Assembly: GCF_032362555.1 (NCBI RefSeq)
Contig: NC_083517.1
Span: forward strand, 5,786,001-5,850,000
Direction: 5' to 3'
Length of the DNA: 64,000 bases
DNA from: Amyelois transitella
Lineage: Eukaryota; Arthropoda; Insecta; Lepidoptera; Pyralidae
The translations under genes and the position numbers were made by a program. Positions within the stretch are counted from its first letter, which is position 1; every line of letters begins with the position of its first letter. A model generated the notes under the pieces. That model made no database searches and had not been told where the DNA came from. It saw only the letters and a program-made list of their open reading frames with translations. Shown in pieces: positions 1-64,000 of the stretch.

Positions 1-109
1 TGTGTAGCTTTATGCATCTGAAAGTGACTTCTTGTGAAATTTGTTTTGTGCTGGACTTGTGATTATAAGTTTCTAATTTTAGTCATCCCTAGCGGGATTG
101 TTTGGCAAA

Positions 110-3100
110 ATGATGACCGAAAATAGAATTAGTTCAAGTAATCACGTTGGCAATAGTTTAAATAATCAGAAGGGGTATGTAAATTGACATTTAGTGGTAT
201 GTGTATGTACAAAGAACTTTCCAATTTGTAAGTAGAAATGTAATGTGATTGCTTTCATTTTGCAGAGATGTCGATAAAACAATTGATGAAGTCGGTTGGA
301 AATCAAAATTAAAAATACCCCCAAAAGACAGAAGAATAAAAACTAGTGTAAGTAATTAACAACTACCCACAGCTATTGTTCATTGTAGGTAGGTACTCAA
401 CGTTGAAGTTGGCGTCGTTATGGATCTTTACTGAATTCTCTTTTACTTTTGTGCAGTCTACTAACAACTATATAATTTATTTGAAAGTTTTTGTCCTATG
501 CTACTTGCTTGCACAGTCTTAAGAGTTCAACATTCTGTTTACACAAAAATGGTTTAGGTACGTTTATAGTACCTTCTGCATGGCTGGCTAGTCTGCAAGA
601 AATTTAAAAACAATTTGTTATTCTTTAGCTACTTTTATACTATATAAAATTTATATGATTTAAAAATTATTAATGTGTTATGAATTTGTTTACATTTGTA
701 ATTTTTTTGATTCAGGATGTGACAGATACTAGAGGTAATGAATTTGAGGAGTTTTGTCTAAAGCGTGAGCTCTTGATGGGCATTTTTGAAAAGGGCTGGG
801 AGAAACCATCCCCAATTCAAGAGGCTTCTATTCCCATAGCTCTAAGTGGTAAAGATGTTCTGGCACGAGCTAAAAATGGTACCGGCAAAACTGGTGCTTA
901 TTGTATTCCAGTCTTAGAACAGGTAATTATTCATATTTTTATTATTTTGGTTTAGATAATCATTCTTCAGTGTAAATAGCACTGGCCTGTTTTTATAGAT
1001 TATTATTGAAAGAAAAAAAATTTTTTGTGATGATACTTTTGGATTCCCCTTCACTTCTAATAAGTGATACAACCTACTCTGACTATAACTGTTAATTTGT
1101 AGTGTTTTTCACTTTCATGCTAGATGATGGGTATAATCATAATTAAATTATCTTTAGGTGGATCCAAAAAAAGATGCTATACAAGCTTTAATTGTGGTAC
1201 CTACAAGGGAGCTAGCACTCCAAACATCACAAATTTGCATTGAGTTGGCTAAGCACACAGACATTCGAGTAATGGTGACGACAGGTGGTACCAACCTCAA
1301 AGATGACATTATGCGTATCTACCAAAATGGTAAGGTGATTGTTAATAAATTTGTTTATTAATTTTATTTTCTATATGTCTACCAATGCTTATTTTTAATG
1401 TCATTTTAGTTCAAGTGATAATAGCTACGCCAGGTAGGATGATTGATCTCATGGATAAACAAGTTGCCAAGATGGATCAGTGCAGAATGTTGGTCCTTGA
1501 TGAGGCAGATAAGCTCCTCTCTCAAGACTTCAAAGGCATGCTGGACAAAGTTATTATGAGGTAATTTTTGTATTTTATTACCTTAATAATTTATTATTTA
1601 TACTAAAACATGCTGCATATACCAGCTTTTGCTTTCTTTTAGATCAATGTCCATACAGTGCTGGCTAAAAAGACTAATCCACTACAAATATTTTCTTGAT
1701 CCAGACTTATCATCATCTAGTACTAACTTGGTATTTCCCTTTGAAATTTCCAGAAAAAAGTGGTCTAAGTTAGTGCGGAGGTCTTATTTATGCATCCTAA
1801 ATTTCCTCAAAGTCAGTCCCATAGTTTTTTAGTTCTTTTTGTTACAAACAAAAATAAAACTATAGGTTAGTAGGTAGGTACTTAATGAATGTATGGATGA
1901 TGATATTTTCTCATGATATGGTGTCACTCAAGAACAATTTATAAAAGCAACTGATATTCTTCATATTTCTCCTGGCTTTAGCCCTGGTTGATAATCTAGG
2001 TTGACATTGTTTACTAAGCTGTTTCACTTTGTTTATTTTTGTATAAGTATAAACCAATAAATTTTTTTTATCTGGTTTTCTTTTATTTTAGATTACCCAA
2101 AGAACGCCAAATCTTGCTGTTTTCTGCCACTTTCCCACTTAGTGTGAAACAGTTCATGGAGAAGCACCTCAGGGAGCCCTACGAAATCAATCTTATGGAA
2201 GAGTTGACATTAAAAGGAGTAACACAGTACTATGCATTTGTACAGGAGAGGCAGAAGGTTCACTGTTTAAATACCCTGTTTTCAAAGGTGAATATAAACT
2301 GTATTATGTGGATTTATTTGTGTATGTTATCTTATCAGCACATTGTATGGACACTATTTCATGATAAATAAAAAAATAAAAAGTAGGCAAAAACGAACTA
2401 TGTATTTACACTTGAATTCTTACTTTGATCTCTTACTTCCCCTTCTTTCTTCTGGCATCAATCCCTGTTATATACTCTCCTTCCTGATGAGAGGCCCTGG
2501 GGTATGCCCTTTGACAGGATCCTGGATTGGGTATGTCAGGTCTTGACCTGGAGTGACTTACATCTGACCTCTGTAACCACTGCTGGGGAACTTGAATTTT
2601 AAGATTATTTTGAACAATCAAATATTGACCTCTATGTATATTCACTTCAGTGCATTTACATTTAAGCATTACTGAATATTCAGTAATTTGTAGTAGGAAA
2701 TAACAAAATGCTAATCTGTTCACTATATTGTTTAACAACATTTATTTATTTTGTTTCAGTTACAAATAAACCAGTCTATAATATTCTGCAATTCTACTCA
2801 ACGTGTGGAGTTATTGGCTAAAAAGATAACTGAGCTAGGGTATTGCTGCTATTACATCCACGCGCGCATGGTGCAGGCACATCGTAATCGGGTGTTCCAC
2901 GATTTCCGCGCTGGGCTGTGCCGCAACTTGGTGTGCTCGGATCTCTTCACGAGAGGCATCGACGTGCAGGCTGTCAATGTCGTCATCAATTTCGATTTTC
3001 CGCGTATGGCAGAGACTTATCTACATCGCATTGGTCGCTCTGGCCGTTTCGGTCATCTAGGTATCGCGATCAATCTGATCACTTATGAAGATCGGTTCGC

Positions 3101-3212
3101 ACTGCACCGCATCGAGCAGGAACTGGGCACGGAGATCAAGCCGATCCCGAAGGTCATCGACCCCGCCCTGTACGTGTCGCGCCCCGACGACGATGACTCG
3201 GCTGACAAGTAA
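110..3212 (+). CDS. me31B: Me31B/DDX6-type DEAD-box RNA helicase
   Basis: ATP-dependent RNA helicase of the DDX6/Dhh1 family. Family knowledge: it acts in cytoplasmic P-bodies and germ granules in translational repression and mRNA decapping. Coding exons are 110-174, 266-347, 716-922, 1158-1329, 1410-1560, 2092-2287 and 2760-3212; all junctions are GT-AG and in frame, giving 441 aa, close to the usual family length. Visible motifs: Q motif PSPIQE (residues 80-85), Walker A AKNGTGKT (101-108), PTREL (133-137), TPGR (182-185), DEAD (206-209), SAT (237-239) and HRIGRSGR (380-387). A splice-acceptor-like TTCTAATTTTAG ends at 82, so the start codon exon probably has an upstream untranslated exon outside or at the window edge. 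YIHARMVQ carries V where I remember A in relatives. The last exon is richer in GC than the others. Its 3' end converges on TRIM9. Confidence 0.97.
2485..2595 (-). repeat. Fragment of tRNA-like SINE (family B) in me31B intron 6
   Basis: The stretch with GGATCCTGGATTGGGTATGT and GACCTCTGTAACC matches, with divergence, the middle of the longer element at 34236-34620. It lies inside the last intron of me31B and does not touch a splice site. Confidence 0.5.
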
Positions 3213-5260
3213 CGCCATGCCGCCGCTATATTTCGCAGCACGCATTATGTGCGCACTCCTACTATTTGGACTTGCTGACTGGTGAATTAGTTTAAAATAT
3301 AACAAAAACAAAAAACTTATTTGTAAAAAGTGTAATGAATTTATTATAACAAAATGTGAGTGTAAATAGTTATCGTGAGCTAAGACTTTGAACCTGAAAA
3401 GGGTCACTTTTTTAAAGTGTATATAAAACGAACATCAGGACTCGATCGGTGATTTGACGCTCTTTGTCCATATTGGATACTGTGCGTGTGCACCATTGTT
3501 GAAACATAAAATATTTATCTGAATACCAACTGCTGAGTCTACCTAGATTTGTCTCTGATCTTAACATGAATTGTGGTAGACTTAAAATACGATTGTAAAA
3601 TGTAAAATTTCTACCCATATTATATTGAGTAATGAGCTAGCACCATATTAATTTTCTTACCTAAAAAATATCATTTCTGCAGTATGGGTAGAAATTAAAG
3701 ACTAGCTCGAATCTCATTTCATCACAATAAATAAATTTTTAGTCTATTGAGACAGCTTAACAAAGACTATTTCTGGCCGCTTGGAATAGTCTTATATTTC
3801 TGCAAGCCGTGTACGCCAAGCAATGGCGTGAGTTAATTTGAATGAACAATGGAATTTGATCTCGTGTCTTTTTATCGTTTTCGTGGGATAATATGAACAT
3901 AATCATGATATGATTAATTCAAATAAACTCATTACATTGTTTGTAATAATAGGTTTTGAATAATGAAAGTTTTAAATATTTTATAAACAAGCGGTTTTGT
4001 CACAGCCTTAAAATGTATGGATAGACAAGACTAACGCGGGCGTACCTGATGAGCCGGAGATAAATATATTTTATAGTAGTACATTTTCTTGTTGGCGAGA
4101 AAGATTTTTTAAATCAAAATCTTATGTTTGGTACGCTGACTGCTGAGTTTTGGCTGAAAAGGTGAAAGATTCTTATTGAGCCAGCTTCAGGAAAAGCTGT
4201 GACACTAACAAGGCAGGGGAATGAGTTGTTTTGTTACGGCTTGCAAGTACAGCACATTGCTCTGTCTCATTTAATTTGGAGAGCTTTTTGTTTTGCATTT
4301 TTTAAATTCTAAAAATTTTGCTCTCTTGGGGGGGATTAAAAAGTGAGGATTTCAAGTGAAGAGTGGGCTATATTTACCAGTTCAACGAAAGCAATAATTC
4401 ACTGTTAAAAACTGCCATTTATATAGAAAAGCTCTACAAGTTATTTATGGAAAACTAAAATTTTGATGATCCTAGTTTATATGTAACAAAGAAATTCTTA
4501 TTCTACTTTTTGTTATTGCTTGATGCATCAACTTAGGTCTTGTAAACCGATTACCTTACCTTATTGTATTTTATTTATTAATTATAGTTTCTTAAAAATC
4601 TGGAAAAGTGGCAATGGCCTAAATTGTTAATGGTTTGCCATTCCCTTGAATTGTACCTGTATAAAATATTACAGTATTTTTGTCAAAAGATTCGACATAA
4701 GATTTAATTTTGCATAAGTTTTGGGTCTTCCAAATGGTAAAAACGATGTTCACCAAAAACTTATTATATGGTGCCTTCAGGCCACCTAATCAATTTGAAT
4801 CGAGGGATTTTAATTGTAAATGCATCTTGTGATAAATAGTAAATTTAAAAGCATATCAGAATAGTCCATAGAAGTGATTTAGATCATGCCTCAAATATAC
4901 ATAAAAAATATTGTTTCGCTATTGTTATACGTTTTGTTTTCTTTATAAAAAAATAGCCAAAAATAAAACTCTTCACGCCAAAACAATTTTTTTTGTGCTT
5001 CAGACCCTGTATAAACCATTCATGTAGTATTACCCTATATTAGTATATACCAGCACCCTAATTCCCAAAAAAAAAAAACTATTTGCCATGGCAGGGGTAT
5101 CCTTCACTACACAATATAGAAATCGGGGAAGACTTGGAAAGGGTTTAGCCGGATACGTATGACGAGTCGGCCCCCAAATGGGAATCGATATCAAAACTTG
5201 TTTTAATATCGACTTGATGTTCAAACACGATTTATGTACTTTTCGCGAACGACTTCCGCT
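3213..5260. other. Spacer after me31B, no gene seen
   Basis: AT-rich sequence holding the me31B 3' UTR at its left end; AATAAATAAA-like signals near 3726 are candidate polyadenylation signals. An imperfect hairpin pairs 3606-3619 with 3683-3696 across a 63-base loop. No coding exon was found on either strand. Confidence 0.6.
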
Positions 5261-5274
5261 TTGACCTTGAGATA

Positions 5275-5535
5275 CATACATACATATGGTCACGTCTATA
5301 TACCTTGCGGGGTAGACAGAGCCAACAGCCTTGAAAAGACTGAACTGGCCACGTTCAGCTATTTAGCTTAATGATAGAATTGAGATTCAAATAGTAACTG
5401 GTTGCTAAACCATCGCCTAAAAATAAAATCACGAGTTTGTAAGCCTATCCCTTAGTCGCCGTTTACGACATCCATGGGAAAGAGATGGGGTGGTCCTATT
5501 CTTTTTTGTATTGGTGCCGGGAACCACACGGCACA
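5275..5535 (-). mobile_element. SINE family A copy with 14-bp target duplication
   Basis: Read on the minus strand it starts GCCGTGTGGTTCCCGGCACC and ends in a (TATG)n tail. It is flanked by the perfect direct repeat TTGACCTTGAGATA at 5261-5274 and 5536-5549, which defines both ends of the insertion. Confidence 0.85.
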
Positions 5536-5549
5536 TTGACCTTGAGATA

Positions 5550-8078
5550 GAGAGCAAAATATCCGTATGCTTGACTTACTGAATGTGATATATCTCTGAA
5601 GCTAATTAAGATAAAGAAGTGAAACCAACGCGAGGTGTTAGGTTATATTACAGAGTATATCACATATATTTTTTTATAATTTTTACGATAAAAAAATTAC
5701 ATAAAAAATAAAAAACTTTTTTCTGAGTTCTGTGTGACCATACCCATAAAAACCCATCAGTTCTTCAAGAATGTTGGAATTCATAAGGTAATACAAAATT
5801 GTGTAATATTATTATGAAATAATTACGTTTATGCAGAGTTTAAATTTATATTGAAAAGAAAAAAAAATAAATAATCAGAAACGATATGTTAGTGGTATAA
5901 TTTTATTGTAAATCAGTCATAATTTAAGTAAGTACAAAAGCACATTGCTCAAGAGCTAATAACTAAATGAAAGTTTTAAAAAGTCACAGAACTTAAAAAA
6001 ATAATGACCCAAAATTATTCATCTTCATTACAAGTAAAAAAAAACCCGTCAACTTTTGATGTGAGGTGAAACCTTCAACATTTACAGACAGACCGTTAAC
6101 CATTTTACAATTATCGATTGTGGCATTTTTTTTTAAAGATTTTAATCTTAAATTAGAAAAATATCCATCTTTAATGCACCCTATAAAACTTTTTTATTAG
6201 GTATTTCTCGATTAAATGTATCAAAATATTGTAATTACATTTCTCGACTAGCAATGGCTAAATTTGTTTTCATAACTAAAAGATAATTAGCCACACAAAA
6301 GTAATAATGCTTTGTAAGTCACGCGAATGCTAGCTAGTCACCACTGGTTAGTATCTGTATAAACAAATAAGATCGAGTGCGAGTAATTGAAGTGGTAAAT
6401 TTAAGTTTTAACTGAAATATAACTGTAAATTATACTGATATTTACAATGAAACCATAGGCGGAAACAGAAACAGCGCAATTTTACCTAGAAATAAATACT
6501 ATAAACAGAATGCAACTTGGTGGGTAATGGAATATTCGGTTCTGTTCAGGTACAAAGCACTAGTAGTTACTATGTTATATATTGTAGCACAGCTATGTTA
6601 CTATATTTAATAAAGACATGGCAATATTATTACATAGTTTATAAAAAAATGATTATAATAAAAATAAATTAACTTTTTTACAGAAAGAATTTGTGAACAT
6701 ATGTATAAAAATAAACGAAATATAATATTTAAAATAAAAATGGCCAAAAACTTGAACTAAAATAATTTAATACTTTATGTACATATTTGTAAGTATTTTT
6801 AAACATCTTTCTGCAGTGAATTTTTAATTCTTTTCCAAAATCATCAGTGGTCGGTATAGAACTAGTCATATAACAATCTAGAGCGATTAAATAATATATG
6901 ATATAATATGATTTATGGCAGAAGCAAGTATGAGGAATCCAATAACACCCTGGTTTAAAGTTGTGGTTAATTGTAATAGGCAACTACGAAACCATAATGT
7001 TAAGCATTGTCGGGCACGTGCGACCAGTTTTCAAATTCATATATATCAACATTTCAATTCGATTCTAGTTTTTTTTCGATCACTGCACATAAAACAGCCG
7101 TTATCAGTACTAAAAATATTGAACACAAAATTTTAACCACACAACAAACAGTATTTTATAATATCTATCTACGACTTATATATATTACGTTAATATATTA
7201 ACTAAGTAGTTATATTAACTTAAACCTATTGGGCGGCTTAAGCGATCTACGTAAAGTTGACGTTGTTGGAAGAAAATGCTACACTGTAGTTTGTTACCGC
7301 TTCTTCTGCACTGACGCCTTGAAAGCGGCAGTAAACTTAGTTTGAAGTAATTTATTTGACGTCAACTAATGTTGTGAAACCAAAAGATATGACAATTATT
7401 AAGCGATATGAAGTACATATCTTATAATACTGAATAAAAATTTTGAATTTGACTCATTTTCTTACAATTAAGTACCTAGATTAGATATGTCGTAATGAGA
7501 GTTAAACGCTTGGTATTAATGCAGTATGAAATGAATTGCATATTATTTCGTCATTTTGCCTTATTTATATAATAACTATTCAAACTGATTGGGGCTACCT
7601 AACGTAATCATTAATCCCAGTTATTTTTTTAAAGTATAAATCGATTAATCTTTACTTGCTTGTCGATTATGTTTATCAAATTTTGAAAGATTTTTTCTAT
7701 CTAACTTGTTTGACACATTACAGGAATGCGAAGTTATAAATGTTTGGGAAATCTCTAATGTGCCATCTTTTTCCTTCTTGATTATGTGCTTCCTATACCG
7801 TAGAAATATTGATGAATATCACACGCAATAAACGATAAGACTAATAAGGTAAGATATTAAGTTTTGACATGTGGACGTCTCTGGAAGTTAAAAAGAGCAA
7901 TAGTAAAAAAAAATGTGATCAGTCAAATTTTCAACTTTGTAACGTCAATACTAGTGTCACCATAATGTTTTCGTTATTTAATCCTAATTCCAAGATTTGG
8001 CAGTTTTAAAACTGCGTTCTACAGAAGACACATCATTCCATAGTTTTAAGTAAAATATCGAAGCGTCTCCCACTGTGT
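5550..8078. other. Probable long 3' UTR/spacer downstream of TRIM9
   Basis: AT-rich sequence between the SINE and the TRIM9 stop codon. TRIM9 transcription enters it from the right, so part is likely 3' UTR (inference). Short open frames around 6730-7200 have no exon signals or recognisable protein features. No other gene was seen. Confidence 0.5.
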
Positions 8079-14965
<6,887 letters not shown>

Positions 14966-16111
14966 ATTGAAAATATTATAATTGTATGAATTAAATGATA
15001 TTGGAATAGTTCTGAACTTTTCCTCTATTAAGTGTATTGATGGTCATTGTTAAAAAATTAATTATTTTTTTATTATCCACATATTTCATTATAGTCCCAC
15101 TTCAACCATTTCCACAACCATCGTAAATAAAGATACCTAAGAATGATAATATCTATTTTAAGTCATTCATTTCATTCACCCATAGACAAAATTAAAGAAT
15201 AAAATTCTCATTCACACTACTCTAGTGTTGCCACTCTACCAGTATCAACTTTCGATATCGATAGTTTAAATCGATTTCATACCCATATTTTTCAGGCGGA
15301 TTGCCCACAGACATAAATAAAAAGTAAAGTATAAATGGAATAGTACTATAATTCTGTGGCACTTACATGCGTTCAACTCTTTAAGCTAGGAACCTCTCAC
15401 TGGAACTTTAGGTATTAAAACACACATACAATAAGATCTAAATCCCTTGCGGCGAATTCTTTATTTTTACGAAATTTACAGAGGCTAAAACATTTTCATT
15501 CATTCATTTATATAATCACATTTATATCAACAGAGCTAACAGTCTTATAAAGACTGATAGGCCACGTTCAGCTTAATGATAGAATTGAGATTCATCGCTT
15601 TATTAAAATGTAATTTTTATGATTATGGCTATTCTTAAATATATAAATCCGTAGAAACAAACCATAACGAAAATTATCGAAAAATAAAATAGTGAAAATT
15701 TTATAATGAAATTGATAAGGGGATTGGTAACACTGTGTCATCATGTCAATGTCAGTGTCACGTGTCACTTTAACAGTTTGGTGAAGGAAGAGACTGACAG
15801 TCGTAATAAAAAAAAAATATTGAACACCATTTGTTTATGTTCCTTGTTTAATATTTTCTGGGAATTCAGGGTTCCTGTCAACTTGTGTTTGAGGAATAAT
15901 TAGTTTATATTCCTTTGAAATGTTTCTCGTTATTTATAGTATTCGAATCTTAGTTAGCTTGCAGAGTTTTTAGAAGTTCGTAATAGTACCTACAATGTTA
16001 TTTTATAATTTACTACCTACCGCCTATTACACATAAAATTGTATGAAAATATTTATTTATCTCTTAGATAATAATGTAAATAAGTGGTTTATGTCAGTAG
16101 CTTAATATACA
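14966..16111. promoter_or_regulatory. Divergent intergenic region, TRIM9 / 246-aa nuclear protein
   Basis: The two genes point away from each other across 1.15 kb, so promoters of both probably lie here (inference). No clear TATA box was picked out. A short decayed piece of SINE family A (about 15523-15597) is the only recognisable repeat. Confidence 0.4.
15523..15597 (-). mobile_element. SINE family A fragment
   Basis: Matches the family segment around AACAGTCTTGAAAAGACTG and TTAATGATAGAATTGAGATTC, with small changes. Both ends are missing. Confidence 0.7.
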
Positions 16112-17168
16112 ATGGAAGATTCATATTCAAATCAATTGATATCGTCGGACGATAGTTGCGACACTGAAATAAAAAATATGAAAAGCCAATTAACCGGTAC
16201 GAGTCTAAATAATTGTGTAATATAAACGCTTACCTACTTGACGAGTTTTTGTATGTTATCTTACTTTTACTAAAGAGGAGGTACTACTTAATTAATTTTT
16301 ATTTTAGAGTTTGGTTTGAGTGAAGAAAATTTAAGTAAAGAAGAAATGAGTGATCTTTTACAAGCATTAAAAAATTCCAAGGAATCTGCTAATAATGACG
16401 AGATTGTTGACAAGGTGATGTGTGTTATTTAAAGTTTTTAATATTTTCTTAGCATATTTCTTTATGATATATATAGGTACATTTTTATTTGTCTCCATGT
16501 ATATTTTTAATAACTTAATAATAAAAATAGTATTCATAGTTCCTGTAGGTGCAAATATATAGTTTAAAAAAATTTAGATCCACAACTGTTACATGTTTTA
16601 TAACTATTTTATTTGTCAGGTTGATGAAAAAGAACATTTTCAGTCACCAAAAAAGGTGATGAAACGGAGATATATGAATGTAAGAGACAGGAGATTGCCA
16701 TGGAGTATTCTTCCTAGTTCTATCAATCTGGCTGAGAAGGCTCAAACACTTGCAGTTTATGTCAAGTTAATGTCAATAAATACATACCGCCAGGCTAGGC
16801 AATCTAGTAACTTTGTCAGTTGGCCGCCACCTATACAAATAGTGGAAGAAACAACTAGAGTACAACCCCTCAGGTCAACAAGAAGTGGCCGGTCTGTCCC
16901 TATGTATTGTGGCTTTGATGATGATTCTACTGATTTAGATTTTGTTATTAGTAAACCTAAAAAGAGAAAAGTATCTAACAGTGAAACAAATAATAGTGAA
17001 GTTAATGTTAACAAATCACTGAGTTTAAAAAGAAAACCATCCAAAGATGAGAATGTGAGACCAGCAAAAGAAGCCAAACCATGTATACAAAGTAATGGAA
17101 TTAAAATCATATCATCAGAAACTAAAGTGAAACCTAAAAGAGATCTGTTTACTCTCATAGAAGACTGA
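16112..17168 (+). CDS. Uncharacterised 246-aa protein with nuclear localisation signal
   Basis: Not recognised. Three exons, 16112-16196, 16308-16414 and 16620-17168, join in frame with GT-AG introns to give 246 aa. The N-terminal third is acidic and Ser-rich. The middle (about 75-130) holds the most ordered-looking stretch, including RRLPWSILPSSINLAEKAQT. Then come a basic STRSGR patch and KPKKRKVS, a classic monopartite nuclear localisation signal, and a Lys/Ser-rich disordered tail ending FTLIED. A nuclear or chromatin-associated role is an inference from composition only. Two overlapping AATAAA signals lie at 17188-17197, about 20 bases after the stop, which supports the 3' end. It is divergent from TRIM9 and convergent with the desaturase at 19720. 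Confidence 0.85.
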
Positions 17169-18543
17169 TTTTTAAAAATGGTGGACAAATAAATAAACAT
17201 TTATTGGAAAGTAAGAAGAACAGAAAAAAAAATAAATTTGATAATCATATAATTATTATAATTAGGAAAAGGGATTCTAAAATACCTTCTTGTTCCTCAT
17301 ATCTCTTTGAAATTATCAATATACATAAAATGGTATAGATTTATTTGCTTTTTGGAGCAGCATATTCTAGATATATGAACATTGAAAATTTTATGATTTT
17401 TGACTCAATTTAGGTATGTTGTTATACATTATTGGCTTCGCCTAGAACTTGACTCCATTTGACACGCGATGGAACCGCCATTTTAAAATGGCGTGCTGGT
17501 GAACTGCGCCAGACGTTTCAATAGGTGATAGATTTTTTAAAAGTTATACTTTCTTGCTAGAAGGTCAGATAGAATTTCCTACAACAAAATAAAACTATTT
17601 CGATATTGATAGGCATTTTCACGCACAAACACACCAACTATGAAATATAGGCTGAGATAGCCTCAGCCTGTTTCATAGTTGGTGTGTATTAGCAAGGGTT
17701 TAAAAAAAGGGTTTTGAGTTAACTTGTCATTCATTATAGCTGTCGGTATTTGTTTAACGAAAAAGCTAACTAGCATCCATTACATTACGTTTGTTGTTAG
17801 TAAAAGCCGAATTGGGCTGTGCTTTTCCAGAATTAATTCTACGTCTCTGTGGTATCGATAAATGCTGGTCCCGTCAGTGTGCAGTATAGTAATATAGATA
17901 AAGCCGTAACATAACTTAATATCCGTACGGATATAAGTCAGATGATAGTTTTTCAAGGAAGGAAGGAATTCATTACTATAGCTTACTAGGAATATAATTG
18001 TATGATGGTCGCAAACTAGTAACTCTGCCTAAACTTTCTAGATATAATGGACCCTAATGTCACAGATTACTACTACTATTACTCTACTATGCTTTTATCC
18101 GTCCGCTTACTATCATTCCCTTAACGAAATTCATAAAGCTCAGCAATTTCTATAAAAGCAAAATATACTAGGGATATGATTATGTTACGGCCATAAATAT
18201 CTTCCTGCGAATAAAATTGTTTTTATTTCTATATATTAATATTAATAGATCTATGTATTCGGTTTTAAGTATGGTTTAGTATTTACACAAATCATTTTAA
18301 TGTTTTTACAAAAATCACTTGTTAAGTTTCAGAGTAAGTACATAATGTTTTTTTTTCAAAGAATAAAGGTATAATAATATGTATGACTTATGTTTTTAAA
18401 TCTGCGGTAACGCACCTCGATACCTATGTAGTTGAGACAGTTTACATTTCTCAACAAGTACCTAATTCGCTGCGATAGTCTATAGAATAAATATACTATT
18501 TTTGGAAGTAATCTCCTCCTATTAACCTGTAGTTGGCTCTTTG
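17169..18543. other. Spacer with short palindromes, no gene seen
   Basis: AT-rich. It contains a perfect 18-bp palindrome at 17476-17493 and the inverted repeat at 17631-17685. No coding exon was found. Confidence 0.55.
17631..17685. repeat. Near-perfect inverted repeat, 5-base loop
   Basis: Arms 17631-17656 and 17662-17685 pair almost throughout; a short mismatched or bulged patch in the middle is the only break. No relation to other hairpins in the window. Confidence 0.85.
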
Positions 18544-18555
18544 GAATAAGTGAAG

Positions 18556-18831
18556 ACATTCATACATACATGCAGAAGTCCATACACACATAAAACCATG
18601 TTAGTTTGTATCTCTTGCTGGGTGGACAGAGCCAACAGTCCCGAAAAGACAGAAAGGCCACGTTGAGCTGCTTGGCTTGTGATGGTATTGAAATTCAAAT
18701 AGTGACAGGTTGCTAGCCTATCGCCTACAAAAATAATCTCAAAATTAGTCTGTCCCTTTGGCGCCTTTAACGATATCTGTAGGAAAGATATGGAGTGGTC
18801 GTACTCTAAAGTGCCGGGAACCAAACGGCAC
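18556..18831 (-). mobile_element. SINE family A copy with 12-bp target duplication
   Basis: Diverged copy ending on the left in CATACATACA. Flanked by perfect GAATAAGTGAAG repeats at 18544-18555 and 18832-18843. Confidence 0.85.
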
Positions 18832-18843
18832 GAATAAGTGAAG

Positions 18844-19719
18844 TTCACTTGGACGGAAGATCTCTGTATCCGAAAGCCCTTAATCCTATCTGGCTTATTT
18901 ATTAACTTATTGACTGAGATTTATTAACTTTCTGACTCCTCTCATGTTTTTGTGGGATCAAATATTTATTTTAATAGGTATGTAGTTACTACTGACTTGC
19001 AAACAAGTAAATATTAGGGAACATAGTAATATTATGATATTTACCATAGTTTGCAAGTTTTTTTTTGTCATTGGAGTCATATTATCTAAATCCTTTAAAT
19101 TTGTATAACTAATGGTACTTAGTTAGGCCAAATAAAATCTTTAAATTTAATTCTGTAATAAGTATATTTATTTTTATTTCGTTCTTCTGTCTGAATTAAG
19201 TTCTGAGCTGAGAAAGGTAAAGGGAAAATATCACAATTTATCATAATTTAATACATATAATAAAAAAAAAATTGTTTTTGGAACGAAATTGGAATTGTAT
19301 AGCAAAAACAAAGGAAGCACCTACGTATCTGCTGCATTAGAAGCTACGCAGTCACCAACAATATACCATTTACAACAATATCTGTTAAAAAATTCCTAGG
19401 TGTTGATCCGGACAGTACACACATACCTATGTAGTTACCTAACTTCATTTTCTTACAAGTAACTTAAAAATAGTACCTAATGTTGAAATACAACAAATAA
19501 AAACTTTTTAGAATATAAAAAGCTTGGATAAAATATATAAATATATAAATTTCTTGGAGTAGCCTAATTTATTTATTGTAATACTTATCCACTATGTCAC
19601 AGAGCATCAATTCAATAAAAATCTAACAATACCTACTTTTGCCTTATGAATCACTCTCATCTTAAGACTAACATGATCATCTAACTTAAGGGGTTTATTG
19701 TTTAAAAGTGCAATAACTG
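18844..19719. other. 3' flank of the desaturase, no other gene seen
   Basis: AT-rich. On the minus strand an AATAAA signal (19699-19694) lies about 20 bases beyond the desaturase stop, with further ones lower down, so the right edge is 3' UTR. Confidence 0.5.
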
Positions 19720-22560
19720 TTATACTTTGCTTCCATCTCCTCTGTTTTTCGCAACAGTATGCACTAGAGAGGATGAAGCAACTTTCAGGTCGTATGCCCA
19801 GCCGATGCTCGCAAACATATCTAGTATAAGCGTGGTCAAGTTAAGTGTGTAGCCCAGTTCAGCTGCCTTATAGTCCCACGGGAACGTGTGGTGGTAGTTG
19901 TGCCAACCCTCACCCATAGCAACTACAGAAACTCCCCAATTTTCAGCTGGCATGATGTTACTGAAAGAAGAAAACGCATATATATATGTAAGTATATTAA
20001 TATTACCTACAAAAAAAGGGTGAAAATTAATTGGAATATCATGAACGTAGAATAAAATAATTGCCGATCTACACGTTTAAGTATCCTATAACAGTTCATG
20101 TTATACATACATACATACATACATATGATCACGTCTATATCCCTTGCGGGGTAGACAGAGCCAACAGTCTTGAAAAGACTGAATGGCCACGTTCAGCTAT
20201 TTGGCTTAATGATAGAACCGAGATTCAAATAGTGACAGGTTGCTAGCCCATCGCCTAAAAGAGGAATCCTAAGTTTATAAGCCTATCCCTTAGTCGCCTT
20301 TTACGACATCCATGGGAAAGAGATGGAGTGGTCCTATTCTTTTTTGTAATAGTGCCGGGAACCACACGGCAAATTCATGTTATATGAATTCTTTATATTA
20401 AGGAAAATAGGTTTGCTGGATATAAGTACAAACCTATATCGAGTTTCCTATGATGGGTTATAAATATAATATAAAATATTTACTATTTTATAGCTACTTA
20501 TGACTATAAATATAAAACTAAACATATAAAGTAAACAAATATCCATCCATCCCGTATTATAGGTAAATGCGAATTGAGTTTGTTGTTTGTTGCCTCTTCA
20601 CAGTACCTAAAACTGCTAAACCGATCTGCATAAACTTTAGCATCAGTACATATAGTGCGAAGTACGAACGAAGAAGGACATATTATTCACTCGGGCGGAG
20701 CCTCGGGTGAAACCTAGTAGAAGTAGTAGCCTTACCGGTCGTAGGGCTTATTGCCCCAAATATGCGCGAAGCTATTGACGGACCACGTGAAGTTGAGGCT
20801 GAACATATACCGCAGGAGTGGCTGAGAGAGTATCGCCAGGTCCCAGGTCTCATCCCAGAATATCACGGGTACAAGAGTCGGCAACAGAAAGCAGCAGGCC
20901 ATTTTAAATAGGTTGAAATATCTGAAAATAAGCGTGAATTGTTATATCGCATCAATAGTACATTGATTTGATTGGTATTACGGATGCATTAGTACTTTGT
21001 GTTATAAGTTTTTATTGTTTAAAAATTTTATACAGTAAAATAGTTTATAATATGGATTTTTCATGGCATCATTATTCAAATCTACTGAGAGGGAGTTACC
21101 TATTTTGATGCAAACATACAGTAACGTCCATTTCTCTACCTATTAAAAAAAATGGCTTACTTCGTGTGAAACCGTACAAGGGGATCGTTTTTGATATCAC
21201 TCATGTCAATCTTAGCTCCTTCCTTGAGCACGGCAGGGTGTTTCTTCATCATGAGCCAGCCGACGTGAGAGAAAAAGAACCCTCGTCTGGCATCGTGGGG
21301 ATCAGCTGAAGATTCAGAGAACTTATGGTGGACTCGGTGGTCGCGCACCCAGTTGTATATTGTGTTCTGTAATTTTTGATGTGGTTGATAAATCGTACTT
21401 CATTTGAAATCCGGCTGCTATTTGTTCATAAATGGTATAAGGTAAAAGGTAAAGGTACCTATTACAAAAACTTAAACAAATTTTAAAAATTAATTAGTGG
21501 ATTGGTTAATAAATTAAATTGTTATTAACCAATCCACTGTACTTAGTTTCATCGATTTCATTTATCAAATATACATCACGTCTTTGTCAACAGCCTTGAA
21601 TAGACTGGAAGCTATGTTTGACTTGAGATTCGGACACTCGTAATGACAAGTTGATATTACATGTATAAAATATAATAATAATAACAAACCTGTCCTGCTA
21701 TTGAGTAAGAAATGAGTAAAATGAACTGTAGTGGCAGTTTTGCTTTGTATGAACGATGGCACCAATACCGATGTGCTCCAGCGGTCACTCCAAATCCAGC
21801 AATTTGCCCCATTAGGAACGCTGAAAAATGAAAGTAAGAATTATTAAAATGCAAAAAGCTTACCTTTTCGAGTGTTGTGGTTCATTTTCAAGCAATTGAA
21901 AAAAGGTAATATTATTACATTTCGAATTCCTTTTTTTCAATTATCACTTTTTATTTATTTACTTTCCCAACCACAGTTCCCGAAATATATAGCAACTAGA
22001 GGCCGCGACTTCATCCGTATGGAAACCCTATCAATCCCGCAGGAATTCTGGGTATTCAGCTACCTACATATCAAATTTCATCGTAATCGGTTGAGTATTT
22101 TTGCGTGAAAGAGTAACAAACATCCATACTGACATACTCACAAACTTTCGCATTAATAATATTAGTAGGATGTAAAGGAAAAGAAATGTATTAAGTACCT
22201 ACTCGTATATACATACATATAAGTACTTAATGATTGAATCAGCAGGAACTTACCGAAGAGTATGGACTGCCATTTAGGGCTATGTATAAAACAAAGTGTG
22301 TATGAAAACCATGTGATGGCTACTATGTGGAGTAACGCTATTAATACGGTATCTTTCCATCGTATTGGGGTAACAAATCCTATGCGTTTTTCCCAATTTC
22401 TTACAATTGCCATGAATTTCGGCTCATTCTTTGGAAGCAAGTCGTCATACGGGCTGTGACTCAATGAGATATTTCTTGTGTTTGTTGCATGGTGTTTAAT
22501 TGTGTCATCGAGCTTCCATTTTCTGCAGTAGTGTTCTATGACAGACGTTTGAGTGGTCAT
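19720..22560 (-). CDS. Acyl-CoA desaturase, intact histidine boxes
   Basis: Membrane-bound fatty acyl-CoA desaturase of the ER (SCD/Desat family), inserting a double bond in acyl-CoA with electrons from cytochrome b5. Coding exons 22560-22254, 21820-21690, 21366-21161, 20921-20736 and 19960-19720 join to 356 aa. Di-iron ligands are all present: HRYWCH (119-124), HRVHH (156-160), HNYHH (297-301), plus N264 and H268 in VNSFAHIWG. The four-residue position used to sort moth desaturases (between PYDRNI and N) reads MPAE; regiospecificity cannot be told from it. Hydrophobic stretches match the usual four-helix fold. A good acceptor (TTTTGTTTTAG) ends at 22565, four bases before the ATG, so a 5' untranslated exon lies upstream and the LINE at 22591 is inside that 5' intron. 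Introns 2 and 4 contain SINE copies. Confidence 0.95.
20106..20373 (-). mobile_element. SINE family A copy with 11-bp target duplication
   Basis: Well-preserved copy in desaturase intron 4. Perfect TTCATGTTATA repeats at 20095-20105 and 20374-20384 mark the insertion. Confidence 0.9.
20545..20725 (-). repeat. Common moth interspersed repeat, partial
   Basis: Reverse strand begins near CTAGGTTTCACCCGAGGCTC and includes the AAACCGAT-type segment seen in a repeat that I recall as widespread in Lepidoptera. It lies in desaturase intron 4, ten bases from the end of exon 4. Confidence 0.45.
21496..21538. repeat. Perfect 17-bp inverted repeat, 9-base loop
   Basis: 21496-21512 pairs perfectly with 21522-21538. 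In desaturase intron 2. Confidence 0.9.
21572..21660 (-). mobile_element. SINE family A, decayed fragment
   Basis: Retains TCACGTCTTTGTCAACAG and TTGAGATTC-like pieces of the family in the right order. In desaturase intron 2. Confidence 0.55.
21975..22172 (+). repeat. Common moth interspersed repeat
   Basis: Contains ATTTCATCGTAATCGGTTGA, GCGTGAAAGAGTAACAAACA and ends in TTAATAATATTAGTAGGAT, a terminal sequence common among moth repeats. In desaturase intron 1. Possible end pieces of the same family lie near 41163-41225 and 45495-45560. Confidence 0.6.
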
Positions 22561-22590
22561 TTCTCTAAAACAAAATATTATCTATTTGAT

Positions 22591-25500
22591 ATAAGTATAT
22601 ATAAGTATATATTATCTATTTATCTGCTGGGGCGGACAAAATTTTTCCCTAGCGTCTCGTGGGAATCGCATTATGAACCTTAAAAAGCATAGAAATGGCG
22701 GCGATGGTGTCCGCACCCCATCACGTCTCGTTCCCGGCGGGAGCGGTATGCGGTCTGCTGAAAGCCGCTTTGCGACGATGAATGTAAGAGGAGGAATGAA
22801 GGATAAGATTGAGGAAGTATGCCAGATGATGGATGAAAGACGTTTGGATGTGTTGTGCGTGAATGAAACGAAGCGGAAAGGATGCGACGCGACGCAGCAC
22901 GGCCCTTACACGGCGTATTGGTCTGGAATTTCCAGTACCAGCCGAGGCTGTCAAGGGGTCGGTCTAATTCTTTCTGCACGAATGGCTGAGTGCGTGAATG
23001 AGTATGAGTGTGTCAGCCCTCGTCTTCTATGGATTAGGCTGAAAGTTGGAATCACTCGGATCTTCGTTCTAGGTGTTTATGCACCTTGGGATGTGGGTTC
23101 GAGGGGTACAACATCAGCAAAAAGCGAAAACGAGGAGTTCTGGAATAGTGTAAGAGAAGTATTGAAAGTTACCAAGCCAAATGAGAAGATTATTATGTTA
23201 GGTGATTTTAATGGATGGGTGGGTGTAAAGCGTGATGGATATGAAAAGGTGCTTGGTGCGTTTGGTGACGAAAAGGTGAATGATAATGGAAGAAGTGTAT
23301 TAGAAATTTGTCTAGAGTGGGATCTTTTTGTGTCGAACTCAATGTTTCAACATAAAGAGATCCACACCTACACAAGAGTGGAAGGTATTTTAAAAAGTAT
23401 GATAGACTTTGTGATTGTAGATGAAAGATTGAAGAACAAAGTGCTGGATACCCGTGCATATCGCGGTGCTGGCATTGACTCGGACCATTTACTGGTGATA
23501 TCCCGGATAAGGGGTATCTTCAATCGCTGGCGGCACAGGGTAAGGGAGCAAACCAGCGCTTTGGAAAGAGTAAAAGTGGAAAATTTGCAAGATATGGATG
23601 TAGGTAAGAAGTATATTAATAGACTGAAGGATGAATTTGAAGATTTAGATGAAATAAGCGATATTGAAGATGGATGGAAGGAACTTAAAGAAAGAATTGT
23701 GAAAGTAGCTGTTGAAGTGTGTGGTGTAAGTAGAAGAAGGAAAGGAAAAAATCACAAAAATGCGTGGATGAGTAAAGATGTGCAAGAACTTGTGCGATTA
23801 AAGAAGAAAGCATGGCTGGATTTGTTAGCAGCAAAAGCTAACTTAAGAATGCAAGAGGTTATAGATGAAGATGTGAATGAAGCACGTAAGGAATATAAGA
23901 AAATGAAAGATTTGGTTAAGAAAGCTGTGATTAGAAAGAAAGAAGAGTATAAAGAGGATTTTGATAAAAGGCTATCAGAAGACTTTCAGTCAAATCTGAA
24001 AGTATTCTGGAAATCCGTAAGGTCAGCCCGAGGAAATACTATAACCAGAGAGCTGACTAGGATCAGATGCCAGGATGGTAGCGTTGTGAAAGGAGAAGAA
24101 TGTGTACTAAAGATATGGAAGGACTATTTTGAAAGTTTATTTGAAAAAAAGGAAGGAAATAAGAAAGATTTCTGCTATAGCGAAGAAAAAGAGAATGAGA
24201 TGGAAGGCGAAATTGAAATGTTCGAAATTGTGGAAGCACTTAAGAGTATGAAAGCGGGAAAGGCTGCTGGGTGTGATAGAGTGTCGGTCGAGATGCTTAA
24301 AGCAGGAAAAGGCGTAGTAGCTAGTCAGTTGTACTGCCTTTTCAATTTGTGTTGGAGAAGCGGCCGAGTACCAAAAGATTGGTGTAAGGCTGTTATCGTG
24401 CCACTTTACAAAGGAAAAGGGTCACAGCTGGACTGCAAAAATTATCGTGGTATAAGCCTGCTTAGCGTCGTCGGCAAATTGTATGCTAAGGTATTGATTA
24501 ATAGAGTCAGGAATGAAACTGATGACAAAATATGGGATGCTCAAGCGGGATTTCGAAAGGGAATGGGATGTACTGATCAGGTCTTTTCCTTGCGGTGCAT
24601 AGCCGAAAAGTTTTTGGCCAAGAGTCAAAAAGTCTATTGCACATTCGTAGATCTGGAAAAGGCCTATGACAGAGTTGAGAGGAATGAATTGTGGTCAGCA
24701 CTTTCTATGCATGGGGTGAGCAGTCTCTTAATACGAGCACTGAAATCCTTATATGAGGATTCGAGTGCTTGTGTCAGGATAAACGGAGCGCACACTGAGT
24801 GGTTTAAGATTGAGAAAGGCGTTAGGCAAGGATGTGTTGCGTCACCGTGGCTGTTCAACCTATTTATGGATAGCTGTTTGACAGATTTGAAAGAGTCTAA
24901 AAGTGGATTAAGGATGAATGAGTTACTCGTCAAATGTCTGCTCTATGCCGACGATCAGGTTATACTGGCGTCATCAGCGGAGGAGTTACAGGAGATGGTG
25001 AACTGTATGCATGAAGCTTTAAAAGAGAAAGGAATGAAAGTGAACGTAAGTAAAACTAAAACACTGGTTTTTGAAATGGAGAAAGAAATGACAGCATGTA
25101 ATATTTTGATTGGAGGAGAAAAAGTGGAGCAAGTGAAAGAGTTTGTATATCTAGGATCAAAGTTTACATCAGATGGCAAGTATGATAGTGATATTGAAAG
25201 GAGAGTGAACGCGGGGAACATGGTGAATGGAGCTTTGCATGCCTTTATGAGCAGTCAGAAACTATCCAAAAAGGCTCGACTGGCTGTGCACAGGGGCGTG
25301 TTGGTCCCGACATTAATGTATGGGAGTGAAAGTTGGGTATGGCAAAAGAAGCATGAAAGCAGAATAAATGCAGTGGAAATGAGAGCGTTAAGGAGTATGA
25401 TGGGTGTGAAATTGAGTGACAGGATAAGGAACAGCGTGATAAGGGAATGTTGTGATGTGAAAGAAGATGTAGTTACAGGAATAGAAAAGGGTATGTTAAG

Positions 25501-25788
25501 ATGGTTCGGTCATGTGGAGAGGATGAATGAAAGCAGGTTGACTAAGCAGATATACAAGGAGAGTGTGGAGGGAAAGGTCGGAGTGGGAAGACCTAGACGA
25601 ACGTATCTTGATCAAATTAAGGACGTCCTGGTAAAGGGTCAGGTCAAAAGTACCCGAAACCGCCGAGCTTGTATGAAGAGAGTTATGAATGTGGACGAAG
25701 CGAAAGAAGTATGCAGAGATCGTGGCAAGTGGAAAGAGGTAGTCTCTGCCTACCCCTCCGGGAAAGAGGCGTGATTTTATGTATTATG
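22591..25788 (+). mobile_element. Full-length RTE-like LINE retrotransposon
   Basis: A single 3.2-kb element with one open reading frame and a short 3' end, as usual for RTE elements. A perfect 12-bp direct repeat, TATCTATTTGAT, at 22579-22590 and 25789-25800 is the likely target duplication. The exact 5' edge is uncertain because 22591-22621 is AT-rich and repeats part of the duplication. It lies in the 5' intron of the desaturase, antisense to it, with its left edge 25 bases from the acceptor AG. Confidence 0.85.
22673..25774 (+). CDS. LINE polyprotein: endonuclease plus reverse transcriptase
   Basis: 1033-codon uninterrupted frame. The N-terminal half is an APE-type endonuclease with its catalytic signatures in place: MNVRGG, CVNETK, LGDFNGWVG and DSDHLLV. 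The reverse transcriptase follows, with GFRKGMGCTDQVF, FVDLEKAYDRV, GVRQGCVASPWLFNLFMD and the catalytic YADD in CLLYADDQVILASS. The C-terminal region has RWFGHVERMNESRL and GRPRRTY, typical of RTE-clade elements. No stop or frameshift breaks it, so the copy could be competent (inference). The true start may be an internal Met, since the first 35 codons show no domain. The frame ends GKEA-stop just before the ATGT-type tail. Confidence 0.93.
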   Translation: MNLKKHRNGGDGVRTPSRLVPGGSGMRSAESRFATMNVRGGMKDKIEEVCQMMDERRLDVLCVNETKRKGCDATQHGPYTAYWSGISSTSRGCQGVGLILSARMAECVNEYECVSPRLLWIRLKVGITRIFVLGVYAPWDVGSRGTTSAKSENEEFWNSVREVLKVTKPNEKIIMLGDFNGWVGVKRDGYEKVLGAFGDEKVNDNGRSVLEICLEWDLFVSNSMFQHKEIHTYTRVEGILKSMIDFVIVDERLKNKVLDTRAYRGAGIDSDHLLVISRIRGIFNRWRHRVREQTSALERVKVENLQDMDVGKKYINRLKDEFEDLDEISDIEDGWKELKERIVKVAVEVCGVSRRRKGKNHKNAWMSKDVQELVRLKKKAWLDLLAAKANLRMQEVIDEDVNEARKEYKKMKDLVKKAVIRKKEEYKEDFDKRLSEDFQSNLKVFWKSVRSARGNTITRELTRIRCQDGSVVKGEECVLKIWKDYFESLFEKKEGNKKDFCYSEEKENEMEGEIEMFEIVEALKSMKAGKAAGCDRVSVEMLKAGKGVVASQLYCLFNLCWRSGRVPKDWCKAVIVPLYKGKGSQLDCKNYRGISLLSVVGKLYAKVLINRVRNETDDKIWDAQAGFRKGMGCTDQVFSLRCIAEKFLAKSQKVYCTFVDLEKAYDRVERNELWSALSMHGVSSLLIRALKSLYEDSSACVRINGAHTEWFKIEKGVRQGCVASPWLFNLFMDSCLTDLKESKSGLRMNELLVKCLLYADDQVILASSAEELQEMVNCMHEALKEKGMKVNVSKTKTLVFEMEKEMTACNILIGGEKVEQVKEFVYLGSKFTSDGKYDSDIERRVNAGNMVNGALHAFMSSQKLSKKARLAVHRGVLVPTLMYGSESWVWQKKHESRINAVEMRALRSMMGVKLSDRIRNSVIRECCDVKEDVVTGIEKGMLRWFGHVERMNESRLTKQIYKESVEGKVGVGRPRRTYLDQIKDVLVKGQVKSTRNRRACMKRVMNVDEAKEVCRDRGKWKEVVSAYPSGKEA

Positions 25789-25800
25789 TATCTATTTGAT

Positions 25801-26749
25801 TTTTTTTGTAGGTGGTGTTTCATAAACTATGATGTCATTGTTAATGCACCCTTATTCACATCGTAGATACGCCCTGTAGCCATGACCAATTGTTCAATTT
25901 CTATTGAATTTGTTGACTATCTATATCATGTTAGATATTTTATTACACGTGACGTGACTTTAATAAATAACGTGCTAAGTTCTTAATAGACAAGTAGGTT
26001 ATATTATACGGTATAGTATAGGCGCATCATGACTAGGAAAATTAAAGAATATAAGCGTCCTCGATTCCACGATATTGTTTGGGGGGTTAAAAAGTTTATA
26101 AATGAGAACAGTTATACGATTGCTCAGTGCTTTCCTAAGAGGTTTAATGCCAAACAAAGACTTGCGTTGTAAAATAATGCCTAATCAATGAAATCTTCAA
26201 ACTTAGGTAGGTTGGTGATCTCTGAACTATTTCGGGTGGACACGGTCTATATATGACTATACCAACCACAGACCAGAGACGTGAATGGCACATTTACCTA
26301 AAACAGAGAAAATCATGCTCTTCTCTTATCGGCCGTTGAGATTTTATATACTTTAGTATTACGATTTGATATTTTTTTTATTGTTACTTAACAGTTAGTA
26401 GGAAGCTTTAATATCCTTTTAGTTAAATATAGAAATCTAAATGAAGATAATTTTTAATAATTATGAGAGTTTATCTATTGTAGATATTAGGAATCTATTG
26501 ACCTGACTGTACACATTACAAGTCTTGGACAGTAGGACTATTCTAAGCTTACTTCAAATATGACGAATTATGTCGTGACAACAATACGCATTGTCTAGAA
26601 GCTTACATGTGTAGGCACTACATTTAGAGAACGCATGGGGTGCGTTCGTAATATAACTGACAACAAACTATTTTATTACTGAAATAGTAAGCAAAGTAGA
26701 CGGTTTCATTACTTTTTTCGGTAGTATATAAAAATCGCGTTAGAAAACT
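25801..26749. other. Region between LINE and ionotropic receptor
   Basis: No coding exon seen. It should hold the promoter of the ionotropic receptor and perhaps the 5' untranslated exon and promoter of the desaturase (inference). TATATAAAA at 26726 is only about 24 bases before the receptor ATG, too close for an ordinary TATA-driven start. Confidence 0.4.
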
Positions 26750-29700
26750 ATGAATCGTTTTTGTACAATATTAAGTTTTTTAGTTTTGTGCACAACCAGT
26801 GTTCACGCTCGTTGTGCGTCGGACGCTCTTCACCATTTATCGTACGTGGTGGAGCATGCTGTATGGAGAGGGTGGAAGCAAGCATTTATTTACACCCCGG
26901 AAGATTATCAAGGTATCATAGCTTTAGAAATGAAACCTGGTCGTCTCCATTTAGTGAGTGATTGAATGATAGGCAATACACAACTGAAAATGATGGTTGA
27001 AAAACTGAAGTTAAGTATGTAGTACTCGTATCCCTGGGGAGTACCTATAGGGACGTATGTGCTGCAGGTGCAAACCGAAAATCACGGGACTATACGTAGG
27101 TATTACGCGTACAAAATGACGTGGAAAAAATTAAAGCCTAACTTTCTGTTCTTATTAGCGCTTTCCCCGTATTAAGCTTTGAGTAAGCTACATTTGAAGA
27201 AAAGATTTTACAACCCTTTACGAAAGGCTCATAAAAACAAACTAGTTATTAATTAGAGAGATATTAAAGAAAATAAATTATACCTCGATATAATAGTTTT
27301 AGATTACTAAGTGCACTTAACTTACCTCAAGTTAACGCATAAGTTGTTTTGATAAAAAATAAACACAAAACTGTCACGGTTCAGCGTGGGTCACGTGTGG
27401 CGATCAACTGAACAATCGGAGTTTGCAAAATTGCGAAGTGTTAGTGGCAGATATGATGCGTACCACAATGCATACCATGATTATCTACCGAACGTGTGTA
27501 TATCGGATCTTAGGGCTGCGCAAGTGAATCTCAATCACGTACTTACGTTTCTATTATAAAATATGAATGATGCATTCTAAATACTCAAAATTGTGATTCA
27601 TTGAAATTGATAAGGAATTGCTGATCATTTGGGGAAAAACATTAGGAAAGTGATGATTATAAGCGCAGTTCGTTTTGATACGATTTGGTTGTGTTGTTAT
27701 GATATTTATCTTGTTACAAGGGAGTCCCATGATTCTGTTGATATTTTGATGGAGTTAAAATTTTGGAGCTTGGCATGGGAACGCTCGGGAATTAGGAAGA
27801 AGGGTAAAGGGGTAAGGGAAAAAGGGGAAGTATGAAGTAAATTTATTTATCTAATATTATTAAAATCTTCCATACCTAAAGTACCCGAAACCGCCGAGCT
27901 TGCATGAAGAGTTATGAATGTGGATGAAGCGAAGGAAGTATGCAGAGATCGTGGCAAGTGGAAAGAGGTAGTCTCTGCCTACCCCTCCGGGAAGAGGCGT
28001 GATTTTATGTATGTATAAAGTAAATTTTGTATTTGATATTTTTTAGATTGCAATTGGGCTACTGTTCGATTGATGAAATGTTTGTCTGTAAACGGGATTG
28101 CTTCAGCGGTGAATCCAACGGGAGGCGCCCGGCTACAGACGTTGCTTGGTGTAGTTATACTAACTACGAGAATGCAAAAGAATAACACTTCTTCATTGAA
28201 AAAGCTTGTAAAGAAGGTAATAATTGAATTGAAATTTCATACTCGTTTGAAGTCGTATGAATGTCGTTTCGGCAGTTTAAGCACTGTTGCAGATCACCAA
28301 TATTTATACTTATAAATAATTTTTACTTAAAATAATTTTAGCTCCACGAAATGGAAATGAATACAGCATCTTATGATTGGCTCATAGCAACCAGGTCAGA
28401 ATATGACTTCAGGCACATGAACGAAGTTTTGAATGCTACTTCTGTCCGTTTCGACCAAAATTTAGTAGTGGCATATCCGGGTGTAAATAACAAAGGCAAA
28501 AATAGGGACTTAATTTCGGGACTTTGCGGAAGCAATTTCGTGTATAAAAATGAAAGAAATAGATCCTTTAGTAGAAGAAATGATAACAGTGATCGATATT
28601 ACATTAATTGTCGCAATACCGGCCGAAATAATCAGCAATGTTCCAATGAATATGAAATGAATTACTATCGCAGTTCTGAAAGGTTCCGAAATCTTACACG
28701 GAATAAAACATACAAGAAGAACGGACAAATCCTACCACTTTGGCGGACTGGGTACACCAGCTATAACTATTCAAGGACTTTTCTTATGACAAACATCAGC
28801 AAATTCTTCCTGATGCAGCAGTTTCATAGATGGGAAAAAAATAACCATATTAATAGAAAGGACAACCGAATAAACGTTGTTCAGTACTTCAAAGTGCGAA
28901 TAAATTCCACACTTTATGCATTTTATTTGGGTAAGTTCAAGGTATCTCTTCTATCTATCATGATGATTCATATGAGGCAGATCACCCCCAACTTTTATAA
29001 ACGTAAATGATAAAATACATATTCTTATATATTCAATGACTGTTTTATTTTTGTTATATTTATTTTTATGTGCAATAAAGAGTATACAAACAAACAATAT
29101 TTATCATTTATCGAAATTCTGTAGTAGTAAACCTCTCCTATTCATGTCGTGGATGTTAAAAAGGTGGTTTTATAAACAAAGTTTATGACTATCAACCCTA
29201 TAACTCTGACCAGCGTTGAAAAAACCCTCTGAATGTTCTAGTAAACAAGTATATAAATTTGGTAAAATAGAGCATTTCTACAGTGATGGGGTGTCTAAAT
29301 AAGAATGTAGAGCATGATTGAAAATATTCCTTTAAATCAAAACATTCGTGATTGTATGGACACTTACATATGTATAAAAAATTTGTTTGTAACGTACGCT
29401 GAAAAATGGGTTTCCAAACAAACCTATCTATTGTTAAAGTTTTGACAACGGCCGCTGAACCGCGTTTATGAACAGTCGATTACAATAACCTTTCTTTCAA
29501 TCTTTCTTTTTGTGATACGAGTTAAATCATTTTAGGTTGTTGGCTTGGCGGTTTGTCCATGTCGGGAGTGGAACCCCCTTATCCAGTAGAAGCTCGCAAC
29601 TTTCTAGGAGAGGTTCTAACGGTAGGGAGATGTAATGGTACAGCAGATGGATCTCCTTCTTTGGATGACGATGGACCTTCTGCTCCGGCGTTGTTGAATG

Positions 29701-32700
29701 ATGTGCTGCACTTTCTTACAGTCCGTCTTAACACAACGTGAGTAACCTATTAAGTGTAAAAAACCTCATCATCTCGGGGTTTAGCCCGGTTGCATCCCTA
29801 GAGTAAGTCAGCTGATAAACTTCTTTCCTTTTATATAGGACACACTGGAGTGCCGATAAGAATTCTACCTACTCGCCTAAGAACAAATGGTTATGAGAAA
29901 ATTATCATTGAGGACACATGGAGAGCGGCAAATATATGTTAATTATTCGACGGCTATCTTCTTCTTGTCAATTGCAGGTCACGGAACCGGTACTACAGCA
30001 AGCTAGGGTTCCGTACCTATGAGGGTACATGGACTGGTCTCCTGGGTGCCTTGATGGAGCAGACGGTTGACTTGGCTCTGGAGGCCGTAACGGCGCATCC
30101 CTCGCGACATAACGATATGGATTTCATTTTTCCTATAGCTGAAACAATGTAAGTAAGTAGAGAACAGAAGCGAACAGACGATACTCTATTTGTATATATA
30201 TGTATGTTATTTTGTACTTGTGTTCTCCAAAACGGCTCTAACGATTTCGTTGAAATTTGATGTATGTATGTATGTATATCTATGTATGCATACGGGGGTA
30301 AAAAAATCGAGAAAACTAACGGTTTTCACGTCGAAGCTGGGTTAGGTTCGATAGTTTTATTTTCTTTTAAAAAAAATTATGGTTTTTCTGACGTCTACCG
30401 GGCACTACTCGGTCATCCAGGTACTATAATAGATATCTATTGTACACAACATTCTTACGTACCGTAACATCGGAAGTTAAATATGCGTCTTTGAATTGCT
30501 TTTAAATATTTCTTTCATTATAACCATCAACATCACCGAATGACGTCTGACTTCTGACTTTGGTTTGACGTCGGCAATACAAAGGCCTAATAATAACAGA
30601 ACTAAGCCTAGAATAGGTAAATTTAGCTTATTTTTTTCAACTATGTAGCCTTTCAAGACATCTATGGTAGATTTGGTGTGGTCCTATTCATATTTTGCGT
30701 AATCAACTTCCTGCCCTTGTTAATTACGCAATGTTTTCAGTATAAGTAATACACATATTAATTTTCAAGGTGCTCTTAATTTAATTTTAAAGTTATAGAT
30801 TGTTTAGTGGATATTTCAATTAATCACTTTCCAAGTGTCTAAACATAAATGAGAACTTTCGACAACAAACTTCGTTTATTAGGGACTAAATGATGAATTC
30901 TTGTCTAAGTATGCGATATAATGTTTTTCAGGAAACCCTTGAATGCCGTCATTTAGGCAGGGTTTGGATAACTCTATTGATTGATAACTCTAGCTTAGAC
31001 GGATTTTTTAAGAAGGTAGACTTTACTTGCCACTATTTGAATTCTGACATCTTTTATCTAACCCGCAGAGAAAGGGGCGTAATTTTATTTTGTTATTATG
31101 TTCTTTCACAGGTGCAACATTTACATTCGTCAACAGGAGACATCTACAGTGAGGGATATATTTTTGGCTCCGTTCAGTGCTCGTCTAGTGGTCTGTGTGG
31201 TGGCCGTAGCTTTAGTTGCTTCATTGGCAGTGGTCGTTATAAGTAGGCTGGCTCCAAATATTAGAAAGAAGGAACGGCCTATGGGATTTACTGAAGCTTT
31301 GGTTTGGTCGACCGGAATTCTCTGTCAGCAAGGTTATTACAACTTGTTACAACCCTCTTGCATAGTAAGCTAGCTATTGGTACACATCTCAAAATAAAAA
31401 ATCTTGCAAATCTTTGTGAATATTATTTTATAACATGACTACTTTAAAGAAACATGTTTTCTAAACTATTTGTTTAACTGCTCAATGGGCCACATAATGT
31501 GTATTATGAATATTCTACTTTTCTATGTGACTCACTGGATTCCCTTTAGGAGGAAATTGGACGCCTCCCAACGCTGCCGGCAGCGTGCTACTGATCGTTT
31601 GCCTGCTTTTCGCCGTGGTGACGTACAACGCGTATGCTGCTTTCATCACCTCTGTCTTGTCCGTGAGAGTCGCCAGTGTGGACACCGTGGCCGCTGTACT
31701 GCACTCACCAAACTTTAAAATTGGTTATATTAGAAATGGCGCTGATCAAATGTATCTAATGGTAAGAAGGGATGCAGGCGTCTCTACATCTATGATAAGA
31801 AGTTTTCAATCTTTGAAAGATGCTTATGTTTGTACAGGTTATAGCGTACATTTTCAACTCAATTTGTAGCGAATGTAATGGATAAGTAGAAAAACCACAA
31901 CATCGAAGTAAATTTTAATGAAAGTTTTAACGAAAATATTTTTTTTTTTATATTCTGTTATAGTTTTTAGCGGATTTTGATACACAGCTGGGGTAACTCG
32001 TTTTTATTTCTTCTTACATTGCAGTCGACAAAAGACTCGCAGCTAAACGCGTTCTATATCCGCGGGTACTCAGACGCAGACAACCTGGTGTCGTCTGCTG
32101 AGGAAGGCCTAGCCCGTGCCGCTAAGCAGGACTACGCATTCTTCGCCGGGCAGCGATCAGCGCGTTCAACTCTTAGGCAAGTCTTGTGTTGCTGCTGTGT
32201 TTTACTAACTATTGGTTTATTTATAAACAACAAATGTCTCGCAGTTATATCCTCAACTATCTAGAATATAGTCCAAGAGTCACCTAGATTAGGTAAGCAA
32301 TTTTTTACACGAAGCGATTCAATCTGACTTTCGCAGCCTTTGTAATAGATCATGGTAAAACATCCTGTTAAACTAATATGCAGGTGCAAGAACATTTGTC
32401 AGCAATCAAAACGAAAAGGTCAAGGTCCATAGTAAGAGTAGATTAATAAACGGTACCTTCTATTTGCGATCATGTATTTCAATACCATCCTTGTGTTGGC
32501 TGCAGGTCACTAAGCCAAGCCCGGGGAAGATGCGCAGTTCGAGAGTTACCAGTACATTCCACGAGAGCACAGTTAGCATTTCCATTGCCCAGACGTTCTC
32601 CTTACGCGAGGCCTACTCTCGTCAGGTATGTGAATATTATAATGCACTATTCATTTATAGGTATTGTATTTATATTATATTATATATTAAATATTAGGTA

Positions 32701-35241
32701 TGTACACAAGCCAATGCCTTTCTTTACACTTTCCTATCGTGGGCATGCTGGAAGAAATTTCTCTAGAAATAAGTAGTGCCCTTGTACTGAATTTCTCTTT
32801 ATTTTAAGTTTTTTTTTGCTAATTTTTCTTGTTGTACATAAATATATAAATAAAAATAAATAAATAAAGGCGTCCTTGAAATTTCTGAAGCATTTTGGCT
32901 TGCCGAAAGGCGTTCGATGCAGGCAGCTTACAATCTTTCATATCAACGAGTCGGTTTATTTCTAGAAGTGGAGATGATCTGAAATCGATCATCATTGTTG
33001 TAAGCTTTATTGCCTTAGCAGACCCGGTTAAGATAAATGCATCTATATATACGACATAAAATATTGTAAGGGCGGTTAAATCTCATGAAGAGATCTTTTC
33101 CAGTTAACAAGAAAGGAATACCCACATAAAAAGGCAGAAATAAGGTGTTGTGCTCTGCAGCAACGCCCCCTGTTGGAATTTTTGTTCTACCTATGGCAAT
33201 TTAATGTACAACAGAAGAACATTATGTACAAAAAACAATTTAGTATGTACGTACAGTAAATTTGAGAAAAAATGATACTTTATAGGGCGCTGCTAGAGAG
33301 TATACTCTACAGCAGCGCCACTCAGAATACTTACTTGTATTTATACTAGAACGCAATTTTTTTAATTAGAGGATGTACGAACGTTTATTAGTATGTACGT
33401 CTTAGAATAATAATGAAAATGTAAGCAACTATCGTTTTATCTAACTTTAAAAGAAAGACCGTAGTTAGGTATGTTGCAGTGAACACATCTTCTTTCCTGT
33501 CAATAAGGCAATTAATAAAGTAAGTACTAAATGAATTACACAGATTTTGTAACAGTAACAATTTCAGGAGAACTATATTGTCTGCCTTTTATTTTTTCAT
33601 TATGAATAAAAAAAACTAGCTTTTGCTAGGTAAGCTTTAAAAACGTAAAATCAATTAATTCGTTAAAAAATAATAAGGCTTTGCAAGGCATTTCTTTTAA
33701 AGTTAGATAAAACAAAAGTTGCTTACATTTTCAATATTATTCTAAGACGTACATACTAATAAACGTTCGTACATCGTCTAATTAAAAAATCAGCTTTCTA
33801 GTATAAATACAAGTAAGTATTCTGAGTGGCGCTGCTGTAGAGTATACTCTTTAGCAGCGCCCTATAAAGTATCATTTTTTCTCAAATTTACTGTACGTAC
33901 ATACTAAATTGTTTTTTGTACATAATGTTCTTCTGTTGTACATTAAATTGCCATAGGTAGAACAAAAATTCCAACAGGGGGCGTTGCTGCCGAGTACAAC
34001 ACGAAATAAGATAATGGAAGAGTACATACAGAAATATTGTAAAAAGATATCTGTCTTTCAGTCTACTCCAGCTTCGTAGCACTGGATCGCTGGCCAGACT
34101 GGAGGCGGCACTGGTTCCAGCGATGCCCGAGTGCGCGCCGCCCGTCGGGTTCGCCTCGGCCCGCGCTACCGACGTGCGATCAGCTTTGCTTCTCATAGTG
34201 GCTGGTTTGATTGCTGCCCTCCTACTGGGTAGGTATAACTTATTCTTCCTCCTGGCTTAGTTCCGGTTGCATCTTCACCTCTCTGGAGGAGAGCCTAGGA
34301 CTATGACCATGGATCCTAGATTGGGCGAGTCAGGTTTTTAGATGAAGCGACTCCCAAGTGACCTCTGCAAGCTTTGCAGGTAAACCTAACCCGTATTGGA
34401 TCCATGGTTACACATCCAATTGCCTGAATGTGCAGGTTTCCTCACGATGTTTTACCTCAGCAAGAGTATCGGTTAGTATTCAAACTAATGTACACGACTT
34501 TGAAAATAGTCTTTGGTTCATGGCCGAGGTGGGATTTGAACCTGTGCCTTTCTGCGCATCACGCATTTTAACTGGACACCTTGCCCATTCGATTACCAAC
34601 GCTCAAACTAGATATAAAATCTAGAACTATTAATAGATACAGAAATTAATTTCAGTCTAGGCTTTTCATTTCATTACAAATCCTAAAAATGGAATGGATT
34701 TTTTTCCGAACTGATATTTTATTGCAGCAGTTCAACGTACTTTTCAATGGAAAGCCCAATATTTTTTCCACATTGGCATTGTGTGCATATAATTTAATGA
34801 CACATGTGTTACACTCGGACGGATCATATTATGACCGCTACCTGCGATGAATTCATATCAGTGGTTTGGGGTGACTGAAATTTGTTGGTTCGTAGCACGT
34901 GGTGTAGCAATTTGTAACTACAGTTACGGTACGGTTACGATTTTGTGATTTATGTTAACTTCAATTTTATTAATAAGCAACACAGAATTGATTGGATGTA
35001 GGAATTAGTGGATCAACCTTTTGTGAATATTATTGTTACATATTGTATTTAAATTATCACAACAATGTATAAAATTACACATACATAAGAAAAATATGTT
35101 CCAATAAAATTTGTAAAGTTTTGTTAGTATAAAACGAATTTTGTATTTACAGGTATTGGCGAATATTGTTGGAAAAATAGAAAAGAGTTGGGACAATTTT
35201 TAGTAAAATGCTACAAACGTTTCTTAAGTTTAGTACACTAA
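26750..35241 (+). CDS. Ionotropic receptor (IR75/IR64a-like chemoreceptor)
   Basis: Variant ionotropic glutamate receptor of the insect IR family, expected in sensory-neuron membranes as a ligand-gated cation channel. Exons 26750-26912, 28047-28216, 28342-28930, 29536-29737, 29978-30148, 31112-31332, 31550-31761, 32025-32176, 32506-32625, 34062-34228 and 35153-35241 join to 751 aa. Order: signal peptide (1-20), amino-terminal domain, S1 lobe (TWTGLLGALMEQTVDLA; T and R kept in AVTAHPSRHNDMDF), M1 (about 459-480), pore loop with GILCQQGG, M3 with TYNAYAAFITSVLSV, S2 lobe, M4 (SALLLIVAGLIAALLLG) and a short tail. The S2 acidic glutamate ligand is not evident (KQDYAFFAGQ), as is common in IRs. 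STVRDIFLAPFS suggests the IR75/IR64a group; the subtype is unsure. Exon 3 carries an unusual Asn/Arg-rich stretch. Intron 8 is GC-AG (donor GCAAGT). AATAAA lies at 35380. Confidence 0.93.
27876..28018 (+). mobile_element. 5'-truncated RTE-like LINE, 3' end only
   Basis: Nearly identical to the last 140 bases of the full LINE, from GTACCCGAAACCGCCGAGCT to the ATGTATGT tail, with two small deletions. It lies in receptor intron 1, its tail ending about 28 bases before the exon 2 acceptor. Confidence 0.9.
29770..29815 (-). repeat. Possible tRNA-like SINE (family B) end fragment
   Basis: GGGTTTAGCCCGGTTGCATC resembles GGCTTAGTTCCGGTTGCATC at one end of the element at 34236-34620. In receptor intron 4. 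Short, so tentative. Confidence 0.35.
30695..30731. repeat. 13-bp inverted repeat, 11-base loop
   Basis: 30695-30707 pairs with 30719-30731 at 12 of 13 positions. In receptor intron 5. Confidence 0.75.
31056..31100 (+). mobile_element. Possible decayed RTE-like LINE 3' end
   Basis: CTAACCCGCAGAGAAAGGGG then CGTAATTTTATTTTG matches the LINE end CTACCCCTCCGGGAAAGAGG then CGTGATTTTATG at about three quarters of positions. It ends next to the receptor exon 6 acceptor (31111). Confidence 0.4.
33145..34002. mobile_element. 858-bp foldback DNA transposon with 8-bp target duplication
   Basis: Two arms of about 312 bases, 33145-33456 and 33691-34002, are inverted copies of each other with only scattered differences, separated by a 234-base spacer. 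The ends read GTGTTGT and ACAACAC. The perfect 8-bp direct repeat GAAATAAG lies at 33137-33144 and 34003-34010. There is no transposase frame, so it is non-autonomous. An 8-bp duplication fits hAT-type transposases, but the terminal sequence is not a typical hAT end. It sits in receptor intron 9, ending 59 bases before exon 10. Confidence 0.9.
34236..34620 (-). mobile_element. tRNA-like SINE (family B)
   Basis: On the minus strand it contains GGTTCAAATCC, a perfect polymerase III box-B-type sequence, about 60 bases in from the presumed 5' end, with GCGTTGGTAATCGAATGGG in the place of box A. The other end reads GATGCAACCGGAACTAAGCC. It lies in receptor intron 10. No clear target duplication. 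Confidence 0.65.
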
Positions 35242-35321
35242 TTTACGTCATCAATCAATTACTTTCTTAGAGATATTGTAGATAAACGTATTATGTGGAT
35301 TGAAGGCTTAAAAAATACAGC

Positions 35322-35352
35322 ATCTTCCTATATTATTAAAATATAGGAAGAT
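35322..35352. repeat. Perfect 13-bp inverted repeat, 5-base loop
   Basis: 35322-35334 pairs perfectly with 35340-35352, just upstream of the receptor AATAAA. Confidence 0.8.
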
Positions 35353-35712
35353 CGGAGATAAAGTGTTTTGACTGCGTAAAATAAAGCAAGTGTTGGGAGC
35401 TATTAGTAATGAAAGTGGAAAATGTTGCGTTTGCTACTGTACCTATTTTTTCATTAAATCAATGTACTATCTGCAGTCAATTGTTTCACTCGACTTCCTT
35501 TTCCCACACTATAAAGTATCACAGAATTATTAATAGAACTATTATTCTAATATCATCTGGAGCTTCAATTATTGTTTCGACCATGAGATAATACTTGTTA
35601 TTTTATGCTGTAACTTTAAGGAGTAACACATATACATACACAAATATCGTTTTTATCTGAGAGTTTAATTGGAGTTAGGGTAAAATAAATAGATATATAT
35701 TCTAAGCTAATA

Positions 35713-35754
35713 AGCAACATAATTTGACTGCTGAAACAGTCAAATTATGTTGCT
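35713..35754. repeat. Perfect 18-bp inverted repeat, 6-base loop
   Basis: 35713-35730 pairs perfectly with 35737-35754 around the loop CTGAAA. Confidence 0.9.
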
Positions 35755-36193
35755 ATTTAAAAATAAATAAACATGTGTGTTTATATATAGGTGTGATAGC
35801 GGCCTCAATTAATCTAGAATCCCCATAGGGAGAGCTGATTACAAGGACGATGTAGACACACAGTACACACTGAAATAACGAATTATCTCTCAAATAATAT
35901 TAGAACTGAAAAGATCTCTCTTTTAAGGGAAGACGAAGACGGTCACAAGACTCGAAAGCCTAGATGGAATGGAATGGAGAGAGTAGAGACAGGTTGCTGG
36001 CTTATTGCCTAAATAAGTAATCAAGCCATGCCCTATTACAGTTTGCGCGGGAAAACATATAGCTAGAAAAAATAGGAAAAAGGAGAAAAAAAATTTTTTT
36101 ACACTTCACAAGAGTAAGGTTAAATTCAAAAACAGTTAAGTAAAAAAAAAAGGATAATCTTACAAAATTGTACAAGTAAACTTAATACAAAAC

Positions 36194-39100
36194 TTAACCT
36201 CTCTGAAGGAAATGATCTTCTTGGATGGCTTTTTTACTGGCCAAAGTATCCAAGCAGGTTTGTAAGGGGAGTTTCGTTTTGGTTGTCATAGCCATGGCCT
36301 TTTGAAGTGTAGCCGTGTCGACAGTCCGAAGGTCAGTTGCGAGTCTTAGAGCTGCGAAAACGCGGATGAAGGCCGTTGTACATCCAGAATCTGTAAATTT
36401 TGTTGTCTTTCAGTTACGGAGTCATTAATAATATTAAAGTATAGTCTTATGGATCATCACATACTTATACTTGTTATAGAAAAGAAAATGTTGCACTGGG
36501 TCTGCGGAGTTTCGGGGAAAGATCGTGGGAGAAACTTCGGCATTCGCGACAGCCTTCATATCCATGACATAGCTGGCAAAATACAAAAGAGCCGTCTATG
36601 CTGGTACAGTTACGTCTTGTGGAAGACTGCAGAATATCCAGGGAGCAAATGACTTTTTATGACATTTCGGCCTTCGTCTAACAAATCGAAGCTTGACGCC
36701 GCGAATGATGATATACGTGGCAAAGGATATATTTCTTTCGGGAAATCTTAACGGGAGAGAAGCCTCGGATAAAAACCTGGTGTAATAATAAAACCCCACC
36801 CAGAAGAATTTGACTTGAGACATGCTAATTACTAACTAAATTAAAAAGGGCGCCCTGCGGGTATTTTTCATTAATTTCTCTTAGAACTGACTGACACTCC
36901 ACGATATAGTACTGAAACCTAAAATAGTGAATATTTTATGGTCTTTTTGGATTTTAAAGCAAAAGAAAAACAAGAATATCAAATCTGAATATACTGAACT
37001 GAGTGCCTATAGATGTAAGTCGATGAATAACTCATATATGGGTCAGTACCTAAGAAGAATGTTCGAAGAGATCTCTAATTCAATCACAATTTATGAAAAT
37101 AAAAATTTTCTTTTCTTACCATAAGTACCATATTCTCCCGATTTGTAATCATATGGCACCAAGTAGTGGTAGTGTGGCCAAAATGTTTTGGACAGAATGA
37201 ACACGGAGTTGGAATCCGGGGGAGACCTGAAATTAAAAATATGGCACTTTTAGTTATCGCATATTAATATCATATTTTGTATTTTTATCCATCGCTCGAG
37301 CGATTAAATGTCTTATGGAGAGATAAATTCATAATTTGATTAAGTTTATTAAAGAAAAATGATTTATTATTTAGTACATTAATTAAATACCAATAAAAAT
37401 CATTGTTCCCTTTGAATATGTTATTTGTAAATATTTTTTGATAGTAGCCAACTTTTAATTAGTCGGTTGGTAGTACATAGTTCAAAATAACGTCAAAATC
37501 AATACAAAAATATTTCAAATAATTATAAGATACGCTCTCTTTTTTCTTAAATAATTTCCACAAATTTCCTCTTACCATAAATTTTAAACTAAAAATACTA
37601 AAGTAAATAAAGCTTTATGTTAAACTGTCAATGGTAGGTACTGCTTCTTTTATTACTGCGTAAATGTGGCGCTCTATTCTATATAGAAACCTTTTCAGTC
37701 ACGGGGCTGCGGTGAATGAACGTTCCTCCTTTATAGAATCTTCAAAGGCTCTTTATAGGCTGATTACATAATCTTTATTTTATACTAGCTTCTTTCCTGC
37801 GACAGTTACATCACATCAAACAGTATTTTAGGGTCCATTATATTAAATATTTTTGAACTTGGGTCTCTAAATATACAAACTAAATATCTAAAATAAACTA
37901 AAACTAAATATAATTAAACTTTTATAAAAAGAAAATGAACATACATGCATACATACATATAGTCCTGTTTATATCCCTTGCGGGGTAGACAGAGCAAACA
38001 GTCTTGCGAAATTGAAAGTCCACGTTTAGCTTAATGATAGAATTGAGATTCAAATAGTGACAGGTTGCTAGCCCATCGCCTAAATGTAGATAGAGTATAT
38101 CCCTTAGTATTACGACATTCACGGGAAAGAGATTGAGTGATCCGATTTTTTTATATTTGTGCCGGGAACAGGGAACAAAAAGAAAATGAAATAACAATGA
38201 ATACTTTATCTGAAAAAATATGGTGGTCTTTTATCGAAATAGGTCCGTTTAGCTTTGATAGCTAACAGGACATATCTACACAGAAACAGATTTTCGCATT
38301 TATGAATTAGTATAAATGGTTTCAATCTATCAACCCCTTAAATGAATCATGAAATTATTTTTATTACAAAACGGAATATCTGCATGCAGTTTATTAGAGA
38401 AACTCACTTTTGTCCTGGCCTCAGTCCCCAGACACTAATGCCACTCTCCATGAGCCACGAAGCATGGAGAACGATCCCGTAACGCAGAAATCCCACCACA
38501 AACACAGAGCTAAGGATGGAATCGTTCCAGTATTCAAGTGGAGCGTTCAGCGGCAGTAACAAAAACAGTATCGGATACAATAACCAGTATATCCTGTGAA
38601 AAAAAAGCAAATAACCGAATAAAGTTTAGCATGTTATTCGAACCCTAACCTTGGACCGGGCACAGAATTATTAATGTAGTTCGCTTTTGCCAAAATTCCA
38701 CGAGCGTGATGCATCTTTTGAAGGATTGAAATTTTTGGAAGTTTGACTGACAGATAATGCTTTTAGCAATAAGTTCATCTATTGCAACTTTAGGGCCAAA
38801 TAAAGTTTTTAAATTTAATTATTAATATAAATACTCTCCCCAGAGCTCATGGATACTATCAACAACAATCTGATTAAACTGGTCCATATGTAAATGTCAA
38901 TCTTCTAAATTTATATTATCGTCTAAGGTCACCGCACTAAATAGGTTTCTAGGTTACATGAGTAGGTATACTGCACCCTCCATCCTGCAAAAAAGTCATA
39001 ACTACAAACGTGTTATTAACTTTTAATATTAACCTGATGAATTGGTGGCACTCAAGTCTGGGCACTCAACTATATTAATTTTAATATTGCGAAGTTACAC

Positions 39101-40791
39101 CTGTCGCCACTAATAAATATGAGATGCATTTTCTACGAACTTTTTTATATAATACATTTCCCTTTGATGGCTGTGATAGACTACATTCGATACGTGGTCA
39201 GATCAAGATTTTATTTTATCTGTATAACTAGTACGAAGTTAGAAATACTAATTTCAGGTGCCACATAAATAAGGTTATTCGAAGCTAACTAGCTTCAGAT
39301 AACCTTCTCCGCGAAATGTACAATGCAATAATGAAAACCAACTTTTATGTTTAGCTAGGAACTCGTCAAATAAGGTCGATTTAGAATTCAGTTAATAACC
39401 AACCTTAGTTGGTTTACAAGTAGGTTAATAAGTCACCTCGAAAAGTAACAATTGAAAACGTCCAAACACCGCTAACGTCGCATAGGCAAAAGACCAAACT
39501 TACTTCTTCTGGAACATGACGATTCCATCCTTCTCCAAGTCAGACATATCGATGCTCTCCCGCAGTTTCTCCTGCTGGGGGCTAAGTTTCCACAATCGAG
39601 TGAGGATGTGCGCATAAAGGAATCCTTTGTTGTGGTCATAAGGGTCGTTTTCTGTAGCAAAATGTTGGTGGTGCAGTCGATGGTGCCGGACCCACTCGTA
39701 AATGGAGCCCTAGAATTATATCGTAATATGTTTTACTGATTTTAAATAAAAAAGTTTAATTTCATAAAATTTAGGTTATTTAAAACAACGGAGCTTAGAT
39801 AAAGTGTGAACTTAATAAACAAATTCACTTCCGCACGTTTAGGAAATTGTCATACAATGAGGTTACCTTCTTACATTTTCTCTTAAAAAAACACCTAAGA
39901 CGCCATAAGAATAGCTTTATGTATCGGCAGATCGACGATCTTACGATCGATCGTAAAGAAGACGAGTAGTGAATCTTAATTCAGATTTCTGTGAAAGATA
40001 AAGTGCAGAGTCGGTCTTATTATGAAACCCTGCAGTACCGCTATCTTGATTTCTTTGAGTTCAGTAGAATTTTTGCTAAGCTAAACCTGTATTAGATTGT
40101 CTTTATTAAGCTATAATAAAGAAAATCTAATACAGGGTAAGCTTCGTGTAAAAACCTCACTTGCTCAATCCAGGCTCCATGGCGAAGGACGTACCCCGGG
40201 CGCCATTGTAGTGTGGTGAGGATGTAACCGGGATTAAAGTCAATAAAGAACTAATAAAGTACAACCTAGTAGGCGACTAAATTTAAAAAAATGTTACCTG
40301 GCCGGCCATAGTCTGAAAGAGCATCAGGGTGATTCTCAATCCTCGGCTCGCCTTGTAAGCCCCGTGAGCCCAAAGGCGATGTGCACCGGCAGTCACGCCC
40401 AGCACCGCGATTGAGGTCAGAAACATTACTGTAATAATTATATTTCAAATGGATTGTTAATTTTAGATTCTTTTTTGTCAAAAATTAAATAATTTTCCTT
40501 TATCAAATATTTTGTAAATTATTTAGCCCTATTTTTGTTTGAAACTACTTGTACTATCTTGCAAATGATTACTTTCAAATTTCAACTAAGACGATTTTCA
40601 TGAAGCAAGAAAAACAACTTACAAAACAACACCGTCAGCCATTGCACCTCAAACAGCAGCAACCAAAGCCCGTATAAAGACAGCAAGTGGATGTGTATGA
40701 AGAACAGCACTGCCGGCCAGTCCGCCTCGCGGACGTTGCTCAAGTTGCTGTTCGACTTGGGTTCCCCGTTCATGTCACTTTTTTCTGCCAT
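36194..40791 (-). CDS. Divergent desaturase-like protein lacking third histidine box
   Basis: Second acyl-CoA desaturase family member. Coding exons 40791-40623, 40428-40298, 39709-39504, 38593-38408, 37226-37120 and 36390-36194 join to 331 aa. Exons 2, 3 and 4 have exactly the lengths (131, 206, 186) and phases of the desaturase at 19720, proving common origin; its last exon is split by an extra intron. HRLWAH (73-78) and HRLHH (110-114) are kept. The third box is WPHYHY (247-252) in place of WHNYHH, found by anchoring on the shared DYK. The Asn and His of VNSFAHIWG are Glu218 and Ser222 in LMESGISVWG. Several di-iron ligands are thus missing, so normal desaturation is unlikely (inference). 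Frame and splice sites are intact, which argues against a dead gene. The C-terminus is about 20 residues longer than its relative. An acceptor TTTCTCTACAG ends four bases before the start region, implying a 5' untranslated exon. Confidence 0.9.
36425..36660 (+). pseudogene. Fragment of a second RTE-type LINE
   Basis: Translation contains LHWVCGVSGKDRGRN, then IRDSLHIHDIAGKIQKSRL and CWYSYVL, the C-terminal pattern of RTE/BovB reverse transcriptases (LRW.CGV..., SRLRWYGHV). It is a different lineage from the full-length LINE at 22591. It lies in intron 5 of the desaturase-like gene, antisense. Confidence 0.65.
37940..38176 (-). mobile_element. SINE family A copy with 14-bp target duplication
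   Basis: Somewhat diverged copy in intron 4 of the desaturase-like gene. Perfect AAAAAGAAAATGAA repeats at 37926-37939 and 38177-38190 flank it. Confidence 0.85.
39271..39306. repeat. 16-bp inverted repeat, 4-base loop
   Basis: 39271-39286 pairs with 39291-39306 at 14 of 16 positions, in intron 3 of the desaturase-like gene. Confidence 0.75.
40086..40136. repeat. 23-bp inverted repeat, 5-base loop
   Basis: 40086-40108 pairs with 40114-40136 at 22 of 23 positions, in intron 2 of the desaturase-like gene. Confidence 0.9.
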
Positions 40792-42634
40792 GATCGTCTG
40801 TAGAGAAACATGAAAAACAAATAGACAACAAACAAGTTGAACCTTTTTTTAAAAAGTTCATGACGCTTTAGTTATGTTCTTCCTGCTTTTAAATCTGAAG
40901 TTAACCATACAGATCTACTTGCTTCATACAAGCGAGCTGTAAATGTATTTTTAAATCATTTATGCACTTTCCCAAAGCTTTCGCTCGTTGGTTTGTATAT
41001 AAAGGAATTCCTATAGAGTACGCAGTAGTTAAATCGTTAGTTATTATTATTATTTTGAATTAAACCAACAATAGCTTCAGTAGGTTCCATTCACGGGAAG
41101 ATGTCCTTTTCTGTACACTACACTAACTATAAGTAGGTATTTCTGCAAATATTCATAGAGGTCCGTAGTTTTAACGTGAAAGACGGACAAACAAATACAT
41201 TTTCACATTTATAATATTAGTATGGATACTTCTAAATGTTACGGCGAGTCTTTTCTATACACTTTTGTGCCCGAAGAATATTTCCCGTTATGTAAAAATC
41301 CCTTAAATCCTCCCTTTGTCCCCGTAAACCATAAGTACAGGTATTATTAGGTACAATCGTAACCTAGATTACCTTTTAGTTCATATAAATCCGTAATATT
41401 TCTGAGTAATTTTCTAATTATGTTTAAATTGTTGTGGAAAATTTATTAAGAAGTAATACGAGATTTTGCTTCTAATATTTTAATTACAATTCATGCTTAT
41501 AATAAATATAAGGGGAATAAGGCAATAGACGCGATAAAACGTACCCACGTGACAATAATCACTTAGACGAGTCAGTTGACGGTTCATTTAATGATTTGCA
41601 AAAGTATTTGTAACTTTTAATAAATAAAATTATCTGAACAAAACAAAGTAACACGTACGTAAATATCAAGTATACACAGTTAACTGACGATGTAACAATT
41701 ATGCATTCGTGCAGTACCTACGTGCTGCCGGTAACCTTGCGCGTGCGATGCATTGTCCATACGAAAGCAGATTTAATTACGATGTTGTAGATTTATAAAA
41801 TGTGACGTCACTAACGCGTTGGCCCTAAAAGGATGATTCTTTTATAATATAATAATTAATAATTATCAATACTAATTTTTATTATTATATGCGTAAAATT
41901 GGATGGGAGTGATGTTTGCTTGAATCATGGAAATCTGAATAACTGATTGCAATGGTAATTTTAAATCAATTTTCCTCTTTCTTCAATTTTTTTCAGCAGC
42001 ATGCCTAAAATGTTAGTTTAAATAAGGTACACAAAGGGTCATAAAGAAACTAATTCTACAGGTTCCGTAAAGATTATGAAAACTTAGAGTGCGACTTTTT
42101 TCCATTATTACTAGAGTTTTGCACCAAAGAAAGAAAAATAGCATAGGCGTTGTTGTAACTTTAATCACACTCTAGAAAAAGATTGCTCATGATATAACAC
42201 CTTTTTGAACGACAGTTGTCAAGTGAATTGGGCATGTGCAACATTTTCTGCACATCCAAGTGCAGCACATAGTGATAAATAGTACCTAAGTAAACGTAGT
42301 AATAGATAGTCAAGTGCTATGATGTATGCTCTCTCACTCTTACCAATCAACGAGGGAGACGTGACCAGTGCTATGCCAGTGTATGAAGGAGCCAAACATA
42401 ATATTTGGTCTGGTTAGGGTAAGTTTACACTGATGATTGACTGACTCCTAAATAGAAAATAGTGGATGGGCCACTAATTTGAGGGAGTTTCACTATAGTG
42501 CATAGATGAAAGATCTCTTGCTAATTACAAAAGGCAAATATGGCGCAGGAATTTAAAAAAAACAAAACTGTATTCTTTATATCTGATCGAATCTTTATAT
42601 ATTACCGTGGACATTGTTTAAACCCATGTTTATA
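40792..42634. other. Upstream region of the desaturase-like gene
   Basis: No coding exon seen. The right end abuts the mariner element. A candidate promoter is listed separately. Confidence 0.5.
41755..41812 (-). promoter_or_regulatory. Candidate promoter: CRE palindrome plus TATA-like box
   Basis: On the minus strand the palindrome TGACGTCA (41810-41803) is followed at once by ATTTTATAAATC. This is a plausible CRE/TATA arrangement about 1 kb upstream of the desaturase-like start codon, with a 5' intron ending at 40796. Arrangement seen in sequence; function inferred. Confidence 0.3.
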
Positions 42635-43957
42635 TACATTCAGTCAGAAAAGTATCGGGAATGGATTATTTATTTATGGTTCCAAATTCAAATTTTTGTT
42701 TTTTTTGTTGTTGTTAGATTGGCAAAACTGTTTTCCATTTTGGCGCGGAGTTTGAGTTGCATCTGTTGTTTACATTAAATACAGTGCTATTTTTATTTAT
42801 ATCATATCTAGTGTGTATTGCTAATTTCATAATGGATAAAAACATCGAACAAAGAGTTTGTCTTAAATTTTGCATTGCCAATGGAATATCGTGTTCGGAG
42901 TCACTGAAAATGTTACAGAAGGCTTACGGTGAATCGACTTTATCAAAAACTCGTGCTTATGAGTGGTACAAAGCGTTCAAAAGCGGTCGAGATGTGATGG
43001 AAGATTTGCCTCGCTCTGGTAGGCCATCAACGTCTGCAACTGAAGTTAACATCGCAAAAGTGAAGGAAATAGTGACTGAAAATCCTCATTCAACTTTGAG
43101 AGAGATAGCCACCGAACTTTCTGTATCTCACGAGTTGATCCGTACCATTTTAACTAATAATTTGGGTATGAAACATGTTGCCGCTCGGCTAGTCCCAAAA
43201 GACCTGAATTTTTTCAAAAACTCAATCGCATGAGAGTCGCTGAGGACATGCTAGAACGAGTCAATTCCGACCCAACATTCATGAAACGCATTGTTACTGG
43301 TGACGAGACGTGGGTTTACGAGTTTGACATGCAAACTAGTCAACAAGCTTCGGAGTGGCGCCTTCCAACTGAACCAAAACCGAAAAAACCACGCCAAAGT
43401 CGTTCAAAAGTCAAAGTCATGTTGACTGTTTTCTTTGACTATCGCGGTGTTGTGCACTCGGAATTCTTGCCGGAAGGTCAAACGGTAAATAAGGAATATT
43501 ATTTGAGTGTTATGCGGCGTTTAAGAGAGCAAATCCGACGAAAAAGGCCAGATTTGTGGAAAGAAAATTCTTGGATTTTGCACCATGATAATGCACCTTC
43601 GCACAAGGCCATCATTGTGAACGAATTTTTAACCAAACACTCAACAAATACCATCGAGCAACCACCATATTCACCAGATATGGCTCCAGCCGACTTTTTT
43701 CTTTTTCCTAAACTCAAATTACCACTTCGTGGCACCCGTTTTCAATCGGTAGAAGACATAAAAGAGAATTCGCGGCGAGAACTGACCTCAATTCCGGAAA
43801 CAGCGTTTAAAAAATGTTTTGATGATTGGATTATTCGTTGGCGTAAGTGTATCGTTTCTAAAGGAGCATATTTTGAAGGTGATAAAATAAATTTGGATGA
43901 ATAACAAACAGTTTATGTATTATTGATCTTTTCCCGCTACTTTCTTGACAGAGTAGT
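42635..43957 (+). mobile_element. mariner DNA transposon
   Basis: About 1.3 kb. Imperfect terminal inverted repeats: CAGTCAGAAAAGTATCGGGA at 42641 on the left, and CTGTCAAGAAAGTAGCGGGA on the minus strand near 43950 on the right. TA dinucleotides lie outside both ends, as expected for mariner. Confidence 0.85.
42832..43904 (+). pseudogene. mariner transposase with one frameshift
   Basis: DD34D transposase in two overlapping frames. The first, from the Met at 42832 (MDKNIEQRVC), carries the helix-turn-helix DNA-binding half up to VPKDLNFF. The second continues from about 43215 and carries the catalytic core: TGDETWVYEFD, LHHDNAPSHKA and SPDMAPADFFLFPKLK, with 34 residues between the second and third Asp. 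The break falls in a run of six T at 43209-43214, where a single missing base explains it. All catalytic Asp residues survive, so this is a recently inactivated copy, or a sequencing error. Confidence 0.9.
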
Positions 43958-44084
43958 ACATATATTTTTGTAAAACGTAGGTAGTTTAACCCATATATAA
44001 CTGCATCCTAATTAAATAATCCGCACATTGACTTATTTTGAATATCAAATAAGGGAATAAGTACAAGTGATTCATTATTCATAC

Positions 44085-44340
44085 ATACATACATATGGTC
44101 ACGTCTATATCCCTTGTGGAGTAGACAGAGCCAACAGTCTTGAACAGACTGAATGGCCACGTTCAGCTATTTGGCTTAATGATAGAATTGAGATTCAACT
44201 AGTGACAGGTTGCTAGCCCATCGCCTAAAAAAGAATCCCAACTTTGTCAGCCTATCCCTTAGTCGCCTTTTACGAGATCCATGGGAAAGAGATGGAGTGG
44301 TCCTATTCTTTATTGTATTGGTGCCGGGAACCACACGGCG
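44085..44340 (-). mobile_element. SINE family A copy
   Basis: Well-preserved, from the CATACATACATACATATGG tail on the left to CCGGGAACCACACGGC on the right. No certain target duplication. Confidence 0.85.
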
Positions 44341-47300
44341 GAATTGATATTACTAACGAATATTAGTAAAGTTCGGTACACTAGTATTACTCGGCCTAGG
44401 TTGTGTCTGAGATGAGAAAAAAAAAACAGAAATGCCTATATGTAGCGTTTTAATAAATTCTATAATAGGGTAAGTATACCCTACTCAAATATTATTTTAA
44501 ATATATTTGTTTAACATCGAGATATAGTACGACTACTTTTACTTATATCTCAAAATTGTGGAACTCTAATATAATCCTACCTTTCGCCTTCAGAGGGTGT
44601 TTATCCTCTAATAAGTAGTATAGAATCAAATCCGTGTAGAATACACGATAAGTTTTCTCATACACACAATTGGAAATTTCTACAATGGTTTCCTGCAAAA
44701 ACTATAATATGTGATATTTCTAAAGAGAAAAAATATTCCTTCGAGATTGAAACGTACACTTTAGATCCCATAGTTACTGGTATCAAGTATGTTTCCGGAT
44801 TTAGATCATACCAATCAAAAAAGTATCATAATCAACGAAATAATGGAAAATACTGGCCCTAGGCTTGAATAGAGCTGAAGACAAAACAAAAAAGATGAAT
44901 ATTATTGTGCAGTTAATAATAAGGAATTACCCTGTAGACATATTATCTTAGGTGTGTATTGCACTTTATATAATTCTGGAATCCCGCCAAATGAAACACT
45001 GGGTTTGCTTCTGGAAAATTATTGTCACAAACAAAATGTTCTGAAGAACTTGAAATATCGAAACAGCAGTGCTCAACTTACAACTGTGACAAGACTTTTT
45101 TATTTTGTATAGTCCCTGAATCTAAAATATTATAAGTTATGTGAAAGTTTATGAATACTTTATAGAGTTATAAAGCATAGATAAATTTTTCGTAAATACG
45201 TATCGTCTGCCTATATCGTCAAGACTACGCGTGTCAGAAGAGTTTTTTGTGGTCAGGGCCAGCGGACTAGTAAATTATTAAGTTGCGGCATTTCCATCGT
45301 CTATATTATAATATAGAATAGTTATTATGGGCATCATTGAAGCCCTTAAGGATGAATAATTTTTCTCTTTTTTTTCACATTTTCTATTATTTCTATGCTC
45401 CTTATAGTTGCAGTGTCATGTTATATAGCCTAAATCCTTCCTCGATTAATTCTAGTCTATTCGAAGCAAAAATAATTTTTCAATAAGGACTAGTAGTTCC
45501 TGGGATTAGCGCGTTAAAACAAATAAACAAACAAACTTTTCAGCTTTATAATATTAGTATAGGTAAATAGAAAAATACACTACATTCTGGTTACATAATT
45601 AGGTGGATGTTAATTGATTTAAATTATATACACACGAGGCAAAGAATGACTACTCGTCGTCGCCTCGAATCGACAGAAGCGCGGGCATCATTTTACTTTG
45701 TCGAACCAAATAAAATTAACTGAAATATTTTCAACTTAAATATACTCGTACAAATTACATATTTTGACATGGACCTACGAATGTTGAATTGTCAAATAAG
45801 AATTAAAACAAAACAGTTTTGAACAATATTTATTCTTCGTTCCAAATTGGTATAAAAAAAATTAACTTTTCAAAAAAAATGTTAATACTCATGAACATGA
45901 GCGTGCATGAGTTTGACAATTTTAATTGGTACGAAACAAAGTCTTCATCTGATTTGGTTTACTTTGTTAAGCGCGCTTGAAATTTCGTATTAAAATTTCA
46001 TACGTATATTAGAATACAATGGTGAAATTTAACCTTTTGACAGTCACCCAAAACGATATTAGATTTATACCGGGTATTGTTCAATATGTTTTAAGTATAT
46101 GAATCACTGTGGTATGCCTAAGACATTTTTTAAATTACACTTAATATATACCTTTTTACTTTATACAAAAAAAAAAAACTATAAATATTATCACAAAACA
46201 TCTATGTTTATGTCATGACTGGATGTAACCATTTAGCAAAACTCTCCTATTTTAATAACAAAAGTACTTAGAAACAAATGTGCACCCTGCATTCTTAGAG
46301 GTGTTATTTATTCTGTTTGTAGTTCACTGCCCTCAGATTTTAATAATAATTACAAAAGAGCAAAATAAAAGTTCTTCTGTGAGACAGACACAAATTTCTT
46401 ATTCCTTCAAAAAAATCTTATTATGTGAACAAACGTAATCATAACTTGTAAGTAAGTAATTGATCAATTGGCTTGATAGTATTTATTTTTAAAACTAAAT
46501 ATTATTTGAGCATTCAATACAATGCAATAGGTTTCAGGCTTGATTGAAAATTATTATTTTGCAAACGATTTCACGAATTTTATTATGAAAATTCTGCATT
46601 AGATTAATTAGGTTTTTTATACAATCTAAATTAAAATATCACTATACATGAAAATGAACACTGGAATATTATTTAATTGTGACTATTATGTAAATTATTG
46701 TACTTGTTAAATTTTTAACATAGCCTGTGTTAAAACTCACCTTTAGTTTTTCCATAATTTTTTTTTCTTGTTGCTAAATTTTTAGTAGTGTTAAAAATAC
46801 ATACCAGGTTAACTCGACGCTCTGGCAAAGTGGCCCTGTGCTGCGGCGATGAAGTCCAAATTGACAATAAACGATGACATTACACTTCGGGATAATTAAA
46901 AATTCATGAGAACCCTGTGACGTGGACACCGGTTCGGACATTGTCGCAAGTATACTATAACTATCATAACGATTTCCGTAATAATATTGACTACTTATAT
47001 TTCAAGTTATTTGATTTTATTAAGAACAACAGATAAAAATTGACAATATTTACTGCGTGTTAAGAATGATAGGCATCATTTGTTTTAGAATGCTCAGTAA
47101 AAAAAGTTATAAACTTTATACCAGCTCTTTTCATAAAAAAAATAACATACATACTTACATATGTAGTAGGTTAATGTCAATAACCTTAATTTACCAAATA
47201 ATGGATCAGCTCATGTAAGTAATTAAATCACAATTGTTCCGAATACCCTTACCGAATACTTTAAACGCGTCAAGTCGCGGATTGAAAATAGCATACAATA

Positions 47301-50300
47301 TATACGAACTACGTTTCCAGAAACATATAAGGTTTATCCTGCGTAAGTATATAAATAATATTTATTGAAGATTTTAAGGAAATTAATACGAGTACATATG
47401 TATATTATTACATAAACACATCCTAGAAATATCCTTCAAATTGTACAAATCTTCTGGGAATTAAAATGAAAAAAGGAATAAAACTGAGAGGGATATTTTA
47501 TTAAAGCTTACGTTGAGATATTCACGTTAAATACTTTGCGCGCTCACTTATACGTACTTATTTATTTATTCAGAATGTCGCCCAAAAGCAACTGGACCCC
47601 GTTCCATACATTTCTGATTGCCATTTCTTTATGTATTTTTTAACATATTTCTGGGAGATTTAAGAAATCGTCATTACTTGTAGGATACATTTCCTAGAAA
47701 ACAGATCCATATCGTAATCCATCCATCCATTTTCGGTAACACACTATGGCTCCCGGGCTGCAAGTTTATCAGGAACTGTGTTTAACAAACGCCAAATCAC
47801 CATTCTATATTGTAAACTAATTTACTTAACACTGGCTTTACATGCTTTGGCTAGAGTACAAAAATTAGTCCATATTTATTCCGCATACGTTTCTAAAACA
47901 AAGTGGTAGCGTTGACAGCGTGTGGTTTTAGCGGGTTAAGCTCCAACAAAACCATCCAGTTTTCAGTGCCAGGCGGGGCAGATAAGGGTTTCCACAAGTC
48001 GAAAATTCCGTTTTTTGTTGTCGACTTGAGTGCGGTAATTGGAAACAGATTAAGTACAGAGATGGATTTTTAACGAATTATCAATTTTCATCAAGTTGGC
48101 TACGATTTAAAATATATTTAAAAAGTGTTTCCGTGAATTGATCACCTTTTTATTTTATTGTAGCAATCTCTTGTAAAGCAACTAGCCTAGATCGACTTGC
48201 AAACAAGCTGTTTATTATTAGGCTTATATACTTTTTATCTATTTAATAGTCCGTAGTTATACCGTTTGTAAGCACGGTGCTAGAAAATAAGTTATTCAAA
48301 ATACGACATCGCGTAACGCCATAATATTTTAAATTTACTCAGATTTTAATGTTGACTACGTATTGTTATACCCAAATATACTATAAAATTTTCATAAATC
48401 TCTAAATTAAATATGGTAATAAATTCAATGGATATTTAACAAGGTTAAAACTTATTGTACCACTTTTAGCCTAGATTGTTTCCAAACATTACCAAGAACA
48501 ATATTCTTTCCATTTCTGCGTCAAACAAAACGTTTTTGCCTTTCCATGTAAAAATATTTACATAGGTAAGTACGTGTTGTCATAAAGGGTTCTGAAAGAT
48601 TCAAAAAGAAAAACTGTTTACTATTTATTAGGTACTTCATGTTTATAAATAACCTGACATATTTTCAAAAGTATGCTGTAGAAATACTTTCTTTCGATAT
48701 TTCAAACACAGATCCAGGGTTCTCCCAAGTCGCAACTGTAACAGTTGCCAGAATAAAGAATTACTGACGATTATTCAGTGAAGCCCTTTCTTAGCAATGC
48801 TTTCAGTGGTGAGCTATTACGACGACTATGTCTTGATGATCTTGATTGAGGATATAAAATAAAAATTTGCTAAATAATACACGAAATTAGAACTTCACTT
48901 GCTTTCAAGTTTGGTTAATATTTACGCAATGATTCTTATCACAGAGTCTGATAAATTTAGAAAGTTCAGTAGGTATAATGAAAGTAGTTCCGAATGAGTT
49001 GGGAATTAATATTCAATATAAATTAGATCAAGATATTAAAAAAGGCATGTTGTAGATTGTGTTTATATATCATAAGGCTTTATGTTTTTTTTTAACTGAT
49101 GTCGTCTAAAGAGAAATAACTTACACAATCAGGCGGAGCAATAGTTTAATATAGTATTTGAATTTCTGGTCCATATCTAAATTCATTCACAAACGTATTT
49201 TTTTACTATCACCAGCATGGAAATTTAGCTCATACATGTTTTGTTTGTTATTTACAGAATATTAATATTTCTTTTTAAATTCTCAATTATAGTGCACACC
49301 ATACATGAATAGCTACATTTATAACATAGAAAAATGTCGAAAACAATTTCTCATGTAAACAAACAGCTTTCGATATTGTATCAGTCACATAATAAGCTCG
49401 CCAAATTGTCATTTTCAGAAATTACACACCAATAAATTCAGTCTTTACCTGCTAATATTTGTCAACAATTTATTTATTTACGTACATACGTATTTACTAG
49501 ATTTAATTCTACTTAATTTTCTCTGGCCATGATCTCACAGCATTGTTATATATAAACAACTTAAACCTATCTAAACTTAATATAAGATCGTTTAAACTAA
49601 GTAAAATATTTTTATGGCATTTCAACCTCAAATGAGGCATATACTAAATATTGAAAAAGCTTTCTAATAGGTCAAACAAGAGAGATCAAACTCTCATCAA
49701 AATTGAGCAAATACTGTGAGCAAAGTAAGATATATGAATAGTATATAGCATGAAACGTAAGTTATATACTTGTCCAGAATATTTCCCTTAATTAAAACAG
49801 ACCATATCGTTACAGGTTTTTTTATATTTTTACTTCATTTAACACAATAAATTTAAAACTCCCTAAGTATGAACAACAAAACAATTACCTACAAAATATC
49901 ACTCGTATCGCTTTGTACCAATACAAAATATAGATAGAAAGGAACAAAAATAACTTGGCTGTTTTCAGATACATATTCGATAAATTAAGAACTATTATAT
50001 AATAGTATCGCTTAAAATGTCATAGATACTTATAATGCTATGTTTTGTTAAATTTCACATTCTCTCCTGCAGTGTTCTTTTAAAAACGTTTTCTTTTATT
50101 AAGTGTGATAAATAGAAATACATGATTATGATCCACTGATTTTCTACTGTGCTGATCTCATCTCATATAAGGAAAACTTAATAACGAGTTGTTTATGTAC
50201 AATTACACTTAAGCTTCAACGACAACCAATTTTATTCTACTGACTACTCTTACGAATAGCACAGAGTAGACTCACATTGAAGTATAGACTGAATCCAATG

Positions 50301-51549
50301 AATTATCATAACTTACCTATAAAACATAAAACCGACACCGCAAACAATAATTTTTTTTCTTTGAGTTGACGCCAATAAGTATAAATTTAATTGCGGCGGC
50401 TACAGCAAAATAAATTCTCTATCGAATAATTAGCGCATTAATAGCAATTCTGTGGTGTGCCTTTTTATCGGCAAGTAACCAGAACATCAACTCTGTATCA
50501 TCATCATCATCTCATGCATCAAAACAAATGTTTATAAAATATATTTTTTATAAGTTTTTCGCATAGGAATCCCAAGAAAATAAGGTGGCAATGCCGCGCT
50601 GCATGATGGGAAATATTCGCAATTTTAAGCATTGCAGTGAAGTTTTGGCTTTAAAAAAATACAAGTATTTATGGAGTACAAATCTATCTGAGACGGGTTC
50701 TATAATACAAGTTGCCATATATCTGCATATCATACCTCATATTATTGTATTTTAAAAAACATAAAATTAAAAGTGAACGTCCTTCTTATTTTTAAAATCC
50801 TGTTGCAAAGATACAAAAGTGCTCTAAAAAATTACTATATATATTTATATATAAACAACTGTTGTGTTATGTGTTTAAAACTTTGAAGATGATACATTCT
50901 GAAGACATTTAATATACTTACTTGTTACATAGGTACATAAAACAGTCAAATAATATAGCAACACTTGAAACAGGGTGCATCATTCTCATTTAGTGGAAAT
51001 ATAAAACAACACTGCATTTTGGCGCTTTTATTTCATCAGAGAATTTCTAGAGTATTAAATACATAAAATAATATTCTTTTAATTATTTGTAAATGTAATT
51101 TTATTCATATTTTATTTATTTCATGTAAAAAACAGTTGAATTACGTATAAATATACGTATATCATATAATTTTCAATAGATTGTTAAATACTAATGAGTG
51201 TGGATGACCAAGTAGTAAACGTATTAGACTCAAACGATCGGCTTTGGGACGAAAGAATTACACTGCAGTCACTTTCTCAATGACTCTTTTCTGAGATTCA
51301 ATTAAAAGATCTAATTCCTAAATTATGCTCGCTTATCTCTCATCTATCTCAAAGCTAACATGGACATTTTTCCAGGAAATATTTCCCTGTCAACAATCTA
51401 GGTAAGAAAGTCAGACAGTAGTCTGAAATTGCTTTACAACACCTACCTGATCATCGATCCCATGGGCAACGCAAATGCCATGACGATAACGTTAAAGTTC
51501 ATAAACTTACAAATTATTCTTATTTTAACCGTTTCATATGTGCAACACC
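44341..51549. other. 7.2-kb gene-poor, AT-rich region
   Basis: No convincing coding gene. It contains a perfect 18-bp palindrome at 45300-45317, a possible common-repeat end near 45495-45560 and a GC-rich exon-like patch at 46805-46941 (listed separately). The right end near 51000-51549 is probably 3' UTR of the GPCR. Confidence 0.5.
46805..46941 (-). other. Exon-like open stretch ending in a splice donor
   Basis: On the minus strand an ATG at 46941 opens 45 codons (starting MSEPVSTSQGSHEF) that run without a stop to ACCTG/GTATGT, a good donor. The patch is richer in GC than its surroundings. No downstream partner exon was identified; joined to the desaturase-like acceptor it would stop at once, so it could be an upstream untranslated exon or chance. 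Confidence 0.2.
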
Positions 51550-54500
51550 CTAAATAGTTTTATTATTATTGTCATTAACTGAAGTTATCTCAATGGTAGA
51601 GACAAATCGCCGCTTTGGTTGACATTCATTGACACAACTCAGCTTAGCTATTTCCGACACTGTGGCTGACCGTCTTCTCTTGCAAGCAGGTACTTCGTTA
51701 TCACTTTCGGAAGACTGTCGAATGAGCAACTTATCATCAAAAATGGTTTTCACGTCACTGATCACTTTCCCGTTGGAGTCCTCCGCGTGTTTTCGCTTTA
51801 TTTTTAAACTACTACCATTATTAAATGTAGCTTTTACGCTTCCTGCAATAAAAATATTTCAACAGTTACGAACTTTTATTGTTAGGTATGTACAAGTTAG
51901 TAAGCTTCTATTCATTTGCGAAAAAACGTGAAAATATTATCAATGACGTTTTATTGATAAGATCACTAAATGGTAACCTGTTTTCATTAAACAAACTGTA
52001 GTGTAGGTACTCTAATTTTCCCTTGATCATTTATATAAATGTTTGTTTCTGAATCCAAATAAAATAATACAAAGAAAAAAATGTTAAGACAGTAGAATAT
52101 CGCGAAAATATAAAGGTGTTCACTAATAAACCCTAAAAAAATATTAGGAATCAGTATGAGTTATCGCAGGATATTTCAATGAATAAGTGATATAAATAGT
52201 ACACTTATTATTCTGATGTCTGTGAATATACCTGAGTTTGGAGTAATTGAGGAGCTTGGCATACGTCCCAACGCAATCGCAGTGTATGAATATCGTTTGG
52301 GATCGTTCCGGTGCCGCCGGTAACAACACAACTGACTGATTGTCACCTGAAAATAAAGCATATGATAAAGGGGATTTAATATTGTCAAGTGTTGATTTCA
52401 CTAAGTATGTATAATTTAGCTAAACACACGAGGAAACCTTTAGCGGCATTTCAATTGCAAGGTCACTAATAAGTACTTTTATGGCGAGGGAAAGAAAACA
52501 TTCGGATTTTTTATGTAACAATAATTTAAGATAGATAGATATATAGATAAAACTCTTTATTGCACCATAAGAGTAAAACATACAAAACAACATAAAACAG
52601 ATAGGGATGGTACAAAGGCGGACTTATCGCTAATGCAATCTCTTCCAGTCAACCTTTGGGTGGAAGGAAACCAAACAGGAGATTGGCGTTGGCGCAGAGC
52701 AAGATAAATACATTTTTAAACATAATAAAATGCACACAGTATTTATATCTATATATAATACATTTAAATACACATAAATTCAGATAAATACATAATAATA
52801 ACCTATACTTAGGATAGAGTAGAAAGATAATGAGAACTAACGAGATTTTTGAAACTATCAATAGTCTGGGCTTTCCTGATAAGGATGCGTTAGAATGTTT
52901 AGAATCTCCTGTTGACAAAATTATAGAATCAGTGGCAGGACGCTCCGTGTAATCACTAATCCGTGTAATAGGACTAGCCAGGTAATTTACTAACGGTGAT
53001 AAGGTAAACCAGAAATCTTTCTGGTAAATCTTGATCTTAATCTTCTATCTAGAAAGACAGAGATTATAACTAGTATTAGAGTAGGCTTTGTAAACGTTGT
53101 TGAAAGAAGGAGAGTCTTGCCAGTACATAAGTAAGTCATTCAATTTGTTTCACCGAAATCCGTTGACTGATTGGCCTATGCGTATATAACTATATCAGCC
53201 ACCATTTTCTTTTTAATATTAAAAATTATCAAATGGATTGTCGATCTATATTGTATATGTATTAAAATTCAGTACAAAACACGTATTATACATTGAACTC
53301 TCATGTTACCTTCACATGCAAATGTTCAGGATATGTTTTAAGCCGAGCAAACATCATATCTGAAATCACGTGAACATATAATGTACAATGATTTTTTTTA
53401 AATTTAAATGTTGTATTACTTCTTTTTTTTATTAACCCATACCTTATTTGGATATTGTTCTTCTATTACCTGAAGGTTTTTCTTATTATTGCAAAATAGA
53501 AGTGTATCATGCCATTTTATGAAAGCAATATGTTCATTTGGCGCATATATTGTCTTATATTTGTTTACTCAGTGAAGCACAGCGACCCGAAATGGATTTT
53601 GGCCTCAGACATGAGATTCTTAATTCTATTTAAATTAAGTTATTGAAGTTAAATATTAATCTTCCGTGTATCAAAATATAAAAGCCCTTTTCTATGATTT
53701 GAAATAATTCGTTAGCTTCTAGCATCCACCAATCATTTGCATATATTGTTTTCTATTGTAACCTTGTCGTACCTACTCGAGTTCTGTGATTTAACGAATC
53801 TAAAACTTTTTATGATTTTCTCGGAATTTTAATACCGTATCTATAATATTTTCAAACGGTTAGTTAAAGGTTAACAGTACGTTCTTGTAATTTTTAATAA
53901 TTTTTTTTTGCTACATTATGTTGGAAAATTTCTTTTGATAGAATACCGACGAGCAGTATCGAAGCATTCTGAAGTTTTACCTAACTATACTGTTCGCAAA
54001 TTATAGAGAATTATTCTTGTGCCCGTAGTCTCGAAATTAATAAGAGCCACATTCAGCTTAGTGATGAACCTGAGATACTGATAGTCATATTGTTAGCCCA
54101 ACGCACTTAAAACACAATCCTATGTTTATTAGTATTTTTCTTGACTTTTACAATCTGCGCGGGAAGTGAACCAACTTTTTTTAGCATTCAAACCAGCATG
54201 GAAGTTTGCACTTAATGAGTGTGCATATTTCTACGTTTTATTGTAAAATAGTCTGGGAATAGTTTATAATAAGATCCTTTAATATAAATTTCATTTTCTA
54301 ACCTTAAAAGCATCTCTAAATTTATTGGACATAATGTGATAAAATATGGGATTGATGCACGTGGACATGTAGTAGAACACTCCTGAGATGTAGGTAAGGA
54401 AGGCGTACACCTTAAGAAGCAGCTTAGACTTGGCGATGTTGTTCTCGTCGGTGCCGTAGATAGCGACCAGTCTTTGTGCATGGAAAGGAGCCCAGCACAC

Positions 54501-55505
54501 GAAAAACGCTACCACCACTGCCACTGTAAAAAAATATTATTAATTATTGTGTGTTACAATTACAGAATTAACCATATTTTATAGGTGGTGGTGCATGAGG
54601 AAAAATAAAATAATTAATGTATCTATTTTAAGTGTATGAAATAAAACTTTTATTGAAAATAATGATATTACAATAAAAATATATTTAATTAAAAGTGGAT
54701 ACTAACCTAACATCTTGACAACCCTTTTTGTTGCCGCGTGTGGATTGCGACGGGCGGTGGTTGATATGTTACGGCTGTATTCGAAAAGAGATTGCTCTTG
54801 CATTTCCTTTTCAGCGCCTGCTTGTTTAAGGCGTAACCCAATAAGCAAATACAGAATAGAGATGAGAATCATCGGTGCGAGGAAGAAAAGGAATGTCGAT
54901 ATTTCAAAAGAGTGTTCGACTATAACCCGGGTCTGTAAGCACATGGCTATTCCATTATGATATGTAATGCCCAACTGTAGTGCTGGTGGTAATGCTAATA
55001 TGAAAGCTATCACCCATACGACACACACGTGTCTTACTGCACGAGAAAGATTCGACATTCTATGTGACATGAAAGGGTGGCATATAGCTAAATATCTTTC
55101 GACGGTAAATAAGGTTATGGTCAGTATGCTAGCGTTAGTGGACATTTCGGAAGCGAGGCCTCGCAACCAACAGAAGTTTGGACCGAAGATATAAGGCCAC
55201 TTTGACCAGATGTAGTATACTTCTTGTGGTATGCCACTGAGGAGTAATAACAGATCAGACATAGCTAGGCTAAACAGATAATAATTGGTAGCCGTGTGCA
55301 TTGTTTTATTGCGAACAATAACAAAGCAGGTAAATATGTTTCCTATTAGGCCGGTCACGAAAATGATGGCGTAAATGATTGTGACTGGAATGACAATGTA
55401 AAGCTCATCTCGTTGGGGTCCTAATATCTTAGTTGGATCTACCGAAGCCGCCAGCGAGGTGGACTCGTTGGCGGCTGTAGGCAAAATATCTTCGAATGAA
55501 CTCAT
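51550..55505 (-). CDS. Neuropeptide GPCR, pyrokinin/PBAN/CAPA receptor family
   Basis: Rhodopsin-like receptor of the neuromedin-U-receptor group; insect members bind pyrokinin, PBAN, diapause hormone or CAPA peptides at the plasma membrane. Exons 55505-54707, 54523-54303, 52346-52232 and 51842-51550 join to 475 aa. Exon 1 holds the N-terminus (NES glycosylation site at 14) and TM1-TM5 with TATNYYLFSLAMSDLLLLLS, the ERY motif in FTVERYLAICHPF and SHRMSNLSRAV. Exon 2 gives TM6 with FFVCWAPFHAQRL and TM7 with NPIFY. Exons 3 and 4 encode a long basic, Ser-rich cytoplasmic tail (HRNDPKRYS, CKRRRS, QPKRR). Which peptide it binds cannot be told. An acceptor at 55614 shows that the 5' UTR continues in an upstream exon. 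Intron 2 carries a LINE tail and a decayed SINE. Confidence 0.92.
52535..52720 (-). mobile_element. LINE-type 3' tail (second family)
   Basis: On the minus strand it contains AGCGATAAGTCCGCCTTTG and ends GGTGCAATAAAGAGTTT before a (TATC)n-like run, a common moth LINE 3' end (I recall it from jockey/CR1-like elements). It lies in GPCR intron 2. A related copy is at the right edge of the window. Confidence 0.6.
54005..54175 (-). mobile_element. SINE family A, decayed fragment
   Basis: Ordered remnants such as GCCACATTCAGCTTAGTGAT and TAGCCCAACGC match the family. In GPCR intron 2. Confidence 0.5.
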
Positions 55506-55613
55506 ATCTAATGTGGAAAGTTTAAATTTATATAGTTTTTGTCATGGTATAAATCTTCGGAGCAGATTTGATGCTTTGAAGAAACGTTCCAATGGTTCAC
55601 TTAGTGCGAGGAT

Positions 55614-56230
55614 CTGTAAATAAAAAAGAATGTATGTAGAATAAAAAATCGGCCAATAGTTTGCCCATTATAGTGAAAATTGTAATGTGATTCGTTTCCG
55701 TCACCTAAAAAAGAATATGTACAGGTTTTTGCTAATTCCCCGGAAATTATCGTTTTACCGAGATTAATAGTACTAGTACTCTCTTTTCTTCTCCAGACTC
55801 TTTAATTATATACAGGTAGTTAAACGTAAGTTTGAAGAAGATTGGTTTAGTAGATTGGCGCTAGAACGTGTGAAAAGAAAAAAAAAACAAACTAACTTTC
55901 GAATGTATATTATTGATTGGGATTTATTACTCTACTCCTAAGCACAATTATTTAATCATTACATAGAGACAATAATCATAATACTCCAAAAATATGTAAG
56001 TTTGATTGTAGTTAATTTAAACTCAAAACGGGTAAAAATTTTACTAGCATATCTTTGATTAATATAGAACATTTGTTTTCATGTTACAACATTCAAAGTA
56101 TTTACATCTGGGTACGTGATTTATGAATATTTCGTTTTTTTAACTAAATATCTGACGATACCCACTCTATTGATACATCCTCGCGGTGGACAGACTAACG
56201 GAAAAACTAAAATACTGTTTTTCATGCACA
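55614..56230. other. Upstream region of the GPCR, no exon seen
   Basis: AT-rich, expected to hold intron, 5' UTR or promoter sequence of the GPCR. Nothing specific was identified. Confidence 0.4.
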
Positions 56231-56243
56231 AAGTATAATATAA

Positions 56244-56515
56244 TATAGGTGCCGTGTGGTTCCCAGCACCAATACAAAAAAGAATAGGACCACTCCATTT
56301 CTCTCCCATGGATGTCGTAAAAGACGACTAAGGGATAGGCTTACACACTCGTGATTCTTTTTTTAGGCGATGTCGCTATTTGGATCTCAATTCCACTATT
56401 TGGATCTCAATTCCATCATTAAGCCGACCAGCTGAATGTGGCCATTCAGTCTTTTCGGGACTATTGGCCCTGTCTACCCCGTAAGGGATATAGACTTGAC
56501 TATATGTATGTATGT
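56244..56515 (+). mobile_element. SINE family A copy with 13-bp target duplication
   Basis: Runs from GTGCCGTGTGGTTCCCAGCA to a TATGTATGTATG tail, with a short internal duplication (ATTTGGATCTCAATTCCA twice near 56370-56415). Perfect AAGTATAATATAA repeats at 56231-56243 and 56516-56528 flank it. Confidence 0.9.
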
Positions 56516-56528
56516 AAGTATAATATAA

Positions 56529-58778
56529 AAGAAAATATGAAATAAAATGTGTATATAGTAAACAAGTACAAGTAGTTTACTAGATGGGAATCGAAGCTAA
56601 GATCTCCAATTGAGAAATTTATCTTATTACATCGGATAAAAACAATCACAATATCTATTATCCAAGTAAGAAGAAAACAAGGGCGTCCGAGTATTAGATA
56701 CTTGTTTGTTTTCATTTATCCTACCATTTTGGCACATTTAATTACAATAATTTTCCAATTCATATTTATGACAAACACATTATTTATGTATGAATGGGGG
56801 AAACTGTATACACAATGTTCATGCGTATAACGAAATATGTTTTGATAACAGATTAATTGTTAAATGAACACTGGGACTTTCACTTTTTGATTGTGGTGAT
56901 TGGCGTACCCGGGTCCTTCCCAAAAAGGTCTTACCAGGACAAACGTAGAAGTTTGACAATCTATTTTGGATATAAAGAAAATAAATAAATTGACCTTTAG
57001 TTCGTCTGTCAAAGCTAAATCAAACAAATGTCAAGGCATTTTCCTTTGTAACTAAAATACTAACTATTGTAACCAGTTTCATTTCATACTACTTGCAATC
57101 AATATTTATTGCCTTTCTTCTTAATTAAGGAATATTTTAAGTTGATTTACCTGAAGACTGGTTGACATTGACCGAGTAAGTGATACTCGATATTAAATAT
57201 TCTTCATCATTTATGTTTATTTTTCGTGCTAGTTTTGTTTATAGTTAGTCTAGATTTATTAATTTACTGGACTGAACGTGGGTTTTCAATCTTTTATAGA
57301 CTTTGCTCAATCTACCCGCTGAGGGATAAATATTTTGTTTTTTTGGTATACTTTTTGGGGTAACTAACAACTGTGATGTCATCTAACGCATTATCATGTA
57401 CGCGTGACCTAATATTGCTACTTTATTACAAGATGGTGTCAGAATGCTTATACGAGTAATTACCGCCTTTCAATCTCTACAGAACCACTACCGTCTGGTA
57501 GTTACCAAGAGTAACTGCTTCTTAAGCACAGAATTGGATAGGGCAAATGATTCAAAGCTCAATATTATTATTTAATCTGGAAAACACTAATTGTAATAAA
57601 CATTTTAATCACTATATCTCAAACTTTCCCCGCTTTAATTGCATTGTAGAGTTACATACATACATAATATAAGCACGTCTTTATCCTTTACAGGGTAGAC
57701 AGACTCAACATTGAATAGTTATTTGGTGAAAAGCTCTCTTCTACTTTGTAATCGATCAAAGTGAAGGGGGTAGGTACGTTTATATACCTACAGTATCTAT
57801 ATAATCGCGCTTCTATCCCGCATGGATAACAGTTTTTTGTTATGTTACTTTTGTTGTAAATATTATGCATTCGTACATATAATCACGTCTATATCTCTTG
57901 CGGGGTAGACAGAACCAACAGCCTTGAAAAGACTGTAAAGCCACATTTAGCTGTATGTGTATGGCATATAGTTATTTTCAATAGTAATAGGTTGCCTACC
58001 TCATCACCTAAAGCAGAATCCCAAGTGTATGCTGGTTTATTAAAATTGATGATTTATGATGCAGTGGCTATAATAAACTTGTGCACTTCCTTAATTCTAC
58101 CAGGAAAATAGCGCACTCTGTCGTTCTCCTTGGCATATTTTAACTTACTTAGACTCGGGGCTTCGCTCCCTTGGGATTTACAGAAAAAAACATTAAATAC
58201 CCTTAACACCATATTTTTTATTTATTATTTTATGGAAATCTGTACAATTAAAGCTTTTTTTAATAAATTTTGTTATTATTTAATATTTGATAAAAATTAT
58301 AGAAATGTTTATTACATGAGTAATGTGTAGTCAATTAAATTTGTTACAAAATGTACAACAGTACCTTCTTGTATACATTTTAATATAGCTAAGGATAAAC
58401 TATATACATTTATGTATCTATTCTCTATATATTTAATGACTATGTGTATGACTTGATCTATAATTACACTAGGTAATGCTTAATTTAATACATTGCCGCA
58501 GTAAAGAAAACCTGTTTTTGTACTATTTGATGAATAATCCTAGTTTATATAGTAAGACCATCACATATCGTTGTATACGAGTAGGTAGTTATTAAAAGAT
58601 TTTGTCGTATTGATCTCGTTCTAGAAATGAAGCATTTCAACTTTTGTTTGTATTTTTCCATAAAACTGGACTTAGCAAAGGTTGAGGTTATCGGTGGCAG
58701 TACAGGAATTTTTAACTATGAAGCTTTTACTATGAAGGTGACGATAAAAATCGTGACTGAACTCGCAAATTCAGATAC
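56529..58778. other. Non-coding region with SINE family A fragments
   Basis: No exon seen. Fragments of family A lie at about 57271-57330 (+), 57655-57725 (-) and 57873-58035 (-), the last two next to each other. Confidence 0.5.
57873..58035 (-). mobile_element. SINE family A fragment
   Basis: Tail-proximal half of the family with ATCACGTCTATATCTCTTGC and AACAGCCTTGAAAAGACTG, then increasingly diverged. Confidence 0.7.
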
Positions 58779-58790
58779 CTGTATGTGTAA

Positions 58791-58863
58791 TATACATACA
58801 TACATAAATAAAATCACGCCTCTTTCCCGGAGGGGTAGGCAGAGACTACCTCTCCACTTGCCG
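58791..58863 (-). mobile_element. Tiny RTE-like LINE insertion with 12-bp target duplication
   Basis: Only the last 73 or so bases of the LINE seen in full at 22591, including a (TGTA)n tail, inserted between perfect CTGTATGTGTAA repeats at 58779-58790 and 58864-58875. It proves that this LINE retrotransposes by target priming with extreme 5' truncation. Confidence 0.9.
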
Positions 58864-58875
58864 CTGTATGTGTAA

Positions 58876-60318
58876 CCGTGATCTAATATGGGTGAAGTTC
58901 CTCTACAAAGTTTGCAGAAATTAGACGGGGGTCGCTTCGTTTTAAAATCTGACTTACACAATCAAATTACAAATCGAGAATATAATAAAGTCAATTCTAG
59001 TCTAGTCCTATGAAACAGCAAGGGTATCAAAATACCCAAGGAGAGTTGTTTCAAGTGGGTAACTCAGCCTGCCGACCATAATATCTTTGAAAGCAGAAAG
59101 TATTGTATGACTGAAATCCCATTTAAGTAAATGAATAATGATACAGAGAATGTTAATCGAAGCCTCCACTACCGTGTGGAAAACCTTCCCAATCAAATAA
59201 TTTGGGTTGGATTATGAACAATTTATATAGACATTATATCATCTAATAGCTTTCAATGTGACAACATTTCCTTTTCTATACAGCATAATAAAGCAGGCAT
59301 TTAGAAAAATAAAACTACAACTGACTTAGTATCGGGCAATCTAAATACATAGATATTAAAATTTGATATGCCCGAAAATAAATTAGGCTGACCCTACTGT
59401 CCTAGCATTGTCCAAGTTATTTTACGTAAAAGTACAATAGTGCCCAGTTCAAATGAGGGGCTCGAATCCCCAGCGTGTCAATTCCGAGGTTACCGGGACA
59501 TTTATCCTTCTCCTTGAAGTTAAACGAATTGATTTGAGTATAGTAGACATGTATAGTAAACATGATTTGGATTGAAGCCTTTTGACACCCGTATTGGGTT
59601 TCATTTCTTACGGTTTTCCCTGTGTTTAATGCCTACCTGCCTTGAGGCCTTTAGAGGCTTCAGATTGTAAATAATATTGTGCGATCCTACAATTATTGTG
59701 AGCAGTTATTCTCGCGGTGTTCTACTCCTCCCAGATTATGTTGCATGCAAGTGATGTAATGAGCAGGTTATTATATTTAATAAGCATGACTGCTACCTCT
59801 TTAACTTGTCTTTTTAAGTGACCGGCTTCCGTTCGCGTAGGTACATTTCATTCATTTCTTCATTTTGTCAAAAGCAACCAGAGCAAGTAAAGTGGATGAA
59901 ATATAACGCGAAAATGATGTTGCGTTTGTTTGCCGTAAGAAGAAAAAAAGGAGAGAAGAAATGTCAGAAAAAAGTAGGAAAGGCGGTTTCGTATTTTATG
60001 AAGGAGTTAAATCATCATCAAAACCATCAAGGTTTTATTTTTAAATCAAACGGCTAATACGTACTTTTACGACACTATAAGTGCATCTTTTAGTATTAAA
60101 ACTAAATAATGCATGCATTTTGTCAATGTTGCATCAACTTGCTTGAGCATCAATAAAAAATATACAACGCTAAAAAAGAAACCACATTCGAAGGTAAGGC
60201 TGGGGGCAGACTTGGGATAGATAGACCAGATCCATAGTCATTAAAATCCAATGCCAAAGGAGGTGAATGGGGCTATTCTCGAACGTTGAAATGGCAGTAT
60301 TATCTTTGCTCTCCTTCT
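58876..60318. other. Non-coding region, nothing certain
   Basis: No exon or clear repeat boundary. GGGGCTCGAATCCCCAGCG near 59457 is tRNA box-B-like but no tRNA fold surrounds it. Confidence 0.4.
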
Positions 60319-60331
60319 ATCAGTCATAGAA

Positions 60332-60588
60332 CATACATACATACATATGGTCACGTTTATATCCCTTGCGGGGTAGACAGAGCCCACAGTCTTGAAAAGA
60401 CTGAATGGCCACGGTCAGCTATTTGGCTTAATGATAGAATTGAGATTCAAATAGTGACAGGTTGCTAGCTCATCGCCTAAAAAAGAAACACAAGTTTGTA
60501 AACCTATCCCTTAGTCGCCTTTTACGACAACCATAGGAAAGAGATGGAATGGTCCTATTATTTTTGTATTGGAGCCGGGAATCACGGC
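60332..60588 (-). mobile_element. SINE family A copy with 13-bp target duplication
   Basis: Perfect ATCAGTCATAGAA repeats at 60319-60331 and 60589-60601 bracket a full copy with an ACATACATACATACATATGG tail end. Confidence 0.9.
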
Positions 60589-60601
60589 ATCAGTCATAGA
60601 A

Positions 60602-63334
60602 AGAGAGCAAAGAACCAGGTTAACCAGTTGATAGAATGAGAAAGAAGATAAGACATGCCTGTCAATCTCTTCGTGATTTCACCATAAAAGAATATCTTAG
60701 CGTTCAAACGAATAATGGTACCAACATACATTACGCAGCATATTCAATCCCGGATACCTCCGCTAGCTAACAAATCACCTGACTTGTATATTTGTCCTAT
60801 TTCTGTCATTTAATTAAGAGAAATTTAATTTTTTTGAACTTGAATTGGCGTTATGAAAATCAGGTTGATTATTATGTTCAGCGTGATTTATGTCCATAGA
60901 ATCTCAGGAAAATAACATAATTAACTATCAAGGTTTACTTATTACAGCTACTTAGTTACTGCAGTTTCCACCTTAGTCGTCTTGGTGGATTGAAATAATC
61001 GAATAAAATTTTAAGGTTAACAGAGGTTGAGATTGAGGAAAGGTTGAGCTGAATCAATGAGAAAGGAAGTCGAATAAAGAAAATAAAGTTCTAAAGATAA
61101 TCGTATGGGTAACATATTTTTTTTAAATAATTTGGACAGGTATAGATCAAACCTTGAAATTCTGGTTTTGATCTTCATATGTGTATATCAGGGTATAGAT
61201 TAATTTAAAAATATGTATAGGTATTTCTTTTTCCACGTTGTTAGTCCACGTGGAAAAAGAAATACCTATACATATTTTATATGCATCACTGTAACTTAAG
61301 ACTTCAGGGTTTGACAAAAGACTGTCAACTCAAAAAAAAAACGAGCAAAGCCGTAGCTAAAAATGACTAAGATGATAAATATGATGATTGGTATGGGACA
61401 ATCTATAATTCTTTCCGAGGAGGTCTAGTATTTTAATATGCGGTTAACGGTAAAACCCAGTATTGCATTCAATTAATAAATATTAATATGTTTATATATT
61501 GCTACCATTACACACACCTCACCTCACTAATCGATACAAACCTCTTCCTGTGTCTTCGCTTCGGTGGAAATTGTATTAAAATAAAAGTAGCTTGGTCATA
61601 TTACTTTTGAAAGTCGATATATATGTTATCAAAATCTATTCACTAGTTTTTGAGACCATTCATTACCAATCTCAAAAAAAAATAATATATATATTAGTAT
61701 GGATTTAGGTGTACGGTGTTCATGCAATAGCATTATTGACTACGAGAATTATAGTGTGTAATGTTTCCCACACTGGCTTATAACCTCATAATGCATAAAA
61801 CAGCTTTGTTAAATTCTTTTTGCTGGTAATTGTTCATATTCGTTTGATTATTTTGCCAAACCTACTAATGTTGAATAAAACCAAAATATAATATTCATCT
61901 CGAAGATTTATTAATTTCTTGTTGGAGATTCTGACACGCACTGCATTTATTATTAATAGATTACTATAAAAATAGGGCCGTCGGTCAAAGGTCTAAATAA
62001 GGAAGTTTTAGGTTTAATATAGACGTTTTACTAAATGAATAAGCGAATTGCTTGGTTAGGTGTCTGTTAAAGAAGTTTACTACTGGCTCTATAAACATAA
62101 ATAAATGGAAAGCTAAATCGACGCGCAAAGGACAAAAAGAACTTGTCAACTCAAGTGCATTTATCGTCCGACATATACTCAGGATCTATCTATTAGAATT
62201 AGAACCTGCTACTTTAAGTATTTGTAACGTCTTTACGGGGAATATTCAACTGATGCAGTCCTGAGATCGGTTATGGTTATGTATAACATTAAAAGAATAA
62301 CTATAACTTATCTCAGGGTCTTATAATGAAGCTACGAAGTGTGTCGGAAGTATGCTCCCATTTTTATGCACTTAATATTATACTCGTAGTAATATAATGG
62401 GTGTGACAAGCCAATGGTTGTTTTATTGTATACCACACGAACAACTCATGGGCGCGGAGGTTTAATAATACTTTTATCCTTCGCGAGGCAGCAATTAAAG
62501 ATTACAATATTGCTCGCGTTATCTGCACTACTGTAAAACAAGTTCAGCTGATGAATTGTTTCATGTTGTATGCCAAAGCATAAAAGAATGCATAAATACT
62601 CGTATATACCAGACAAGTTACACAGATTCAGTTCGCCCCAAAGTAAGTTTAAGACTTGTGTTATGGGATACATTTAGATTATATATAAATAGATACATAT
62701 CCAAGATCCAGTTCAATCAGAACCTTTCGATTCAGCGACAACTGCGTCAAAGAGGGCGTAGATTTAACTATAGTTTTCTATCAACTGTAGTATGTCTATG
62801 ATAAAAGTACTAACAACATAAAGAACTGACACTGTCACCTTAACCGGATGCCTCACAGCCCCCCGTGGATAGGAGTTTATGAAATATGTCAATGTTTGCT
62901 AGTTCGACAAAGACCTTAATCGTCCCGTAATCCATGCTGATAGTTGAACATAAACGTTGAACGTATCTAATCATCAAATGTCGTAGGCAAACGCATCCGA
63001 ATCCCGGTTATTGTGTCTGAGTATGACGAACGTGATTAAAGGGGTGGTATCCTGATTAAGAAAGGATCTCTCGTTAAGTTAGTTACTTAGTAGTACTAGT
63101 ACCTATAAAACTTACGTACATTGCAGCTACATACACTAATAATAGGGAAACTAAACTCAACCATGGTACTATACACTATAAACAACATTTATAACTTGGA
63201 AAGTTTGACTGAAACCTTCTTGCCGATATGCTCCATGGCGTCGACTAGTTTCAATCGTCTATTGCTTCTTCTTTACTGACTAGGTATGTTGCGATTTTAT
63301 TTATCTATTTATTCTTATTTTCATCATCTTGTAG
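60602..63334. other. Non-coding region with one strong hairpin
   Basis: No exon was recognised on either strand. The 30-bp hairpin at 61208 is the only defined structure. Confidence 0.4.
61208..61278. repeat. Perfect 30-bp inverted repeat, 11-base loop
   Basis: 61208-61237 pairs perfectly with 61249-61278. Far from any recognised gene. Confidence 0.92.
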
Positions 63335-63470
63335 GTGATGGGCTAGTAACCGGAAACTATTTGAATCTCAATTCCATCACAAAGCTATACATCTGAATGT
63401 GGCTTTCCATTATTTTCAAAACTGTTGACTCTGTCTACCCCATAAGGCTTATAGACGTGTCTATATATTT
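63335..63470 (+). mobile_element. SINE family A, 5'-truncated
   Basis: Begins inside the family at GGTGATGGGCTAGTAACC and runs to GACTCTGTCTACCCCATAAG and a degenerate tail. Confidence 0.7.
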
Positions 63471-63874
63471 TATGTTAACTAGTTTTTAAAGGGATTAACT
63501 CTAAGCCTTTGAAGCACATTTTAGTCTATTTATTATGTATTTCTATATGATGTCCCCGGGGCTGCATTAAGGATCCAGGAAATCCGGGCTTATCTACGTG
63601 GAGATAACATGAGGCTATCAGGTTCAGGCAGGATCCTGTTTGTGCGCAAATGGATAAGCTTGCATTATCTTCATTATGCTTTCTAAAGAGTAAACGAACC
63701 ATAAATAAGAGAAAAGAGGGTACCCATTCAGTTTACAAGGTATTTTATTGATAATTTAAAACAAGATACAGGTTTTGTGGGGCTGTACTTGTTCGGACAT
63801 TTTCATAAAAGTAATTTATTTATTAGAACAAATCAAAGGTACCAGGTAGCATGAGGATAATGGTGACATTTGAC

Positions 63875-64000
63875 ATTAAATTTAATATCTTTTATTGCAC
63901 ATTAAGATTCTCATACTTTTATAATACACGATTCGCAAAAGGCCGCCTTATCGCATTACTGGAACAGTTCCAGGCTTTCGGAAATTTGGAATGGTAAAAA
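63875..64000 (-). mobile_element. LINE-type 3' tail (second family), cut by window edge
   Basis: Contains AATATCTTTTATTGCACATT and AAAGGCCGCCTTATCGCATT, matching the copy at 52535. It runs off the right end of the window. Confidence 0.6.

Follow-up and report, generated by a model that had tools for sequence, protein, structure and literature searches.

An intact moth desaturase paralogue that has lost four di-iron ligand positions: a candidate pseudoenzyme

Can a fatty acyl desaturase gene lose part of its metal site and persist as a coding gene, and if so, what might its product do? The question is raised by a desaturase-like gene on the minus strand at positions 36194-40791 of a 64,000-nucleotide stretch of Amyelois transitella DNA, here called the window (C13:5786001-5850000, in a genome of 327 Mb and 33 contigs). 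The reading we favor, to which we assign a probability of roughly 0.58 from sequence, is that this gene, a paralogue within a loose row of desaturase genes, is now a fast-evolving, still-coding pseudoenzyme.

The gene consists of six exons that, when spliced from 40791 to 36194, encode 331 codons plus a stop codon with no internal stops. All five introns, which range in size from 194 to 1181 nt, begin with GT and end with AG. Exon 1 (40623-40791; 169 nt) extends from the ATG to the first hydrophobic segment, exon 2 (40298-40428; 131 nt) carries histidine box 1, exon 3 (39504-39709; 206 nt) carries box 2, exon 4 (38408-38593; 186 nt) contains the region of the Asn/His pair, exon 5 (37120-37226; 107 nt) contains the box 3 region, and exon 6 (36194-36390; 197 nt) supplies the stop codon, all on the minus strand. 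A CAG resembling a splice acceptor is found 6 nt upstream of the ATG, suggesting that a non-coding 5'UTR exon precedes it. Chance is a poor source of such an open frame: none of 20,000 random six-piece sets of matched lengths, drawn from the window, produced one. The same strand harbors a canonical desaturase neighbor (19720-22560) with five exons, 356 aa, intact NSFAH and HNYHH motifs, and the signature MPAE. Exons 2-4 measure 131, 206, and 186 nt in both genes. Thus, splice reconstruction upholds two claims made in an earlier note on this DNA, namely, that a 331-codon frame runs uninterrupted over six exons and that exons 2-4 equal those of the canonical neighbor in length. The desaturase-like gene possesses one intron more than the neighbor does, a phase 1 intron that follows GEYGTY, toward the end of the coding sequence.

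Family membership follows from several comparisons. Specifically, the protein matches PF00487 with 32.7 bits against a curated cut-off of 29.7, and phmmer aligns about residues 22-297 to PDB chain 4zyo_A, human SCD1, with E = 1e-54. Given the PF00487 score above cut-off, the SCD1 homology, and the exons 2-4 held in common with the neighbor, the protein is, judged by sequence, an acyl-CoA First Desaturase by descent. Like animal SCD1 (4zyo/4ymk; PF00487), it retains boxes 1 and 2, the DP and PxDY motifs, and the hydrophobic segments; by hydropathy only, and at equal threshold, it displays about four hydrophobic regions versus three in the neighbor, where a functional desaturase would be expected to have four transmembrane helices. 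Unlike SCD1, it lacks the NxxxH and HxxHH ligand sets as well as the GEG that precedes box 3, and it is three residues shorter ahead of that box. Of the motifs that a working di-iron enzyme should have, the protein therefore carries HxxxxH (box 1) and HxxHH (box 2) but lacks NxxxH and the HxxHH of box 3.

To define the loss, we used the neighbor as the reference for ten ligand positions, a list that follows the SCD structure: two His in box 1, three His in box 2, the NxxxH pair of Asn and His, and three His in box 3. Six of the ten are retained in the desaturase-like gene. Box 1, HRLWAH (40364-40381, minus strand), is intact with both ligand His residues; box 2, HRLHH (39668-39682, minus strand), is intact with all three; and box 3 still has its middle His. 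The other four are gone. ESGIS (38434-38448, minus strand) replaces NSxxH, exchanging Asn for Glu and His for Ser, and PHYHY (37163-37177, minus strand) replaces HNYHH, exchanging the first His for Pro and the last for Tyr. Both changes had been claimed in the earlier note, as Glu/Ser in place of the Asn/His of NSFAH and as WPHYHY in place of WHNYHH, and both are found where they had been described. In SCD, according to PMC9485055, coordination of the di-iron centre is provided by four His motifs, and the Asn acts through a water; PMC8171932 describes the eight box His residues as essential.

Such changes could be illusory if the gene model or the assembly were wrong and the true transcript used other exons encoding a normal box 3. 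The evidence makes this very improbable. Exons 4-6 align to canonical exons, the four ligand changes are spread over two separate exons, and GT-AG borders occur at all introns. Moreover, another exon that restores box 3, which the earlier note had named as one finding that would overturn its interpretation, did not turn up in the genomic sequence: a six-frame pattern scan of positions 35000-42500 of the window (35.0-42.5 kb) recovered none encoding HNYHH. The same scan returned HVYHH at 36719, within intron 5, and HFHY, HSHQ, and HPHH at other places, but the surrounding translations bear no resemblance to a desaturase.

The other desaturases of this genome show how unusual the losses are. The Asn/His pair is intact in 15/15 covering units, as is box 3 in the 15/15 units that cover it, among 16 other desaturase units whose rows are pairwise tblastn projections onto the neighbor rather than full gene models. 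Of these 16, 13 cover box 1 and 15 cover box 2. The box 1 exon of L033 and L031 lies outside the sequence taken, and both rows were masked for the tree and left unmasked for the 42-column count given below; the N of L033 at column 124 is intron read-through. L032 lacks box 3 in the sequence taken, and L027a, which consists of box 3 only, was excluded from the tree. Several desaturase places on C9 (e.g., 3418390, 3437496, and 3440077) and one at C13:8080499 lie outside the comparison. Signature motifs of the paralogues (GATD, KPSE, and xxxQ types) fit the lepidopteran set given in PMC8063362, in support of a lepidopteran source.

Divergence of the desaturase-like gene extends beyond the ligands. 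Across 11 other genes, 47 columns are invariant; the desaturase-like gene keeps 30 of these and replaces 17, with no unaligned columns, whereas each of the 11 genes, in a leave-one-out control, retained at least 90% of its own invariant set. The 16-unit set yields 42 invariant columns, of which the gene keeps 25 and replaces 14; the other 3, at the C terminus, are unaligned. Retention is uneven: 19/24 invariant columns are kept before the C-terminal half versus 11/23 within it (Fisher p = 0.036). Identity to the paralogues compared is 28-42%. In the tree, the end branch of the protein measures 2.15 changes per site versus a median of 0.26 and is the longest, and thus the gene has evolved much faster than its relatives have; by the tool's own warning, the placement of so long a branch is unsure.

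On C13, the loose desaturase row comprises the neighbor, the desaturase-like gene, a third gene at ~5.8686-5.8755 Mb, and, on the opposite strand at 5.914 Mb, a gene of the GATD type. The last, L030, is Desat A2 by signature motif and lies ~87 kb from the desaturase-like gene. L030 has the highest identity to the desaturase-like protein (42% over 231 positions) and is its nearest row in the tree, with weak support (80/76). By contrast, all ten L030 ligands are intact, and L030 differs in its intron positions, both from exon 2 to exon 3 and close to the end. A 62% match to exon 2 at C13:5914114 was considered as a possible closer sister copy and rejected, L030 being canonical, with NSAAH and HNYHH. 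Because exon 2 of L030 matches that of the neighbor just as well, at 63% identity, the strong match is explained by exon 2 being conserved in general.

Two further observations concern desaturases elsewhere in the genome. At C9:3418390-3440753, several desaturase genes stand in tandem, a lineage expansion in which the portion read shows QPVE/LPVE-type signatures. L001 (C25:2148542-2149345), a desaturase with a 342-aa open frame and all ten ligands intact, is free of introns along the stretch that was matched and is possibly a retrocopy.

Is the desaturase-like gene simply decaying? According to PMC4298175, insect desaturases turn over rapidly, 15 species having 218 genes and a further 75 putative pseudogenes, and a pseudogene is recognized there by an interrupted frame, a length below 250 aa, or the lack of a desaturase domain. 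The desaturase-like gene, with 331 aa, an open frame, and a PF00487 match, has none of these features. Its composition is also that of coding sequence: GC3 is 0.599 versus 0.323 in its own introns; the neighbor's values are 0.51 versus 0.321. GC3 falls to 0.474 in the C-terminal part, a value that could be taken as a sign of local decay; that suggestion is countered by the same C-terminal fall in both canonical genes compared.

Simulated drift provides a second measure. Starting from the coding sequence of the neighbor and running until the four ligands had changed, 3000 runs accumulated on average 8.6 stops and 14.6 frameshifts; 0.57% had no stop, and 0/3000 were free of both stops and frameshifts. 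A repeat, with 1500 runs from each of two starts and an effective frameshift rate of 0.07 per substitution, gave stop-free shares of 0.6% (neighbor start) and 1% (L030 start) and clean shares of 0 and 0.0007, respectively. Together, the two simulations indicate that drift sufficient to remove four ligands adds about 7-9 stop codons, given a model in which composition at equilibrium is intron-like, transition bias is held constant, and the indel rate is assumed. With that expectation, and with GC3 at 0.60 versus 0.32 in introns, plain neutral decay is unlikely. The argument depends on the number of ligands lost: at two lost ligands, 7% and 13% of runs are still stop-free and about 2-3% are clean. 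Thus, one part of the earlier note's interpretation, iron-ligand loss in an intact, coding-like gene, is sustained by the open frame, the GT-AG introns, the paralogue comparison, and the decay simulations.

The simulations reject strict neutrality; they do not reject weak or changed constraint, nor weak selection that gave way to a brief neutral phase. A lineage-specific duplicate relaxed only recently, under weak constraint and on its way to becoming a pseudogene with its first stop or frameshift still to come, would produce much of what is observed, namely the longest branch in the tree, the 17/47 replaced columns, and the low identity to every paralogue compared, and the abundance of inactive or pseudogene desaturases in insects noted above (PMC4298175) makes that fate a familiar one. 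Against this explanation, pure drift to four lost ligands would leave several stops and frameshifts, and GC3 is far from intron composition. We consider it unlikely, though it deserves serious weight: the long branch and the replaced invariant columns would fit relaxed constraint as well as they would fit a pseudoenzyme with a role, and the 0.6 to 1% of drift runs that are stop-free at four lost ligands, with frameshifts ignored, also count against the pseudoenzyme reading.

If the gene is kept, its product could still be an enzyme. Boxes 1 and 2 are complete, the middle His of box 3 is retained, and, at or beside the lost ligand positions, a Glu has appeared at the former Asn of NxxxH and a His at the former Asn of box 3. 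Altered metal chemistry is therefore possible, with the six remaining His residues and the new Glu and His holding a single or rearranged metal site that remains oxidative. We judge this improbable. The Asn/His pair and two of the three box 3 His residues are gone, together with the GEG before box 3, and an active desaturase with such a ligand set was not found in the literature searched.

Returning to the preferred pseudoenzyme reading, because both ligand sets on the C-terminal side are broken, neither a two-iron centre nor desaturation by the known mechanism is expected, as judged from the family. The protein keeps the desaturase fold region and boxes 1 and 2 with four of the ten di-iron ligands gone; failing to assemble a two-iron centre, it would not desaturate fatty acyl chains. 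Beyond the sequence itself, we infer that catalysis is lost, that the gene is translated, and that a role without catalysis has been kept. Given that the first half and the hydrophobic segments are retained, the most likely residual role would be that of an acyl-CoA- or partner-binding membrane protein. Our preferred guess is a protein of the ER membrane that binds acyl-CoA or that pairs with and modulates an active desaturase of the same cell. We speculate further, and here regard the idea as rather doubtful, that a lepidopteran lineage has long kept a dead desaturase as a regulator, which would tune active desaturases of the same cell by binding acyl-CoA or as a dimer partner.

Inactive desaturases have precedents among moths. 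Park et al. in 2008 reportedly described an inactive desaturase transcript in Mamestra brassicae. PMC2584044 states that desaturase transcripts lacking activity are not rare in moths and that no activity was found for the SPVE and GATD transcripts of Lampronia capitella. The L. capitella proteins are reported to retain all three His boxes, and their inactivity is put forward there as a suggestion (PMC2584044), whereas the desaturase-like protein has lost two ligand sets. In the codling moth, PMC8063362 lists 27 desaturase genes, two or three of them possibly pseudogenes or assembly errors, and reports that 4/7 further desaturases tested in yeast had no detectable activity. Loss of NxxxH and most of box 3 in an intact desaturase gene was not found in the literature searched, which, because it covered few subscription papers, is no proof of novelty. 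A search for relatives in viral and genome contig collections (no insects) gave 7 and 18 pattern matches, respectively, none of which was confirmed, an outcome to be expected of such collections.

If it existed, a long-kept dead desaturase would be the animal desaturase counterpart of pseudokinases. Insect desaturase expansions are usually read as gains in lipid chemistry; a duplicate that remains a sound gene without the metal site would show that some yield non-catalytic proteins. Such duplicates would also affect the counting and naming of desaturase genes from PF00487 hits alone, and this one could offer a natural case for asking what role an iron-less desaturase scaffold can play.

The window contains further features. 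A LINE-like frame on the plus strand (22595-25774), uninterrupted for 1059 codons and encoding reverse transcriptase and endonuclease domains, starts ~35 bases upstream of the start codon of the neighboring desaturase, in opposite orientation. A mariner-like transposase, also on the plus strand (42718-43904), lies ~1.9 kb upstream of the start codon of the desaturase-like gene and is apparently frameshifted, as its HTH part and then its DDE part occupy two overlapping frames. Finally, a rhodopsin-type G-protein-coupled receptor exon is present on the minus strand at 54702-55541 (PF00001, E = 1.5e-37), and the frame listing points to a likely next exon of this receptor near 54291-54536.
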